Program-made: the position numbers and the translations under genes
Assembly (NCBI GenBank): GCA_902554885.1
Contig: CACDPV010000005.1
Span: 1-64,000 of the forward strand
Source of the DNA: Paracoccaceae bacterium
GTDB lineage: Bacteria > Pseudomonadota > Alphaproteobacteria > Rhodobacterales > Rhodobacteraceae
Direction: 5' to 3'
Length of the DNA: 64,000 bases
The notes under the pieces: generated by a model
Told to the model about the DNA's origin: nothing
The model's input: only the letters and a program-made list of their open reading frames with translations
The model's database searches: none
Part shown: in pieces, positions 1 to 64,000 of the stretch
Numbering within the stretch: position 1 is the first letter of the stretch
Layout: each line of letters starts with the position of its first letter

Positions 1-1839
1 GAAGAAAAGGCGCGTGGGCTGACGGTAGATCTTGGATTCGCCTACAACATTTTGCCAGACGGTGAGGTCCTAGGCTTTGTTGATGTACCTGGACACGAGA
101 AGTTTATTCGCAATATGCTGGCGGGTGTAGCCGGAATTGATTTGGGTCTTTTGGTAATAGCAGCAGATGATGGTGTCATGCCTCAAACGCGTGAGCATCT
201 TGCTATACTTGATCTACTTGGCATCAGAAACATTATAATTGTATTGACTAAGATTGATCGAGTGGCACCAGAAGACCTGTTAGCGGTTAGTAAGCAGGTC
301 AATAACTTTCTTAAAGAACAAGGACATAGGGACCATGCACTTTATCCCGTTTGTGCTCCTACAGGAATTGGGATTGAGGCTCTAAAAGAAGAGCTAACTT
401 TACGTGCTAAATATCGAAAGCCTAAGGTGGTTCGCGGTTACTTTAGAATGGCCATCGATCGCGCGTTTAATCTAAAAGGGGTGGGTTTGATTGTGACCGG
501 AATGATATTCTCGGGAACCGTTCATAGTGGCGAGAGCTTGACGCTCTTATCACATGGAGCTTCTGTCCGTGTACGTGAGATACGGGTTCACAACCAAATA
601 CGTGCCAGCGCAAAGGCTGGTGAACGCTGCGCGCTGAGCATCGTTGGGCGTGGTGTAGGTGAAAAATCTATAAAGCGCGGCACATGGCTAGCGCATTCCG
701 ACCTACATGTCCCGACAAAACGCATGGATGTTAACTTGCAAGTGTTAAAAACCGAAACTAATCCCTTAAAACATTGGACCCCAACACACTTGCATATTGG
801 ATCAGATCATTTGCCAGCAAGGGTTGCTGTTTTGTCAGGTGGAAACATTTCACCAGGAGCAAGTGGCCTAGCCCAACTGGTCCTGCCTCACAATGCATTT
901 GCTCTTTGTGGAGACGGCTTTGTTCTGCGCGATCAATCTGCTCAACGTACAATTGCAGGTGGGCATATAATCGATCCATTCTCATCTAAACGTGGCCGGG
1001 CTAAACCGAGTCGCATTGCTATCTTAAAAGACATGAGTAAAGAAAACACAGCGGCGGTCCTTCAAGCATTGGCAACGCGTAGTGAAAGTGGTGTACAGTT
1101 GCAGCCATTTGCAATATCGCACAACCTCCCCTCAGATCAAATAGATGCAATTATTGTTTCATTGGGATTATTGCGGGTCGGAGCTGCTCCAAAAGAGCGA
1201 ATTTTCTGTGAGTCTCGGTGGCGCGGATTAATGGCTCTAATTCGGAATGCGATAGAAAGTATTCACAAAAATAAGCCAAAATCTATTGGGGCAAGTATCA
1301 AGGACATACAACTACAACTTGGCGTCTATTTTGAGGAAGATATCCTGAAGCTAGCGCTAAAAATAATGATTTCTGAAAAACGAATATGCGTTAATGGTAG
1401 CCAGTTTTATTTGCCATCACATAATATTCATATTTTTGAGCAAGAAAAAGATATTCTGACAATCGCGATGAATATTCTAGCGCCAGATGGTGGTACTCCT
1501 CCAAGTCTACAGCAGGCAGCTCAACAAATTGGAACTGATGTTTCTGTACTCGAAAAGACCTTGAAAATTGGTGTAAAACTTGGTGATTTTATCCTAGTAG
1601 GAAAAAATCGCTACGTGCCTTCAACTTTAGTAATAAATCTTAAAATCAGTGCCAAGAAATTAGCTTCTAAATCAGTGGATGGGCTATTCTCAATAAGCGA
1701 TTTTCGAGACGAGGTAAATATGGGCAGAAATTTTATCATAGATGTGCTAGAATATTTTGACCAGGTGGGCTTTACTACACGTGTGGGTGACTTGCGTCGC
1801 TTGCGTCAGCCTATCTCAAAAGTTTTGGGTAAGAACTAA
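1..1839 (+). CDS. selB: Selenocysteine-specific elongation factor SelB (5' partial)
   Basis: SelB carries Sec-tRNA to the ribosome at UGA codons marked by a SECIS hairpin. The frame is open from the first base of the window, so the true start lies upstream; 612 residues are visible against about 614 in the E. coli protein. The GTPase switch region GLTVDLGF, the DVPGHEKF G3 motif (about nt 79-102) and the TKID G4 motif (about nt 247-258) are present; the P-loop is outside the window. The C-terminal half matches the winged-helix SECIS-binding region in length and position. The stop is 8 nt before tRNA-Sec, and selD and a UGA-containing gene follow, which makes the call secure. selA is not in the window and may lie just upstream (inference). 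Confidence 0.95.
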
Positions 1840-1847
1840 AAATATGT

Positions 1848-1943
1848 GGAAGAGGATCGCACCCTGGTGGGGCGCCTAGACTTCAAATCTAGTGAGAGGC
1901 GTACCACGTCTCTGGTGGGTTCGACTCCCACGCTCTTTCGCCA
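1848..1943 (+). tRNA. selC: tRNA-Sec (anticodon UCA, bases 1883-1885)
   Basis: This 96-nt gene with an encoded CCA end folds as a bacterial selenocysteine tRNA. It has an anticodon loop CTTCAAA reading UCA, a T arm GTGGG/CCCAC around TTCGACT (1915-1931), a long variable arm with a seven-pair stem (AGAGGCG with CGTCTCT), G73 and CCA. The acceptor pairs 1848-1854 with 1933-1939. In the expected eight-pair acceptor the eighth position (1855 with 1932) is G opposite G, so one pair of the usual 8+5 geometry is missing in my fold. It sits between selB and selD, as expected for a Sec locus. Confidence 0.95.
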
Positions 1944-1996
1944 AAAATTTAATTTGACAAAAATTGGTTCTTTGTCTTTGAATGGCCACTAGAGTG

Positions 1997-3064
1997 CTAG
2001 CTTTCGACCTGTATCTGAGCTGGTTCGTTAGTCTGTATAACGTGGCCAATTACTGCGCATGGTACGACACTATTATTTTTAAGGTCGGTCAAAAGTGTCT
2101 TAAGCCGGGCTTTTGGTACGGAAATTAATAAGCCACCAGAGGTCTGCGCATCTGCTAACAAGAGTTGATGGTTGTGGTCTATATTAGCCGAAAATGTTGT
2201 TAGTGGCGCTGCGGTTTTTAGATTGCGCTCACTGCCTGATGGGCAGAGGCCACTATTAAGGAGGTTCTCTACGCCGCGGAAGAACGGTATTTTGGAATAG
2301 AACAGTTTAGCACCAAGTTTTTTTTGATTGGCAATTGAGGACGCTCTAAGCATATTACCAAGATGACCAAGCAAACCGAACCCGGTTACATCCGTAGCAG
2401 AGACAATATTATTATCCATCATCACTGAGGCTGCAGTATTATTTAGAGTTGTCATTGACAGGACGGCCTCATCTAATCTTTCAGAGGATAGGTATCCTCG
2501 TTTGGCCGCTGTAGTTAATACACCCGTGCCAATCTTTTTGGTTAAGACCAAATAATCACCTTCTTTTACGCCAGTATTATCGATGATTTTGTCTGGATGT
2601 ACTAAGCCCGTCACAAAAAGGCCAAATTTTGGCTCGGTATCAACAATTGAATGGCCACCTGCAATCGAAATTCCAGCTTTGCTACAAATACTGGCTGCGC
2701 CTTTCAAAACGGCACCAAGCCGATCTGTGCCTAATACTTCAACTGGCCAACTAACAAAGCTGAGGGCACTAATCGGCTTTGCACCCATAGCATAGATATC
2801 ACTAAGGGCATTGGTTGCCGCAATCCGTCCATAATCAAATGGGTCATCAACAATTGGTGGGAAAATATCGACGGTCTCCACTAGCGCTAATTCAGCGGAA
2901 AGTCGGTAAACTGCAGCGTCATCAGATCCAGCGTGGTCCACTAATAAATTAGGGTCATCCGCTTTGGGAAGATGGGCCAGCGCATGGGCGAGATCAGTTT
3001 GTGCAATCTTTGCAGCGCAACCCGCCGATTTTGCCATGCTGGTCAGAGAAGGTATTTTGGACAT
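1997..3064 (-). CDS. selD: Selenide, water dikinase (selenophosphate synthetase)
   Basis: SelD makes selenophosphate from selenide and ATP, the selenium donor for Sec-tRNA synthesis. The 355-residue product has the family N-terminus with catalytic Cys16 and Lys19 (AGCAAK, equivalent to E. coli Cys17 and Lys20). The second cysteine of the E. coli GCGC motif is alanine here, so this is the Cys form of SelD and not itself a selenoprotein. The Asp-rich metal/ATP region (VDIFPPIVDDPFDYGRIAA) and the Gly-rich segments ADAQTSGGLL and TDVTGFGLLGH are intact. ATG start with AAGG-type RBS upstream. It is convergent with tRNA-Sec and lies 219 nt downstream of the selenoprotein gene on the same strand. 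Confidence 0.95.
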   Translation of the reverse strand: MSKIPSLTSMAKSAGCAAKIAQTDLAHALAHLPKADDPNLLVDHAGSDDAAVYRLSAELALVETVDIFPPIVDDPFDYGRIAATNALSDIYAMGAKPISALSFVSWPVEVLGTDRLGAVLKGAASICSKAGISIAGGHSIVDTEPKFGLFVTGLVHPDKIIDNTGVKEGDYLVLTKKIGTGVLTTAAKRGYLSSERLDEAVLSMTTLNNTAASVMMDNNIVSATDVTGFGLLGHLGNMLRASSIANQKKLGAKLFYSKIPFFRGVENLLNSGLCPSGSERNLKTAAPLTTFSANIDHNHQLLLADAQTSGGLLISVPKARLKTLLTDLKNNSVVPCAVIGHVIQTNEPAQIQVES

Positions 3065-3283
3065 TGTCTTTAACCTTTTGCAGCGCTTTAAAACTGAACT
3101 AATTTTGCATCATAAGAGTTGAAGTCGTATATCTTTGAAATCCTGTATCATGGGATTGTGGATATCTTGCCAGTGTGTTGCAGCAATACGCAATAGTAAA
3201 AGTCCGTCTATCAAATAAAGGTAAGATATTTTTAGACTGGTCATTCTTGATCTGCTATTTAGTTCGGCAATGTCGTTTTGGCC

Positions 3284-4519
3284 TCACCAACCTGCTGCTG
3301 ACGTTCCCGGCAACGGACCCTCAGACCAAAAACGAGGGGCCATCAGGGACATCTCGACAATCTGAAGCATAACTTTATTTTCAGAGGCGACAGATACAGC
3401 TTCCAGCAACAGAAGAAGCCGCCCGGCTTTGGTTTTTTCCCAAAACCATTCTCCCATTAGTTCTAAGTCGTCAATACTATCGCGGTGAGTGCGTGTCTCG
3501 GTGTAGTAGGCTTCCAGATCCTCGACTACTAGTTTCAGAAGTGGAATTGCAGGCACGCCTTTTCTAGGGCTTTTTGGAATTTCTCCGTCGAGAAAACTGA
3601 CGACGAAGGGCGCTAACTCTTCAATCGCAAGCCCACTGGCCCCAACTGTTGTGCGCCCCCTCGCTGCAATTGCGGTAGCGTAATCTGGTCTTAGAGCCTC
3701 CATTTCGTTTCTAACCTCGGATAGAACGACATCTACATCGCCAATGTCATCGACACTCAGAACCAGCTCGGGTGGTAGCGCATAGCCCATGCGACCTTCC
3801 TTTACAGGAATAATTTCGGGGAAATCGTCGATGATCGGGCCACTGCTTGCCTCCAGTAATTCGAACGCTGCGCGAATTACTTTTTTCTGAAATTCTGGCT
3901 CGTTAGGCTTACCCATACCCCTTCCCATTGGGAAATCTAAGAACAAAGAACGAGGGGGGCGAATTACCTCAATATGTTCTCGTACAAAACCTACTAGTAT
4001 TGTCGATAAACCCTCTGATTCAAAATAATGAGCCAGCCCGCACACGGCGCGCGTGCAAAACGGTCATATAGGTATTAGAAAAACCGTGTTCACACCTTCC
4101 TGCTTCATTTTAGCCGCAGCGGCTCGCGCTGATTTTTCCATCGTCACAGGATCTGCTGCGCCCATGAAAGAATAATGCTCGTCTGCAACTGAAGAAATTT
4201 CTCCGTCTGCTGCCATTTCTTCCAGTCTGTCGAGTGGTATAATTGTATTTAGGTCTTGTTGCCATGCAGATCTGTCAAACTCTACGGCGACGTGTGTCAT
4301 TACCAAGTCACGGTCAGTTTTGTGAAAGGTCCTGGAGTCTTTCGCAAGCCAAGAAAATGGCTTGTCTCCCCGCCGTGATACGGCTGCAGTCGAAACGATG
4401 GATACACGCCGCTCATTAGCTGGAACTGGGTTTGTCCATGACTCATTAGTTGGAACTGTAAGCTCAAGATTTGACATAAAGTGTCGGCCGACGGCGGGCA
4501 TTTCGGATATTTTTGTCAA
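3284..4519 (-). CDS. PrdB/GrdB-like selenoprotein with in-frame UGA (Sec152)
   Basis: Two abutting ORFs (4519-4067 and the frame continuing to 3284) are one gene read through TGA at 4066-4064. Across the TGA the protein reads LIPI-U-PFCTRAVCGLAHYF, giving a UxxC redox motif (Sec152, Cys155) at the position used by the glycine/sarcosine/betaine reductase selenoprotein B / proline reductase PrdB-like family. Flanking family features agree: RRGDKPF, DLVMTHVAVEFDR, YSFMGAADP before the Sec, and VREHIEVIRPPR, GKPNEPEFQ and RGRTTVGASG after it. Total is 411 residues. The predicted start is TTG at 4519, which fits the family N-terminus; ATG at 4501 is the alternative. Sec machinery is adjacent and a hairpin follows the UGA. 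The biochemical role in an aerobe is unknown; a thiol redox enzyme is likely, true glycine reductase is not, as no GrdA/GrdC-type partners are visible. Confidence 0.9.
4040..4056 (-). promoter_or_regulatory. SECIS-like hairpin just 3' of the Sec UGA
   Basis: On the minus strand a six-pair stem GCACGC/GTGTGC (with one G-U pair) closes a five-base loop GCGCC. The stem begins seven bases after the UGA at 4066-4064, so the apical loop sits about 14-18 bases past the UGA, within the window used by bacterial SECIS elements. The loop lacks an obvious E. coli fdhF-type GGU signature, so the exact SelB contact is uncertain. Confidence 0.6.
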
Positions 4520-4641
4520 CTGATATTTCCCATGTTGGAATAGAAAAATGTTAGTGTCACAGTGAATTATCTTGGCGTAGTCAGCAACTAAAATCTACTT
4601 AATTGTAAATTCAGTTTACCTGAATAGTTAATAAGAGAGGA

Positions 4642-5502
4642 TTAAAGCCCCATTCTATCAGCGATGCTTACCATTCTATACATTTCCCGCAATACTGGCT
4701 TCTCGATCAGTTTTCCGTCTATAACAACAAGTCCAGTATCTGCTTTTTCAAACTCTGCAATGGTGCGTCTTGCGCGAGAAATCTGGTCTGCAGATGGCGT
4801 GAATATTTCATTCAGGATAGGGATTTGCTTAGGATGTATTGAGCCCTTTCCAGAAAAACCAAGCATACGTGCTTGTTCGGCAGCAACTCGCATACCATCA
4901 AGGTCATCTAAATCAAGAAAAGGAACGTCTATAACGTCAAGACCCGCACTAGCGGCTGCGTGGACTACCTTTGACCGTGCATAAAGCAAAGGTTCCCAGG
5001 CCATGTCACAACGTAATTCAGGCGCCATATCAATAGCCCCAAAAAACATAGCATCCATCCTATCACTAGAGTGGGCGATTTCATAAGCGGCTTCTAATCC
5101 CTCATTGGTCTCAATGATGACGTGAAGGCGGGTATCATGCCCTGCCTCCGATAACAGCTGATCCAATATTAGAACTTCATCTGGGCTGCGCACCTTTGGC
5201 ATCATCAAGGCGGGAGGGGGTGTTTTTGTAGAAAGAATTGCATTTACATCTTCGATGCCAAATTTTTCACGCATTGAGTTGATGCGTACAATGCGCTCAA
5301 CACCATCATCAGAATGTGGTTCATTAAAAAGTGCTAATGCTTTTTTTCGTGCCTCAGCCTTATCTTTTGGTGCGATGCCATCTTCCAACTCCACACAAAC
5401 CATGTCAACGCCACTAGCAACGGCCTTCGGAAACATGTCGGGCCTAAGTCCAGGTACGAAAATGAAACTTCGACGTGGTTGCATGGAAGGTTTTTTTGTC
5501 AT
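4642..5502 (-). CDS. HpcH/HpaI-CitE family CoA lyase (malyl-CoA lyase-like)
   Basis: The 286-residue product belongs to the CitE-like TIM-barrel lyases that cleave or form 3-hydroxyacyl-CoA bonds (citryl-CoA, malyl-CoA, beta-methylmalyl-CoA). Family marks are the RSFIFVPGLRPDMFPKA start, VCVELEDGI, metal-site acid segment HVIIETNEGLEAA, FFGAIDMA, and the C-terminal GFSGKGSIHPKQIP. Its ATG overlaps the stop of the upstream molybdoenzyme gene (ATGA, 5499-5502), so the two are translationally coupled. It is the last gene of the five-gene operon at 4.6-11.1 kb. The substrate cannot be set from sequence; release of a small acid plus acetyl-CoA or glyoxylate is the natural inference. Confidence 0.85.
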   Translation of the reverse strand: MTKKPSMQPRRSFIFVPGLRPDMFPKAVASGVDMVCVELEDGIAPKDKAEARKKALALFNEPHSDDGVERIVRINSMREKFGIEDVNAILSTKTPPPALMMPKVRSPDEVLILDQLLSEAGHDTRLHVIIETNEGLEAAYEIAHSSDRMDAMFFGAIDMAPELRCDMAWEPLLYARSKVVHAAASAGLDVIDVPFLDLDDLDGMRVAAEQARMLGFSGKGSIHPKQIPILNEIFTPSADQISRARRTIAEFEKADTGLVVIDGKLIEKPVLREMYRMVSIADRMGL

Positions 5503-7811
5503 TGGTGTTTCCTGTCTTTAATAATCTCTGGTGGGTTAAACGCAGTTATATTCTGAGCAGGACCGTCATACAATGCGACTTCAACAAGACAGCTATGGGC
5601 TGCAGGGCCTTGGCCCAGCTTCGATGTGCCTACATCAGGTGACAACATGTTAGGGTTTCCGTGTTTACACATACTTTTCCTATTGGATGGGTCCACTGGG
5701 TCATACCAAGACCCGGTACTGATAATAATTACTCCTGGCATAACGTCTTTAGTAATTTTAACTCCACATAAGCATGCCCCTCTGTCATTGAAAACACGCA
5801 CGATGTCACCCTCATTAATACCTCGGATTTCAGCGTCATTGGGGTTGATCTCCATTGGTTGATGACCCTTTATTTTGATTGAAGAACTTAAAGCTCCATT
5901 ATCCATTTGTGAATGAAGCTTTGTCCTAGGTTGATTTGCGATTAGATGCAGGGGATAAATCTTTTCCTTTGCGCCCAGCCATTCGGCTGGTTCCATCCAG
6001 GTTGGATGACCGGGACAATCATCATAATTAAAACTATCAATGGTCTTAGAAAATAATTCAATTTTACCGCTAGGTGTTCTCAAAGGATTTTCCTCAGGAT
6101 CGTCAAAAAAATCTGAAAGAAAAATACGGTCATGATTCAACTTGGGTGATTTATAGAAGCCGGCTTCACGGAAGCTTTGATAATCGGGCATTTGAACATT
6201 CAATTTTGCCGCTTGCTCACAGGACTGTTCCCAGATCCATTTTTGCCAGTCTTCCGCAGAACGACCCTCGGTAAAAGCATCTTCTGTATCCATGTAACGA
6301 GCTATTCCAGTGAAAATATCATAATCATTCCTGGCTTCACCAATAGGTTCAATCGCCTTATCCATCGAAATCACGAAAGGATCACGAGGTGTCATTGCAA
6401 TATCTTGCCGTTCGAGGGTGGTTGTGCAGGGAAGGATTATATCGGCATGGCGTGCCAGAGCATTCCAACACCATTCATTGACAATAACCGTTGAAGGTTT
6501 CTCCCAGGCCTGTCTTAAGCGAGCAAGATCTTGATGATGATGGAATGGATTGCCCCCTGCCCAATAAATAAGATCAATATCGGGATAGGTATATTCACTG
6601 CCATTATAATCAAATTTTTTACCTGGATTTAGTAACATATCGCTTATCCGAGCAACCGGGATAAACGCACTAACGGAATTCTCTCCTCGAGGTAAAGGTG
6701 CGTATGGTATTTTAAAAACGTTGTTACCTAGGTGATTGGCAATTGTATAGCCATATCCTATTCCCCCACCAGGTTTGCCCATTTGACCAAGCATTGCAGC
6801 TAGGGCCGTTGCTGCCCAAAAAGGCTGCTCCCCATATTGTTGGCGGGTTAACGACCAGCTTACTGTCAACATAGTACGTTTATTGGTCATCTCTCTGGTG
6901 AGAGAAATAATGTCTGCCTCAGCCATACCGCTAATTTCAGCCGCCCAGGCAGGTGTTTTGGGGACCCCATCTTTTCTTCCAAGTAGATATGCTTGAAATA
7001 TATCAAATCCAACAGTGTACTTATCGAGAAAGTAAGTATTGTGCGAATTCTCAATAAGTAACTGATATGCCATGGCTAGCATCACGGCAACATCTGTATT
7101 GGGTCGCAAATTGTACCAGTCCTCGTCAATATCAGATTTTACATCCGAACGACGTGGGGAAAGATTGACAAACTTTGCTCCAGCCGCTGCGGCCTCTATT
7201 ACTCCAAGCCGCTGGATATGTGCACCGGTTCCGCCATTGCTGATCTGGCTGTTAAATGCAGGTAATCCACCAAAAGCCAGCATTAATTCAGTATTTTTGC
7301 AGACAGATTGCCAGCTTGTCTGGTGCGCCAATAATTCAATCAAATTATCGCCCAAAACATGTGGGATGATGACCTCACCCGCAGCAAGACTATATGTGTT
7401 TTTAGATGAGGTATATCCGCCGATTGAATTTAGAAAACGGTGGATCTGACTTTGAGCATGATGAAAACGACCCGCACTAGACCAACCGTAAGATCCGGCA
7501 TATATCGCTTGGTTGCCCTTAGTTTTGATAACGCGCTTTAATTCATTTGCTACGAGCTTTTCAGCTTCATCCCAACTCAATGTAACGAAACGTTCACTTC
7601 CACGTTTATGTGTTGCTGTGCCCGGACCACCATCTAACCAGCTTTCACGAGCTACTGGCTTGGTTATTCTGGTACGATCTTCTAGCAAATCAATGATCGA
7701 CGGACCAATTGGTGACGGATCAGGATCATGTCGAAAGGGATTAAGGGCTGAAAGGCGCCCATTTTTGACGACAAATTCATAAACTCCCCAATGTGAACTT
7801 GTGAGCTTCAT
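5499..7811 (-). CDS. BisC/TorA-type molybdopterin oxidoreductase, no leader
   Basis: This is a 770-residue molybdo-bis(PGD) enzyme of the DMSO/TMAO/biotin-sulfoxide reductase family. The G-S-Y-G-W-x-S segment at residues 106-112 provides the serine Mo ligand (Ser112 by alignment with the GWxS pattern). GGNPFHHHQDLARLRQAW, NEWCWNALARHADIILP and the C-terminal cofactor-binding TGSWYDP are typical. There is no Tat signal and no N-terminal Fe-S cysteine motif, so it should be cytoplasmic and BisC-like rather than periplasmic TorA. It follows the GcvT-like gene by 2 nt and overlaps the lyase gene by 4. Substrate is unknown: an S- or N-oxide, or a hydroxylation reaction, is possible in this operon. 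Confidence 0.88.
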   Translation of the reverse strand: MKLTSSHWGVYEFVVKNGRLSALNPFRHDPDPSPIGPSIIDLLEDRTRITKPVARESWLDGGPGTATHKRGSERFVTLSWDEAEKLVANELKRVIKTKGNQAIYAGSYGWSSAGRFHHAQSQIHRFLNSIGGYTSSKNTYSLAAGEVIIPHVLGDNLIELLAHQTSWQSVCKNTELMLAFGGLPAFNSQISNGGTGAHIQRLGVIEAAAAGAKFVNLSPRRSDVKSDIDEDWYNLRPNTDVAVMLAMAYQLLIENSHNTYFLDKYTVGFDIFQAYLLGRKDGVPKTPAWAAEISGMAEADIISLTREMTNKRTMLTVSWSLTRQQYGEQPFWAATALAAMLGQMGKPGGGIGYGYTIANHLGNNVFKIPYAPLPRGENSVSAFIPVARISDMLLNPGKKFDYNGSEYTYPDIDLIYWAGGNPFHHHQDLARLRQAWEKPSTVIVNEWCWNALARHADIILPCTTTLERQDIAMTPRDPFVISMDKAIEPIGEARNDYDIFTGIARYMDTEDAFTEGRSAEDWQKWIWEQSCEQAAKLNVQMPDYQSFREAGFYKSPKLNHDRIFLSDFFDDPEENPLRTPSGKIELFSKTIDSFNYDDCPGHPTWMEPAEWLGAKEKIYPLHLIANQPRTKLHSQMDNGALSSSIKIKGHQPMEINPNDAEIRGINEGDIVRVFNDRGACLCGVKITKDVMPGVIIISTGSWYDPVDPSNRKSMCKHGNPNMLSPDVGTSKLGQGPAAHSCLVEVALYDGPAQNITAFNPPEIIKDRKHQ

Positions 7812-7813
7812 AC

Positions 7814-9028
7814 TTAATTCATCCTATCTTTTTGGATAATATCAAGCGTTATACTTTCCTCTAAGTCAAGGTTTGCCATTTTAGGTTTTTTCTTATTCTT
7901 ATCGTAAAAAGGTAAAGCAACAATCGTACAATTATGCTTTGAGCTTTCCAAAGCGCCAATATAATAATTTTTTCCTAATCGGTCCTCCCCCAAGTCAAAT
8001 CTGACATAACCAATTCCCGCCTCGAACGCTGGAGAATAGGCGCCAGTCGTTATATACCCCAAAGCGTTTTTACCATCGTGAACAAGATCACCACTCTTGG
8101 GTATATAGCTGTCAGTTAGCACCCCATGAATTCGGTTGTCTTTATTACTTTTTTTAATGGCATCGTGGCCTATGAAATATTTTTTATCTTTATCGATAAA
8201 TCTATGAAGCCCAGCTTCATCAGGTGTCATGCTTACATCAAAATCACTGCCGCTATCAAGAATACCTGCCTCTATTCTGCGGATATTCATAGCCTGCATG
8301 CTACTGAAAACCATACCATATTTTTTACCAGAACGGATTAGCTCGTTCCATAAACGCTTGTAGTCTGTATTTTGGCCAAGAGTGTATATTTCATACCCTA
8401 ATTCACCGGTCCATCCTGTTCTAGATATTAATACTGAGTGTCCCGCAATCGTAAAAACCCCAGCCTTAAAATACCCCATGGTCTGGTCGACACTGCCATT
8501 TGTGGCTGTATTTATGATCGCAAGCGATTTTGGTCCTTGCACCTGAAGGACGCGCGATTGTGGGTCAGAAATTGATACCTCATAATTATGACTATGAGCC
8601 AGAAACCAGGTATCGAGATCACCATCGGGATGTACGAACCAAAACTTTTTCTCATCGAGGCGAAACAAAATACCGTCCATAAATAGGCCGCCATTGTAAG
8701 TGCAGGCTAATGTATAATGCCCACTACCAACTTTAAGCTGATCGCTCTGGCGAGTAAAAATTTGATCTAGAAATTCAATAACATCTGGCCCGCTAATCTC
8801 CACTGGCTTTTCTGGGACATCAAACAGTGCGGCTCTATTGCGTAATGCCCAATATGCCTCCTCGATATCTTCACCATTATAATGGGCAAAAAAGCGACCA
8901 GCTGCTAGTCGCAGGATGGTATCTTTATTAGCATAGCATTCATGGAAAGGTGATAACGCCTTGCTACCTGTATAAACAGAATGCACAGCGTCGAACTTCA
9001 GGGATGGCAGCTCAGGAATACTCATCAT
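7814..9028 (-). CDS. GcvT-fold aminomethyltransferase, DmdA-like (copy 1)
   Basis: The 404-residue single-domain GcvT-fold protein would move a methyl or methylene group to tetrahydrofolate. It has the family segments FDVPEKPVEISGPD, the VLQVQGPKS segment, RTGWTGELGYEIY and IRRIEAGILD. It is clearly paralogous to the protein at 18748-19914, which shares FDVPEKPVEISGPD, LACT..GG.FMDG, SRVLQVQGP and ..MTP.EAGL. Length and layout resemble the DMSP demethylase DmdA and other stand-alone demethylases, but specificity cannot be read. Its ATG (9028) overlaps the VOC gene stop (ATGA), placing it mid-operon between the VOC and molybdoenzyme genes. Confidence 0.82.
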   Translation of the reverse strand: MMSIPELPSLKFDAVHSVYTGSKALSPFHECYANKDTILRLAAGRFFAHYNGEDIEEAYWALRNRAALFDVPEKPVEISGPDVIEFLDQIFTRQSDQLKVGSGHYTLACTYNGGLFMDGILFRLDEKKFWFVHPDGDLDTWFLAHSHNYEVSISDPQSRVLQVQGPKSLAIINTATNGSVDQTMGYFKAGVFTIAGHSVLISRTGWTGELGYEIYTLGQNTDYKRLWNELIRSGKKYGMVFSSMQAMNIRRIEAGILDSGSDFDVSMTPDEAGLHRFIDKDKKYFIGHDAIKKSNKDNRIHGVLTDSYIPKSGDLVHDGKNALGYITTGAYSPAFEAGIGYVRFDLGEDRLGKNYYIGALESSKHNCTIVALPFYDKNKKKPKMANLDLEESITLDIIQKDRMN

Positions 9029-9414
9029 GGAAACTCTTTTTCATGCACGAAACAAAGTTTGTTTCCGTCAAGATCTCGAACATAGGCGTAGTATATTTTT
9101 CCATGTGCTGGACGAAAACCTGGAGCCCCCTCGTCCTTTCCTCCTGCACCAATGCCGGCCTTATGGCAGTCATCAACAATTTGGCTGGTTTCTACTGCAA
9201 TCGCAATCATAGTGCCGTTTCCAGAGTTTGCGCGGTTACCATCAAATGGTTTGGTAACATAAAATTCAACTTTTTCTGGCTTACTTTTTGGAGCGTAAGC
9301 AGCAAAATCTTTATCGGTTTCTACACGAACCATATTCATCTTAGGCATTAATAGATCATAAAATTTGACTGCACTCTCTAGATCGTTTGTTCCAACCATT
9401 ACATACGCAATCAT
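9025..9414 (-). CDS. VOC (glyoxalase/bleomycin-resistance fold) protein
   Basis: The 129-residue protein opens with the canonical VOC half-module MIAYVMVGTNDLESAVKFYD and closes with YYAYVRDLDGNKLCFVHE, whose late acidic residues are typical metal ligands. VOC proteins are small metal-dependent lyases, isomerases, dioxygenases or binding proteins; this one has no assigned reaction. An AAGGAG-type RBS precedes the ATG at 9414. It lies 22 nt after the GMC oxidoreductase gene and overlaps the GcvT-like gene by 4 nt, so it probably processes or binds an intermediate of the same pathway. Confidence 0.85.
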   Translation of the reverse strand: MIAYVMVGTNDLESAVKFYDLLMPKMNMVRVETDKDFAAYAPKSKPEKVEFYVTKPFDGNRANSGNGTMIAIAVETSQIVDDCHKAGIGAGGKDEGAPGFRPAHGKIYYAYVRDLDGNKLCFVHEKEFP

Positions 9415-9436
9415 TAATTCACTCCTTAATTAACCA

Positions 9437-11092
9437 TCAACGCTGGCAAGTTTCATAATTTTTGTTTTGCCATACTGGGACCTCTATGCGGGGCAATGGA
9501 GCTCTGCCAAGAATAGAGTCGCTGAGTTTCTCTGCGATCATTATGGTTGGACTATTAGTGTTTCCGTTGGTTGCGGCAGGCATAATAGAAGCGTCCACTA
9601 TTCTTAGCTTAGATAGGCCATGCACCTTCCCATTAGGGTCGACCACTGCCTCACGATTATTACTGGCACCCATACGAGCGGTTCCAGAAAGATGCCACTG
9701 TGTATTAAGCTTTTCGTCAAGACAAACGTTTAACTCATTATCGGTTTGAGCGGCAACGCCAGGATAAATTTCTTCGCCACAAAATGGTTTAAAAGCAGGT
9801 TGGTTTGCGATTTCGCGCACAATTCTAATACCTTTAAGCAAAAGATCACGATCCCTCGGGTCCTTCATATAATTCGCCAGAATCCGTGGCGCTGATGCGG
9901 GATCAGAATCGCGAAGGGTGATTTTGCCTCTACTGAAGTTACGCATCAGACCAACATGGATTTGGAACGCATGTTCTGGCAGGGGCTTCCATGTCTGATC
10001 ATCAACTGCGGCGGGTGAGATTGTTAACTGGATATCAGGATATTCAACTCCTGCCGCTGATCGAACACAGGCTACGGCTTCAAATTGGTTTGAAGCGCAA
10101 ATGCCATCACGCCGTAAGAGCCAGCGTATCCCTGCAAAGGTTCGCCCGACGAGCCGTGTCTGCGGCCAAATAGAAACAGGCTCGAGGCACCTATATTTAA
10201 GAACAAAATCAGGATGATCATTGAGATTTTGGCCGACGCCAGGCATATCTGCTATGATGGAGATGCCATGGTCTTTAAGATGTAAAGCAGGGCCCACTCC
10301 AGAGAGCATTAACAGTTGTGGACTGCCGACGGCACCTGCACTTAAGATGACTTCTTTCAACGCATCAATTTTAATGATTTCTCCATTTGCCCTCTTATAG
10401 CTAATACCAGTTGCTTCATTGCCATTAAAAAGAATTTTCTGAACTTGTGCATCGGTTATAACCGTAAGATTTTTTCTTGGTCTAGCTGGATCAAGATAAG
10501 CTTTGGCCGTACTATTTCTCTCCCCATTTTCAATGCTCATATCAAAAACACCAAACCCTTCTTGGCGATACCCACAAATATCATCAGTAGCATGGTAACC
10601 TGCGTCTTTGCCAGCTTCGATAAACGCTTTATAAAGTGGGTTTTGTGGTTTAGGTCTGTGAACTGCTAAAGGACCATCTCCACCCCGATATTCACTCTCA
10701 CCTCCGGAGTAATTTTCGAGACGCTTGAAATATGGTAGGACATCGGCATAGCCCCAACCTTCGCATCCAGACTGTCGCCATCCTTCAAAGTCCAATGCAT
10801 GCCCTCGAATGAAACATAGGCCGTTTATGGATGAAGACCCACCCAATGTTTTGCCACGATCATGCGTAATCACGCGTCCCCCCAATTCGGGTTCGGGCTC
10901 ACCTTGATAGGCCCAGTTATATTTTGTGCTTTGAAGATTTTTAAGGACTGCCGCTGGGATTTTAAGAGACAAGGCGTTATTTTTTGGTCCAGCTTCAATG
11001 AGGAGAACACGATGCCTGCCATCGTTGGTAAGACGATTTGCAAGCACACATCCAGCTGAACCAGCTCCAACAATTATATAATCATACGCCAT
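9437..11092 (-). CDS. GMC-family FAD alcohol oxidoreductase (choline dehydrogenase-like)
   Basis: The 551-residue protein begins with the FAD-binding DYIIVGAGSAGCVLANRL and carries the GMC signature GKTLGGSSSINGLCFIRG and the second signature GAVGSPQLLMLSGVGP. The C-terminal catalytic region QWHLSGTARMGA...DASIMPAATNGNTNSPTIMIAEK gives the active-site His and Asn. It resembles BetA and polyethylene-glycol or alcohol dehydrogenases and would oxidise a primary alcohol to an aldehyde. It is the first gene of the minus-strand operon. A paralogous GMC enzyme lies at 30244-31839. The choline specificity is not demonstrable from sequence. Confidence 0.88.
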   Translation of the reverse strand: MAYDYIIVGAGSAGCVLANRLTNDGRHRVLLIEAGPKNNALSLKIPAAVLKNLQSTKYNWAYQGEPEPELGGRVITHDRGKTLGGSSSINGLCFIRGHALDFEGWRQSGCEGWGYADVLPYFKRLENYSGGESEYRGGDGPLAVHRPKPQNPLYKAFIEAGKDAGYHATDDICGYRQEGFGVFDMSIENGERNSTAKAYLDPARPRKNLTVITDAQVQKILFNGNEATGISYKRANGEIIKIDALKEVILSAGAVGSPQLLMLSGVGPALHLKDHGISIIADMPGVGQNLNDHPDFVLKYRCLEPVSIWPQTRLVGRTFAGIRWLLRRDGICASNQFEAVACVRSAAGVEYPDIQLTISPAAVDDQTWKPLPEHAFQIHVGLMRNFSRGKITLRDSDPASAPRILANYMKDPRDRDLLLKGIRIVREIANQPAFKPFCGEEIYPGVAAQTDNELNVCLDEKLNTQWHLSGTARMGASNNREAVVDPNGKVHGLSKLRIVDASIMPAATNGNTNSPTIMIAEKLSDSILGRAPLPRIEVPVWQNKNYETCQR

Positions 11093-11261
11093 CAGTGCTC
11101 TTCCAAATCATCTTAAATTCCATCATTTTTCTCGTAATATTAAAAAATAGGAGTTAATAATTTCTCATTATTTAAGTAAGACTAATGCAAAACTGACCCT
11201 TTGACAATTAACTTACCAATAGTTAGTGTTAATAAGTTTTGTAGACAGGCATGAATGTTTA

Positions 11262-12173
11262 ATGGAAAAATGGTCAACAATAGCCTTGGCTCGCTTCGCC
11301 TGTCTATATGCAGGAGCTATCTGGGGAATATTCTGGATACCGGTAAGAGCGATCAATGATGCTGGTATTCATGGCTTATGGAGTTCGGCAATTTGGTTTG
11401 CTGTTCCTACGATACTTCTTTTGCCAGTTACGATCCTGCGATTTAAATCAATAAAAACTGGAGGCATTAGCCTTCAAATTACCGCTATTCTTTCCGGTGT
11501 TGCCTTGCTCTGTTACACGCTTGCCTTTCTTTACACTGATGTTGTTCGTGCAATGCTACTTTTCTATTTGACACCCGTTTGGAGCACATTATTGGCAGCT
11601 ATAATTCTTAATGAAACCATTACATGGCAGCGCATTATCGCCATAATTCTTGCAGTAATGGGAATGTTGATCATTTTTGGTTTGGGGCAAAATTTTCCTA
11701 TCCCTAAAAATGTTGGTGATTGGTTAGGTATTCTTTCCGGGGTTATATGGGCGATCGCCACCATTCGTATACGCAAGCATGAAGGGCACTCAGCAGTGGA
11801 TATGACAATCGGATTTTTTTTCTGGAGCATGATTGCTTCTCTCATTTTTTGTTCTTTTTTGGCTTCCAATCAACTTCCATCAATTGAAAAGATATTTGGC
11901 GTTCTACCCTGGCTTTTCGCTTTTATGGCCGTTTTTGTTATACCAGGGGCTTTTGCATCATTGTGGGGCCCGAAGTATGTCAGCCCTGGCCTTGTTGGCT
12001 TACTTATGATGACTGAGATAATCTTTGGGTCTATCACAGCCGCCCTATTTGCTAATGAACCGTTTGGTATTAGAGAGAGCCTTGGTATTATCTTAATAAT
12101 ATCTGCAAGTGTGCTTGAACCATTGTCTGAGATTATTAGATCTCGCTCTGTTGAGAGTAGTTCTGCAGACTAA
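11262..12173 (+). CDS. DMT-superfamily (EamA) transporter
   Basis: This is a roughly 303-residue, strongly hydrophobic protein with about ten predicted membrane segments in two EamA repeats (ACLYAGAIWGIFWIPV and DWLGILSGVIWAIATIRIR begin the repeats). It is probably an inner-membrane metabolite exporter or permease of unknown substrate. A GTG at 11226 gives a longer frame, but ATG at 11262 starts at the natural N-terminus (MEKWSTIALARF). It is transcribed divergently from the GMC operon across a 130-170 bp gap and converges with the BetI-like gene. A second, truncated DMT gene closes the window at 63474. Confidence 0.8.
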   Translation: MEKWSTIALARFACLYAGAIWGIFWIPVRAINDAGIHGLWSSAIWFAVPTILLLPVTILRFKSIKTGGISLQITAILSGVALLCYTLAFLYTDVVRAMLLFYLTPVWSTLLAAIILNETITWQRIIAIILAVMGMLIIFGLGQNFPIPKNVGDWLGILSGVIWAIATIRIRKHEGHSAVDMTIGFFFWSMIASLIFCSFLASNQLPSIEKIFGVLPWLFAFMAVFVIPGAFASLWGPKYVSPGLVGLLMMTEIIFGSITAALFANEPFGIRESLGIILIISASVLEPLSEIIRSRSVESSSAD

Positions 12174-12181
12174 GAAAACAT

Positions 12182-12853
12182 TTATTTAGGTTGAAATAGC
12201 TCTGGACTTAGGGCGATTTTAGCGATGGTTTTGATTTTCTCCCGAGCGGCTTTATGATATTTTTGCTGTTCTGAGGATGCTTCTATAAGATAGAGCGTAG
12301 TAAACTCAAATTCATCGAGCGCCTTTTCACAATCAGGTGTAATAGCAAATAATCCAGCACGCACCCATATCCCGTCAATTAAGGTGCCGAGAATGTTGGC
12401 GACTTCCGACACTCTATTCTCCACAAGAAAATGCCTTAGTTCATGCGATAAATTGCTTTTAATACGAGCATTGTTTGCTGCCTGTACCCTTTGACACATG
12501 GAATTATGGGGAACTTCTGCCAGAAGGGATACCCAGGCTTGGCAGACCTCCCTATTGTAAATAGTTTCTGAAAAGTTTGCGTACGCAATGGCCCAAAACC
12601 TTTCATATGGACTTTCAGCGTGACGATAGAGGCGTAGAAGAGAAATGTTCAATAATGAATTTGAGCGCCTAAAAACAGCCTCAAGTAATGCGCTCTTGTC
12701 CTTAAAGTGATGAAGAACCACGCCTTTTGATACGCCGGCTATTTCACCTACCTTTTCAAGTGTGGTACCGCGCAAACCGTATCTAATTACCGCTTCAAAG
12801 GCTGCTTGTGAAAGCTCTGAACGCCTTATTGAACTAATTGATCGCGCTTGCAT
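12182..12853 (-). CDS. TetR-family regulator, BetI-like
   Basis: The 223-residue regulator has an N-terminal TetR DNA-binding domain with helix-turn-helix TTLEKVGEIAGVSKGVVLHHF (about residues 30-50) and a BetI-type C-terminal ligand domain (FWAIAYANFSE, VCQAWVSLLAEV, LIDGIWVRAGL). BetI represses choline-to-betaine genes until choline is bound. Here it is divergent from a betaine/choline ABC operon that ends in a betaine-aldehyde-dehydrogenase-like gene, which fits that role. The 172-bp intergenic region between them holds two near-identical repeats that could be its operators. Confidence 0.85.
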   Translation of the reverse strand: MQARSISSIRRSELSQAAFEAVIRYGLRGTTLEKVGEIAGVSKGVVLHHFKDKSALLEAVFRRSNSLLNISLLRLYRHAESPYERFWAIAYANFSETIYNREVCQAWVSLLAEVPHNSMCQRVQAANNARIKSNLSHELRHFLVENRVSEVANILGTLIDGIWVRAGLFAITPDCEKALDEFEFTTLYLIEASSEQQKYHKAAREKIKTIAKIALSPELFQPK

Positions 12854-12882
12854 TTATCTAGTATCACCCAAGTTAGGATCTC

Positions 12883-12960
12883 TTCTAAGGGACAACTATA
12901 CTAACTAAGGCGATCAATTCAACACTATTGACTTATAAAACTTTCTAAGAGACAGTTTAT
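12883..12960. promoter_or_regulatory. Pair of direct repeats between betI-like and ABC genes
   Basis: Two 18-base copies, TTCTAAGGGACAACTATA (12883-12900) and TTCTAAGAGACAGTTTAT (12943-12960), share the core TTCTAAGRGACA and lie exactly 60 bp apart, one near each divergent gene start. A TTGACT at 12928-12933 lies between them and may be a -35 element toward the ABC operon. The repeats are candidate binding sites for the BetI-like regulator. Binding is inferred from position only. Confidence 0.45.
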
Positions 12961-13025
12961 ATTCCACAGGAAAGTTTTACATCGTTAGAAGATGTTGCAT
13001 AGTATTGTGTTGAAAGGGAGGAATA

Positions 13026-13973
13026 ATGTTTAGAAAATTTAAAATTGCGGCATTCGCCGCTTCAATAGTTGCTTTTCTTAATGGGGTGGCTTTAGCAGGT
13101 AATGTACCGGAGTCGTCTGATCCAATTAAAGTGATTAAAAATGATTGGACAGGCCAGCTATTTTCTACAGAAGTGGTTGGTGAATTGCTCAAGGAAATGG
13201 GCTATAACATCGAATATGTTAGCGCTGGCGCATTGCCGCAGCATCCAGGAATCGCCCAAGGTAATCTTCATCTTCAGACTGAAGTTTGGACTAACAACGT
13301 TGGTGATCTATATCCCAACTTTGTTGATAAAGGAGATATTGTAGTAGTTGGTGATCTAGGCCTCGACCCTAAAGAGGGTTGGGTATACCCACCATATATG
13401 GAAGAGAAATGTCCAGGTCTGCCCAACTATATGGCACTTTATGAGTGCCAGCAGGCGTTCGCGACCGCTGCGACATTCCCTAATGGTCGGGTCATCACTT
13501 ATCCAGCAGACTGGGGTACTCGTTCGCGTGATCTAGTTGCAAGCCTTGAAATGCCGCTTGAGCCTATTCCTGGTGGTAGCGAGGGAGCTATGATGGCTGA
13601 ATTGAAGTCAGCTTATGCAGCAAAGGACCCGATCCTAATGATGATTTGGCAACCACACTGGATCTTTGCTGATCTCGATCTTAACTTTGTCGAATGGAAT
13701 CCAGCGGACGGTGAATGTATAGAAGAAACTCAACAAAAAGATACTGCGTGTGGCTTTCAACAGGCCGCTGTTCACAAAGTAGTTTGGGGCGGGTTTGAAG
13801 ACAAATGGCCCGCTGCCTTTAAAATGGTTTCAAATTTTAAACTGACTAATGCGGATGAGAATTGGGCTATTTTTGAAGTTGATAACAACGGACGTGATGT
13901 CGAAGATGTTGCGCAAGAGTGGTTAAAGACGAATGAGGCACTTTGGAAGCCTTGGATCGAAGCTGCTATGTAG
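13026..13973 (+). CDS. Betaine/choline ABC transporter substrate-binding protein (ProX/OpuAC type)
   Basis: The 315-residue periplasmic binding protein starts after a strong AGGGAGGA RBS and has a cleavable signal peptide (about residues 1-24, ending VALA). The fold signature DPIKVIKNDWTGQLFSTEVVGELL and Trp-rich segments (EVWTNNVG, IWQPHWIF) suggest an aromatic box for a quaternary ammonium ligand. It has a cysteine pair around KCPGLPNYMALYECQQ that recurs in the paralogue at 55937 (RCPGLPNWEALKDC). It heads an operon with ATPase, permease and aldehyde dehydrogenase. Glycine betaine, choline or a related compound is the probable ligand. Confidence 0.9.
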   Translation: MFRKFKIAAFAASIVAFLNGVALAGNVPESSDPIKVIKNDWTGQLFSTEVVGELLKEMGYNIEYVSAGALPQHPGIAQGNLHLQTEVWTNNVGDLYPNFVDKGDIVVVGDLGLDPKEGWVYPPYMEEKCPGLPNYMALYECQQAFATAATFPNGRVITYPADWGTRSRDLVASLEMPLEPIPGGSEGAMMAELKSAYAAKDPILMMIWQPHWIFADLDLNFVEWNPADGECIEETQQKDTACGFQQAAVHKVVWGGFEDKWPAAFKMVSNFKLTNADENWAIFEVDNNGRDVEDVAQEWLKTNEALWKPWIEAAM

Positions 13974-13994
13974 TCTGCTCATTTAGAGTTTATT

Positions 13995-14020
13995 CGAACG
14001 GCGGGTTACTCTGCCGTTCG
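13995..14020 (+). terminator. Hairpin after the binding-protein gene
   Basis: An eight-pair perfect stem CGAACGGC/GCCGTTCG with a ten-base loop lies 22 nt after the binding-protein stop and before the ATPase gene. There is no strong T run after it. It may be a partial terminator or an mRNA-stabilising hairpin that raises binding-protein expression relative to the membrane components. Confidence 0.6.
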
Positions 14021-14136
14021 TTGCCTCTGGTGATAATTTTTCTTAAAATTGCGCAAATAGTATTATAGGTTGATCTACGTGCAGTCGAGTATAAGCGACT
14101 CTATTGGTAGGGCAAATTTTATTGGGAGGATGCCGC

Positions 14137-15222
14137 ATGGGAAATCATGATGGTGGTCGAGATGTAAAGCTCTCATGTCGCAACGTATGGAAAATTTACG
14201 GTGATAATTCTGACTCATTTTTTATGGATCAGGATGGCAAAGTTGACGACCTTCAGGAACATGTAAATAAAATCCTGCAAAGTGATCATATTGTGGCAAA
14301 TGCTGATGTGAGCTTTGACGTCTATGCTGGAGAAATTTTTGTCATCATGGGCCTTTCCGGCTCTGGTAAGTCTACAATTGTCCGCTGCCTTTCAAGGCTG
14401 GTTGAACCAACAGCTGGTGATATCATTCTCGATGGTGAGAACTTACTTGAAAAATCCGCTGATGAATTGATCGAAATTCGTCGTCACAAAATGGGTATGG
14501 TATTTCAGAGCTTTGGCCTTATGCCGCATCTTAATGTGATTGATAATATAGCATTCCCGTTGAAACTTCAGGGTATTGAAAAAGCAGAACGTTACTCGCA
14601 AGCTGAAAGGGTTATCGAACTCGTTGGCTTGCAGGGCCGAGAAAGTAATTTCCCAAATGAATTATCGGGTGGTCAACAGCAGCGCGTCGGTATTGCCAGA
14701 TCACTTGCCGTGGAGCCAGATATTTGGTTGCTTGATGAACCCTTCTCCGCCCTTGACCCATTGATCCGTAAAAGAATGCAGGACGAGTTTTTACGCATCC
14801 AGTCAAAACTTCAAAAATCAATTGTTTTTATAACTCATGATTTTCAAGAAGCGCTTCGCCTAGCTGATCGTATGGCAATAATGCGTGATGGAATGATCGT
14901 TCAAATTGGCCGTCCAGTTGATTTGATCCTGAACCCTGTCGATGATTATGTAAGAGAATTTACAAAAGATGTCTCCTGGGAGTCTGTTCTATGTGCATCG
15001 GATGTATGTCAGAAAACTTCAGGATCGCTCAAAGGACTGGGCCGAGTATCTGCTGATACGCAGATTGATAGTCTTCTTGGATATCTGGCTAAGAATAAGA
15101 ATGGTGTTGCAGTGGAAGCAGAAGATGGCACAGTACTTGGAATTGCAACTGCTACGGGTGTTCTAGCGGCGCTCGCAAATGGCAGCAGTGTGCCCCCTGC
15201 CAAGGTCAAGGTAACAAAGTGA
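14137..15222 (+). CDS. Betaine-type ABC transporter ATP-binding protein (ProV-like)
   Basis: The 361-residue ATPase has Walker A GLSGSGKST, Q-loop VFQSFGLMPH, signature LSGGQQQRVGIARS and Walker B WLLDEPFSALDP. An N-terminal extension ending in FMDQDGKVDDLQEHVNKI precedes the ATPase core, and a C-terminal extension (about residues 280-361) is in the place of ProV CBS domains. The ATG at 14137 follows a GGGAGGA box by six bases; an upstream TTG (14104) is less likely. Its stop overlaps the permease start. It energises uptake of a betaine/choline-like substrate with the neighbouring permease. Confidence 0.93.
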   Translation: MGNHDGGRDVKLSCRNVWKIYGDNSDSFFMDQDGKVDDLQEHVNKILQSDHIVANADVSFDVYAGEIFVIMGLSGSGKSTIVRCLSRLVEPTAGDIILDGENLLEKSADELIEIRRHKMGMVFQSFGLMPHLNVIDNIAFPLKLQGIEKAERYSQAERVIELVGLQGRESNFPNELSGGQQQRVGIARSLAVEPDIWLLDEPFSALDPLIRKRMQDEFLRIQSKLQKSIVFITHDFQEALRLADRMAIMRDGMIVQIGRPVDLILNPVDDYVREFTKDVSWESVLCASDVCQKTSGSLKGLGRVSADTQIDSLLGYLAKNKNGVAVEAEDGTVLGIATATGVLAALANGSSVPPAKVKVTK

Positions 15223-17291
15223 TGAAGCTGAAGGTGGATCGAGGATTTTTCGCATGGTTATTTATTATTTTGTCCACACTGGTATTAATTTTCTTACAAG
15301 ATCACCTTAAATGGCTGTCTACATATCCAAAAGAGCTCATCATTCCATTTGATCATTGGCTAAATTTAGGAATGGGTTTTCTTATTACCTATTTTGGTTG
15401 GTTTTTCATGGGTGTGTCATGGCTGCTCGAATGGCCCATTGATGTTGTTCGCTTTGTTTTACAATCATTGCCCTGGTCGGTCGTAAGTTTCTTAATATGT
15501 GTGTTTGCTTTTATTGCAGCAGGTTGGCGACTTGCTTTGTTTGCGCTCATATCTTGTATGTATATGGTTGTCATAGGTTACTGGTCTGAAAGTATGAATA
15601 CACTCTCACTCGTAGCCATTTCCGTTCCTCTTGCCGTGCTAATTGGTTTTGGTTTTGGTGTTTGGGCGTTTCAATCACAGGCTGCCAAAAGAATAATCCT
15701 GCCGATGCTAGATATATTCCAAACTGTTCCAGCTTTTGCCTATCTTTTATTGATATTAATGCTGTTTGGTTTCGGTACCGTTGTTGGACTTATTGCTAGT
15801 ATTCTTTATTCCTTCCCGCCTATGGCAAGAAATGTGCTCGTTGGGCTTGGCCGAGTTCCTGCTGAGGTTATTGAGTCGGGCCTTATGTCGGGTGCTACAA
15901 ACCGCCAGTTATTTTGGCAGGTTCGTATTCCAAGCACAAAAAGGCAGCTTCTCCTTGGTGTTAATCAGACAACTATGGCATCGCTTAGTATGGTAATTAT
16001 AGCGTCAATTATAGGTGGGACTGCAGATATAGGCTGGGAAGTTCTTTCACAAATCCGTAAGGCTCAATTTGGCGAAAGTTTGCTTGCTGGATTGGTGATT
16101 GCTCTTATGGCTATACTGATCGACCGGGCCACCTATGGATTCGCTAAAAATTCTAGTACTTATCAACCGAGAAGTAGCATGGCTTCATGGCGTTATAGTT
16201 TAATAGCTATTGCCGGAGCCGCTATATTCTTCTTACTCTCTAGCTTAATACCTGCTCTTGATATCTGGCCACGGGAGCTAGAAATAAATCCAGCACGTGG
16301 AATGAATGAAGGCCTTGAGTACATTATTATAAATTACCGTGCAGCCATTGAGACTATAAAAACCATGGCTTTCTTTTTTATTATGCTACCAGCTAAAATT
16401 GGTCTTCAGGGTTCTGTCAGCCCATTCACTTGGGGTTTTGAATTGCAGACATGGCATTCATTTAGCTATGCAATCGTTTTGACCGGCTTTTCTATCTGGT
16501 GTGGCATTCGATTTAACATGCAGCTTGGTTTCATGATTTTACTGTTTGCGATTTTCTTTTTTATTGGCCTTACGAAAATGCCATGGCCGGCAATTATGAT
16601 TATCTACACATACATTGCATGGAGACTTGGCGGATTAACTCTCGCTATCGGTACTTTCTTTGGCCTTTGCTTTCTTGTCGTCAGTGGTATTTGGCCTGAA
16701 GCGATGTTATCTCTCTATTTGTGTGGTATTGCCGTGATCCTCTCATTTCTCTTTGGTTCTGGGCTTGGGATCTGGGCTGCACATAATTCAACGGTCTCGG
16801 CGATCTTACGGCCAATAAATGACACCCTTCAAACTATGCCATTGTTTGTAATTTTGATCCCTTTTGTGATGATTTTTAAAATTGGTGAATTTACCGCCCT
16901 GCTTGCTATTATCGCTTATGCAATAGTCCCTGCTATCCGCTATACAGAGCATGGATTGCGCAATCTGCCAGAGGGTGTAATCGAGGCGGCTGAGATGATG
17001 GGTTGCTCAAAGCAGCAGCTGCTTTGGACAGTTAAAATACCCTTGGCCCTGCCAGTTATGATGCTTGGGCTAAATCAAACAATAATGTACGGGATCGCTA
17101 TGCTTGTGATCGCTGCACTAGTTGGAACTAATGGACTTGAGCAAATTGTTTATATTGGGTTGAGTGATGGCAACTTTGGTTTAGGCCTCATAGCTGGAAT
17201 TGGGCTCGCAATTATCGCGATGACTGCAGATAGGATGACCCAGGCGTGGAGCTACAAGAGACAAAAAGATTTAGATCTTCAGATAGATTAA
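15222..17291 (+). CDS. Betaine-type ABC permease, two ProW domains fused
   Basis: The 689-residue inner-membrane protein contains two complete ProW-like permease domains in tandem. Each has the EAA-type cytoplasmic loop: EVIESGLMSGATNRQLFWQV in the first half and GVIEAAEMMGCSKQQLLWTV in the second, each preceded by a LDIFQTVP or NDTLQTMP segment. A standard ProW is roughly half this length and works as a homodimer, so this gene encodes both halves of the channel. ATG at 15222 overlaps the ATPase stop; a GTG three bases earlier is possible. A paralogous fused permease is at 58023-59999. Confidence 0.92.
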   Translation: MKLKVDRGFFAWLFIILSTLVLIFLQDHLKWLSTYPKELIIPFDHWLNLGMGFLITYFGWFFMGVSWLLEWPIDVVRFVLQSLPWSVVSFLICVFAFIAAGWRLALFALISCMYMVVIGYWSESMNTLSLVAISVPLAVLIGFGFGVWAFQSQAAKRIILPMLDIFQTVPAFAYLLLILMLFGFGTVVGLIASILYSFPPMARNVLVGLGRVPAEVIESGLMSGATNRQLFWQVRIPSTKRQLLLGVNQTTMASLSMVIIASIIGGTADIGWEVLSQIRKAQFGESLLAGLVIALMAILIDRATYGFAKNSSTYQPRSSMASWRYSLIAIAGAAIFFLLSSLIPALDIWPRELEINPARGMNEGLEYIIINYRAAIETIKTMAFFFIMLPAKIGLQGSVSPFTWGFELQTWHSFSYAIVLTGFSIWCGIRFNMQLGFMILLFAIFFFIGLTKMPWPAIMIIYTYIAWRLGGLTLAIGTFFGLCFLVVSGIWPEAMLSLYLCGIAVILSFLFGSGLGIWAAHNSTVSAILRPINDTLQTMPLFVILIPFVMIFKIGEFTALLAIIAYAIVPAIRYTEHGLRNLPEGVIEAAEMMGCSKQQLLWTVKIPLALPVMMLGLNQTIMYGIAMLVIAALVGTNGLEQIVYIGLSDGNFGLGLIAGIGLAIIAMTADRMTQAWSYKRQKDLDLQID

Positions 17292-17304
17292 ATGAAAGTT
17301 AACA

Positions 17305-18735
17305 ATGATGGAAAACCTAAAAAGATTTTTTATAAACGGTGAATGGGTGGATCCGATATCGGATCAAACTATGCTTGTGATTAACCCGGCAACAGAGGAA
17401 CAAATTGGGACCGTTGCGCTTGGTAATGCAAGCGATGTTGATCTTGCAGTAGAAGCTGCAAGTGCAGCGTTTGATCAATTTTCCCAAACTACTAAGATGG
17501 ATCGGCTAGATCTCTTAAAAAGTGTAATGGTTATCACAGAGCGCCGCTTAGAGGATTTAGCTCAGGCTATGCGAATGGAGATGGGTGCCCCGATAACAAT
17601 GGCCAGGAGTTCTCAAGCCGATGCCGCAATTGGGCATCTCCAGGGTTTTATAGATGCGCTTGAAGAACACAATGAGCGGGCCAAGTTAAAGAACGGGGAT
17701 CTTATGGTCCATGAGCCAGTTGGCGTGTGCGGGTTAATCACGCCATGGAACTGGCCCATAAACCAAATTACTTTGAAGGTTCTTCCGGCATTGGCAACCG
17801 GTTGTACCTGTATTTTAAAACCGAGTGAACACACCCCCATTTCTGCCATGATTTATGCAGAAATTTTAGATGAGGCAGGGTACCCTAAAGGTGTATTTAA
17901 TCTTATTAATGGTGAAGGTCCTGTGGTTGGAGCGGCATTATCCCGTCACCCCGATATCCAGATGATGTCATTCACTGGCTCAACCCGCGCTGGTACTGCT
18001 GTAACTTGTGATGCCGCTGACACCGTAAAGCGTGTGACACTTGAACTTGGTGGAAAGTCGCCAAATCTTGTTTTTGCCGATTGTGATCTTGAGGAACGGG
18101 TTAACGCCTCTGTCGAAGAGTGCATGTTCAATACTGGCCAATCCTGCGATGCGCCTACCAGATTGTTGGTTGAACGCGCCTGCTACGATGATGTCGTTAG
18201 AATCGCAAAGCGAGCAGCGGAAGAAACAGACGTGGGCGACCCGGCCGATGAAGGTGATCATATTGGTCCTTTATTTGATAAGATTCAATACGAGCGAGTT
18301 CAAAGAATGATCAAGGTTGGGATCGACGAAGGCGCAACCTTGCTGGCGGGCGGTATGGGTAAACCAGAGGGAGTTGATAAGGGTTGGTTTGTTAAACCAA
18401 CAATCTTTTCAGATGTTTCAAATGATATGCGAATTGCCCAAGAAGAAATATTTGGTCCTGTTCTCGTAATAATCCCTTTTGAGGATGAAAGTGAGGCCAT
18501 TGCCATCGCCAATGACACACCTTACGGACTTGCTGCGTATTTGCAGACTGGTGATACAGAACGTAAGGAACGCGTCGCAGCACGGCTTAAAGCAGGTGCT
18601 GTTCATATTAATGGTGCTGGAATTGAATACGGTACGCCTTTTGGCGGTTACAAACAATCAGGAAATGGTCGCGAAGGTGGTTTGATGGGTCTTGAGGACT
18701 ATCTGGAGACAAAGACTCTTCATGGCCTCGACTAA
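17305..18735 (+). CDS. Aldehyde dehydrogenase (betaine aldehyde dehydrogenase-like)
   Basis: This 476-residue NAD(P)-dependent aldehyde dehydrogenase has general base Glu247 (LELGGKSPN) and nucleophile Cys281 (FNTGQSCDAPTR). The cofactor region ITPWNWP and the FTGSTRAGTAV turn are intact, as is the C-terminal PFGGYKQSGNGREGG. It starts 13 nt after the fused permease gene, so it is almost certainly cotranscribed with the importer under the BetI-like regulator. Oxidation of betaine aldehyde or a related aminoaldehyde is the contextual inference; no BetA choline dehydrogenase is in this operon, though two GMC enzymes are elsewhere in the window. Confidence 0.9.
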   Translation: MMENLKRFFINGEWVDPISDQTMLVINPATEEQIGTVALGNASDVDLAVEAASAAFDQFSQTTKMDRLDLLKSVMVITERRLEDLAQAMRMEMGAPITMARSSQADAAIGHLQGFIDALEEHNERAKLKNGDLMVHEPVGVCGLITPWNWPINQITLKVLPALATGCTCILKPSEHTPISAMIYAEILDEAGYPKGVFNLINGEGPVVGAALSRHPDIQMMSFTGSTRAGTAVTCDAADTVKRVTLELGGKSPNLVFADCDLEERVNASVEECMFNTGQSCDAPTRLLVERACYDDVVRIAKRAAEETDVGDPADEGDHIGPLFDKIQYERVQRMIKVGIDEGATLLAGGMGKPEGVDKGWFVKPTIFSDVSNDMRIAQEEIFGPVLVIIPFEDESEAIAIANDTPYGLAAYLQTGDTERKERVAARLKAGAVHINGAGIEYGTPFGGYKQSGNGREGGLMGLEDYLETKTLHGLD

Positions 18736-18747
18736 ACCAAATAGCTA

Positions 18748-19914
18748 TTAAGGGATAGAACGATTGATGCCTCGCACGATATGGTGATCTTTGTCAAAAA
18801 ATGGAGTTTCTACGATTGTGCATGAATGTCGACTGCCATCCGGTGTTTTTAGGACCAATGTACGGCCAGACCATTCACCAGGATTAAAAAACCTAGCGTA
18901 ACCGATCCCTAGTCCTAGCGTTGGAGATGGAACTCCTGCAGTTATATGGCCCACCTGAGTTTCTCCATCAAGGATTTGGCTCCCTGCGGTGGGAGTAGCC
19001 GTGCTGCAAGTCAGTCCCAATAGAATAGTTCGTTTGTCTGCCTGTAACAAAGCAGAGCGACCGATGAAATTGGCCTTCTCCATATCTACGAAATTACCTA
19101 AGCCCGCTTCAAAAGGGGTCATTGATGTATCCATATCAGTAGTGTTGCCAAGGATGCCGCCTTCTATTCGACGGATGGTCATGGCACGGGTTGATGAAAA
19201 CTCCAACCCATATGGGGCGCCTTTTTCCATCAGGTGGTCCCATAGCCGAAGATGATCTGTCTGCTTACCGTCGCAGTAAATCTCGAAACCAAGCTCATTA
19301 GTAAATCCTGAACGTGAGACGTATAACTTCTGCCCGCCCAAGTCAAAATACCCAGACTGAAAGTACTTCATATTTTCGTTAATCAGTCCCGAAGATGCTG
19401 AGTTCATAATATCAATCGACGTGGGGCCTTGAACCTGGAGTACCCGCGAGTGAGGATCAGTAATTTTAACATCAAAGCCATCGCTGTGGGCCATTAGCCA
19501 TGTTTCAAATGGCCCATCTGCCTGAACATACCAAAAGCGATTGTCACTCAGTTTGAACAATACACCATCCATAAAAATGCCACCTTGAGGGGTACAGGCT
19601 AGTGCGTAATAACCACGACCCTCTTTAATTGTAGAAACTTTGCGGGTCAGAACTTTATCAAGGAATGGAACTGCATCCGGGCCAGAAATTTCAACTGGCT
19701 TTTCGGGAACGTCAAATATTAGTGCTTTGCGGCGGAGGTTCCAATATTTTGCCAGATAATCTTCGCCATTGTACACAGCAAAGAATCTTCCTGCATATAC
19801 ACCACGGACCATATTTTTTGTATTATGACGCTCGATAAATGGAGACTCTTCAAAACGCCTTGCACTGATTGAAACGTTGTTATCGAGATCTTTTTCTTCC
19901 TGCAAATTTACCAT
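18748..19914 (-). CDS. GcvT-fold aminomethyltransferase, DmdA-like (copy 2)
   Basis: The 388-residue single-domain GcvT-fold protein is a paralogue of the one at 7814-9028 (shared FDVPEKPVEISGPD, SRVLQVQGP, MTPFEAGL). It is expected to pass a one-carbon unit from a methylated substrate to tetrahydrofolate. ATG at 19914 has a GGGAGAG box in front; a TTG at 19944 gives a longer frame and is less likely. It is convergent with the aldehyde dehydrogenase gene, 12 nt apart, and stands alone on its strand. A link to betaine, dimethylglycine or DMSP demethylation is inference. Confidence 0.82.
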   Translation of the reverse strand: MVNLQEEKDLDNNVSISARRFEESPFIERHNTKNMVRGVYAGRFFAVYNGEDYLAKYWNLRRKALIFDVPEKPVEISGPDAVPFLDKVLTRKVSTIKEGRGYYALACTPQGGIFMDGVLFKLSDNRFWYVQADGPFETWLMAHSDGFDVKITDPHSRVLQVQGPTSIDIMNSASSGLINENMKYFQSGYFDLGGQKLYVSRSGFTNELGFEIYCDGKQTDHLRLWDHLMEKGAPYGLEFSSTRAMTIRRIEGGILGNTTDMDTSMTPFEAGLGNFVDMEKANFIGRSALLQADKRTILLGLTCSTATPTAGSQILDGETQVGHITAGVPSPTLGLGIGYARFFNPGEWSGRTLVLKTPDGSRHSCTIVETPFFDKDHHIVRGINRSIP

Positions 19915-20077
19915 TTCGTCTCTCCCTACCGGCAATATTTCCAAGTCTCGAAGTAAATCTAATTCGAAATTTTACAATGGACTAAAAACTTACCAGTGAA
20001 CAGTAAAATTTATATTCTAATTTAAAATACAAATTTGGACTATAAATATTTAGAAGATATGCATTCTTTAATATCAA

Positions 20078-20803
20078 TTAAGGGGCAGGGCAAAGCATAC
20101 TTCGCTTCCCATCAAGGTATTCACTAACAATTACCTTAGCTCGCGCCTTATCGAAACTGTTAAAATGACCTGCGTGGACGACATTGATATCCAGCGAAAG
20201 TATTTTATTTAGGCTTTGTATTAGCTGGTCTGGAACAGAGTGAAACAGGTGATCGTAAAGTATACCGTCGTAGATTGCATCCCCTGTCAGAATAATCCCA
20301 GTTTTTGGTTCAAAAATAGCAACTGATCCTGGTGAATGCCCTGGCACATGAATGATGTGAAAATGACGATTGCCAAGGTCAATCACATCACCATCATCTA
20401 ACAGTCCAGTTAAAGGTGCAGGTTGATAACACCACGTGTCAATATCAAACCCCTCAAAGGGTGATTTGCAAATGACCGATGCATCTAGGAGGTCCGCAAC
20501 AATAGTTTCTCTGGATGGTTCGGCAAAAATCTTTGACTCCAAATGATGCCCATATCTTTTTTCAAACTGGCATAATCCTCCAGCGTGGTCGTGGTGGCTA
20601 TGTGTACATAGTGCAATTATTGGCCGATCCGATATTTCTGTAATAGCTGCTGTGAGAGATGTAAGCCCAAATCCTGTGTCGATCACTAAGTCTCGGTCTC
20701 GGCCCTTTATATGCCAGATATTACATCGCCAGTCAGCAGAGATGAATTTCTCACGAATTCGAGACACTCCATCGCCGAGTTTCGTAATCTCATAATTCTC
20801 CAT
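20078..20803 (-). CDS. MBL-fold metallo-hydrolase
   Basis: The 241-residue protein carries the metallo-beta-lactamase-fold zinc site: THSHHDH (His68, His70, Asp72, His73), the later HVPGHSPGS histidine, GDAIYDG aspartate and HAGHFNSF histidine. The fold supports hydrolysis of thioesters, lactones, phosphodiesters or similar bonds; the reaction is not identifiable here. It is on the same strand as, and 100 nt downstream of, the GH1 gene, and may be the distal gene of the unit that starts at the phosphonate dioxygenase (24327). Confidence 0.85.
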   Translation of the reverse strand: MENYEITKLGDGVSRIREKFISADWRCNIWHIKGRDRDLVIDTGFGLTSLTAAITEISDRPIIALCTHSHHDHAGGLCQFEKRYGHHLESKIFAEPSRETIVADLLDASVICKSPFEGFDIDTWCYQPAPLTGLLDDGDVIDLGNRHFHIIHVPGHSPGSVAIFEPKTGIILTGDAIYDGILYDHLFHSVPDQLIQSLNKILSLDINVVHAGHFNSFDKARAKVIVSEYLDGKRSMLCPAP

Positions 20804-20903
20804 TGGATACCTAATTCTCTTTGCGGTCTTTATATTTCTGTATAGCGACTTTTAGTTTATGTATCTTCGCTTTGCTTGGTAAAGTGTAAGTGAATATAAA
20901 TTT

Positions 20904-22232
20904 TTAGGAATTTAAAGATAGAGCCCATTCATTAAAAGATGCTTTTGGTGTCCTCTTTTGTGTTTCAAAGTCCACGTGTACTATTCCAAAACGTTTTTCA
21001 TATCCAAAAGCCCATTCGAAATTATCAAGAAGTGACCAATAAAAAAATCCTTGCAAATTCACACCCTCGTCAATGGCTGCTCGCGCAGCAGCGAGGTGAG
21101 AGAAAATGTAATCAATGCGACTAGGGTCGTAGACGATTTCATTCTGTATTTCATCTGCACACGCCATACCATTTTCGGTAACTAGCAAGGGTAAGTTACC
21201 TGTATAATTTCTACTCACGCGTACTAGCAGGTTTTTTAAACCATCTGGATAAATTTCCCAACCCATTTGGGTCTTATCCATTGACCCCTCAATATCTTTA
21301 AGAGATGGCCAAGGCTCTCCTGGGTCATCAGCTACAATTCCTCTTGTATAGTAATTTATGCCAAGCCAATCGATTGGTTCAGAAATTAGGCTCATATCGT
21401 CCTTAAAGTTCTTTGGCATAAATTCATATAGTTTATTGAGAATATCTTGAGGGTATACGCCTTTAAATATTGCGTCCAGGAACCAACGATTATGAATTCC
21501 GTCGAGGCGGTCTTTTGCATTCACATCAGAAGGTTTGTTACTCGCTGGATGAGCCTCAGTAAGGTTCAATACAACACCAATATTCGAAGTTCCTAGTGAA
21601 CGCATCGCATCGACCGATAATCCGTGTGCAAGTAAGATATGATGCATAGCTCTGGCAGCTGCTCGTATATCTCGCAAACCTGGTGCGTGATGCCCAAGGA
21701 AGTAACTGAGCCATGCTACACACCAAGGTTCATTTATCGTTGCAACAGTGTCTATGCGATCCCCAACACATTGAATAACAGCATTAGTGTGATCCACAAA
21801 CCGTTTTGCTGTTTCTCGATTTGCCCAGCCGCCAATATCAGCCAATGCCGATGGTAAATCCCAATGATAAAGTGTAAGGTTAGGCCCCAAATTTCTTGCA
21901 CAAATAGCATCGACCAAACGGTCATAAAATTCTAAGCCTTCTTTATTTATAGTTTTACCATCAGGCATTACTCTCGCCCAGGATGTTGAAAATCTATAGG
22001 CGTCAAATCCACATGCCTGAACTAGATCCAAATCCTCTTCAAAACGATGAAAATGATCGCATGCTGTGGATCCATTTTCGGCTTTAAACACATTGTTAGG
22101 CGTCGCAGAAAAGGTATCCCAATGACAAGGGCCGCAATTGCCATTCGAGGAACCTTCTATTTGATAGGCAGCAGTTGCCGTTCCAAATATAAATCCTTTT
22201 GGGAAATCGCTTCTGGTGAATTTAATTGGCAT
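20904..22232 (-). CDS. Glycoside hydrolase family 1 beta-glucosidase
   Basis: The 442-residue enzyme is a typical GH1 retaining beta-glycosidase. It has the FPKGFIFGTATAAYQIEG start, acid/base Glu168 (TINEPW), nucleophile Glu353 (VTENG), WDLP at about residue 124 and the C-terminal GFFYWSLLDNFEWAFGY. There is no signal peptide, so it hydrolyses imported disaccharides or glycosides in the cytoplasm. It has no sugar transporter neighbour, and lies between an MBL hydrolase and the phosphonate-type pair. A role on a glycosylated osmolyte is possible but only inferred. Confidence 0.93.
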   Translation of the reverse strand: MPIKFTRSDFPKGFIFGTATAAYQIEGSSNGNCGPCHWDTFSATPNNVFKAENGSTACDHFHRFEEDLDLVQACGFDAYRFSTSWARVMPDGKTINKEGLEFYDRLVDAICARNLGPNLTLYHWDLPSALADIGGWANRETAKRFVDHTNAVIQCVGDRIDTVATINEPWCVAWLSYFLGHHAPGLRDIRAAARAMHHILLAHGLSVDAMRSLGTSNIGVVLNLTEAHPASNKPSDVNAKDRLDGIHNRWFLDAIFKGVYPQDILNKLYEFMPKNFKDDMSLISEPIDWLGINYYTRGIVADDPGEPWPSLKDIEGSMDKTQMGWEIYPDGLKNLLVRVSRNYTGNLPLLVTENGMACADEIQNEIVYDPSRIDYIFSHLAAARAAIDEGVNLQGFFYWSLLDNFEWAFGYEKRFGIVHVDFETQKRTPKASFNEWALSLNS

Positions 22233-22288
22233 TTTAATCTTTGCTTCTCTGCTATTTCAAAATAGCACGTAAATTATTTTTAAATGTC

Positions 22289-22762
22289 TTATCCCTCATA
22301 AGGTAGAGATGAATGATGCAGAACTATTTTTAAGTTTCCGCTAGAATCCTGTTTATATCCCCAGCTCTTATCCACTTTTGTAATATCACCATTTTTATCA
22401 ATCAAAGTTACCCATCCCATCCACATAGCCACAGTTTCTTCAATAAATATATTAGCCGTATCAAACTGAACTTCTCTCCAATATTTTAGTCCAAATCCAC
22501 TATCGTTAGGAAATTTAGGATTGTGTCCGACAAAGTAGGATAAAGTCCCCTCTTTATCATTGCGAAAGGTTTTTTTGCCACCGCTTAAAGTCGGTTTGAA
22601 TAATACTGATCCAAGGTCAAAGCCATATAAGTCGTCTAAAAGTTTACTCGCGAGCGAGTGAGCTTTTTTTATACCATCAGCTTCAAATATTTTTGAAATT
22701 TCAATCAGAGCCTCACCCCAAGCTTGTCTTGCTTCAGAAACATCTTTCTCTGATATTGGCAT
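22289..22762 (-). CDS. NTF2/SnoaL-like small protein
   Basis: The 157-residue protein has the alternating beta/alpha pattern and C-terminal strands (VAMWMGWVTLIDKNGD, VDKSWGYKQD, NLKIVLHHSSLPY) of NTF2-like cone folds related to the CaMKII association domain and SnoaL. No catalytic residues can be assigned. It may bind or isomerise a small molecule. It lies 57 nt downstream of... the GH1 gene is the next gene on the strand, and the HD-domain oxygenase gene precedes it by 100 nt. Function unknown; fold assignment moderate. Confidence 0.6.
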   Translation of the reverse strand: MPISEKDVSEARQAWGEALIEISKIFEADGIKKAHSLASKLLDDLYGFDLGSVLFKPTLSGGKKTFRNDKEGTLSYFVGHNPKFPNDSGFGLKYWREVQFDTANIFIEETVAMWMGWVTLIDKNGDITKVDKSWGYKQDSSGNLKIVLHHSSLPYEG

Positions 22763-22862
22763 ATTTACCTCATTATTTACGAAAAATAGTCATATTATGA
22801 TAGGGGAAGATACTGTCTAAAACCAAACATGCAATATTTTCTATGTCCTCATACTTTAAAAA

Positions 22863-23483
22863 CTATCCAGTAAGTGATGAAACATATCCCTCTCGAATGA
22901 TTTTTGGATCGTAGGCTTTTCTATTAAAGATTTCTTTCACCATTGGCTCAAAAGTGTCTAACGGCTCTATAGGGTATTCAGGGTCAAAGCTTGACTGATC
23001 CCAGCGTTCACAAAAATCTTCGCAGCTTTTAAAAAGTGGATGATCACAGAATCTGTCGCGTGCATTACGATCCCAGTTATAATGGTGAGCGTAATACAAC
23101 ATTTGAAATATGCCGTGATGTTCAACCGTCCAGGCTACATCCCACCTAACAAATGGTCTGATTATCTCTGCAGACATACGATCATGGTTCTGTGGCGCCA
23201 GACCGTCACCAATATCATGAAGCAAAGCTCCAACAATCCAATCTATATCAGCACCATCACGCATTGCACGAGTACTTGATTGCAGAGCATGCTCTAATCG
23301 GGTAATCTGATAGCCCTCTAGGGTTGTTTCTCCCGATTGGCGTAATTCCTGTAAAATTCTATCTGCAGTTAGGGCTAAGAATGGTTTTTCTAATTCTGCC
23401 AAGATTTCATAATCCTCACGAGTACCATCCTTCATTGCTGTGAAGCTTACTTTTTTTTCCTTCTTTTTTAATTCATGATCCAT
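22863..23483 (-). CDS. HD-domain mixed-valent diiron oxygenase, PhnZ/TmpB-like
   Basis: The 206-residue HD-domain protein matches PhnZ/TmpB, which cleave the C-P bond of 1-hydroxy-2-(trimethyl)aminoethylphosphonates. The key block LEHALQ (His65) is followed 24 residues later by LLHDIGD (His89-Asp90), the same spacing as PhnZ His34 to His58-Asp59. NHDRMSAEII (His100) and EHHG (His122/123) occupy the next two ligand positions. PhnZ Glu27, next to the substrate ammonium, aligns with Tyr58 here, which would suit a quaternary trimethylammonium better than a primary amine. The gene overlaps the dioxygenase gene by 11 nt. TmpB yielding glycine betaine plus phosphate is my preferred reading; PhnZ is the alternative. 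Confidence 0.78.
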   Translation of the reverse strand: MDHELKKKEKKVSFTAMKDGTREDYEILAELEKPFLALTADRILQELRQSGETTLEGYQITRLEHALQSSTRAMRDGADIDWIVGALLHDIGDGLAPQNHDRMSAEIIRPFVRWDVAWTVEHHGIFQMLYYAHHYNWDRNARDRFCDHPLFKSCEDFCERWDQSSFDPEYPIEPLDTFEPMVKEIFNRKAYDPKIIREGYVSSLTG

Positions 23484-24327
23484 ATAGCTTAACTTCGTTT
23501 GTGGCGCCTTGAGAAAGTGTTTGAGCTTGGCCGGAAAGAATTCGGTTATAAAGCATTAAATCTTCTGGATGAAATAGTCCACGAGGTCCGGCTATACAAT
23601 CCCATCCTCCTCTAGGTATTTCTCCCCTAACTGGCATAGCCCAATCGTGGCCAGGGGCATGATCTCTAACTTCTGGTGTGACATAACGAATGGCTATTCC
23701 AATTCGTCTTCCGTTAGATTGATTTTGACCAGAAGCGTGAAAACACCTCCCGTGATGAAGAGATATTTGTCCAGGCAAAAGTGGCCCATATACTGCATCT
23801 TTTTCACATACATCAGCGATTTCCTGGCCCCTTGATAACAAGTTGTGTTTATCAAAAGTATCATTGTGATGGACTAGACCTTGTTTATGGCTGCCTGGGA
23901 TAAATCGCATGCAACCCGCTTCAGCAGTTACATTTGACAACGCAAGCCATACAGTGACTTCGTCATCAGTTTCACCCATACCCCAATACGTAATATCTTG
24001 ATGCCAAGATACGGTTTTCACGCTTTTTGCTTCTTTTATGAATAGTTCAACAGACCAAGCGAGTAGGTTGGGACCTAATATGGCTTCAACAATGTCAAGG
24101 ATAGTGGAGTTGCGAGCTATTTCGGCGAGCTTGGGGATTACTACATGCCCATTCACTCGAAAAAATTGATTAAGAGAATGCCCGCCCGCTCCTTTCGAGA
24201 ATTTTTTTTCTAATTCTACAATGTAATTTTGTAACTTTCTTGCTTCGTATTTTGAAAGTATTGGTAGACCTGAAACATAACCATTTTCACGGTATTCGTT
24301 GACTACCTTATCAAGATCAAACGGCAT
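23473..24327 (-). CDS. PhyH-family Fe(II)/2-oxoglutarate dioxygenase, PhnY/TmpA-like
   Basis: The 284-residue protein is a phytanoyl-CoA-dioxygenase-fold enzyme with the iron triad His109-x-Asp111 (SWHQDITYWG) and His197 (CFHASG), and an Arg207/208 pair for 2-oxoglutarate. In the paired systems PhnY-PhnZ and TmpA-TmpB such an enzyme hydroxylates C1 of an aminoethylphosphonate, and the HD partner then cleaves it. The partner gene overlaps its 3' end by 11 nt. The WHQDITYWGMG block and the betaine-rich surroundings favour TmpA (2-trimethylaminoethylphosphonate hydroxylase). No phosphonate-specific transporter is beside it; the betaine-type importers could serve (inference). Confidence 0.78.
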   Translation of the reverse strand: MPFDLDKVVNEYRENGYVSGLPILSKYEARKLQNYIVELEKKFSKGAGGHSLNQFFRVNGHVVIPKLAEIARNSTILDIVEAILGPNLLAWSVELFIKEAKSVKTVSWHQDITYWGMGETDDEVTVWLALSNVTAEAGCMRFIPGSHKQGLVHHNDTFDKHNLLSRGQEIADVCEKDAVYGPLLPGQISLHHGRCFHASGQNQSNGRRIGIAIRYVTPEVRDHAPGHDWAMPVRGEIPRGGWDCIAGPRGLFHPEDLMLYNRILSGQAQTLSQGATNEVKLYGS

Positions 24328-24426
24328 CTAAAAACCTTGTGCATTGACTAACTCAGATCATGTCACACTGATTTGTAAACGTCTTTTCCAATTGCGACTT
24401 AAATGTCGTTTGGAAACAGGTATTTT

Positions 24427-25470
24427 TCAATAACCTGTCATTTCTAAATAGCCCAGTCCAGAATGACTACCAGAAACGGCTACTGGGCCTTCCCAGTAGG
24501 GAATAGAAAGGTTCATCCATGAGTTTGGGTTGAGTGCTTTTACAATCACGTCAAGATTTTGATCTTTAAGTTTTAATCTCCATTCTGTCGGAATCTTTTT
24601 GTCGTATACATTACTTTCTTTCACCGGTTCAGCGACGAATTCATTTTCACCGTATGAAGTTAGTGACCCGTCTGGCTCAATCCAGGATGAGGAGCTAAAG
24701 TTTATACCATCAGTTTGACGAAGTTGAAAACCCATTAATTTAGCCCCATTGTCTAACGATAGCGAAAACCAGTCCCAACCCAATTGATTTTCAGAGAGAG
24801 GCTGAGACGACCATTCACGGTCAAGCCACGCATTTCCTTCTACATTTATATCTCCCTCTGGTAGTGTTAGAGTGCCTTTCATTTTGAAGAAAGGTTGAGA
24901 GTAATAGTAACTGGCTTGCCCTTCAGAAGATTTTACTGAATACCCTTTATCCCCGTGAAATACTAATGGGCCTTCTGCCTCAAGAGACATGTCATAACCG
25001 AAATTTGGTCCAGCTGCATTCAAGCTCAACTCATCAAAGTTTTTACCACTTAAATTCCATTCATCTATCCAAGCCTCAAAGGGCTCAGCTTTTACGCCTG
25101 CTTGCCCGATACCACCTCTGGCAAACCGTTCTGTGGTGAAATGTTCATTGGGTGTGGTTATCGCTGCATGTGCGAACCATATCTGATTAGAAAGCCAGCC
25201 GTTTTCTTCATTTGGTGAACGCGCTGTGCGAAAAAGAGTCCATTGAATTCCATAGGGTGTCTGATCTTCCCCTGATAAATTTGCAGTAAGGTACCACCAT
25301 TCAATTCTATAATTCTTGTGCGGCCCATGATCCAAAGGAAAATCGAAATTTGTATTTGGTGCAGGATTTGCAAAACCTTCCGCTGTACTTCCCAAACCTG
25401 AAAAACTTTGGGCTAAAAGGTTATAGGGTAAAAAGACCAATAAAATTATAACCTTAACGTTCACTGGCAA
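24427..25470 (-). CDS. Lipocalin-like (CrtC/AttH-type) exported protein
   Basis: The 347-residue protein has a hydrophobic signal sequence (about residues 5-21) and the AttH/CrtC lipocalin-like pattern DFPLDHGPHKNYRIEWWYLTANL and WLDREWSSQPLSENQLGWDWFSL. Family members include carotenoid 1,2-hydratase, but the position downstream of an ABC permease and ATPase matches attEFGH operons, where the function is unknown. The start is TTG at 25470 or GTG at 25464, both inside the permease gene end (17-nt overlap). It is probably a secreted or periplasmic partner of the exporter. Confidence 0.8.
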   Translation of the reverse strand: MPVNVKVIILLVFLPYNLLAQSFSGLGSTAEGFANPAPNTNFDFPLDHGPHKNYRIEWWYLTANLSGEDQTPYGIQWTLFRTARSPNEENGWLSNQIWFAHAAITTPNEHFTTERFARGGIGQAGVKAEPFEAWIDEWNLSGKNFDELSLNAAGPNFGYDMSLEAEGPLVFHGDKGYSVKSSEGQASYYYSQPFFKMKGTLTLPEGDINVEGNAWLDREWSSQPLSENQLGWDWFSLSLDNGAKLMGFQLRQTDGINFSSSSWIEPDGSLTSYGENEFVAEPVKESNVYDKKIPTEWRLKLKDQNLDVIVKALNPNSWMNLSIPYWEGPVAVSGSHSGLGYLEMTGY

Positions 25471-27832
25471 AAACCTTTAATAAATCGCTTGGAGGTGTCC
25501 TACTTAGTTTTAGGCTTGGCCATGTTGCCGCAAGAAATGAAGCAAATAAAGCGTATAACCCAAGCTTAAGATATTCCATTGGGAAGAAAAACATTGGTAA
25601 TTGCCAGCCGAAAGCTTTTACGTTGATGACATTTAACAGCACCCATGCAAGTACCAAACCTGTTGGAACAGAAAAAGCAACGACAAATAAAGCAAGTAAA
25701 ACTGCGCGCAAAAGCTCTAATTTTCCAATTTGCGAACGTGTGAGGCCCAGTGCCCAAACGGGGGAAAGCTGCGGTATACGTCTATCAGCTAATGTGAGCA
25801 GGCTCATTAAAATAGCGAAGCTCGCTACTCCAAGTGTTAGAATGTTTAAGGCAGAAGTGACAAGAAATGTTCTTTCAAAAATCTCTAATGAAAATGCCTT
25901 TAGTGATTTTTGATCTATGATTGAATTATTATCGATACCGATTTGGTTTATAATTTCAGACTGCAGTTCAGCTGGATTATTCGTACGAATACCAAATCGA
26001 GCTGGGTATGATTGTGGATATAAATTACTGAATAATTCTTCATTTATTATAACTTGGCCTTTAGGGTTTCCATAGTCTCCTACAATGGCTGCAATTGGAA
26101 GTGTAAGCTTCGAAGCTATGTTCACCTGATCGCCCACCCAAAGGTTTGTACGGCGTGCAAATTGTTCATTAACAATGGTAGCGCTTCCATCCTGAAAGGT
26201 ATCCCAAGGGTTTTCAATTGCGTCGAGAAAACGCCAATTATCTCTATAGGTATTTCCAACTTTTATACCGAATAGTTCAACCGGTTGTTTAGAAATTACT
26301 GCTTCGTTAGACATCAGTGGTAAAACTTCGATACCACGTTCAGATAGAAAGGTATTTAAATCAGTACTCTGATCTTTATTACTTACTTGCAGAAAAAGTT
26401 CTGGTGCAAGACGTTGATCTAAAAAACTGATAAATGTTAATCTGAAGCTCGATACCATAGTTGAAACCCCAATGTTTGCTGATACAGCAAGTAACAAGGC
26501 CATCAAAGCTAGGCTTAAACCTGGCAATTGCTGTCGCGTATCAGCCCAGAACCAACCCCACAAAGGTGTCCGCGCATATTTTTGAAGTTTCCTTAGAGAC
26601 CAGGCTAATAATGCCGGTAGTGATGCTGCTGCAGCAACGAGCAAAGCGCCAAGCAAAGCGAAGCCAGCAATCAGCCCGTCAAATAAGATAGCACAAATAC
26701 CGCCTAATGTGAGTAATAAGATTGCACCTTTCATTTGCAAAGTAAAATGTGATGTCGTCACAAGCATCCACGCCCTAGGTTTAGCACTGGCTAAGATAGG
26801 TAGCTTAGTTATCTGCCAGATTTGCGATGACATTGCCAAAGCGGTACCTAGTAACGCTATTATCAAACCTGAAAGCCACCAGTCTGGCCTCAACTGGAGA
26901 TTTCCTGAAATATTTGCGCCGTAGAGGCCTTTTAGGGTTGCTGCAACATCTGGTAGTAAGAATCCTGCGATTAAGTAGCCTAAGACTATCCCAATAATTG
27001 CACCAATAATGGCTAAAATTATCATTTCAATTGTGACTATGACTATAAGTGTTCTGAGTGACACTCCCATAGATCTCATTGAACGCATCATTGCTCTTCG
27101 CTGCTCAAAAGCGAGGCCAATTGTACTATGTACAATAAATAAACCTACAGCAAAGCTTAGTAAGCCAAATGCTGACAAGTTTAAATGAAAGCTATCCGTG
27201 AGCTTTGAGATATCTGTCATTTGCTGAATATTTTTTATAGTTAAATGAGGAGCAACAATTTCTAATTCTTTTTGGCCCAATGGCTGTTCAGGGTGGACAA
27301 TCAAATAAGTAATTTTGTCGTTTTTTAGTAATCGTTGAATTAAACTTATGTCACCCACCGCCGTACCTGGTGCCACATTTTTATCTACTACGACCATAAC
27401 ATTTTTGATTAGATTTTTGGCAGTACTCTCATTTGTGAAGAGTGTTTCGAATATATTATTTTCACCTATTGAATTAGTAATATTGGCATTAGCAAACAAA
27501 AAAGATGATGGTAATGTCAGGGGGTCCATGCCTACAAGTCGAATATTATTTAAATAGCCGTCAACCACTGGAGATACTGACCAGCCTGATTTTCGAAGTG
27601 AAACATAATCGGCCGTTGAGATAGTTCTATCTTGCTTGGGCTGAATTAAATCATACTGACCTTCGCCTAAGGTTTCAGCAGCAGCCTTATAGCTAACTTT
27701 CGCTTCGAGGTTGATTGCCTGCACACCAGACCAAAGTGCAGTTGCGAGTGCAACTCCCGAAAGATAAGCAAATAGTTGTAACGGATTTTTATGCCAATAA
27801 GATAGAAGAGCCAGAAGGCATGAAGCTATCAC
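25454..27832 (-). CDS. FtsX/MacB-type ABC permease (AttFG-like)
   Basis: The 792-residue membrane protein has an N-terminal membrane segment, a large periplasmic domain, an FtsX-type three-helix region (about residues 225-350), a second membrane cluster, another periplasmic domain and a final FtsX region (about 660-785, with LSPVWALGLTRSQIGKLELLRA). This is the tandem layout of AttF/AttG or LolCE-like permeases joined in one chain. GTG start at 27832 overlaps the ATPase stop (GTGA). With the ATPase and the lipocalin-like protein it probably forms an envelope transport or lipid/lipoprotein handling machine. Confidence 0.85.
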   Translation of the reverse strand: MIASCLLALLSYWHKNPLQLFAYLSGVALATALWSGVQAINLEAKVSYKAAAETLGEGQYDLIQPKQDRTISTADYVSLRKSGWSVSPVVDGYLNNIRLVGMDPLTLPSSFLFANANITNSIGENNIFETLFTNESTAKNLIKNVMVVVDKNVAPGTAVGDISLIQRLLKNDKITYLIVHPEQPLGQKELEIVAPHLTIKNIQQMTDISKLTDSFHLNLSAFGLLSFAVGLFIVHSTIGLAFEQRRAMMRSMRSMGVSLRTLIVIVTIEMIILAIIGAIIGIVLGYLIAGFLLPDVAATLKGLYGANISGNLQLRPDWWLSGLIIALLGTALAMSSQIWQITKLPILASAKPRAWMLVTTSHFTLQMKGAILLLTLGGICAILFDGLIAGFALLGALLVAAAASLPALLAWSLRKLQKYARTPLWGWFWADTRQQLPGLSLALMALLLAVSANIGVSTMVSSFRLTFISFLDQRLAPELFLQVSNKDQSTDLNTFLSERGIEVLPLMSNEAVISKQPVELFGIKVGNTYRDNWRFLDAIENPWDTFQDGSATIVNEQFARRTNLWVGDQVNIASKLTLPIAAIVGDYGNPKGQVIINEELFSNLYPQSYPARFGIRTNNPAELQSEIINQIGIDNNSIIDQKSLKAFSLEIFERTFLVTSALNILTLGVASFAILMSLLTLADRRIPQLSPVWALGLTRSQIGKLELLRAVLLALFVVAFSVPTGLVLAWVLLNVINVKAFGWQLPMFFFPMEYLKLGLYALFASFLAATWPSLKLSRTPPSDLLKVFASER

Positions 27833-28485
27833 GTCAGTTTCCCTCCAACTAACTGAATTTGCTTATCCATTTTGGCAGCAACATTTTGAGAGTGGGTAAC
27901 CACCATCAAAGCAGTGTCTGTCTCTGCCACCAATTTTAGCATTTGCTCAAGGACAGCGCGCGCGCTTTGCTCATCCAAGTTTCCGGTCGGTTCATCAGCC
28001 AACAGTAGTTTAGGTTCTGATACTAATGCTCTAGCAATCGCAACTCTTTGTTGTTGTCCTCCAGATAATGCCTCAGGATATTTCCCCATTTGGTCTGATA
28101 GGCCGAGGGAGTATACAATTTTTTCTACCTTAGCTTTGTCTACCGGCCCTGACAATTTTGCTTGGAAATTTATATTTGAGGCGACAGTTAATGACGGAAT
28201 TAAATTAAATTGTTGAAATATTATCGCTATATCGTCTCGTCTGACGGCGGCTCTTCCAGTATCATCCATTTTTGATATATCTTTGCCAGCTATTTTTATG
28301 CTTCCAGCATCGGGCAGTTCTAAGGCTCCGGCAATATGTAGTAGTGTACTTTTCCCGCTGCCGGATTCACCCCTAAGAGCGAGTGTTTCCCCTGCCAATA
28401 ACTTTAAGCTAACACCATTGAGGACAGGTACTTTGCCTTCATTAGTCTGATACGATTTTTTTATTAATTTTAAATTAAGAACCAT
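27829..28485 (-). CDS. LolD/MacB-type ABC ATPase (AttE-like)
   Basis: The 218-residue ATPase has Walker A GESGSGKST, Q-loop IIFQQFNLIPS, signature LSGGQQQRVAIARA and Walker B LLLADEPTGNLD, the last typical of the MacB/LolD export class. It is the first gene of the three-gene unit and overlaps the FtsX-like permease gene by 4 nt. The partner is the 792-residue permease; the transported molecule is unknown. Confidence 0.92.
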   Translation of the reverse strand: MVLNLKLIKKSYQTNEGKVPVLNGVSLKLLAGETLALRGESGSGKSTLLHIAGALELPDAGSIKIAGKDISKMDDTGRAAVRRDDIAIIFQQFNLIPSLTVASNINFQAKLSGPVDKAKVEKIVYSLGLSDQMGKYPEALSGGQQQRVAIARALVSEPKLLLADEPTGNLDEQSARAVLEQMLKLVAETDTALMVVTHSQNVAAKMDKQIQLVGGKLT

Positions 28486-28716
28486 TGATCCCTCTCATAA
28501 GAGAAAAATAGAGCAGTAAGGTAACTTTGAAAGGATAGATAAAGTAAAGCTCGCTGGTTTTGTGTTCAGTAGTTTTAAATACTCTTCTACTTTTAAGTTT
28601 TAATGCCCATGCTGCCTAAAATATTATCTTTCCGCTGCTTGAGAAACAGTACTGAATTTATTAACCTTCTAATGGTATTTTAAACGAACCGTGCAATTTT
28701 TTGAAAGTGTGGTTAA

Positions 28717-29385
28717 GTGAAGTTATATTTAGATAGTTTTGACGTTAACTCATGGCGGCAATGGATGCCGTCAGGTCTTTTCCATGGTATCACTACAAAT
28801 CCTATTTTGGCGGAACGAGCTGGTCTCTTTTATCCTAGTATAAATTGGTCCTCAATAATGGCTGTAGCTGATGAGCTCAATGTAAAAGAGTTTCATGTTC
28901 AGGTTCCAAGCTGTGATGAAACGGCTATTAGTTTTGCCGAACAACGAAAAGAAGATGCTAAAAACTTTAATTTAAAATTTGTAATTAAAGTGCCTTTAAC
29001 AAAAGAAGGTTTGAGATTGGTTCCGGAAATTAAAAGGATGGGGCTCTCTATCTTAATGACAGCATGCTATCACTCTAAACAATACATTACAGCAGACGCT
29101 ATAGAGGCCGAATACATAGCTCCGTATTATGGTAGAATGGAAGAGGCTGGATTAGACGCTTTTCAGCATCTGTGTCAAATGAAAGATTTTGCGACTTATT
29201 CGACAAACGGATGTAAAATACTTGTTGCATCTATTCGTTCTGTAGAGCAAATGATAACTCTTGCAGCAAAAGGGCACGCATACTTTACAATTGCACCTCA
29301 TATTGCAGAAGCACTTATAAAAAATGAATTAACGATCAAAGCAGTTGGTGAGTTTAATGAGGCTGCATCCAAAGTTGAAACTTAA
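28717..29385 (+). CDS. Transaldolase / fructose-6-phosphate aldolase-like protein
   Basis: The 222-residue protein resembles FSA/TalB-like class I aldolases. LYLDSFDVNSW and GITTNPILAERAG open the barrel, FVIKVPLTKEGL supplies the Schiff-base lysine, and AEYIAPYYGRMEEAGLDAF follows. It should catalyse dihydroxyacetone or sedoheptulose-type C-C transfer on a sugar phosphate or related compound. The start is GTG at 28717 with only a weak RBS. It converges with the IclR gene (4-nt overlap of ends). Sulfo-transaldolase roles exist in sulfosugar pathways and a sulfonate-type operon is nearby, but this link is only speculative. Confidence 0.8.
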   Translation: MKLYLDSFDVNSWRQWMPSGLFHGITTNPILAERAGLFYPSINWSSIMAVADELNVKEFHVQVPSCDETAISFAEQRKEDAKNFNLKFVIKVPLTKEGLRLVPEIKRMGLSILMTACYHSKQYITADAIEAEYIAPYYGRMEEAGLDAFQHLCQMKDFATYSTNGCKILVASIRSVEQMITLAAKGHAYFTIAPHIAEALIKNELTIKAVGEFNEAASKVET

Positions 29386-30140
29386 AACAAATGTTCCCTT
29401 AGTTTTTGAGAAGCACTAATTAAGATTTCTTTTCTTGCAACGGCATTTTCGATTGAAATACGTTGAGTTGGACCATGAAATGCCAATGCACCTACGAAAC
29501 GATCGTCTCTATCTTTTATTGGGACAGCGATAGCAATCATACCCTCCATAAATTCTTCTCTATCTAAAGCGTATCCCTGCTTCTTTATTTGATTTAGTTC
29601 CTGCATTAGACCTTCGGGTGTGACATGGGTCTTTTCCGTAATTGCTTCAAGTTTGATTGAAGACAAAATTCCATTTATCTCCTTTTTTTTTAAACTAGAT
29701 AAAAAGCATTTCCCACTTGCTGTGCAGTGAAATGGGACGTTGGTGCCGATTGGTAATTGAATTCTGAAGGCCCAATCTGTTTCAACACGGTCTATATAGC
29801 TCATTCCATTATCTTCTGGCACTGCAAAGTTCACAGTTTCTCTCACTTTTTCGGCTACGTTTTTTAAAATTTGTCGCCGAGTTATATGGTCCCTCGATGT
29901 ATACAATAGCCCAGCACCAAGGTCCCTTAAACGACGAGCGGGCAAATAACGTTTTGAATTACCCTGACGTGTCAAAAAATTTTCTTTTTCAAGAGTGGCG
30001 CATAAACGGTGCACAGTCTGCTTCGGAAGTCCCAGTGAGGCATTAATTTCAGTTGCTGTCATAGCTTTATTATTTTTGCCAAGCACCTCTAAAATCATAA
30101 GGGTCCTGAGATTTGTAGCTATTCTGTCGTCGGCGTTCAT
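29382..30140 (-). CDS. IclR-family transcriptional regulator
   Basis: The 252-residue regulator has an N-terminal winged helix (AMTATEINASLGLPKQTVHRLCATLEK, HTH about residues 30-50) and the IclR effector domain (VNFAVPEDNGMSYIDRVETD, IGTNVPFHCTASGKCFLS, YALDREEFMEGMIAIAVPI). ATG at 30140 is preferred over an in-frame TTG at 30152. It is divergent from the GMC oxidoreductase gene at 30244, so it probably controls that gene and the TRAP operon beyond. The ligand is unknown. Confidence 0.9.
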   Translation of the reverse strand: MNADDRIATNLRTLMILEVLGKNNKAMTATEINASLGLPKQTVHRLCATLEKENFLTRQGNSKRYLPARRLRDLGAGLLYTSRDHITRRQILKNVAEKVRETVNFAVPEDNGMSYIDRVETDWAFRIQLPIGTNVPFHCTASGKCFLSSLKKKEINGILSSIKLEAITEKTHVTPEGLMQELNQIKKQGYALDREEFMEGMIAIAVPIKDRDDRFVGALAFHGPTQRISIENAVARKEILISASQKLREHLF

Positions 30141-30243
30141 TTTTACTCTCAAATAAAACTGTTGCTTTCCTAAAGATTCGTTGTAACGTATTATTTCGCA
30201 ATAATCGAGAAAAAAAGTCTCATTTTTTGATATTCGGGGGTTT

Positions 30244-31839
30244 ATGGAGTTTGATTACGTGATTGTAGGGGCTGGTTCGGCTGGTTGCGCATTGGCTAAT
30301 CGTCTGTCCGAGTGTGGTCGGTACACGGTAGGTTTGCTCGAGGCAGGACCATCTGACTGGAATCCTTGGATCCATGTCCCGGTTGGCTATTACAAAACAA
30401 TGGGTAACCCAGCCTATGATTGGTGCTATGATACGGAAAGTGACCCTGGGATTTCCGGCAGATCAATTCCCTGGCCAAGAGGCAGAGTTTTAGGTGGGTC
30501 AAGTTCGCTTAACGGTCTTTTGTATGTCCGCGGACAACCTAGAGACTTCGATATTTGGTCACAACTTGGTTGCCATGGGTGGTCGTGGGATGATGTATTA
30601 CCTTTCTTTAAAAAATCTGAGAACTGGTCTGGCGAGGATGACACAGGATTGCGAGGGAACGATGGCCCTCTATCCGTTCAGCCAGCTCGACTAAAACGTG
30701 ATATTGTTGACATGTGGATAGACGCGGCTGTGAATGCTGGCTACAGACGTAACCCCGACTACAATGGAGTAGACCAGGAGGGTGTTGGTCATTTTCAGCT
30801 CACTATGAAGGGTGGCAGGAGATGTTCGTCAGCTGCAGCATATCTTTCTCCAATCAAAGGAAGACGAAATCTTTCGGTTGTAACAAACTCCCATGTGAAG
30901 AGAATAAACATTCGTGATGGACGAGCCGTATCGGTAGAAGTTTCAAACAAGAAAAATTTCAGTTCAATTCTGGCCAGGCGAGAAATTGTTCTTTCTGCAG
31001 GTTCAATAGGATCACCGCAAATCCTCATGCTTTCGGGCGTTGGGCCGGGTGCTGATCTTCATCGACTCGGAATAGAAGTTAAAAATGATCTTAAAGGTGT
31101 GGGTGAGAATTTGCAGGACCATCTTCAGGCCCGCCCGATTTTTAAAACAAACTTAAGCACGATAAATGTGGAGACCAGTAACTATTTCAAGCAAGCGTTG
31201 ATTGGTTTACAATATATAATTACTCAAAGGGGCCCCATGACAATGGCGGCCAGCTTAGGTACTGGGTTCCTTAAAACCGAAGCTCATTTTGAAACGCCGG
31301 ATATTCAGTTCCACATTCAGCCGTTTAGTGCTGATATGCCTTCGAAAGTCACACATAAATTCTCGGCATTCACAGCTTCAGTTTTACAACTTCGGCCAGA
31401 AAGTACAGGCCATTTAAAATTGAAGTCGCCTAATTTTTTGGACTCTCCAGAAATTCATCCAAATTATTTATCAACTGACGTGGACTGTAAGACAATCGTA
31501 AAAGGTGTCAAAATTGCACGGCAAATAGCACTCTGCGAACCTCTTAAATCAAGATTAAATGGCGAGCACGCACCAGGCCCGGACGTTGCTATTAATGACG
31601 ACGATGCAACTTTGGAGTGGGTCCGCAGTACAGCTGTCACGATTTATCATCCTACTGGAACATGTAAAATGGGGACTGACGAAATGGCCGTTGTTACCCC
31701 AAATTTAAAAGTCAAAGGCATAGAGGGTCTGCGCGTAGCGGACGCTTCTATTATGCCACGCATAACGAGTGGGAATACTAATGCACCAGCAATAATGATT
31801 GGTGAAAAAGCAAGTGATTTAATTTTAAAGGAAGCATAA
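30244..31839 (+). CDS. GMC-family FAD alcohol oxidoreductase (choline dehydrogenase-like, copy 2)
   Basis: The 531-residue enzyme has DYVIVGAGSAGCALANRL for FAD, GRVLGGSSSLNGLLYVRG (GMC signature 1), GSIGSPQILMLSGVGP (signature 2) and the catalytic His/Asn region TIYHPTGTCKMG...NTNAPAIMIGEK. It would oxidise a primary alcohol or polyol. It is divergent from IclR and about 120 nt ahead of the TRAP binding-protein gene, so it may be part of the same regulon. It is a paralogue of the enzyme at 9437-11092. Substrate unknown. Confidence 0.88.
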   Translation: MEFDYVIVGAGSAGCALANRLSECGRYTVGLLEAGPSDWNPWIHVPVGYYKTMGNPAYDWCYDTESDPGISGRSIPWPRGRVLGGSSSLNGLLYVRGQPRDFDIWSQLGCHGWSWDDVLPFFKKSENWSGEDDTGLRGNDGPLSVQPARLKRDIVDMWIDAAVNAGYRRNPDYNGVDQEGVGHFQLTMKGGRRCSSAAAYLSPIKGRRNLSVVTNSHVKRINIRDGRAVSVEVSNKKNFSSILARREIVLSAGSIGSPQILMLSGVGPGADLHRLGIEVKNDLKGVGENLQDHLQARPIFKTNLSTINVETSNYFKQALIGLQYIITQRGPMTMAASLGTGFLKTEAHFETPDIQFHIQPFSADMPSKVTHKFSAFTASVLQLRPESTGHLKLKSPNFLDSPEIHPNYLSTDVDCKTIVKGVKIARQIALCEPLKSRLNGEHAPGPDVAINDDDATLEWVRSTAVTIYHPTGTCKMGTDEMAVVTPNLKVKGIEGLRVADASIMPRITSGNTNAPAIMIGEKASDLILKEA

Positions 31840-31887
31840 TAGCTGAGTTTAAATTTGGATAAGGGTGCTTTTGCATCTTTGAAGAGA

Positions 31888-31936
31888 GCCAAGTAACGTC
31901 CTCGACTTGGCGGCTTTCAAAATAAACATCGAGGAC
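31888..31936 (+). promoter_or_regulatory. Possible pseudoknot leader upstream of the TRAP binding-protein gene
   Basis: A first stem GCCAAGT (31888-31894) pairs with ACTTGGC (31905-31911). Its ten-base loop contains GTCCTCG, which pairs perfectly with CGAGGAC downstream (31930-31936). The two stems can coexist as an H-type pseudoknot or compete. The second arm ends just before the GGGAGGA RBS of the gene starting at 31959. It may instead be an end structure of the GMC transcript. No known riboswitch consensus was recognised. Confidence 0.4.
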
Positions 31937-31958
31937 AATGAACTATGGGAGGAAGAAC

Positions 31959-33053
31959 ATGTTCAGTTTAAAATCTGTGGCGGCTGGAGCAACAGCTTTA
32001 GCACTTTTAGCCACTTCAGCGACAGCCGAAACTGTCATTCGTATACAATCAGTGCTTGGTAATTCTAGCGATGAAGTATTTATGCTTCAAAGCTTTGCTG
32101 ATGACGTTGAAGGATTGACTGGTGGGTCTGTTAAAATTGAAATTTTACCAGCAGGAGCAGTAGTTGGCCCGCGCGATATTATGGATGCAGTAGATGCAGG
32201 TCTTGTAGAAGGTGGGTTTGCTTGGACTCACTATTGGGGCGGGAAACATCCGGCTGCCAATTTATTTGGGGCACCTATTGCAGGCGCGGGAGTAGGTTTA
32301 GACGCGATGTCTTTTCTGGCCTGGTTTCAGTACGGTGGCGGCAGAGAGCTTTATGACCGACTTTGGGATGAGATGGGTGTAAACGTAAAAGGCTTCATGT
32401 TGCAGCCAGTTGGTCCAGAGGCGCTTGGTTGGTTCCCAAGCAAAATTGAAACTATGGATGATTTCCGCAAATTACGTTTCCGAGCTCCTCCAGGTATGGT
32501 TGGTGCAGCTTACAACGAGATCGGGGTTGCTGCTGTGGCTATGGGTGGTGGTGATATCTTGCCAGCACTTGAGAAAGGTGCAATTGATGCCGCAGAGTGG
32601 TGTTGTCCACAACCAGACTCCGTTTTTGGGTTTCAGAAGGTATTGAAGCATTATTACCTACAAGGTCTTCACCAGGTTGTGGTAAATGCTGACTTTTATC
32701 TAAATGGCGATGTCTATGATAGTCTATCGGCTACTGAGAAAAAAGCATTAGAAGTTGCAGCGAATGCATCTTTGTCAAAATCCCAATCCTACCGCATTGG
32801 AACAAATGGTGCAGCTCTTAAAGACCTCACTGAAAATCACGGTGTGATTTTAGAGGATACACCAGCAGATTATTTCACTGAGTATATGGCGGCAGCCAAG
32901 AAGCTCCTTGAGGAAGCAGCTGCGGAAAATGAATTCTTTGCAGAGGTTTGGCAGTCACAAAAAGATTTTGCAGACATAGTGGTGCCATTTTGGGCTGGAG
33001 CGCAAACTTCAAATGCGAGTTTGGGTAGAGCGCATGCTGAAACTTTAAAATAA
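31959..33053 (+). CDS. TRAP transporter substrate-binding protein (DctP family)
   Basis: The 364-residue periplasmic protein starts with a signal peptide (about residues 1-25, ending TSATA) and has the DctP fold: SFADDVEGLTGGSVKIEILPAG, RFRAPPGMVGAAYNEIGVAAVAMGGGDILPALEKGAIDAAEW. The Arg in LRFRAPPGM is the usual carboxylate-binding position, so an acidic ligand such as an organic acid or sulfonate is expected. ATG at 31959 follows GGGAGGA; an upstream ATG (31938) lacks an RBS. It is followed by a strong hairpin and the fused TRAP membrane gene. Confidence 0.92.
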   Translation: MFSLKSVAAGATALALLATSATAETVIRIQSVLGNSSDEVFMLQSFADDVEGLTGGSVKIEILPAGAVVGPRDIMDAVDAGLVEGGFAWTHYWGGKHPAANLFGAPIAGAGVGLDAMSFLAWFQYGGGRELYDRLWDEMGVNVKGFMLQPVGPEALGWFPSKIETMDDFRKLRFRAPPGMVGAAYNEIGVAAVAMGGGDILPALEKGAIDAAEWCCPQPDSVFGFQKVLKHYYLQGLHQVVVNADFYLNGDVYDSLSATEKKALEVAANASLSKSQSYRIGTNGAALKDLTENHGVILEDTPADYFTEYMAAAKKLLEEAAAENEFFAEVWQSQKDFADIVVPFWAGAQTSNASLGRAHAETLK

Positions 33054-33065
33054 TCTTCTTATTTA

Positions 33066-33102
33066 GAACGGGGCTATTTGGGCCCCGTTCCTTTCTTTTT
33101 TT
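33066..33102 (+). terminator. Rho-independent-type hairpin after DctP
   Basis: A nine-pair perfect GC-rich stem GAACGGGGC/GCCCCGTTC (33066-33074 with 33082-33090) is followed by a pyrimidine-rich T tract to 33102. It lies between the binding-protein and membrane-component genes of the TRAP operon, so it likely attenuates the downstream genes, raising the ratio of binding protein to membrane protein. Confidence 0.8.
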
Positions 33103-33178
33103 GGTAAGTACGGTAATATTTTCCTAAACAAGAATTTCTCCCTTTAAAAAGGGTAGTGGTGTAAAGGGAGTATGGGAT

Positions 33179-35641
33179 ATGGCTGATGAAGTTGACCCAG
33201 CAGATTTAGAAATCGCAGACGAGCTGATCGCGGAAAGGCGCAAAGAAAAACCAGGCGAAACCCCTGCTGATATGACCTCTTGGCAGCGCCCAATTACTGG
33301 ATCAATTGATCTATTAAATGATTGGGCAGGAAAGTTTTTGTGCTTATTAATGATTCCGTTAATCGGGGTTGTGGTTTTTGAAGTTATTGCAAGAAACTCT
33401 TTTGGAATTATGGCAAGCAATGGCTGGGATGACACCGCTCGAGCATTAGGATTAGGTCCAACCGTTTTCGCCTATGATATTAGCCGAATGATATCAGGTG
33501 TGCTATTTATGGGTGCTGCTGGGTATGGTCTGATGCGCGGTGTTCATATTCGTGCTGATTTTTTGTATAGAAATTGGTCCAATCAGACACAAGCTACGGT
33601 AGATGCGCTACTTTATATGCTATTTTTTATACCTTCTATGATTTTTTTTACAATCATTGCAGCTCAATATTGGGAACTAGCATACAGGACAGGTGAAACT
33701 GCCTTTGATAGTCCATGGGAACCTCTTTTGTGGCCCGCTCGATTGGCAATGCCCGTAGGTGGTCTTCTTTTGTTACTGCAGGGTTTTCCTGAACTCTTTC
33801 GAGCCTTCCATAAAATGGGTAAAGAGCGTGAACGTTATTTTGTGATGGCTCTACCAATTTATTTCATCACTCTTCTTTGGTTAGTAATGGCCGTTTTCAT
33901 CCCAGATGTCACGCCGGGTGGCGAATGGTTTACAGACATTATGTCATCACGCCCTGGTTTATCAAAACCGACTATAGGCCTAATCATGTTAGCTGCAATG
34001 ATATTTGTCATTTTCATTGGCTTTCCTATTTCTTTTACTTTAATATTTCTGGCTTTTGTCTTTGGTATTTGGGGATCAAATTTTAAGCTTACAACACTTT
34101 TGATGACTCTAAACACCAACTCAACCATGCTTAACGATCAGTTAATGGCAGTTCCGTTATTTATCCTAATGGGTATTGTGATGGAAGCCGCTGGATTAAT
34201 GGAAAGATTATTTTCGTCTATTCAGATGATAATGGCGCGTGTACGTGGATCTCTTTATATTGCAGTCTTGATTGTTTCTACAATTTTTGCAGCTGCAACC
34301 GGGATCGTTGGTGCTTCGGTCACACTACTGGGAATAATGGCAGGTGCAACAATGACTAGAGCTGGTTATAATGTTCAGCTTGCTGCTGGGACAATAACTG
34401 CAGGAGGCACATTGGGTATTCTAATTCCTCCGTCAATTATGCTTATTGTAATGGGTCCAGTTCTGGAAGTCTCAACATTAGATTTGTTTCGCGGCGCATT
34501 TATACCTGGAGCATTACTTGCGACTTTATATTTATTATATACCTTGGGTCGCTGTTGGCTTAACCCAAGTTTGGGCCCAATTCTTCCCACCTCTGTTCAG
34601 CCCAAAACATCTGATTTCTATGGTGCCGAAGTCGCCTTAATATCTCTCGGAATACTTACAATTTGTCGTGTATTTGGGTTGAGTATAGGTGGTGCATTTG
34701 GGGGCTTTATTCCATTTGGAGGATTACTAGTTCTCACAGCTTCTATTTTATTAGCTCATCGAGCTTACAGAAGCACTTATGCTCTTAGAATTGTTCTGCC
34801 ACTGGCTATACTTTTCCATGCTTATCTACTTTACATTAATTGGATTGCAGGAAGTGGAACCATCTCGTTTATATTGCTGGCGTTTATCTTGTTTCTAGCA
34901 GCACTAGCCTTACCAATTTACCGTAATGATGCATACGAGCGCTTTCAATTTTCAGAGATATGGGATGAGTTTTTTGCCGGTCTCATGCCACCTACGATTT
35001 TGATCTCCTTTGCCTTAGGTTCAATTTTACTTGGGTTTGCAACTCCTGCGGAAGCTGCTGCAATGGGTGCATTTGGTGCAATTCTTCTATCGATTGGTTA
35101 CAGAAAATTCACTATTTCTGGCTTTTTTGACAATATGATTAAAGCATTAGAAATCACAGTATTAATTATGTTCTTAGTGGCAGCGTCAAACTTTTTTGGT
35201 GCCGAGTTTTCCTCTCTTGGAACGCCAAAGATGATGACAGAAATGTTGCTGGGCATGGATATGTCGCCTTACTTAATTTTGATACTAATCATGGCCCTGA
35301 TCTTTTTACTCGGATGGCCATTGGAGTGGGTGCCTATAGTATTAATTGTAGTACCTATTCTACTGCCCACAGTTCTGTCATTAGATGTACACGGATTGAG
35401 TCAATACGACTTAATGGTTTGGTTTGGGATTCTAGTTGCGGTTAATCTACAAACTGCATGGCTATCACCACCGGTTGCTCTGTCTGCATACTTTCTAAAA
35501 GGTGTTGTTCCAAATTGGGACCTCAAGGATATATACTTGGGAATGATGCAGTTCATGGTAATTCAGTTAATTGGCCTAATACTCATTTTTATTTTCCCTC
35601 AAATTGTTCTTTGGCTACCTAACCAGGTTTTTGGATCATAG
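33179..35641 (+). CDS. TRAP transporter fused small and large permease (DctQM)
   Basis: The 820-residue membrane protein joins a DctQ-like domain (about residues 40-230) to a DctM-like domain (about 260-815). The DctM part has family segments FIGFPISFTLIFLAFVFGIWG, AATGIVGASVTLLGIMAGATM, GTITAGGTLGILIPPSIMLIVMGP and ATPAEAAAMGAFGAILLS. An extra membrane block near residues 430-600 is longer than in small DctM proteins, typical of large fused versions. It imports the ligand of the upstream DctP protein using the sodium or proton gradient. It is followed by a DUF475 gene after 9 nt. Confidence 0.92.
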   Translation: MADEVDPADLEIADELIAERRKEKPGETPADMTSWQRPITGSIDLLNDWAGKFLCLLMIPLIGVVVFEVIARNSFGIMASNGWDDTARALGLGPTVFAYDISRMISGVLFMGAAGYGLMRGVHIRADFLYRNWSNQTQATVDALLYMLFFIPSMIFFTIIAAQYWELAYRTGETAFDSPWEPLLWPARLAMPVGGLLLLLQGFPELFRAFHKMGKERERYFVMALPIYFITLLWLVMAVFIPDVTPGGEWFTDIMSSRPGLSKPTIGLIMLAAMIFVIFIGFPISFTLIFLAFVFGIWGSNFKLTTLLMTLNTNSTMLNDQLMAVPLFILMGIVMEAAGLMERLFSSIQMIMARVRGSLYIAVLIVSTIFAAATGIVGASVTLLGIMAGATMTRAGYNVQLAAGTITAGGTLGILIPPSIMLIVMGPVLEVSTLDLFRGAFIPGALLATLYLLYTLGRCWLNPSLGPILPTSVQPKTSDFYGAEVALISLGILTICRVFGLSIGGAFGGFIPFGGLLVLTASILLAHRAYRSTYALRIVLPLAILFHAYLLYINWIAGSGTISFILLAFILFLAALALPIYRNDAYERFQFSEIWDEFFAGLMPPTILISFALGSILLGFATPAEAAAMGAFGAILLSIGYRKFTISGFFDNMIKALEITVLIMFLVAASNFFGAEFSSLGTPKMMTEMLLGMDMSPYLILILIMALIFLLGWPLEWVPIVLIVVPILLPTVLSLDVHGLSQYDLMVWFGILVAVNLQTAWLSPPVALSAYFLKGVVPNWDLKDIYLGMMQFMVIQLIGLILIFIFPQIVLWLPNQVFGS

Positions 35642-35650
35642 GGCACCTAT

Positions 35651-36715
35651 ATGACTAGATCAGCTTTATCATACCAAAAATGGCCAATAATAGTTACCGT
35701 AATCGGGCTTGCGCTGTCAGGTTGGCTGGGTTGGGTGACAACCGGTACTTTGTCTGGGTTGATAGGTTTTCTGATTATTGGCGGAATATTAGCAGCCCTG
35801 GAAATAGCTCTCTCATTTGATAATGCGATTGTTAATGCCAACAAGTTGGTAGAAATGACGCCTATATGGCAAAGAAGATTTCTGACTTGGGGAATCCTAA
35901 TCGCTGTATTCGGTATGCGTATAATTTTTCCACTTGCTATCGTTGCAATATTTGCATGGATTAATCCTTTTGCGGCAATGCATTTAGCCCTATCAGATCC
36001 TGATCAATACTCACACATCATTGAAGAAGCCCACGGTCCAATATCAGCCTTTGGTGGTACCTTTTTAATGATGGTTGCCCTGAAATTTTTCGTGAACGAA
36101 GAGAAATCCGTTGATTGGTTTGTTGGCCTTGAAAAAAGTTTGCGAAAGGCTGGTTCTATTAGAAGTTTTGAGATTGTAATTGTCCTGTGTGTGATAATTG
36201 GGGTATGCCAGTTTTTACCTGAAACAAAGCATGCATCTTTTCTAATGTCTGCTCTTTTTGGGCTGCTAGTTTTTATGCTGGTTGACGGTTTGGGTAAATA
36301 TCTTGATGGCATTGCTGGATCCACTACTTCAATTGGTGCTCGTGGCGGTTTAGGTGCTTTCCTATATCTTGAAGTCCTCGACGCTAGTTTTTCTTTTGAC
36401 GGTGTAATTGGGGCTTTTGCTCTCACAACTAATATCCTTTTGATCGCTATAGGTTTGGGTATCGGCGCAATGTATGTTCGCTCGATGACAATAATGTTAG
36501 TAGAACGTGGTACGCTCGCTGAATTTCGCTATCTTGAGCATGGAGCTTTTTATTCGATATTTGCCCTTTCTGTTATCATGTTCTTACAATCACTATTTCA
36601 TGTTCCTGAGCTCATTACAGGTGGCATTGGATTTTCTCTGATTGGTTTCGCCTTTTATCGATCAATTCAACACAACAAAAATGAAGCTGCAGTCAAAGCA
36701 GCTGCAGGAATATAA
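35651..36715 (+). CDS. DUF475 (TerC-like) integral membrane protein
   Basis: The 354-residue protein has about nine membrane segments and the TerC/DUF475 acid-rich motifs ALEIALSFDNAIVNANKL and VLDASFSFDGVIGAFALT, whose conserved Asp and Asn/Ser residues lie in membrane helices. TerC relatives handle metal ions or toxic oxyanions; the function of DUF475 is not known. It lies between the TRAP permease gene (9 nt) and the HpsN-like gene (2 nt), so it is cotranscribed with them. A role in ion or product export for the pathway is inference. Confidence 0.85.
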   Translation: MTRSALSYQKWPIIVTVIGLALSGWLGWVTTGTLSGLIGFLIIGGILAALEIALSFDNAIVNANKLVEMTPIWQRRFLTWGILIAVFGMRIIFPLAIVAIFAWINPFAAMHLALSDPDQYSHIIEEAHGPISAFGGTFLMMVALKFFVNEEKSVDWFVGLEKSLRKAGSIRSFEIVIVLCVIIGVCQFLPETKHASFLMSALFGLLVFMLVDGLGKYLDGIAGSTTSIGARGGLGAFLYLEVLDASFSFDGVIGAFALTTNILLIAIGLGIGAMYVRSMTIMLVERGTLAEFRYLEHGAFYSIFALSVIMFLQSLFHVPELITGGIGFSLIGFAFYRSIQHNKNEAAVKAAAGI

Positions 36716-36717
36716 TA

Positions 36718-38025
36718 ATGACTATAAAATATTTAAAAAAAGCACCTCTTCATTCACGCAGTAACGATACTAAAACTCAGAAAATTGTGCAGGATATTTT
36801 AAGTGAGATAGAAGAGGGTGGAGACGAAAAAGCATTAGAGTATGCCGCAAAATTCGATAATTATGATGGTGAAATAATCCTCTCAAAAAATGCTATTGAT
36901 GCAGCCACAGCGCTAGTTCCAGAGAAAATGAAGCAAGATATTAAATTTGCGCATTCAAATGTTGAGAGATTTGCTAAGGCTCAGAAATCAACAGTCGCAA
37001 ATTTTGAGACAGAAGTCGTCCCTGGTCTGATAGCAGGACAAAAGGCTATTCCGGTAAACGCAGCAGGGTGTTATATTCCTGGAGGGCGCTACAGCCATAT
37101 AGCGAGTGCTATTATGACTGTTACAACAGCCAAAGTTGCGGGTTGCGATAATATTATAGCTTGCTCACCTCCCAGGCCGGATGTTGGTGTGGCTCCAGCC
37201 ATAATTTATGCTGCGCATATTTGTGGTGCTGATAAAATTCTTTCAATGGGCGGGGTGCAAGGAATAGCCGCAATGACTTTTGGTTTATTTGGTTTGCCAA
37301 GGGCAAATATTCTAGTTGGTCCGGGTAATCAGTTTGTAGCAGAGGCCAAGCGTCTGTTGTTTGGCCGCGTTGGTATTGATATGATCGCTGGCCCTACTGA
37401 TAGTCTTATTCTAGCAGATGGAACAGCTGACCCGATGATAGTAGCTGTCGATTTGGTGGGTCAAGCAGAGCACGGCTATAATTCACCTGTTTGGCTCGTG
37501 ACGGATGATCAAGCACTGGCTGAAAAAGTTATGGAGCTCGTTCCTGGGTTTATAGAAGATTTGCCGGACACAAACCGTGAAAACGCATTTGCCGCGTGGC
37601 GAGATTACGCGGAAGTCATTCTTTGTGATAACCGTGAAGAAATGGCACAAACTTCAGATGACTATGCGCCCGAGCATTTAACGGTGCAGGCTGCTGATTT
37701 GGACTGGTGGTTGGAAAATCTTAGCTGTTATGGATCTTTATTTTTAGGTGAAGAGACAACTGTTGCATTTGGAGATAAAGCATCGGGTACAAATCATGTT
37801 CTCCCAACTTCGGGAGCAGCTAATTATACAGGTGGTTTAAGTGTCCACAAGTACATGAAAATTGTCACATGGCAACGTGCAACTCGAGAAGGCGCCCGCC
37901 CGATAGCTGAAGCAACGGCACGTATTTCTAGGCTTGAAGGTATGGAGGGTCATGCAAGAACAGCTGATGTAAGGTTAGCCAAGTTTTTTCCAGATGAAAA
38001 ATTCGATTTAACAGCCAATGGTTAA
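36718..38025 (+). CDS. HisD-family dehydrogenase, HpsN-like (sulfopropanediol dehydrogenase)
   Basis: The 435-residue protein belongs to the histidinol dehydrogenase family. AGCYIPGGRYSHIASA, GVQGIAAMTFG, GPGNQFVAEAKRLLFG, DLVGQAEHGYNSPVWL and the catalytic DDYAPEHL are present. The PGGRY and AEHG..SP forms and the operon (TRAP importer, SDR, Zn-ADH; no other his genes) fit HpsN, which oxidises (R)-2,3-dihydroxypropane-1-sulfonate to sulfolactate, better than biosynthetic HisD. It starts 2 nt after the DUF475 gene and overlaps the SDR start by 8 nt. Subfamily assignment needs a tree. Confidence 0.78.
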   Translation: MTIKYLKKAPLHSRSNDTKTQKIVQDILSEIEEGGDEKALEYAAKFDNYDGEIILSKNAIDAATALVPEKMKQDIKFAHSNVERFAKAQKSTVANFETEVVPGLIAGQKAIPVNAAGCYIPGGRYSHIASAIMTVTTAKVAGCDNIIACSPPRPDVGVAPAIIYAAHICGADKILSMGGVQGIAAMTFGLFGLPRANILVGPGNQFVAEAKRLLFGRVGIDMIAGPTDSLILADGTADPMIVAVDLVGQAEHGYNSPVWLVTDDQALAEKVMELVPGFIEDLPDTNRENAFAAWRDYAEVILCDNREEMAQTSDDYAPEHLTVQAADLDWWLENLSCYGSLFLGEETTVAFGDKASGTNHVLPTSGAANYTGGLSVHKYMKIVTWQRATREGARPIAEATARISRLEGMEGHARTADVRLAKFFPDEKFDLTANG

Positions 38026-38779
38026 TACAAACTCACTTTTTGATCTAAGAAATAAAGTTGCCCTTGTGACGGGAGCAAGTTCTGGTCTAGGCCGACGGGC
38101 TGCAATAGTCTTATCGGCTGCAGGGGCGAAAGTAATAGGTGTCGCTCGTAGAAGAGATGCACTTGAAGAACTAAGAAAAGAAATAGGAAATAATTTCTCG
38201 TTTTTCGTGGGTGATGTTGCTCAGCGCGATAACATGAAAAACCTTTTATCTGAGGCGTCCAGAGAAGTTGGTATGCCCGATATTTTAGTACATGCCGCTG
38301 GCTTAAACCCTAGACAGACTGCTGATGAAGTAACTTCAGAGGGATGGGATAAAACCTTTGAAATTAACTTATCAGCACCATTTTTCTTATCACAGGCCGC
38401 TATCTCTGTAATGAAAGAGAAGGGTTGGGGTAGAATAGTGAATTTTGCTTCACTGCAATCTACTAGAGCATTCCCTGGTGGGTTGGCATATGGAGCATCC
38501 AAGGGTGGTATTGCACAGTTAACTCGGGCAATGGCAGAAGAATGGTCAGGAGATGGCATATGCGTTAACGCAATTGGCCCTGGTTTCTTCCCTACAGAAC
38601 TTACGAAAGCGGTTTTCGATGATGCAGAGCGAGCTGAGCGAAATGCGATGCAAACTTGTATTGGCCGAAATGGAAAATTAGAAGATATCGATGGCCCATT
38701 GTTGTTTTTGTGTTCCGACGCTTCAGCATATGTCACTGGTCAGGTTCTCATGGTTGATGGAGGTTTTACTGCAAAATGA
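38018..38779 (+). CDS. Short-chain dehydrogenase/reductase (possible HpsO/HpsP role)
   Basis: The 253-residue SDR has the cofactor loop TGASSGLGRR, the HAAG strand, catalytic Ser/Tyr/Lys (FASLQS and AYGASKGG) and a typical C-terminus VTGQVLMVDGGFTAK. It overlaps the HpsN-like gene by 8 nt and the Zn-ADH gene by 4 nt. In DHPS clusters two dehydrogenases (HpsO, HpsP) interconvert the enantiomers through the keto intermediate, and this gene is in the right place and has a suitable fold. Which of the two it equals, or whether the substrate is DHPS at all, is not shown by sequence. Confidence 0.85.
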   Translation: MVNTNSLFDLRNKVALVTGASSGLGRRAAIVLSAAGAKVIGVARRRDALEELRKEIGNNFSFFVGDVAQRDNMKNLLSEASREVGMPDILVHAAGLNPRQTADEVTSEGWDKTFEINLSAPFFLSQAAISVMKEKGWGRIVNFASLQSTRAFPGGLAYGASKGGIAQLTRAMAEEWSGDGICVNAIGPGFFPTELTKAVFDDAERAERNAMQTCIGRNGKLEDIDGPLLFLCSDASAYVTGQVLMVDGGFTAK

Positions 38780-39756
38780 AGGCTCTTGTTTATGATGGTC
38801 CTAAGGTTGTTTCTTACCGTGAAGTCCCTGATCCAATCCCGGACGAAGACAACGTCCTCATAAAGATCAAAGCAGTAGGAATTTGTGGTTCTGATATGCA
38901 TGCCTATTTAGGTCATGATGATAGACGCCCAGCTCCGCTGATCTTAGGTCATGAAGCTGCCGGAACTATCTCTGGTGGAGATAGAAATGGTGAACGTGTT
39001 ACAATTAATCCCCTAGTTTCATGTGGTACCTGCTGGGCCTGTTGCAATGGGAGAGAAAATATTTGTCCGAATAGAGAAATTATTTCGATGCCGCCCCGAG
39101 AAGGTGCATTTGCACAATATGTGACTATGCCTGAACGAAATTTGGTTACAGTGCCAAGTGACTATTACCTGCAGAAAGCAGCTTTAGTAGAGCCTTTGGC
39201 TGTCGGCTGGCACACTGCTAAATTAGCCGTTCATGCAATTGATATTAATATGGAAAAAAGGGCTTTAGTAATTGGTGGTGGAGCTATTGGTCTGGCAACT
39301 GCATTGGCGCTAAGGGCAATGGAGATTGATGATATAGTTATATCAGAGTTCAACCCGCTGCGCAGAGAATATTTGCAAGAACATATCGATGCTAATGTCG
39401 TGGAAAAAACTGCGGGCTCATTTCCAATCGTTATTGATGCAGTGGGCTTTGGCTCAACTCGCGCTGTAGCATCACAGCTTGTGTCTCCTGGTGGGGTCAT
39501 TGCACACGTGGGTTTAGGAGATAACACTGATGGTCTTGATGTTAGGCGTATAACCCTTCAAGAAATAACCTTTATTGGAACCTACACATATACCGTACAA
39601 GATTTTAAAGATACCGCGGAAGCATTATTTGCTGGGCGCCTAGGTTTATTAGAGTGGATCGAGAAGCGTCCACTTTCGGAAGGCAAGGCATCCTTTCGAG
39701 ATCTTCTAGGGAATACAGTTGCAGCTCCAAAAATAGTTCTCGAGCCATGGGCTTAG
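38776..39756 (+). CDS. Zinc-dependent medium-chain alcohol dehydrogenase
   Basis: The 326-residue MDR enzyme has the catalytic zinc residues in VGICGSDMH and LILGHEAAG, a structural-zinc cysteine cluster CGTCWACCNGRENICP, and the Rossmann motif VIGGGAIGLATALAL. It overlaps the SDR gene by 4 nt (ATGA) and ends the TRAP operon. It probably works with the SDR to oxidise and reduce C2 of a diol sulfonate or polyol. Sorbitol- or threonine-type dehydrogenase activity is the alternative. Confidence 0.87.
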   Translation: MKALVYDGPKVVSYREVPDPIPDEDNVLIKIKAVGICGSDMHAYLGHDDRRPAPLILGHEAAGTISGGDRNGERVTINPLVSCGTCWACCNGRENICPNREIISMPPREGAFAQYVTMPERNLVTVPSDYYLQKAALVEPLAVGWHTAKLAVHAIDINMEKRALVIGGGAIGLATALALRAMEIDDIVISEFNPLRREYLQEHIDANVVEKTAGSFPIVIDAVGFGSTRAVASQLVSPGGVIAHVGLGDNTDGLDVRRITLQEITFIGTYTYTVQDFKDTAEALFAGRLGLLEWIEKRPLSEGKASFRDLLGNTVAAPKIVLEPWA

Positions 39757-39763
39757 ATGAAAC

Positions 39764-40654
39764 TTAAGGATTTATTCTGCCTAAGCGCCAATTGGGAAAA
39801 ATCCCAGAACCCTCACAAAAACTCTTTGTATCAAAACCAGAAAATAATCCATCTTTTGTGACAAGAACAGTTTTCCAACCCTGTGCTGCCGCTCCCAAAA
39901 TATCAGTATGTAAAGAGTCCCCAAACATAGCAATTTTATCTCCGGGAATTTCGGATAAAGATTTTGTTAAAAGTTTATATACTGCTGAGTAAGGTTTGCC
40001 AAAAAATTTTACCTTAGAAGCTCCTAAGTCCATTAAGTCGTGGCCATAAAAGCCGGGTTCTAGTGTGAAGCCATTTTCTCTGGGCGCCACTAAATCTGCA
40101 TTTGCAATAATCACTGGGCGCTCGTTTTTTGAGATGCTATCTCGAAGCAAAAGTTGTTTCTTTGAGTTCCAGCCATTTGTAGAAAGAAATAAAAATCCAT
40201 CTACTTTATTAAAATCTTGTTGCGTATCTGTTAAACGAATGTATTCGGTTTTAAGATCACTAAGATCATCAGCCTCTGTAGTAATGACACCCCATAAACC
40301 AGTAGTAACATGTTCTAATGCAGCGTCGCGACTCGTGATAATTTCTTCTGTAGCAAAATAAAGGCCGAGATCTAAAAATTTTTTTTCTGCTCCACTTTTG
40401 TCATAACTTGCTGCATTGGTTAGAACACGTACTTGTTTATCCATATTGCGCAAAGTTTTCAGTGCTAAGTCTGCACCAGGTATAAGCTCTTCTCCGATAT
40501 TTAACACTCCAAAAGCATCAAAAACAAATACATCTATTTCATTTACAATCTCCAACATTGAATTAATTTCAATCGTTGTCGTCGGGGTATTAAAATAGGG
40601 AAGCCTTGATCTCAGGCTTTCGTATTTTTGAAAGACCGTAACAGAATCCAACAT
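39764..40654 (-). CDS. HAD-superfamily class IIA phosphatase
   Basis: The 296-residue protein has HAD motif I in a variant form (VFVFDAFGVLNIGEE, where the second Asp of the usual DxD is Phe), motif II TNAAS, and the cap-type IIA pattern with late GKPYSAVYKLL and motif IV FGDSLHTDILGAAAQGWKTVLV. Members are 4-nitrophenylphosphatase/NagD/phosphoglycolate-type enzymes. The altered motif I leaves catalytic strength uncertain. It is the last gene of the ABC operon, 70 nt after the phosphodiesterase-like gene, and may dephosphorylate its product. Confidence 0.82.
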   Translation of the reverse strand: MLDSVTVFQKYESLRSRLPYFNTPTTTIEINSMLEIVNEIDVFVFDAFGVLNIGEELIPGADLALKTLRNMDKQVRVLTNAASYDKSGAEKKFLDLGLYFATEEIITSRDAALEHVTTGLWGVITTEADDLSDLKTEYIRLTDTQQDFNKVDGFLFLSTNGWNSKKQLLLRDSISKNERPVIIANADLVAPRENGFTLEPGFYGHDLMDLGASKVKFFGKPYSAVYKLLTKSLSEIPGDKIAMFGDSLHTDILGAAAQGWKTVLVTKDGLFSGFDTKSFCEGSGIFPNWRLGRINP

Positions 40655-40724
40655 TGATAGATATACTCTCTTAGGTGCTTTTTTTTAATATTTTATATTA
40701 GTAAAATAATTCGATGAAATTGGA

Positions 40725-41537
40725 TTATTTGCTCTCAGGATAGAAAAGAAATGGCCCATCATAATGATCGATGAGGATTTGATGACTCAAAATTCCGCCC
40801 TGTATTTCATGCAACAAGAAGCATCCGGGCTCTTTTGTTAAGCAGTTTGGCGCGCCTTTTCTTAAATCTATTGTAACGGCATGTGAAACGCCAGGTGCTA
40901 TTTGACAAACTATATCCCCGAACTGTCCCACTATATTGCGGTGTATATGACCACAAATTAACTTTAATTTTCCGTTATATCCTGACAAAATTTTATTAAG
41001 TTCAGCACTTTCACGAAGGTTTTGAATATCCATTTTCTCTATTCCCGTCAGGATAGGTGGATGATGTGTAGCGACCAGTACTGGTTTTTCTTTTGCTGAA
41101 GAAAGAGAAGATTTTAAAAAATCTAGAGAAATATTTTCCAAATACCCATGAGCCATGCCAATAACACTTGTATCGAGCGCTATAATTTTCAAATCGTTAA
41201 AATCTATCTCCCAATTTATTGGGCCCTTTTTAGGCATCCAATCTTTATCTGAAAAAACCTTTTGCATTACTAGTTTGTTATCGTGGTTTCCAGGGATTGC
41301 CTGATATGGAATATCTAGTTCTTCAACTATTTTACGGAATAGTAAGTACTCTTCCTTTTTACCAAAATCAGTGAGATCCCCTGTAAATATTATCATGTCG
41401 ATTGGACCAATCTCAGGTAGGATTCTCCCGATTTTTTCAACACATTTCTTTAATGCTTTCGCTGTATCTACGTGTCCATAGGCCAGCTCACCTTGCGCTA
41501 CTATGTGTGGGTCAGATATTTGAATTATTTTGGTCAT
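40725..41537 (-). CDS. Calcineurin-type metallophosphoesterase (CpdA/GpdQ-like)
   Basis: The 270-residue enzyme has the complete binuclear metal site: ISDPHI, FTGDLTD, GNHDN, ATHHPP and CGHIHR. The family includes cAMP phosphodiesterase CpdA and glycerophosphodiesterase GpdQ. It begins 2 nt after the ABC ATPase gene and is cotranscribed with the importer, so its likely substrate is the imported compound or a derivative, for example a phosphodiester. No signal peptide, so cytoplasmic. Confidence 0.88.
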   Translation of the reverse strand: MTKIIQISDPHIVAQGELAYGHVDTAKALKKCVEKIGRILPEIGPIDMIIFTGDLTDFGKKEEYLLFRKIVEELDIPYQAIPGNHDNKLVMQKVFSDKDWMPKKGPINWEIDFNDLKIIALDTSVIGMAHGYLENISLDFLKSSLSSAKEKPVLVATHHPPILTGIEKMDIQNLRESAELNKILSGYNGKLKLICGHIHRNIVGQFGDIVCQIAPGVSHAVTIDLRKGAPNCLTKEPGCFLLHEIQGGILSHQILIDHYDGPFLFYPESK

Positions 41538-41539
41538 TT

Positions 41540-42565
41540 TTAGGCTTTCGATGGCAGAAGCAATATTGATTGTGGTTCTATTGTAAGGTTTATTTTTTCA
41601 CCTAACTTTGGAACTTTATTACCGGAAAAAATTGAAGTGATTGGTTCAGAAATAACTCCAGAAATACCAACTCTGTAATGTGTACCAAGGAAAGTTACTG
41701 TATCTACATATCCAGAAAGCGAGCCATTTTTATTTATTTGAATATTCTCGGCCCTTACGAATGCTTCGCAACCTGTCCCGTCTGCTGGCAATGAAACCTC
41801 GCCACCTTTAAGTTGGAGTTTTGAGCCATTTATTTCGCCCGCTAAATGCATTGCACTGCCAACAAAACTTGCTACGAAGGTTGAAGTAGGCTTTCGGTAG
41901 AGTTCCTCTGGCGTTCCACTCTGAACTATTTCTCCCTGTGACATCACCGCAACGCGATCTGCAATTGCCATAGCTTCATTTTGATCGTGCGTAACAAAAA
42001 TTGCTGTTATATTGAATTTTCTCAGAAGAATTGCCAGTTCATCGCGCAAAGTTTCTCGCAATGCTGCGTCGAGCGCTGATAATGGTTCGTCGAGCAATAA
42101 TAACCTTGGTCGAGGTGCGATGGCACGAGCTAATGCTACTCTCTGTCTTTGCCCCCCACTCAATGCAGTAACTGCGCGTTGAGCGTAATCATTTAGTTGG
42201 CACATTTCTAGGACTTCAGAGACCCGCGCTTCAATATCAGCCTTGGGTAGTTTTTTCATTTTTAAACCATAACCGATATTTGCTCTAACAGACATATTTG
42301 GGAATAAAGCGTATGACTGAAAAACCATACCAACTTGCCTTCGTTCCACTGGTAGATCAGTAACGTCATCACTATCAAACCAGATCTTGCCACCAGGATC
42401 AGGTGTCTCAAGACCAGCTATGATCCGTAATAAAGTGGTTTTACCACATCCTGATGGGCCCAGTAGTGAAACTATTTCACCGGTATTTACCTTAAGGCTC
42501 GTTGGAAGTAGGGCTTTGGTCCCATCGCCAAAAGTTTTTGCGGTAGTAGTTAGATTTAAAGTCAT
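41540..42565 (-). CDS. ABC importer ATPase (PotA/FbpC-like)
   Basis: The 341-residue ATPase has Walker A GPSGCGKTT, Q-loop VFQSYALFPN, signature LSGGQRQRVALARA, Walker B LLLLDEPLSALD and a C-terminal TOBE-type domain. This is the class used with ferric iron, spermidine/putrescine, thiamine and aminoethylphosphonate importers. ATG at 42565 overlaps the permease stop (ATGA); a longer upstream frame is unlikely. It is operon gene four after the binding protein and two permeases. Confidence 0.92.
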   Translation of the reverse strand: MTLNLTTTAKTFGDGTKALLPTSLKVNTGEIVSLLGPSGCGKTTLLRIIAGLETPDPGGKIWFDSDDVTDLPVERRQVGMVFQSYALFPNMSVRANIGYGLKMKKLPKADIEARVSEVLEMCQLNDYAQRAVTALSGGQRQRVALARAIAPRPRLLLLDEPLSALDAALRETLRDELAILLRKFNITAIFVTHDQNEAMAIADRVAVMSQGEIVQSGTPEELYRKPTSTFVASFVGSAMHLAGEINGSKLQLKGGEVSLPADGTGCEAFVRAENIQINKNGSLSGYVDTVTFLGTHYRVGISGVISEPITSIFSGNKVPKLGEKINLTIEPQSILLLPSKA

Positions 42566-43353
42566 TGGGCTATCCTTTGAGCACGGGCAGAAGCCCACTG
42601 CATGGCCATTAAAAGTGGGACAATTAATACAAAGAAGACTAATGTGTATGCGGAAGCAATTTCTAATCTCATTGATGCATAGCTATCTGCTAGACCCACT
42701 GGTAAAGTTTTCAGATAAGGTGTGTGTAGCATCCATGTTAGGTTAAACTCCCCAATTGAAAGTGTAACCACAGTTAACGCACCTGCAAGAATACCTGGCA
42801 TAGCGTTAGGCACTACTATGTCGCGAAACCTTTGCCAGGGAGAAGCTCCAAGAGACGCAGCACCTTCTTCCAGAGTTTTAAGATCCATTGCTGCTAGAAC
42901 TGCTAAGATAGACCTTACCATAAACGGCAAGGTATACAGCACATGACCAACTAGTATGAATGTCCAAGAAGTTCGGAAGCCACTTAGAGTTCCATAAAGC
43001 TGCAACAGAGCTAGTGCTAGAGCAAGTCCTGGTACAGCCAGTGGTAAAGATATAAATTCCTCTAACAATCTGGATAGCCAGCCCGGGTGTCGGGCTAGTC
43101 CATAAGCAGCAGGTAATCCGATTATTAAAGTTACTATAAGGCAAGCTATTGCAAGCCATAGAGATAAGAAAATACTGTCTGCATAAAGCTCCCAGACATT
43201 TAGTACCCACTTAAAAGTGAGGCCAGACGAAACACCTTTGAAATAATTTACTGTTACTCCAGCTAGCACTGACATTAGTGTTGGTATCAAAAGAAATGCA
43301 CACGCTGTAAGAGTAACAGTTAATTGTAAAAGTTTTGTTTTTGATCTGAACAA
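42562..43353 (-). CDS. ABC importer permease 2
   Basis: The 263-residue inner-membrane protein has about six membrane segments and an EAA loop EEGAASLGASPWQRFRDIVVPNAMPGI. It belongs to the PotC/FbpB-type permeases. The start is TTG at 43353, directed by an AGGAGGG box that lies inside the last codons of the upstream permease gene. It forms the channel with the permease at 43355-44158. Confidence 0.9.
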   Translation of the reverse strand: MFRSKTKLLQLTVTLTACAFLLIPTLMSVLAGVTVNYFKGVSSGLTFKWVLNVWELYADSIFLSLWLAIACLIVTLIIGLPAAYGLARHPGWLSRLLEEFISLPLAVPGLALALALLQLYGTLSGFRTSWTFILVGHVLYTLPFMVRSILAVLAAMDLKTLEEGAASLGASPWQRFRDIVVPNAMPGILAGALTVVTLSIGEFNLTWMLHTPYLKTLPVGLADSYASMRLEIASAYTLVFFVLIVPLLMAMQWASARAQRIAQ

Positions 43354-43354
43354 A

Positions 43355-44158
43355 TTACCCTCCTGCCGCTACTGTTGTGCCTGATAAACTTCGGGCGATT
43401 AATAGTAATATCCAGGTTACAATACCCAATACAATTGATAGGGCAGCTGCCATTGCGATATTTGCAGATAATGTGAACTCAGTATAAATTACCATAGGGA
43501 TCACATCGATATTTGTTGCTAAGGTAAACGCCGTTCCAAAAGCTCCCATTGCTGTGGCAAATGCTATAGCCCCAGAGGCAATTAATGAGGGCATTAGGCC
43601 GGGAAGGATAACATCCACTACCACTCTAAATGGGTTTGCTCCTAAAGTTCGAGCAGCCTCTTCCAGTGCTGGGTCAAGCTTCTCTGCAGCAGCCATGACC
43701 GTTAATAGTACACGGGGTATAGAAAAATATAGATAACCTAAAAATAGCCCTAATACCGAATAAGCAAATACTACATGCCCTGGCGTTATTTGGTTAATTA
43801 ACCCTTGGCGTCCTCCGAGTAATATTATCAAAAAACCAATTACTACTCCTGGAAAAGCTAGAGGTAGTGTAAGAATAGATAATAGTATATTTCTGCCACG
43901 AAATTTATTTCTGACCAGAAACATTCCAGCCGTAGTTGAAACTGCCAAAGCAGCAAAAGTAGTAGCTAATGAAACAAGGACTGTTAGTACTAATGTATTT
44001 ATATATCTAGGTTTTCTTATAATATCTAGGTAGACAGCCCAGCCATTATCACCCTCTACTGATGCTAAAAATAGCCGCATTAGTGGAAATGCCAGAAATG
44101 CCAATGAAAAGATTAATAGAGGCGTTAGGCAGGTTAGTACGAAGGTTCTATTTGTCAT
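43355..44158 (-). CDS. ABC importer permease 1
   Basis: The 267-residue inner-membrane protein has about six membrane segments and the EAA loop EEAARTLGANPFRVVVDVILPGLMPSL. It pairs with the next gene's permease. Its last codons (GCAGGAGGG) double as the ribosome binding site for that gene, one base apart, which implies coupled translation. A hairpin separates it from the binding-protein gene upstream. Confidence 0.9.
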   Translation of the reverse strand: MTNRTFVLTCLTPLLIFSLAFLAFPLMRLFLASVEGDNGWAVYLDIIRKPRYINTLVLTVLVSLATTFAALAVSTTAGMFLVRNKFRGRNILLSILTLPLAFPGVVIGFLIILLGGRQGLINQITPGHVVFAYSVLGLFLGYLYFSIPRVLLTVMAAAEKLDPALEEAARTLGANPFRVVVDVILPGLMPSLIASGAIAFATAMGAFGTAFTLATNIDVIPMVIYTEFTLSANIAMAAALSIVLGIVTWILLLIARSLSGTTVAAGG

Positions 44159-44169
44159 GAAGTGCTAAT

Positions 44170-44196
44170 GGGTCGAGCATATTCCATACTCGACCC
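44170..44196 (-). terminator. Hairpin after ABC binding-protein gene
   Basis: An eight-pair perfect stem GGGTCGAG/CTCGACCC with an 11-base loop lies in the 54-nt gap between the binding-protein stop and the permease gene. It has no clear T tract on the minus strand. A role as attenuator or mRNA-stabilising structure is likely, as for the other binding-protein genes in this window. Confidence 0.6.
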
Positions 44197-44212
44197 GTCT
44201 CTTTAAGAATTA

Positions 44213-45208
44213 CTATTTAACTTCGCTGAGATAACGCTCACCAAAACCCGATTGCGCTTTCTCCATTTCCGCATAGTTAACAGCGACTGCACGCTCATAA
44301 TCACTGGCTGGCAGAAATTTTGCAGCAACTTCTGCAGGTAATTCTACTGGACGTGAAGGTTGCAGGTATGCGTTTGTCCAAATTGCTTGACCCTTATCGG
44401 AAAGGATAAAATCTAAAACTTTTTTCCCAAGCTCAGGATTAGGGCCATTATTTACAAGGCTCATAACGTAGGGTACGCGAACCGAACCTTCGCAAGGAAG
44501 AACAAACTCAAAGTTACCATCTTCTTCGTACTTTCCCCTGTAAGCGTTAAAGTCGTAGTCAAAGAGAATTGGAATTTCCCCAGATACTACTCGTGCGTAA
44601 GATGTTTGCTTTGGCACGATTGGTGAATTTTTTCCTAGGTCGTTAAAATACTTAATTGCAGGATCAAAATTATTAAGGTCACCTCCAAATGCTATATTTG
44701 CTGCGACTGCGCCTGCATATCCAACGAAAGCGGATGATGGATCAAGATATCCAACCATTCCTCTGTAATCGGACTTAGTTAAGTCAGCAAAGCATTGTGG
44801 GACTTCTGCTCCGCCCAGAGCATCAACATTTACAAAGAATCCAAGAGTCCCGTAGTGTATTGCAAACCATTTACCATCTGGATCCTTTAATCCATCCGGT
44901 ATGTCATCAAAACCGGTTGGTTTATATGCTGTTGCTACTCCCTCATTTCCTGCTTTGATGCCGGTAGTTACACCATAATATGCGACATCTGCTACTGGAT
45001 TATCTCTTTCGGCTAAGAGTTGGCTTAATGTTTGCCCTGAATTTTTATTATCATGGGGCATTTGTACATCTATTTCTTTATCAATTGCCTCTAACATAGA
45101 TGCCCAATCTGCCCATTGTGGTGGACAATTATAGCAAACTGCATCTTCAGCTATAGCTGGAGTTACAAATGCCATTGTCATTAAAGTGGCTACTAGTCTA
45201 TATTTCAT
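44213..45208 (-). CDS. ABC importer substrate-binding protein (PotD/FbpA-like)
   Basis: The 331-residue periplasmic protein has a signal peptide (about residues 1-20, ending PAIA), followed by a CYNCPP cysteine pair. The body resembles the extracellular solute-binding family of the iron/spermidine/2-aminoethylphosphonate group (YGTLGFFVNVDAL, DYRGMVGYLDPSSAFVGYAG, VPYVMSLVNNGPNPELGKKVLDFILSD). The ligand is not identifiable. The phosphodiesterase and HAD phosphatase genes in the operon suggest a phosphorus-containing compound (inference). Confidence 0.85.
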   Translation of the reverse strand: MKYRLVATLMTMAFVTPAIAEDAVCYNCPPQWADWASMLEAIDKEIDVQMPHDNKNSGQTLSQLLAERDNPVADVAYYGVTTGIKAGNEGVATAYKPTGFDDIPDGLKDPDGKWFAIHYGTLGFFVNVDALGGAEVPQCFADLTKSDYRGMVGYLDPSSAFVGYAGAVAANIAFGGDLNNFDPAIKYFNDLGKNSPIVPKQTSYARVVSGEIPILFDYDFNAYRGKYEEDGNFEFVLPCEGSVRVPYVMSLVNNGPNPELGKKVLDFILSDKGQAIWTNAYLQPSRPVELPAEVAAKFLPASDYERAVAVNYAEMEKAQSGFGERYLSEVK

Positions 45209-45235
45209 TTTGACTTCTCCTATTTCATTTACTTT

Positions 45236-46306
45236 CTAATTGGTGGGGTCGAAAGACGATGGAAAGGGTGTTATCTTTCCATCGTCGCTGCTTTCTGCGC
45301 CCAAGTAGGCAAGGCTGCCGCCAGCGCGGAAATTAAATGTCTGATCTGCAGACGGTGGTTTTGGAAATTCAGTTTTGTTTATAAATGATAAAACTGTTCT
45401 GCCCGCTCCTGCTCCAAGCATCTTTGGCTCGGTTACTATTGTGGCTAAGGTTGGTTCCACCATTAAACCAACATCTATGCCATCAAAGCCAATTATCGAT
45501 AGATCTCGAGGTACATTAAGCGCAAGTTTTCTAGCACTACGTACAATTGCAAGTGCTAGAAAATCGTTTGATGCGAAAATACCTGTGATGGATGGGTTTT
45601 CACGAAGAAACAGCTTCAATTTCATAGTTAAGTCTTCGAAATCTTCACTAATTTCTAAAAGTTGTGGTTTTTTCATACCTCTTGCTTTACATCCAGCGCA
45701 ATACCCTTCGTATCTTTGCCTAGCTCTATCGGATTTATTAAAATTTAAAGCTAAAAAACCTGTCTGATTGTGCAGATTTTCTGAAAAAGCTTGAGCGACC
45801 CTTGCGGCTGCTGCTTCATCATCTACTGACCAACTTTCATGGCTCACTGGCGCATTATTATAAAGTAGGCAGTGAGGTAAACTACGGTTTCTTATGATTG
45901 ATAAACCTTCGCTTCTCTCAGCGTCACTGACTGTTAATACAATGCCTGCAACCTGCTTGGAAATTAGTGTGCGGATTGCGCTTAATTCACTCTCTGGACT
46001 ATAATTTGTACAAATAAGAAGCATCTGGTACCCAGAAGAAGTTAATACTTCTTGAGCGCCCTGTAGTGCGTCAGCATAAACAGGGTTAGCAATTGAGGGA
46101 ACAACGAAGCCAATTGTACGGGTCGTTGAGCTCTGCAAAGATCGGCCAACTTCACTAAATTGAAAATCTAATTCTTTTACAGCTGCTGCGACACGACTTC
46201 GCATTTCCGGACTGGCGGATCCAGTATTATTTAGAACCCTGCTGACCGTTGCAACACCGCAGCCGGCCTTTAATGCAACATCCTTAATTGTCGCTGACTG
46301 ATGCAT
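45236..46306 (-). CDS. LacI-family transcriptional regulator
   Basis: The 356-residue regulator has the LacI helix-turn-helix TIKDVALKAGCGVATVSRVLN at the N-terminus and a periplasmic-binding-protein-like effector domain (TIGFVVPSIANPVYADALQGA, ASNDFLALAI, LSIIGFDGIDV). ATG at 46306 follows GGGAGGA; a frame extending to 46339 has no RBS. It is 27 nt ahead of the binding-protein gene on the same strand, so it probably heads the operon. A perfect LacI-type palindrome lies 146 bp upstream of its start. Confidence 0.92.
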   Translation of the reverse strand: MHQSATIKDVALKAGCGVATVSRVLNNTGSASPEMRSRVAAAVKELDFQFSEVGRSLQSSTTRTIGFVVPSIANPVYADALQGAQEVLTSSGYQMLLICTNYSPESELSAIRTLISKQVAGIVLTVSDAERSEGLSIIRNRSLPHCLLYNNAPVSHESWSVDDEAAAARVAQAFSENLHNQTGFLALNFNKSDRARQRYEGYCAGCKARGMKKPQLLEISEDFEDLTMKLKLFLRENPSITGIFASNDFLALAIVRSARKLALNVPRDLSIIGFDGIDVGLMVEPTLATIVTEPKMLGAGAGRTVLSFINKTEFPKPPSADQTFNFRAGGSLAYLGAESSDDGKITPFPSSFDPTN

Positions 46307-46451
46307 ACTCCATCCTCCCACATGCGTATACAAATTCATCGTAAATTTTTTATTTCAAATCGAGTTTATGTAAGTTTGATCAATAATCTTTTTAAATAAA
46401 CTGGTATTAAGAATGATATTAGTTTTTAAAGCCACCCTTGAGGAAATAAAA

Positions 46452-46467
46452 TTGGAAACGTTTCCAA
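46452..46467. promoter_or_regulatory. LacI-family operator palindrome
   Basis: TTGGAAACGTTTCCAA is a perfect 16-bp palindrome with the central CG and the GGAAACGTTTCC core typical of LacI/GalR-family operators. It lies in the region upstream of the LacI-type gene and the divergent methyltransferase gene, so it probably mediates autoregulation and control of the ABC operon, and perhaps of the methyltransferase. Confidence 0.8.
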
Positions 46468-46595
46468 ACAAGTTAACACCTAATCTTGTTTCACGCAAGC
46501 TTTCTTAAAACAGTTTTATAATAAGTATTATTTTCAATGGGTTAATTTTTGAAAAATTTTTAAAAACAAATATTCTTTTCTAGTTAGGTAATTTT

Positions 46596-46642
46596 GATTA
46601 GCAATAGATTCGGTAGGTTCTAACTTCCTAAAGTTGCTAATC
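46596..46642 (+). repeat. 9-bp inverted repeat in the methyltransferase leader
   Basis: GATTAGCAA (46596-46604) is perfectly complementary to TTGCTAATC (46634-46642), with a 29-base interior that contains a further imperfect AGG/CCT pairing. It lies 64 nt before the methyltransferase ATG. It could be a protein-binding site or a leader hairpin. I do not recognise a known SAM or SAH riboswitch consensus in it. Confidence 0.4.
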
Positions 46643-46705
46643 ATATATAGAGTGACTAAAACCAATGGAATTGAATTTTGGATTTTCTGACTGGAGCCTC
46701 CACAA

Positions 46706-47485
46706 ATGTCTGACGAAGTACTATATGATCAACAAGTGATAGGATTTCTAGAAGAGATCTGGGGGGATGGTTTCTTGTCGCCAGGTGGAGCCGATGAAGT
46801 GCGTCGTGTCTTACAAGGGATTACCATTAGTGGTAAATTGGTAATTGATATTGGCTGTGGTTCGGGTGCTTGTGCAATATTGTTAGCTAAGGAATATGGT
46901 GCGGATAGAGTGATTGGCATTGACGTAGAAAAGCCTGTTTGCGATGCTGCAATAAATCGAGTTAAAGCAGATGGAGCTTCCGAAAAAGTTACGATTAGAT
47001 TAGTCGAGCCTGGGCCTCTGCCATTTACGAATGGTGAAGTTGATGTTGTTTTTTCGAAAGATTCAATAATTCATATACCGGATAAAGAAACTATGGCGCT
47101 TGATGCTTTCCGTATCCTCAAGCCAGGTGGACAATTTGCAGCATCTGATTGGTTAATTAGTCACGATAATGACCCTTCCCCGCAAATGGCAGATTATATC
47201 AAGGCCGAAGGACTTGATTTTGCAATGGCGTCGCCGGGCAGGTACGAAAATGCCATGAAGAAAGCGGGTTTCGTAGATATTGAGTTAGTTAATAGAAATT
47301 CTTGGTATGCTAATGAAGCCGAAAAAGAGCTGCAATGGTTAAAAGGATCAAATCGCTCTGAACTTCAAGCTCGTCATGGTAAAGATTTTATTGATCATCA
47401 AGTGGAAATTTGGTCAAAACTAGTTGCTGTTTTGAAAACGGGCGAACATTGTCCACACCACATTCGTGCTCGCAAACCTTTCTGA
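46706..47485 (+). CDS. SAM-dependent methyltransferase (class I)
   Basis: The 259-residue protein has motif I VIDIGCGSGACAILLA, the acidic post-motif VIGIDVE, DVVFSKDSIIHIPDK and FRILKPGGQFAASDWL, a layout close to phosphoethanolamine- and sterol-type N- or C-methyltransferases (SKDSIIHI is typical of the phosphoethanolamine N-methyltransferase group). A GGAG box precedes the ATG. Methylation of an amine or amino alcohol fits the osmolyte context but is not proven. It is monocistronic as far as can be seen. Confidence 0.82.
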   Translation: MSDEVLYDQQVIGFLEEIWGDGFLSPGGADEVRRVLQGITISGKLVIDIGCGSGACAILLAKEYGADRVIGIDVEKPVCDAAINRVKADGASEKVTIRLVEPGPLPFTNGEVDVVFSKDSIIHIPDKETMALDAFRILKPGGQFAASDWLISHDNDPSPQMADYIKAEGLDFAMASPGRYENAMKKAGFVDIELVNRNSWYANEAEKELQWLKGSNRSELQARHGKDFIDHQVEIWSKLVAVLKTGEHCPHHIRARKPF

Positions 47486-47519
47486 TAAAAAATAAGATAA
47501 ATTTATCAGACAAGCTTCT

Positions 47520-47623
47520 TCACATTCCGTCGCGATGTGGGATCTGAAAAAACGATTCATTGCTGTAACAGGACCAATTTTCACAGGCTCAGAAAGAATA
47601 TCGCAACGAGAGTGATGTGCCAT
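47520..47623 (-). pseudogene. N-terminal remnant of a trimethylamine-dehydrogenase-like flavoenzyme
   Basis: On the minus strand, DILSEPVKIGPVTAMNRF matches the N-terminal barrel strand of the trimethylamine/dimethylamine dehydrogenase family (DILFEP..IGP.T..NRFYQVPH). Directly after a TTTTTT run the matching continues in another frame as FQIPHRDGM, which equals the family's YQVPHCNGM, and then hits a stop. So a single-base frameshift followed by loss of the remaining roughly 700 codons is visible. Only about 35 codons survive. Confidence 0.65.
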
Positions 47624-47725
47624 GGGTTTACCAGTTAGAAGTTCGAGACTATTGTCTATGAGACTGTTACATGATTGGGAATTTTTTTATAAAATTCAAC
47701 CGCTAGGGCACGTGAGGTTCGTAAA

Positions 47726-48844
47726 ATGAAAATCGATACATTTGGTGTGGAAATGTGGATGAATGAATGGGAAACCAAATGTGAATTCAATCTGGCCGAG
47801 ACGTGCGTAGAAAGTTTGACAATTGACCAGCTGTTCCAAATTACGGGCAAGAATGAAAAAGATTTATCTGAAATACTGAGCCTTAAAATGACTTACGGTG
47901 AGATCAAAGGTTCTGATCGGCTCAGAAAAGCAATAGCTGCTTTGTACGAGAAACAAACTCTTGAAAATGTGCTTGTTACTCATGGGACGATAGGGGCTAA
48001 TATGTTGGTACATAAAACGCTAGTCGACAGTGGCGACCAGGTGGTTTCAGTTGTACCAACGTACCAGCAGCATTTTTCAATTCCCAAAAGTATAGGTGCC
48101 GACGTGCACTTTTTGAAATTGCGGGAAGAAAATAATTGGTTGCCAGATTTAGATGAGCTCAAAAAGCTTGTTACGCCCGGCACAAAACTAATTGCATTGA
48201 CAAATCCCAATAATCCAACGGGATCACTTATCGACAAAGAAATGCTTGCTCGAATTGCAGAAATAGCAGCTGAGGCTGGGTCATGGGTTTTATGTGATGA
48301 AGTCTATCGTGGTACTGACCAGCATGGAACTGGAATGACTGCGTCAATAACAGACATCTATGAAAAAGGAATAAGCACGGCAGGAATGTCCAAGGCTTAC
48401 AGTTTGGCTGGATTAAGGCTTGGCTGGGTTGCAGCTCCTCAGAAGGTTATTGAGGATGTGATGATCCACCGTGACTACGATACCATCAGTGTTGGCATGG
48501 TTGATGATTATCTTGCTACCGTTGCTTTAGAGAGTGTTGATCGGTTATTGGAACGCTCACATAAAATCACTCGAGGTAACTTAAGCTATCTATCATCTTG
48601 GCTGGACGGAGAAACAAAACTTTCGTGGGTTAAGCCAAGTTCGGGTACTACTGCATTAATAAAAATCGAATTGCCAATCAAATCATACGATTTTTGTGTA
48701 AAGCTTCTAAAGAAGACAGGTGTGATGTTTACGCCTGGAGCGGCAATGGGAATGGAAGGTTTTATCAGAGTTGGTTATGCCAACAATCCGGAAGTTTTAA
48801 GAGTGGGTTTGAGCCGGGTGTCAGAATATCTAAAAAATATTTAA
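47726..48844 (+). CDS. Class I/II PLP-dependent aminotransferase
   Basis: The 372-residue fold-type I enzyme has TNPNNPTGS, the cofactor Asp in VLCDEVYRG, and the Schiff-base lysine in GMSKAYSLAGLRLGW. The Arg in FIRVGYANN is the carboxylate binder. It starts a run of three amino-acid-type enzymes (aminotransferase, cyclodeaminase, dehydratase) on one strand, with gaps of 65 and 18 nt. It would deaminate or transaminate an amino acid or amino acid-like compound. Exact substrate is not known. Confidence 0.87.
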   Translation: MKIDTFGVEMWMNEWETKCEFNLAETCVESLTIDQLFQITGKNEKDLSEILSLKMTYGEIKGSDRLRKAIAALYEKQTLENVLVTHGTIGANMLVHKTLVDSGDQVVSVVPTYQQHFSIPKSIGADVHFLKLREENNWLPDLDELKKLVTPGTKLIALTNPNNPTGSLIDKEMLARIAEIAAEAGSWVLCDEVYRGTDQHGTGMTASITDIYEKGISTAGMSKAYSLAGLRLGWVAAPQKVIEDVMIHRDYDTISVGMVDDYLATVALESVDRLLERSHKITRGNLSYLSSWLDGETKLSWVKPSSGTTALIKIELPIKSYDFCVKLLKKTGVMFTPGAAMGMEGFIRVGYANNPEVLRVGLSRVSEYLKNI

Positions 48845-48909
48845 ATTATTTTACTGACGTAAATAAAGTTATGGCTTTACGATAATCCAAGATAAGGATT
48901 TTAAATTTT

Positions 48910-49863
48910 ATGTATGATCTAAATAAATCTAAAATTATGGAACTGTTTCAGTTCGATAATGCAGCAAAAGGTATCAGTGAGGCATATGTTGCGTCGTCTA
49001 GTGGCCGTGTGCAAACAGGGGACGTCGTTCACTTAAGCTTCCCAGAAACAAACGGTGACTGTCACGTTAAATCTGGTCATATTCGTCATACGGATTCGTA
49101 TGTAATTAAAATTGCCTCTGGATTTTATAATAATCCATCAAAAGGACTCCCATCTTCAAATGGCATGATGCTAGCATTCTCTGCTAGGACTGGAGAACCG
49201 ACGGCAATTCTAAGGGATGAGGGTTGGCTAACGGATATGCGGACTGGCATAGGCGGTGCGATAGCAACCAAAGCTTTAGCAGCTAAATATGCGAAAAGAG
49301 TTTTAATAATTGGATCTGGTATTCAGGCGCAATTTCAAGCTAAGTGCTTGGCATCGTTGATGCCTAGAAGATCATTTAATTTCAATATTTGGGGTAGAAA
49401 TATAAGTGCTGCTTCTACTCTCGTGGAAGAGCTTCAAAGTAATAATTTAAATGCTGATGTTGCCACAAATTTAGACGAGGAGGTCTCACTTGCAGATATC
49501 ATAATTACCACAACTCCAGCGACATCCCCTTTATTCGGGGATAATTTAGTGCGGCCTGGTACCCATATCACGGCTATTGGAGCTGATACTCATGGCAAGC
49601 AGGAATTGCCAACAAGCTTAATTGAGTCCGCCTCGCTTTTAGTTTGTGATATGACGTCACAGTCATTGAACCATGGTGATTTTCAGGTCATTAATGATAC
49701 TGATCTATCAAAAAAGGTAGTAGAATTAGGTAATATTTTGTCTAATAGTTGTGCAGGTCGCACCTCGGATAATGATATTACTATTGCAGATCTTACAGGT
49801 ATAGCCGCTCAAGATATTGCAATCACAAGTGGAATTATTGATGCTGCAGAATTTGAAAAATAG
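48910..49863 (+). CDS. Ornithine cyclodeaminase / mu-crystallin family protein (EutC- or BhcD-like)
   Basis: The 317-residue protein has the family segments YVIKIASGFYNNPSKGLPSSNGMM, LTDMRTGIGGAIATKALA, the Rossmann motif VLIIGSGIQAQFQAKCL and ITAIGADTHGKQELP. Related proteins are ornithine cyclodeaminase, alanine dehydrogenase, EutC of (hydroxy)ectoine catabolism and BhcD iminosuccinate reductase of the beta-hydroxyaspartate cycle. Pairing with a threonine-dehydratase-like gene 18 nt downstream recalls EutBC and BhcBD, but no ectoine hydrolase or BhcC is present. Subfamily left open. Confidence 0.82.
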   Translation: MYDLNKSKIMELFQFDNAAKGISEAYVASSSGRVQTGDVVHLSFPETNGDCHVKSGHIRHTDSYVIKIASGFYNNPSKGLPSSNGMMLAFSARTGEPTAILRDEGWLTDMRTGIGGAIATKALAAKYAKRVLIIGSGIQAQFQAKCLASLMPRRSFNFNIWGRNISAASTLVEELQSNNLNADVATNLDEEVSLADIIITTTPATSPLFGDNLVRPGTHITAIGADTHGKQELPTSLIESASLLVCDMTSQSLNHGDFQVINDTDLSKKVVELGNILSNSCAGRTSDNDITIADLTGIAAQDIAITSGIIDAAEFEK

Positions 49864-49881
49864 AATTGAAGGAAATTATTT

Positions 49882-50847
49882 ATGAGTGCATCTTCGACAG
49901 TACTTCAACAGGCCGCTCTCTCAGTATCAGCCTATAGTCGAATTAAGCCTTGGTTGAGCCCTACACCATGCATTCCATCACGTCAGGTGCTAACAGAAAA
50001 AACTGAACTTTACTATAAGGCTGATAATTTCCAAAAAACTGGTTCCTTTAAATTTAGAGGGGCACTATCAAAATTGACCTCGATGTCGACCGACGTACCA
50101 GCAATCACTGCTTCATCTGGAAATCATGGCCTAGGCCTTTCAACAGCTGCAAAGTTAACAGGTCACAATTTAACTGTCGTACTACCTGAAACTGTAGCTC
50201 GTGAGAAGTTGGAGAAAATTAAGGCACTTGGTGTTGAAACTATTTTGCATTCCAATGACTCTGGCATTGCTGAGCAACATGCGCAGAAGCTAGCGAAAGA
50301 GCAGGGGAAAATATATGTTTCGCCCTATAATGATCCGCAAATTATCGCTGGTCAAGGAACACTAGCAATCGAGTTATTGGATCAGCTTCCTAGGCTTGAT
50401 GTGGTATATGTTTCTATTGGTGGAGGAGGGTTGATTTCAGGTATTGGTTCTGTGCTAAAGGCTTTCTCACCAAAAACTAGAGTTGTTGGTGTGAGTGCTA
50501 AGAATTCTGCAGAGCTAGCTGCAAGTATTAGGGCTGGTAAAATGGTTAAAGTTGATCATCACGAAACCTTGGCGGATGGATGTGCTGGTGGTGTCGACAG
50601 TGATACTATAACACTTGGTTTGGGAACAGAAGTAATCGATGATCTGATTGACTGTTCTGAAAAACAAATAGTGTCAGGCCTGCAGCAGATTGCTTGGAGT
50701 GAAAAAATGTTGGTAGAGGGGTCTGCAGGTTTGGCCTACGCTGCTTGGCAAGAAGATGCTCGAAAAAATAATAATAAAATAAGCGCAGTTGTTCTGTGTG
50801 GAGCGAATTTTGACAAAGAAACCTTATCTCCAATTGTCAATTTGTAA
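49882..50847 (+). CDS. Threonine/serine dehydratase family PLP enzyme (EutB- or BhcB-like)
   Basis: The 321-residue fold-type II PLP protein has the lysine motif KTGSFKFRGAL, the phosphate-binding SSGNHGLGLS, VVYVSIGGGGLISGIG and ADGCAGGVDS. It would eliminate water from a hydroxyamino acid such as serine, threonine or hydroxyaspartate. It follows the cyclodeaminase-like gene by 18 nt with an AAGGA box. EutB and BhcB are similar enzymes in similar gene pairs. It ends the aminotransferase-cyclodeaminase-dehydratase unit. Confidence 0.85.
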   Translation: MSASSTVLQQAALSVSAYSRIKPWLSPTPCIPSRQVLTEKTELYYKADNFQKTGSFKFRGALSKLTSMSTDVPAITASSGNHGLGLSTAAKLTGHNLTVVLPETVAREKLEKIKALGVETILHSNDSGIAEQHAQKLAKEQGKIYVSPYNDPQIIAGQGTLAIELLDQLPRLDVVYVSIGGGGLISGIGSVLKAFSPKTRVVGVSAKNSAELAASIRAGKMVKVDHHETLADGCAGGVDSDTITLGLGTEVIDDLIDCSEKQIVSGLQQIAWSEKMLVEGSAGLAYAAWQEDARKNNNKISAVVLCGANFDKETLSPIVNL

Positions 50848-50984
50848 TAACTCAGAAGTTACTCAAAGAAACGTTATTATTAAAGTGAAATAAAAATACT
50901 ACAATTTGAAACAAAATTTCTATTTCCCCCCCACACTCTAGTTTCCATATGATAAACAAACCTCAGCCAACAAGGGAGAAAAAA

Positions 50985-51410
50985 ATGGTAGAAAGTTTTG
51001 GTGGTTCTTTGAACCTAATAATATGGATTATTGCAACGCTTGGTGCAGGTTATTATTCATACAGGTGTCTTTTTGGAACTAGGGGGATGATTGATCAGTA
51101 TGGCGCAGGGGATGGAGCCGCTTTTCCATTAGTGTTAATTGGAACCTTTGCCGGTGCAGGTTTTATAATGGGGATTGTTATCTTAATTTCCGGACCTCAA
51201 CATGCATGGGCGTTTGTAACATATAGCTTTGTTCAATCAGTTTTAGGAATTATATTTGGCTTAAGAATCCTTCGCAGCGAATGGGCAGAAGTTGACGGTG
51301 TAAAAATGTCGAACGAATTTTGGATTTCGCCTCTGGTTTTTACAGCTTTGTATGGTTTTCTATTATTCAACATGCAAGAAATTTTGTATGTAACGGACGC
51401 CGCTAGCTAA
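50985..51410 (+). CDS. Small integral membrane protein of unknown function
   Basis: The 141-residue protein has four predicted membrane segments (about residues 8-27, 45-66, 70-93 and 111-130). ATG at 50985 is preferred as it follows AGGGAGA; an upstream in-frame ATG (50949) lacks an RBS. I do not recognise a family. It stands between the dehydratase gene and the convergent DeoR gene. Its gene is preceded by a poly-C run near 50929. Confidence 0.6.
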   Translation: MVESFGGSLNLIIWIIATLGAGYYSYRCLFGTRGMIDQYGAGDGAAFPLVLIGTFAGAGFIMGIVILISGPQHAWAFVTYSFVQSVLGIIFGLRILRSEWAEVDGVKMSNEFWISPLVFTALYGFLLFNMQEILYVTDAAS

Positions 51411-51490
51411 AGAAACTTATTTTATCTGGGTCTCTTTTGTTTCAGTTCGTAAGAGTCCCTGATGATAAGATATGCGGATATGCGCCTTTT

Positions 51491-51523
51491 GTGGCTGAAT
51501 AAATAATATATTTATTCGGCCAC
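51491..51523. terminator. Bidirectional hairpin between the small membrane protein and deoR-like genes
   Basis: A 14-position stem, GTGGCTGAATAAAT with ATTTATTCGGCCAC, is complementary at all but one G-T position with a five-base loop. It overlaps the stop codon of the DeoR-type gene and lies 80 nt past the stop of the convergent membrane-protein gene. T tracts are weak on both sides. Confidence 0.55.
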
Positions 51524-52270
51524 TACTACGTCAAGAGAAGAAGTCAGATGCTGAAACTGCCGTAAAATTGGCTTGTCCGTTAACAAATAATCACCAGGTT
51601 TCAATTCAGGTTGTTTAAGTGATGGCTTCCTGTTCTGTGGTAAAAATTTTGAATGATCTACTGCCATTATAGTTTTAGAAGAGTTTTCAAGCATTGCTGT
51701 TGCCATATCAACTTCACATTGCTCGTGGACTAAAAACCCCTTTCTTTCGTCAACTAATGATGCTGATAATAGCGCGTAGTCCACATGAATTCTCTCAATT
51801 ATTTCAAAGGCTGATCGATCAAATGATGCACCATCATGATGTCGTAACTGAGTACCTGCCATTGAAACATTATTTCCAGGTATCATTGATAAGGTACTCG
51901 CCACAAATGCAGAATTAGTTACAACGGTTAGGTACCTTCTTTCCCTCAAAGCCTGTGCCGCGAAGGCAGATGTAGATCCTGTATCTATGGCAATCCGATC
52001 TCCATCTTTAATCAAATCTAATAGTGACCGAGCTATAGCTATTTTTGCTAATTTGTTTTGGCTCATTCTGGACATAAATGGTGGATCTATAGGTGAGCGA
52101 TTTGATACTAACGCTCCGTGGACTTTTGCAATCTCGCCACGCTCTACTAGGGGACGGACTACCCGGCGGATGGTTTGGTCGGATACGCTCAATGCACGCG
52201 CTAGCTCCAGTACCGTGATACTGCCTTGCATGTTTACAATTTCTCGTATTTGTATCTCGTATTTTGACAT
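51512..52270 (-). CDS. DeoR-family transcriptional regulator
   Basis: The 252-residue regulator has the DeoR winged helix (GSITVLELARALSVSDQTIRRVVRPLVERG with HTH about residues 20-40) and the DeoRC sugar-phosphate isomerase-like effector domain (GDRIAIDTGSTSAFAAQAL, LTVVTNS, MAVDHSKF). ATG at 52270 is preferred to GTG at 52285. It is divergent from the FAD-GcvT gene at 52402. DeoR ligands are usually phosphorylated, and two kinase-like genes lie in the controlled region. A paired decamer operator sits just upstream. Confidence 0.9.
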   Translation of the reverse strand: MSKYEIQIREIVNMQGSITVLELARALSVSDQTIRRVVRPLVERGEIAKVHGALVSNRSPIDPPFMSRMSQNKLAKIAIARSLLDLIKDGDRIAIDTGSTSAFAAQALRERRYLTVVTNSAFVASTLSMIPGNNVSMAGTQLRHHDGASFDRSAFEIIERIHVDYALLSASLVDERKGFLVHEQCEVDMATAMLENSSKTIMAVDHSKFLPQNRKPSLKQPELKPGDYLLTDKPILRQFQHLTSSLDVVVAE

Positions 52271-52323
52271 GAAATCCCTTGTCACTCGATATAACTTGAT
52301 TGATTACCAAGGCAAATCGCCTG

Positions 52324-52342
52324 AAATCAACAAAAATCAACA
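52324..52342 (+). promoter_or_regulatory. Candidate DeoR operator 1 (decamer direct repeat)
   Basis: The 19-mer AAATCAACAAAAATCAACA contains the tandem decamer ATCAACAAAA repeated (one helical turn apart). It lies between the DeoR-type gene and the divergent FAD-GcvT gene A. The same 19-mer occurs inverted at 55819-55837 before the ABC operon, and I saw no further copy elsewhere in the window. Confidence 0.65.
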
Positions 52343-52401
52343 AAAACATTGATAATATTATTTTCAGTAGTATCTTTTTCTGAAATAATCGGATCGAGTG
52401 A

Positions 52402-54819
52402 ATGGTTAATTTCGAAACCAAGCATCTAATAATAGGTGGTGGCATAATAGGTTGCTCAATAGCGTATCATCTTACTCGTAATGGAGAAAAGGATGTCGTA
52501 TTATTAGAGCGCGCAGCGCTGACGGAGGGCGCCACTTGGCACGCAGCTGGACTTGTAGGTCAGTTGCGTTCTTCTAGGAATACCACACGAATGCTAAAGA
52601 AATCGGTAGAGATGTATGACCGTTTGCAAAACGAAGATGGTATGTCATTTGATTGGAAAAAAACTGGATCCTTGAGGCTTGCCGCCAACGAAGATCGTTT
52701 GTTAGAAGCTAAAAGACTCACCACCATGGCGCAGAGTTTCGATCTTGAAATGTCTATGATAGGGCCGTCTGAAGCCAAGGAATTATTCCCACTGATTGAA
52801 CAAAAAGAGCTGTTGGGAGCTGCCTTTATTCCATCAGATGGACATGTTGATCCAGCATCTCTTTGCCAAGCAATTGCTACTGTTGCAAGAAATCAAGGCG
52901 CTGAGATTAGGCAGGGAGTGAAAGTTGTAGATTTTAAAAAACAAGGAAGGAGGATCGTCGAAGTTGTAACTACAGGTGGAAATTATAAAGCCGAAAATAT
53001 AATTTTAGCAACTGGAATGTGGAGCAGAGAGCTCGGGCAAAGACTGGGAATTAGAATTCCGGCATGTGCTGTCGAGCATCAATATATCGTTACTGAATCA
53101 ACGGGGTTAGATCTTTCAAATTATCCCACTTTGCGAGATCCGGAGAGGCTGGTTTATTATAAACCAGATGTTGGCGGTCGTTTAGTAGTGGGCGGGTATG
53201 AAGATGATACTTTGCCATTTGGTTCTCCAGCAATTCCAGGCGATTTTGTAAGACAGCTTTTACCGGAAAATTTAGATCGGTTCTTACCACTTGCGGAATT
53301 GGCCGGTGAAATAACTCCAGTTCTAAACAAAGTAGGCATAAGGCAGATAATTAATGGGCCTATTCCATATTCTGCCGATGGTGATTTTATCATGGGTTGG
53401 CAGCCTGGATTTGATAATTTAATGCTTGCAACCGCGTTTCTTTATGGAATTGCTGCTGCAGGCGGTGCTGGAGAAATGATCGCAGAATGGGTCTTAGAGG
53501 GGTCTCCTTCTTTAGACTTATGGCCTCTTGATGTTCGTCGTTTTGGACCTCATCATGGGACTCAAAAATTTATGTATCCTCGTGCAGTCGAAAATTATGC
53601 ACACCACTACAAGATGCGTTATCCTGGGCAGGAGCATGAAAGTGCTCGTCAAGTAAGACTGTCTCCCTTGTATGAAAAATTAAAAGAATTTGGTGCAGTG
53701 TATGGATCTAAGAATGGTTGGGAGAGACCACTTTGGTTTGCACCTGAAGGAGTAGCGCCCGTAGACCAGTTAGATTTTCTCGAACCTGGATGGCGAAAAT
53801 ATGTTTCTGAAGAACATAGGGCCGTTCGAGAGCGTGTTGCACTTATTGATCAGACGTCATTTGCCAAATTTGAAATTTTTGGCGCAGGTGCTTTGGGGTT
53901 TCTTCAAACTCTCTGTGTCTCAAACATGGATAAACCCATTGGGTCCGTTTTATATACACAAATGTGTAATTCGCACGGTGGTATTGAGGCTGATGTGACT
54001 TTTATAAGATTATCAAGTGATCATTTCTATATGGTAACGGGTTCAGGTTTCGGTGTGCATGATAGTGAATGGTTAAAAAGTCAATTTCCAGCGGATGGTA
54101 CAATTCATCTAATAGAGGTAACTTCGGGAAAAGCTGTAATAAATGTAGTCGGCCCTCAGTCGCGTGATCTTTTGTCTAAAGTTTCTGAGTCCGATGTATC
54201 TGGAGAGGCTATACCTTTTGCAACTGCTAAAGAAATAATTATTGGTGCTGCGCCTGTATTAGCTAGTCGTATTGGGTATGTGGGCGAGCTAGGATTTGAA
54301 CTACATATTCCGAGTGAATTTGCAATCCATGTCTATAAAGAACTTTGGCAGGCTGGGCAGGAAATGGAAATTGCGAATGTGGGCTATAGAGCAATAGAGA
54401 GCTTGCGCATGGAAAAGGGTTATCTGTATTGGTCAGGAGACATATCTCCGGATTATTCACCACTGGAAGCTGGACTTGGTTTCCGAGTTCATTTTGATTT
54501 GAAAGGTGAGTTTTTAGGGCGCCAAGCTTTAGAAAGTCAGATGAAAAATGGTTTAGATCGTAAATTATTTACATTTATATCTGAACAGTTTTTACCATTA
54601 ACAGGCGGAGAAACTATACTAGAAAGTGGCCGAGTTGTATCACTTGCAACCTCTGCAGCCTATGGGTTTACGGTAAAGAAGACTATTATTAGAGGTTATT
54701 TGGATCGCTTGTATTGGGGAAAGACTGAATTTACTGTAGAAGTATTTGGCCAGAGGTATCCTGTAAAATTGGCTTCCAGTCCAGTTTATGATCCAAAAAA
54801 CTTGGCCCTGAAAGGTTAG
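52402..54819 (+). CDS. FAD oxidoreductase fused to GcvT domain (dimethylglycine/sarcosine dehydrogenase-like), A
   Basis: The 805-residue protein joins an N-terminal DAO-type FAD domain (HLIIGGGIIGCSIAYHL, residues 8-24) to a C-terminal GcvT folate domain (from about residue 410). His47 in ATWHAAGLVG is the position of covalent flavin attachment in dimethylglycine dehydrogenase. Such enzymes oxidise an N-methyl group and pass it to tetrahydrofolate. It starts next to the DeoR operator and precedes kinase A by 8 nt. A same-order homologue B is at 60878-63310. Dimethylglycine, sarcosine or a phosphorylated analogue could be the substrate (inference). Confidence 0.9.
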   Translation: MVNFETKHLIIGGGIIGCSIAYHLTRNGEKDVVLLERAALTEGATWHAAGLVGQLRSSRNTTRMLKKSVEMYDRLQNEDGMSFDWKKTGSLRLAANEDRLLEAKRLTTMAQSFDLEMSMIGPSEAKELFPLIEQKELLGAAFIPSDGHVDPASLCQAIATVARNQGAEIRQGVKVVDFKKQGRRIVEVVTTGGNYKAENIILATGMWSRELGQRLGIRIPACAVEHQYIVTESTGLDLSNYPTLRDPERLVYYKPDVGGRLVVGGYEDDTLPFGSPAIPGDFVRQLLPENLDRFLPLAELAGEITPVLNKVGIRQIINGPIPYSADGDFIMGWQPGFDNLMLATAFLYGIAAAGGAGEMIAEWVLEGSPSLDLWPLDVRRFGPHHGTQKFMYPRAVENYAHHYKMRYPGQEHESARQVRLSPLYEKLKEFGAVYGSKNGWERPLWFAPEGVAPVDQLDFLEPGWRKYVSEEHRAVRERVALIDQTSFAKFEIFGAGALGFLQTLCVSNMDKPIGSVLYTQMCNSHGGIEADVTFIRLSSDHFYMVTGSGFGVHDSEWLKSQFPADGTIHLIEVTSGKAVINVVGPQSRDLLSKVSESDVSGEAIPFATAKEIIIGAAPVLASRIGYVGELGFELHIPSEFAIHVYKELWQAGQEMEIANVGYRAIESLRMEKGYLYWSGDISPDYSPLEAGLGFRVHFDLKGEFLGRQALESQMKNGLDRKLFTFISEQFLPLTGGETILESGRVVSLATSAAYGFTVKKTIIRGYLDRLYWGKTEFTVEVFGQRYPVKLASSPVYDPKNLALKG

Positions 54820-54827
54820 GAGAAAAA

Positions 54828-55754
54828 ATGGTTGAACATAGTGACCAGGTCTTGGCAGCTTTAAGAAAAGTACCAGGATTTGAAAATCTTGATGATGTTA
54901 TTTCAATTATCCGTTTGGGCGGTCTAACAAATTTGGTCCACAGAGTAGATTTAACTAAGCGATCAGTAATAGTGCGAATTCCTGGTCAAGGTACTGAAGA
55001 CTATATTGATCGTAACGTAGAGGCATACAATGCAAATGCTGCTTCAAAAGCGGGAGTTTCTCCTAATGTTATTTATGTAGATCCTAGTACCGGAATTATG
55101 ATTTCAGACGCGGTGTTAGATATTGAAACAATGACACCAAAGTTATTTAAAGAACGTCACGGGTCTCCCTTCAGGGCAGGTGTTGCACTAGCAAAACTTC
55201 ATAATTCTGGAGAAACTTTTAAATTCAGATTTGAGTTGTTTTCTATGATTGATGAATATCTCAAAATTGTTTCAACTAAAGATGTAAATTTACCGTCTGG
55301 GTATCAGGAGGTTGTCTCGGCTGCTGAGCCAATTAAGAAGCTTCTAGCAAATAGACCATTACCGCTCGCTCCATGTCATTGTGATCCTTTGTGTGAAAAT
55401 TTTTTAGATGATGGAGAAAAAATGTGGATTGTTGACTGGGAGTATTCTGGCATGAACGATCCATTATGGGATGTTGGGGATTTGTCAGTAGAAGCAGGCA
55501 TGACAGCCGATCAAGATGCTGAAATGATGCTGGCATACTTTGGTCGAAAGCCTACTGCTGCAGAGAATGGTCGAATGATCATATATAAGGCGATGTGTGA
55601 TTTATTATGGACGCTCTGGGGTTTGATACAGCATGCTGATAATAATCCTGCAGAAGACTTTTGGGCATATTCTACTAGTCGATTTGATCGATGTAAGTTG
55701 CTTATGTTTAGCTCCGATTTTCAAAAACACCTAGATGCTGTTCGCGAGGAGTGA
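54828..55754 (+). CDS. Choline/ethanolamine-kinase-like phosphotransferase A
   Basis: The 308-residue protein has the protein-kinase-like (APH/choline kinase) fold. A glycine-rich start GGLTNLVHRV and VIVRIPG supply the ATP lobe, CHCDPLCENFLDD holds the catalytic Asp and Asn, and VDWEYSGMND the metal-binding Asp. All catalytic residues are intact. It starts after an AGGAG box 8 nt past gene A of the FAD-GcvT pair and lies 182 nt before the ABC operon. LicA-type phosphorylation of an amino alcohol is likely; the substrate is unknown. Homologue B is at 59996-60868. Confidence 0.88.
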   Translation: MVEHSDQVLAALRKVPGFENLDDVISIIRLGGLTNLVHRVDLTKRSVIVRIPGQGTEDYIDRNVEAYNANAASKAGVSPNVIYVDPSTGIMISDAVLDIETMTPKLFKERHGSPFRAGVALAKLHNSGETFKFRFELFSMIDEYLKIVSTKDVNLPSGYQEVVSAAEPIKKLLANRPLPLAPCHCDPLCENFLDDGEKMWIVDWEYSGMNDPLWDVGDLSVEAGMTADQDAEMMLAYFGRKPTAAENGRMIIYKAMCDLLWTLWGLIQHADNNPAEDFWAYSTSRFDRCKLLMFSSDFQKHLDAVREE

Positions 55755-55818
55755 AAGCGGAAAGACTTTAAATGGGGCTTTTATACTTTTAATTAAGGTA
55801 TCTCAAAATCTGTCCTTG

Positions 55819-55837
55819 TGTTGATTTTTGTTGATTT
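55819..55837 (-). promoter_or_regulatory. Candidate DeoR operator 2 (inverted copy of operator 1)
   Basis: TGTTGATTTTTGTTGATTT is the exact reverse complement of the 19-mer at 52324-52342. It lies 100 bp before the ABC binding-protein ATG, in the only long gap of the module. Similarity continues for a few bases past the core with one mismatch. It should bind the same regulator, most simply the DeoR-type protein. Confidence 0.65.
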
Positions 55838-55936
55838 AATACCCTATTGGTGTTGAATTTGTATCATCTTGTGTGAGTCGAAGACCTAAAGGTCTAAGGC
55901 TAATGCACCAAATTAAAATAATAAGGAGGATTAAAA

Positions 55937-56863
55937 ATGAGAACGATAATTGCTGCTTCTGCAATGTCTTTGATGGCTTATCCGGCTTTTTCAGATAGTT
56001 CCGACCCAATAAAGCTTACTTTGCATGACTGGTCGGGCCAGCTAATTACTACCACTTTGATGGGAGAGGTATTGAAGCAGGCTGGTCACAATGTTGAATA
56101 CGTACAAGCCGACTATATTGCGCAATTTGCAGGTCTTGAAACTGGCGATTTACATGTTGCGATGGAACTATGGGAGACTACTGCTCGTGAGGCTATGGAC
56201 GCTTCTTTTGCGACTGGTAATGTCGTTTCTATGGGTGAAACTGGGATGATGGCTATTGAAGAATGGTGGTATCCTGCATATATGGCTGATCGTTGCCCGG
56301 GTTTGCCAAATTGGGAAGCATTGAAAGATTGCCCGGAAGCTTTTGCAACACCTGAGACAGCGCCTTTGGGTCGGTATCTCGGTGGTCCTGTAACATGGGG
56401 TGGTTTTGATGATGAGCGTGTCGAAGCTTTAGAGCTTGACTTTGAAGTTGTACATGCAGGTACAGATGCCGCATTATTTGCAGAACTAGAAGCAGCATAT
56501 CAGAGACAAGATCCAATTATATTATGGGTATATTCGCCACACTGGGCGCCCGCAAAATTTGAGGGCTCTTTTGTTGAATTTCCTCCATATTCCGCGGAGT
56601 GTTATAACGACCCTTCCGTTGGAATTAACCCCGATGCAGCCTATGATTGTGGTAAGCCCACGGGTCCAATCTGGAAAGCTGCTTGGAGTGGATTATCAGA
56701 GAAATGGCCTGATGCGGCTAAAGTAATTGAAAACTTTAAGATTTCGAACGCTGATGCAGCTGGAATGGTAGCAGAGGTGGATTTAAACGGTAAATCAATT
56801 GAAGATACAGTTGCTGCTTGGATGGAGGCTAATAAAGGCACTTGGTCCAATTGGATAAAATAG
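55937..56863 (+). CDS. Betaine/choline ABC transporter substrate-binding protein (copy 2)
   Basis: The 308-residue periplasmic protein has a signal peptide (about residues 1-19, ending AFS) and the ProX-type body (DPIKLTLHDWSGQLITTTLMGEVL, ADYIAQFAGLETGDLHVAMELWETT, ILWVYSPHWAPAKF). It is homologous to the protein at 13026-13973 throughout. Trp/Tyr clusters suggest a quaternary or tertiary ammonium ligand. An AAGGAGG box precedes the ATG. A hairpin follows the gene. It begins the importer section of the module. Confidence 0.9.
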   Translation: MRTIIAASAMSLMAYPAFSDSSDPIKLTLHDWSGQLITTTLMGEVLKQAGHNVEYVQADYIAQFAGLETGDLHVAMELWETTAREAMDASFATGNVVSMGETGMMAIEEWWYPAYMADRCPGLPNWEALKDCPEAFATPETAPLGRYLGGPVTWGGFDDERVEALELDFEVVHAGTDAALFAELEAAYQRQDPIILWVYSPHWAPAKFEGSFVEFPPYSAECYNDPSVGINPDAAYDCGKPTGPIWKAAWSGLSEKWPDAAKVIENFKISNADAAGMVAEVDLNGKSIEDTVAAWMEANKGTWSNWIK

Positions 56864-56889
56864 GCAGAATATCTAAAACACCTTTACTG

Positions 56890-56915
56890 GAACTCCCCTC
56901 CTAGGGGGGGAGTTC
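56890..56915 (+). terminator. Strong GC hairpin after binding-protein gene
   Basis: The arms GAACTCCCCTCC and GGGGGGGAGTTC are complementary at all 12 positions, with one T-G wobble, around a TA turn. The inner pairs may open into a small loop. There is no U tract after it, so it is more likely an mRNA-stabilising or attenuating structure than a full terminator. It lies 27 nt after the binding-protein stop. Confidence 0.65.
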
Positions 56916-57004
56916 AAACTTAAGAATATCCCACGCTTGGCTATTGCCATTGATCGAGCGCCTTGTAAAACTGTGCTCATAAGTCAGATAAATAAGAGTA
57001 TGTG

Positions 57005-58018
57005 ATGACAGTAAATGTCCTTCTTGATTGTAAAAATATTTGGAAACTTTATGGTGCTAAGGCCAACAGTATTTTAGATACTCACGTTAATCCTGATATT
57101 AATACGCTTAAGGCTGAAGGTATTATTGGTGCTGTTCGGGCTGTTAATGTCCAGATTATGCAAGGGGAAATTTTTGTAATTATGGGCTTATCTGGATCGG
57201 GCAAATCAACCCTTGTCCGTTGTCTGTCTCGCCTTGTCGAACCTACGACAGGTTCAATTAAGTTTGATGGAGTTGATCTTCTTAAAGCGACCGATAGTGA
57301 ACTTATCGAAATCAGACGCAAGAAAATGGGCATGGTCTTCCAGCAATTTGCGTTGCTTCCTCACTTAACTACTATTGAGAATGTAGCCTTTCCTTTAGAT
57401 GTGCAGGGTGTCAAAAAAGACGTACGTGAAGCAAGGGCGCTCGATGTTATTGAGCTCGTAGGTTTAAAAGGGCGTGAAAATTATTATCCTAGGCAATTAT
57501 CGGGTGGTCAGCAGCAAAGAGTGGGAATTGCGCGATCTCTTGTTGTAGAGCCTGATCTTTGGTTTCTTGATGAACCATTTTCTGCATTAGACCCTTTGAT
57601 ACGAAGAGAAATGCAAGATGAGTTTATTCGCCTCCAAAATTTATTGAAAAAAACAATTGTTTTTATCACTCATGATTTTGATGAAGCCATAAGGCTTGCA
57701 GATCGTATCGCAGTTATGAAAGATGGTGAAATAGAGCAAATTGCTGATCCTGAACAATTAGTCCTGAATCCAGCAACAGACTATGTGGCAGAATTTACGC
57801 GTCATGTGTCACGTGCAAAAGTGATTAAAGCTGCAACTATAATGTCTCCAATAAAAAAAGATCATTTTGGTGGTGAGGTTGCCCATGATGCAACAATTGA
57901 AGAAATTGCCGATCAAGTAGAGGGATCAAAATTGCCTCATAAGGTCATGCGCGATGGGCAAGTAATTGGTCAAATTGATAGTTCTGCTGTGGTAAACATA
58001 TTAGTGGGACGGGACTGA
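57005..58018 (+). CDS. Betaine-type ABC ATPase (copy 2, ProV-like)
   Basis: The 337-residue ATPase has Walker A GLSGSGKST, Q-loop VFQQFALLPH, signature LSGGQQQRVGIARS and Walker B WFLDEPFSALDP, with a C-terminal extension in the position of ProV regulatory domains. ATG at 57005 follows an in-frame GTG at 57002. It is 40-50% alike by eye to the ATPase at 14137 in the N-terminal part (both read NIWK/NVWK-Y). It starts 89 nt past the hairpin and ends 4 nt before the permease gene. Confidence 0.93.
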   Translation: MTVNVLLDCKNIWKLYGAKANSILDTHVNPDINTLKAEGIIGAVRAVNVQIMQGEIFVIMGLSGSGKSTLVRCLSRLVEPTTGSIKFDGVDLLKATDSELIEIRRKKMGMVFQQFALLPHLTTIENVAFPLDVQGVKKDVREARALDVIELVGLKGRENYYPRQLSGGQQQRVGIARSLVVEPDLWFLDEPFSALDPLIRREMQDEFIRLQNLLKKTIVFITHDFDEAIRLADRIAVMKDGEIEQIADPEQLVLNPATDYVAEFTRHVSRAKVIKAATIMSPIKKDHFGGEVAHDATIEEIADQVEGSKLPHKVMRDGQVIGQIDSSAVVNILVGRD

Positions 58019-58022
58019 AATA

Positions 58023-59999
58023 ATGGGCTTGAATCGGCATCATTTTTTTTGGCTAACTCTGCTTGGTATTACTTTAATGTTATCTTCGTTTTCCTTCCAA
58101 CTATATAAGGCTTTTGATGCTAGATGGATTATTAGGTTTCCCAAAAAATATGAGTTGCCAACTGAAAAATGGATTTCTGCATTCTTAGATTGGTTAGTCG
58201 ATAGTGCTAATTTTTACTTTTTTACGTTTCGCGATATAACTCGTGCGATTGCTTCTTTAATAGAATGGCCCTACCAATTTTTAAGAAATCTTTTAATTGA
58301 AGGTTTCCAAAGTGGTCTAGGAGATCAAGCAGTTCAATATGCTCCATCATTGAGTTGGGTAGCTGTTATTACTGTTGTCGTAGCAATATCGTATTATGCC
58401 AGTGATTGGCGCTTGGGGACACTAACATGCGCTTGTTTTGCTTATCTGGCGGTATTTGGTCAGTGGCAAAGTGCAATGGTGACATTGGCTTCTGTATTAA
58501 TAGCAGTGCCAATCGGGGCTCTTGGGGGTTTGTTTCTAGGAATTATCGCTTACAAAAGCCGCATTGTTGAAAATTGCTTACGTCCTATTCTCGATCTTAT
58601 GCAAACTGTGCCGGTGTTTGCTTATTTAGTTCCTGTATTAATTCTATTTGGTTTTGGGCCGGTGGCAGCATTAGTCGCCACCGTTATATACGCAATGCCA
58701 CCCATGGTCCGAGTTACTATTGTTGCCCTAAAAACTGTTCCAGAAGAGATTAAAGAGGCTGGTAAAATGGTAGGTTGTACAGATAGGCAAATGATGTGGA
58801 AAGTACTAGTTCCTTCGGCTAGTTCATCCTTAATGGTAGGTGTCAATCAGGTAATTATGCTTACCCTTAATATGGTTATAATAGCATCTATGATTGGCGC
58901 TGGCGGCCTAGGTTTCGATGTTTTAGCAAGCTTACGGCGTCTTGATATTGGCGGTGGAATAGAAGCTGGTTTGGCAATTGTTGTAATGGCGATTGCTTTG
59001 GATCGAATAAGCCAAGCTTTTTCTGTACGTACAATTAAGGAGCCGTATAATGGGAATTATATCCAACGCCATCCTTGGATAAGTACATCCTTTGCTGTGA
59101 TTGTTGGCACACTTATTTTGGGCATATTTATTCCCAGCGTTCAAGCCTATCCAAAAGAATTCACTATAACAACAGGTCCTTTTTGGTCGGATGCCATGGA
59201 ATATATTAATGTGAATTTCTTTGATGCATTTGAAGCAATCAAAGTCTTTTTTTTGCAATCGCTTTTGCTTCCGGTAAAGAAATTCTTTGTGGGAATCCCA
59301 TGGGCATGGGGGATAATGGCAACCGGATTATTTGCATGGAAGCTAGCGGGTTGGCGAATGGGTATTATAGCATTTTTGCTTATGAGCTTTATTGCTGCAA
59401 GTGGATTATGGAGTAAGGCTATGGTTACAATATACCTTTGCGGTGTTTCTGTTTTTATCGCCACAATAATTGGTATTCCTTTGGGTATATGGGCAGCAGA
59501 GCGTCAGGGTGCAGGGAGAGTTATTCTTGGCCTCATGGATACACTGCAAACTCTTCCCAGTTTTGTGTATCTTATTCCTGTGGTGATGCTTTTTCGTGTT
59601 GGAGATTTCAGTGCTATGATTGCTGTCGTGCTTTACGCGTTGGCTCCTGCGGTGCGCTACGCCGCATTTGGTTTGAAAGAAGTGCCAGAACATTTAGTTG
59701 AAGCTGCCCGAATGGCAGGCTGCACCCCAATCCAACTTCTATTACGGGTAAAATTACCTCTAGCCACACCGCAACTTTTGTTGGGCCTTAATCAAACAAT
59801 TATGTTGGCGCTTTCCATGCTTGTTATAACTGCGCTGGTAGGCACTCGCGACTTGGGTCAAGAGGTTTACATAGCTTTGACCAAGGCGAATGCCGGTCAA
59901 GGTATTGTAGCTGGTTTTTGCGTGGCCTTCATTGCGATAATTGCTGATCGGGTAGTTAATGCATCGGCTGATAAACAAAAGAAAAGGTTAGGTCTATGA
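58023..59999 (+). CDS. Betaine-type ABC permease, two ProW domains fused (copy 2)
   Basis: The 658-residue membrane protein has two tandem permease domains, each with its EAA loop: EIKEAGKMVGCTDRQMMWKVLVP and HLVEAARMAGCTPIQLLLRVKLP, each preceded by LDLMQTVPVF or MDTLQTLPSF. It is the same architecture as 15222-17291 and encodes both channel halves in one chain. Its ATG lies 4 nt past the ATPase stop, and its stop overlaps kinase B (ATGA). Confidence 0.92.
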   Translation: MGLNRHHFFWLTLLGITLMLSSFSFQLYKAFDARWIIRFPKKYELPTEKWISAFLDWLVDSANFYFFTFRDITRAIASLIEWPYQFLRNLLIEGFQSGLGDQAVQYAPSLSWVAVITVVVAISYYASDWRLGTLTCACFAYLAVFGQWQSAMVTLASVLIAVPIGALGGLFLGIIAYKSRIVENCLRPILDLMQTVPVFAYLVPVLILFGFGPVAALVATVIYAMPPMVRVTIVALKTVPEEIKEAGKMVGCTDRQMMWKVLVPSASSSLMVGVNQVIMLTLNMVIIASMIGAGGLGFDVLASLRRLDIGGGIEAGLAIVVMAIALDRISQAFSVRTIKEPYNGNYIQRHPWISTSFAVIVGTLILGIFIPSVQAYPKEFTITTGPFWSDAMEYINVNFFDAFEAIKVFFLQSLLLPVKKFFVGIPWAWGIMATGLFAWKLAGWRMGIIAFLLMSFIAASGLWSKAMVTIYLCGVSVFIATIIGIPLGIWAAERQGAGRVILGLMDTLQTLPSFVYLIPVVMLFRVGDFSAMIAVVLYALAPAVRYAAFGLKEVPEHLVEAARMAGCTPIQLLLRVKLPLATPQLLLGLNQTIMLALSMLVITALVGTRDLGQEVYIALTKANAGQGIVAGFCVAFIAIIADRVVNASADKQKKRLGL

Positions 60000-60868
60000 A
60001 GGAAATAGTCGATCTTGTCTCGAGTCTGTCATGTTTTCAAAATCCTACTGATATTACTCCAATTAATGGAGGGATCACAAATGTGAATGTTGGTGTAACT
60101 AATAATAATAAAAAATATGTAGTCCGCATTGGAAAGGATATTCCTGAACATGGAGTGATGCGTTGGAACGAATTAGCGCTTAGTAAAGCTGCGCAGAGTT
60201 TGGGTGTTTCTCCTGCTGTTGTTCATTACGAGCCAGGAATATTGGTTCTTGAATTTATAGAAGCGCAAACTTTTGAGGAGGCCGACGTACGTAAGTCCAA
60301 AAATCTAATGCGGATTATAAGCTTGGTGGCAAAAACCCATCGGGGAATAGGACAGCATTTAAATACGCCGATCCTTACTTTCTGGCCTTTTCAAGTAAAC
60401 CAATCTTATATGTCGAGATTAGAGTCCGATGGGTCGCCTCATATGTCGAAGCTTGCCGATTTGAAACGTCAACTTGAGTTACTCCAAGATGCAACTGGGC
60501 AGGTTGATTTGGTAATTGGCCATAACGATCTTTTAGCTGCAAATATCTTGGATGATGGAGACCAGCTTTGGTTAATCGATTGGGAATACGGTGGATTTAA
60601 TACCCCACTTTTTGATCTAGCAGGTCTTGCAGGAAATAATGGTTTATCGATTTTACAAGAACAGCAAATGTTAGAGCAGTATTTTGATCGAAGTTGGGAG
60701 ATATATTGGCGCCCTTATCAGGCAATGAAGTGTATATCTCTAATGCGAGAAACGTTATGGTCTATGATTTCTGAATTATATTCTGAAATCGAATTTGATT
60801 ATGCGGCTTACACTTCCGAGAATCTAACCCGACTTAACGCAGCAATCTCAGATTTTCAAAATATTTAG
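59996..60868 (+). CDS. Choline/ethanolamine-kinase-like phosphotransferase B
   Basis: The 290-residue protein has the same fold as kinase A: GGITNVNVGV, KKYVVRIGK, catalytic GHNDLLAANILDD and metal site IDWEYGGFNTP. All catalytic residues are intact. Its ATG overlaps the permease stop by 4 nt and it is followed 9 nt later by FAD-GcvT gene B, so the three are translationally linked. It may phosphorylate the imported compound or a product. The presence of two kinases in one module suggests two related substrates or steps. Confidence 0.88.
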   Translation: MKEIVDLVSSLSCFQNPTDITPINGGITNVNVGVTNNNKKYVVRIGKDIPEHGVMRWNELALSKAAQSLGVSPAVVHYEPGILVLEFIEAQTFEEADVRKSKNLMRIISLVAKTHRGIGQHLNTPILTFWPFQVNQSYMSRLESDGSPHMSKLADLKRQLELLQDATGQVDLVIGHNDLLAANILDDGDQLWLIDWEYGGFNTPLFDLAGLAGNNGLSILQEQQMLEQYFDRSWEIYWRPYQAMKCISLMRETLWSMISELYSEIEFDYAAYTSENLTRLNAAISDFQNI

Positions 60869-60877
60869 GGGCATTAA

Positions 60878-63310
60878 ATGGGTCTACCGACTTCATCAAA
60901 AATTATAATAGTAGGAGGAGGTATTGTGGGCTGCTCTACTGCTTATCATCTTGCTACAATGGGGTATGAAGTTTTGCTACTTGAAAAAGCAGCACTCACA
61001 TCTGGTTCCACGTGGCATGCGGCAGGGTTAGTTGGGCAACTGCGTTCAAATGCAAATATTACGCAGCTTTTAGGTTACTCAATAAATCTTTATGATAAGT
61101 TAGAGGCTGACACGGGCCTTGCCACTGGCTGGAAGATGAATGGTGGATTGCGCTTAGCATGTAATGAAGAGCGTTGGGTTGAGGTAAAACGTCAAGCTAC
61201 TACTGCACATTCTTTTGGGTTAGATATGCAATTATTAACATCCAAAGAAGCACAGGATTTGTGGCCACTAATGGACATCAGTGATGTTGTGGGAGCCGCT
61301 TTTTTGCCAAGTGATGGACAGGCGTCACCGTCTGATATAACTCAAGCTTTGGCTCGAGGAGCTCGGAACTCTGGTGCGAAAATCCTAGAAAATTGTCCTG
61401 TAAATGAGATTATAGTAAAAAATGAAAAATTGGTGGGTGTTAAAACAAGACTTGGTAATATCTCTTGTGAAAAACTAATCTTATGTTGCGGTCAGTGGAC
61501 ACGTAATCTTGCTGCTACTGTAGGGGTGAATGTCCCTCTCGTGTCAGTAGAGCATCAATATATGATAACTGAAGAATTTGGCGTCCCTTCGGATTTACCT
61601 ACCTTACGAGATCCTGACAGGCTTACTTATTACAAAGAAGAAGTCGGTGGGCTGGCTTGGGGAGGTTACGAACCAAACGGGATACCTTGGGCTGTAGACG
61701 GTATTCCGGAACCTTTCGATTTTCAATTACTAGAATCACGCTACGACCATTTTGAGCAATTAATTGAGCTTGCTTTGCCTCGTGTTCCTAAACTTTCAGA
61801 AGTGGGTGTTAAGCAATTGTTGAATGGACCAGAAAGTTTCACACCGGATGGAAATTTTATATTGGGGGAAGCTCCAGAATTAAGAAATTTGTACATAGGA
61901 GCGGGGTTTAACGCCTACGGCATAGCGGCTGGCGGTGGAGCAGGAATGGCTTTGGCTGAGTGGGTTGCAAATGGAGCGCCACCATTTGATCTTTGGCCAG
62001 TTGATATCCGCCGGTTTGGGCGCCCACACTTAGATACAAATTGGGTGCGGGCGCGCACTTTAGAAGCTTATGGAAAGCACTATACGATGGCTTGGCCATC
62101 TGAGGAACATACAACTGGGCGCCCATGCCGGCGATCGCCATTATACGATACCTTGAAATCATCGGGTGCAGTGTTTGGTGAAAAACTTGGGTGGGAACGA
62201 GCGAATTGGTTTGCTGAAACTGGCGAGAAGCCGTGCGATATATATACCTTCGGTCTCCCCAACTGGCATAATGCTGTAGCTCGTGAACATAAAGCAGCGA
62301 GAGAAGCAGCTGTTTTGTTCGATCAAACTTCATTTGCAAAATACATACTAACCGGCCCAGATGCAGAGCAGGCACTTCAATGGATTGCAGCAAATCGTGT
62401 TGATAAGCCAATCGGAACAATAATTTACACTCAAATGCTCAACGATCAAGGTGGAATTGAATGTGATTTAACCTGCGTTCGGACAAAGGTTAACGAGTAT
62501 TATATAACTACAGGCACAGGGTATGCTACTCATGATTTTGATTGGATTAGCAGAAATATTCCATCTGATCTTAATGCTCAGTTGATTGATGTGACATCAT
62601 CTAATGCCGTTTTGTCGCTTTTTGGACCTAAAGCACGTGATATTTTACAGGTTGTAACTCTAAACGATGTCTCAGATACTCGTCATCCGTTTGGTTTGGC
62701 ACGACAGATTAGTATAGCAGGGTGCCCAGTTTTGGCTTTGCGTATTACGTATGTCGGTGAACTTGGGTGGGAGCTGCATTTGCCCGTTGAATACGCACAA
62801 ACTATTTATAATACATTAATTGAAGCTGGATCACCTTTGGGTTTGAGAAATGCTGGTTATCGAGCAATTGAAACCCTCAGACTTGAAAAGGGTTATCGTG
62901 CCTGGTCGTCAGATATTGGCCCCGATCATACACCAGATGAAGCAGGTCTAGGTTGGGCAATTAAAATGAAATCTAATATTTCTTTCAAAGGGCGTGAGGC
63001 AATCGCGAAACAGAGGGCCGAAGGCATTAAAAAGATAATGGCTACATTTACTACTGACAGCGAAGTTATCCTATCGGGTCGTGAAACAATTTATCGTAAT
63101 GGCGAGCGCTGTGGTTGGTTAAGCTCGGCAGGATTTGGTCACACAATAGGAAAATTTATAGGAATGGGGTATGTGCGTAATGATGGGTACATTGACCCCG
63201 ATTTCGTATTATCTGGTGAGTACGAGCTAGAGGTTGCTACTAAAAGAGTAAGAGCGAATGTTTGTCTGAAACCGCTTTACGACCCTAAGTTGGAAAAGGT
63301 AAAAACATAA
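60878..63310 (+). CDS. FAD oxidoreductase fused to GcvT domain (dimethylglycine/sarcosine dehydrogenase-like), B
   Basis: The 810-residue protein has the same architecture as gene A: FAD motif IIIVGGGIVGCSTAYHL, His47 of STWHAAGLVG for covalent flavin, and a GcvT-fold folate domain from about residue 420. Both keep the ATWHAAGLVGQLRS-type segment and the later LRMEKGY/LRLEKGY and LFGPKARD/VVGPQSRD stretches. They differ enough to suggest distinct substrates. It closes the module and is followed by a weak hairpin and a truncated DMT gene. Confidence 0.9.
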   Translation: MGLPTSSKIIIVGGGIVGCSTAYHLATMGYEVLLLEKAALTSGSTWHAAGLVGQLRSNANITQLLGYSINLYDKLEADTGLATGWKMNGGLRLACNEERWVEVKRQATTAHSFGLDMQLLTSKEAQDLWPLMDISDVVGAAFLPSDGQASPSDITQALARGARNSGAKILENCPVNEIIVKNEKLVGVKTRLGNISCEKLILCCGQWTRNLAATVGVNVPLVSVEHQYMITEEFGVPSDLPTLRDPDRLTYYKEEVGGLAWGGYEPNGIPWAVDGIPEPFDFQLLESRYDHFEQLIELALPRVPKLSEVGVKQLLNGPESFTPDGNFILGEAPELRNLYIGAGFNAYGIAAGGGAGMALAEWVANGAPPFDLWPVDIRRFGRPHLDTNWVRARTLEAYGKHYTMAWPSEEHTTGRPCRRSPLYDTLKSSGAVFGEKLGWERANWFAETGEKPCDIYTFGLPNWHNAVAREHKAAREAAVLFDQTSFAKYILTGPDAEQALQWIAANRVDKPIGTIIYTQMLNDQGGIECDLTCVRTKVNEYYITTGTGYATHDFDWISRNIPSDLNAQLIDVTSSNAVLSLFGPKARDILQVVTLNDVSDTRHPFGLARQISIAGCPVLALRITYVGELGWELHLPVEYAQTIYNTLIEAGSPLGLRNAGYRAIETLRLEKGYRAWSSDIGPDHTPDEAGLGWAIKMKSNISFKGREAIAKQRAEGIKKIMATFTTDSEVILSGRETIYRNGERCGWLSSAGFGHTIGKFIGMGYVRNDGYIDPDFVLSGEYELEVATKRVRANVCLKPLYDPKLEKVKT

Positions 63311-63432
63311 TTTCAATTATGTTTTAGATACTTAAATATTTGATTTTTTGGGAAGCTTCGGATCCATTTGCGACAAATTGAATGGCGTTATTAAGCGAGC
63401 TCATACTGCTATCTTTGGTAGTCTTAATACTT

Positions 63433-63460
63433 AGGCTAATTTAGCCTGAGTTAGTTTTTT
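63433..63460 (+). terminator. Weak terminator after the module
   Basis: AGGCTAA and TTAGCCT (63433-63439 with 63441-63447) form a near-perfect palindrome with a one-base centre. A short T run (63455-63460) follows. The short loop makes the real stem five or six pairs. It lies between FAD-GcvT gene B and the DMT gene. Confidence 0.4.
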
Positions 63461-63473
63461 AATTGGATTTGTA

Positions 63474-64000
63474 ATGAACGATCGGCTCACCAAACTGTCT
63501 ATCCTGCTTTTAATGTTAGGAATGGCTCTGATCCCGCTGAATGACTCATTAATTAAACTTTTGAGTGCGCGTTATCCTCTTGCTCAAATAGTGGCCATCC
63601 GCGCCTTGTTTTGTATCTTAGTAATTTCAGTAATAGGCCAGGGTGCTAAAAAAGTCTTATTACTTCCACGGCGGACATTAATTTTATTTTCTATAAGGGG
63701 TATGTGTCTGGTTATTGCCATGTATTTTTTCTTCATATCCTTAGCAAGTTTACCATTATCTACCGTGGTATCTATATTTTTTATATCACCTCTTTTGATA
63801 ACTTTTTTGTCCTCTATAGTTCTTAAAGAGAAAATTGGTATTCATAGAGTGACTTCGGTTATTGTCGCTTTGATTGGTGTTATGTTTGTAATGAAGCCAG
63901 GCACAAGTGAATTTCATCCAGAAATGTTGTTCGCTTTAGGATCAGCAATCAGTTATGCAATTTTCCAAATTTTTACACGCAGGCTTAAATCAGATGGAAA
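63474..64000 (+). CDS. DMT-superfamily (EamA) transporter, 3' truncated by window end
   Basis: An open frame from ATG 63474 runs to the last base. About 175 residues are visible: a hydrophobic N-terminus (LSILLLMLGMALIPLNDSLIKLL), the EamA motif AQIVAIRALFCILVISVIG, LIALLGVMFV-like VIVALIGVMFVMKPG and a further membrane segment (ALGSAISYAIFQI). The remainder, about half the protein, is beyond the window. Substrate unknown. Confidence 0.8.
   Translation, partial: MNDRLTKLSILLLMLGMALIPLNDSLIKLLSARYPLAQIVAIRALFCILVISVIGQGAKKVLLLPRRTLILFSIRGMCLVIAMYFFFISLASLPLSTVVSIFFISPLLITFLSSIVLKEKIGIHRVTSVIVALIGVMFVMKPGTSEFHPEMLFALGSAISYAIFQIFTRRLKSDG

Follow-up and report, generated by a model that had tools for sequence, protein, structure and literature searches.

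A long PrdB-like protein with an in-frame UGA and its compact selenocysteine cassette in a bacterium of the Rhodobacteraceae

Results

Two reading frames joined by an in-frame UGA

The stretch of DNA under study (the window) comprises 64,000 nucleotides from a Paracoccaceae bacterium (contig CACDPV010000005.1, assembly GCA_902554885.1). Reading of its minus strand with genetic code table 11 gave two open reading frames, 4519-4064 (151 amino acids, TTG start) and 4045-3284 (253 amino acids). An initial annotation had joined both in one frame through the TGA at 4066-4064, and readthrough translation bore this out: the coding sequence of a predicted long PrdB-like selenoprotein at 3284-4519 on the minus strand begins with TTG, ends with a TGA stop at 3286-3284 and specifies 411 residues including LIPI-U152-PFC. 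The in-frame UGA, a predicted selenocysteine (Sec) codon, is codon 152 (4064-4066, minus strand) and opens a U152-P-F-C155 redox motif (4055-4066, minus strand). When the window was scanned loosely for TGA codons in frame next to a Cys, seven places were returned, 4066 among them.

Relatives were collected by a pattern-based scan of one genome per species (84,980 species), which returned 30 related loci, 24 of them close (L009-L032, 76-99% identity). Codon 152 was TGA in 24 of these 24. None of the homologues ended at the UGA; similarity in the close ones reached the end of the protein. An alignment of 22 rows (A1) had a mean column identity of 87% and continued without gaps across the UGA up to the final GTSAAGW, except for one row that ends at its contig end. 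The start position was common to 22 relatives, with TTG, ATG or GTG as the codon, and was often preceded by an AGGA- or GGAA-like stretch. Residues 152 and 155 were invariant in a 25-row alignment (A2). A Cys/Sec column at residue 152 was also present in the wider superfamily: all 69 aligned N-domains have Sec (TGA) or Cys there. Cys codons occur in the short form L008 and in the long forms L046 and L047, which are distant relatives. Possible carriers named among the close loci are Roseovarius sp. (L015) and strain EL129 (L016). Four of the close homologues (L011, L024, L029 and L032) come from bins labelled Halieaceae, Granulosicoccaceae, Porticoccaceae and Opitutia, which may reflect transfers or binning errors.

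A true stop at codon 152, followed by a decaying or separate gene, would agree with the two frames given by table 11 and with the GTG at codon 159, the table 11 start of the second frame, which is present in 18 of 18 genes but lies within a frozen stretch (see below). Against it stand the TGA of all 24 genes with protein conservation on either side, the distant Cys homologues that read straight through, and the Sec machinery adjoining the gene. Because of the conservation across the UGA a true stop is very unlikely, to the point of being negligible, and with TGA conserved and A1 continuous past it we rejected a stop or pseudogene. We concluded from the sequence that 3284-4519 (minus strand) is a single predicted selenoprotein gene, whose UGA152 would be read as Sec by the adjoining selB, selC and selD.

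A putative SECIS hairpin downstream of the UGA

A putative bacterial SECIS hairpin was located at 4031-4057 on the minus strand (core stem 4036-4052, loop CGUGN) by synonymous constraint and covariation. Codons 156 to 161 were the same at every base in 18 of 18 genes and lie in the strongest excess synonymous conservation of the gene. Over 11 codons, excess synonymous identity peaked at 0.395 in windows that begin at codons 150-157, as compared to a mean of 0 with an SD of 0.079. For this codon comparison L022, L024, L027 and L031 were dropped because of N or truncation, and L009, L011 and L032 were not entered. Among the wider long-form Sec genes, ACGCGCGCCGUG was present exactly in nine of 15 and with one or two changes in the other six, while the motif was altered in the Cys forms L046 and L047.

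A further alignment, A4, has 22 rows (8 close and 14 wider). In the covariation analysis two pairs of the 9-pair hairpin were changed on both sides. The covariation score and the number of paired cells exceeded those of 500 out of 500 shuffles, and the hairpin was superior to all slid versions in paired cells, compensated cells and covariation score. On the other hand, in 13 of 21 sequences two of the nine pairs did not form, and pair types were not more numerous than in shuffles. Single-sequence folding energy showed no excess stability over shuffles (z of -0.92 for the window) and was rejected as evidence for a SECIS. Because the folding energies are ordinary, the case for a SECIS rests on constraint, not on stability. 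Taken together, sequence comparison places a putative SECIS-like hairpin shortly after the UGA, at a distance of no more than tens of bases.

Domain organization and predicted structure

The whole-protein model had a pLDDT of 85 and a pTM of 0.86 and predicted a Rossmann-like N-domain followed by a helical C-domain. The Rossmann-like alpha/beta domain, a PrdB homologue, covers residues 33-243 (3791-4423, minus strand) as delineated by the model and fold-alignment rows, the TIGR04483 match spanning residues 20-223. Residue 152, modelled as Cys in place of Sec, is positioned after a strand at the start of a helix (153-168). The C-terminal helical domain comprises residues 244-411 (3287-3790, minus strand), the last ~14 of which are of low confidence in the model. 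Modelled alone it adopted a similar fold with a pLDDT of 81 and a pTM of 0.78.

The initial annotation had left the C-terminal part without an assigned role. Indeed it belongs to no Pfam family: the domain of the window had no match, and 25 members gave six stray single-member matches with a best E of 0.083. It nevertheless appears here as a conserved helical domain of its own. Fold searches with the N-domain returned generic Rossmann-type rows only (best Z 7.7, 141 aligned, rmsd 3.9; best Foldseek E 0.014), and those with the C-domain a best Z of 4.4 (111 aligned, rmsd 4.5) and a best Foldseek E of 1.1; without a confident relative both folds are left unassigned, which does not show that either is new. 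A sequence search of the PDB yielded one weak Dsb-type match (E 0.7), a profile search of the PDB none.

A C-domain profile (A3), built from 16 of the genomes matched plus the family of the window, matched 23 of 289 genomes of the class with 25 matches and nothing outside PrdB-like genes. Twenty-four of the matches were directly after a PrdB-like match; the 25th is short and located at a contig start of G317, the remainder of its gene being cut at another contig end. In a draw of 398 genomes of the phylum the profile matched the genome of the window only. Thus, in the genomes sampled, the C-domain is found only behind the long PrdB-like domain. The match in G070 contains an in-frame TAG.

A distinct long family of PrdB-like proteins

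The protein had been described as PrdB/GrdB-like. The PrdB-like part of this label held on both sides of the UGA, as TIGR04483 matched residues 20-223 with an E of 3.2e-25. The protein is, however, neither PrdB nor GrdB itself: it scored 89 bits where the equivalog cut-off of TIGR04483 is 300 bits, it falls into a separate clade, and a PF09338 partner was not found (see below). The GRDB family PF07355, which had been proposed for the search, was matched with 30.8 bits versus a cut-off of 22, but over 70 of 347 positions only. The GrdB models TIGR01917, TIGR01918, NF040794 and NF040795 gave 21.6-39.6 bits, below their cut-offs of 65-800. Of 289 genomes sampled from the class, 36 had TIGR04483 matches; most of these matches contain a single in-frame TGA, and all stay below the cut-off. 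In each of two alphaproteobacterial genomes, G223 and G317, there were six PrdB-like matches, every one with a single in-frame TGA, which amounts to an expansion of PrdB-like selenoproteins. Viral contigs had no relative.

A profile of the long-form N-domain split the proteins cleanly: long forms scored at least 328 bits and all others at most 152 bits. In a maximum-likelihood tree of 69 N-domains, which omits L083, the duplicates L101, L103, L104 and L106 and one L097 row, the 30 long-form rows made up one side of a branch with a support of 100/99. The marine family of the window (100/99) was nested in the long form. Six PrdB rows from plasmids of Bacillota (clostridia, enterococcus, lactobacillus), three of which have prdA annotated alongside, formed a separate group (100/100), and the protein of the window did not group with PrdB. 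Common to the long form and the PrdB of Bacillota are the core residues F55, R63, H76, D82, D89, P95, M119, G120 and U152 as well as C155, R157, E167, G170, T173, R190, G199, G203 and Q211. By these sequence criteria the protein is a member of a separate family of long PrdB-like proteins, predicted to consist of a Rossmann-like domain and a C-terminal helical domain.

The Cys forms branched within the Sec clade at moderately supported nodes (87/71 and 91/88), and this nesting suggests a secondary loss of Sec. In L046 and L047 the Cys codon is accompanied by changes in the hairpin motif, and the flanks fetched contain no tRNA-Sec, consistent with a Sec-to-Cys conversion.

Sec machinery next to the gene

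The genes selB, tRNA-Sec and selD adjoin the PrdB-like gene as previously stated: selB and selD exceeded the NCBIfam cut-offs, and tRNA-Sec was detected by ARAGORN and Rfam. The selenophosphate synthetase gene selD is at 1997-3064 on the minus strand (TIGR00476, 362.6 bits) and has no in-frame TGA. It is followed on the plus strand by selC, a tRNA-Sec with a UCA anticodon at 1848-1943 (RF01852, 70.4 bits), and by selB at 1-1839 (TIGR00475, 332.5 bits), the 5' end of which is cut by the contig start and which shares 92% identity with the complete selB of L118. The prdB-like gene and selD thus point toward selC and selB. In relatives selA lies beyond or next to selB; the selA of the window itself would lie off the contig. 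By sequence the host is therefore predicted to have selA, selB, selC and selD, the latter three in the window and selA by its relatives.

Within the genus (16 genomes) the gene, a selD over cut-off and a tRNA-Sec of ~70 bits were present in the same six genomes and absent from the other ten. Since the genomes are incomplete (58-96% complete, G000 53%), these absences are soft. The Rfam tRNA-Sec family matched 61 of 61 genomes and 14 of 14 controls, above cut-off in 29 and 5, respectively, and tRNA-Sec was counted only near 70 bits, i.e. in the six carriers of the gene and in G043 and G050. Matches of 47-48 bits exceeded the Rfam cut-off in the non-carriers G003 and G006; these were read as other tRNAs because the carriers G009, G011 and G012 have a second match of the same score. 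G043 and G050, two genomes of the class with a tRNA-Sec of ~70 bits and no match to the long PrdB-like protein, probably use Sec in other selenoproteins.

A comparison of carriers and non-carriers delimited the block. In G012 a prdB-like-selD-selC-selB-selA block is located between a CitE-like gene and a gene for 468 residues, while in G003 these two genes are adjacent with ~250 bp between them. The DNA of both genomes is 87-88% identical up to both block edges, which enclose ~6.3 kb in G012 versus 59 bp left in G003. The CitE/RipC-like lyase gene of the window (4642-5502, minus strand) is the corresponding chromosomal flank outside the cassette; it directly adjoins the cassette in L118 and is also present where L120 has the empty site. 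G004 and G001 have a homologous Sec block surrounded by unrelated genes. Compact sel genes plus a selenoprotein gene thus are present or absent as a unit at one site, as would be expected of a portable cassette. The different sites in one genus, together with close copies in Rhodobacteraceae and SAR116, suggest that the cassette may have moved between lineages; G003 may either have lost the block or never have had it.

The linkage was also seen in the fetched flanks of other loci. tRNA-Sec was near the gene in 19 of 19 close loci, in nine of 18 wider Sec-type long loci and in none of two Cys-type loci; short PrdB-like TGA loci had none in 20. ARAGORN was run on 19 of the 24 close loci, L009, L011, L014, L024 and L032 being left out, and on 18 of 21 wider loci, without G300:C98, G116:C44 and G231:C69. 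The 20 short control loci, a subset of the short TGA loci matched by TIGR04483, are from 13 genomes, and some of their stretches, like those of several of the 18 wider loci, stop at contig ends. Near the gene in L015, L016, L071, L072, L084 and L085, selD is fused to a pyridine-nucleotide oxidoreductase domain, as indicated by TIGR03169 over cut-off in the scanned L015, L071, L084 and L085 and by size and similarity in L016 and L072.

We also searched the genus for other selenoproteins. FdhA matches were without an in-frame TGA, and the carriers G001 and G004 had none over cut-off. For the two further families searched, the AhpC/TSA matches listed had no TGA and Rdx/SelW gave no match.

Partners and neighbouring genes

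PF09338, the Pfam family of the proproteins PrdA and GrdE, matched in none of the 16 genomes of the genus, all of them incomplete, with no match in the controls either, and in neither of two large carrier genomes (3.9 and 5.0 Mb). As a positive check it matched in both of two plasmids carrying an annotated prdA. If neither a missed gene nor an unrelated substitute for PrdA is at play, the mechanism of D-proline reductase cannot run there as described.

A GcvH gene is located 68 bp downstream on the same strand in L018, L020, L021 and L023, the copy in L020 exceeding the NCBIfam cut-off; the four share what we take to be the lipoyl-lysine region. Upstream genes of GST type occur in L071, with a homologue in L072, and, as a weak match, in L022. 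The GcvH and GST neighbours are a hint at thiol donors, each limited to few loci.

In the window, 4642-9414 on the minus strand is operon-like with the CitE/RipC-like lyase, a BisC-family S/N-oxide reductase, a GcvT/demethylase-like protein and a small ORF. We rejected this operon as a general partner: among the loci compared it adjoins the gene only in the window's near relatives L009, L010, L011 and L014, its first two genes are present in G003 without the Sec block, and the block is elsewhere in G004 and G001.

Discussion

Function of the long PrdB-like protein

We regard it as rather probable, on the basis of sequence, that the long PrdB-like selenoprotein carried by the cassette is a Sec/Cys thiol-dependent reductase with PrdB-type chemistry that operates without a pyruvoyl partner. 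The selenolate of Sec152 would attack a small substrate, bound between the N- and C-terminal domains, at an electrophilic centre, be it carbon, sulfur or selenium. Cys155 would then resolve the adduct by formation of a Se-S bond, which a dithiol donor such as thioredoxin, glutathione or a lipoyl protein would reduce again. Our guess is that the C-domain supplies the substrate pocket as PrdA does in D-proline reductase.

Alternatively, the protein may mainly serve aerobic cells of the surface ocean as a thiol-dependent peroxidase or repair enzyme in which Sec152 and Cys155 reduce peroxides or oxidised thiols. The UxxC motif, which in the predicted model follows a strand and opens a helix, the GST-like and lipoyl H-protein neighbours at some loci and a peroxidase activity of GrdB, as given in the title of Grobe 2007, would fit such a role. 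Yet the conserved PrdB-type core and a C-domain confined to the family point to a particular organic substrate, and no peroxidase family was matched in the profile searches, so that we consider a peroxidase unlikely.

A role in selenium metabolism, e.g. provision of reduced selenium for SelD or reporting of the selenium status by UGA readthrough, might explain the repeated linkage with selD, selC, selB and selA, the presence of selD in six of six carriers of the genus and a selD that ends ~15 bp upstream of the gene in L080. However, the Cys forms L069 and L070 are without selA, selB, selD and tRNA-Sec in the stretches fetched. G223, G231 and G317 hold several PrdB-like TGA genes, and their long gene (L086-L088) is without a nearby tRNA-Sec. 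Furthermore, Sec systems elsewhere function without a long PrdB-like protein. A function of this kind thus seems quite improbable to us.

D-proline reductase proper, with the protein acting as PrdB in proline reduction, was rejected by score, clade and partner and is most improbable: the TIGR04483 match and a Sec at residue 152 as in the C. sticklandii protein speak for it, while the score below the family cut-off, the separate clade, the lack of a PF09338 partner in the genomes searched and the extra domain speak against it.

Returning to the thiol-dependent reductase, we tentatively propose, with less than even confidence, that the block is a self-contained, horizontally moving module that provides Sec for one pyruvoyl-independent PrdB-type reductase, with the C-domain in the place of PrdA and an abundant, unrecognised marine compound as the substrate.

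'PrdB' ranks among the most frequent selenoproteins of the surface ocean, yet is named after an anaerobic Stickland enzyme. Because the long family is separate and no pyruvoyl partner was found in the genomes searched, the proline-reductase label can mislead. The locus also provides an alphaproteobacterial case of a Sec trait that is present or absent along with its cargo gene, which here is not that of formate dehydrogenase. With the trait tied to this cargo gene, the reason for Sec in an aerobic marine bacterium would be testable by deletion of a single gene in a cultured carrier.

Comparison with known systems

According to the accessible part of one report, PrdB of C. sticklandii has 242 amino acids with Sec at residue 152, and in the mechanism proposed there the pyruvoyl group of PrdA binds the substrate, the Sec of PrdB attacks and a Cys resolves (PMC3091704). 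The long form resembles PrdB (TIGR04483) in a homologous domain that extends across the UGA, the UxxC motif, Sec152 and the core residues. It differs by 411 versus ~240 residues, the separate clade, the extra helical domain, a score below cut-off and the lack of a PF09338 partner in the genomes searched. With GrdB (PF07355) it shares a match over cut-off at residues 80-148 and a Sec followed by a Cys; unlike in GrdB the match is limited to profile positions 275-344 of 347, no GrdE-type PF09338 match was found, and UPFC is without the third Cys of the UxxCxxC that the available text gives for GrdB (PMC13188914).

In the passages accessible to us, 'PrdB' UxxC selenoproteins of ocean metagenomes, counted since 2005, are abundant with 42 in the Sargasso Sea and 235 in GOS (PMC1088965, PMC2398784). 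They are like the long family in motif, family label and habitat, and by analogy the long family very probably makes up part of these counts. A C-terminal domain, a separate clade or a Sec cassette is not mentioned in the accessible parts of these accounts. Short alphaproteobacterial PrdB-like selenoproteins share the domain and the Sec/Cys column. Unlike the long form they have ~265-320 residues and no C-domain, are on the other side of the tree and have tRNA-Sec near none of 20 loci; plasmid records name them 'glycine/sarcosine/betaine reductase selenoprotein B family protein'.

As far as the available text of two reports goes, formate dehydrogenase is the only or main Sec protein of Alphaproteobacteria (PMC1794560, PMC8124441), and selABC plus a selenoprotein gene were proposed to move together (PMC1794560). 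The block described here is like the selABC(D)-fdh clusters of Alpha- and Betaproteobacteria in being a compact Sec cassette with its own selenoprotein and a proposed mobility as a unit (PMC1794560, PMC8124441). It is unlike them in its cargo, a long PrdB-like protein, with the FdhA matches of the genus being without an in-frame TGA. In the accessible portions of the open-access literature searched we found no description of the long family or of the domain private to it, nor of the lack of a pyruvoyl partner or of the family as cassette cargo. While the UxxC 'PrdB' kind itself was already known, a long family separate from PrdB and its role as the cargo of a portable Sec cassette appear to be new.
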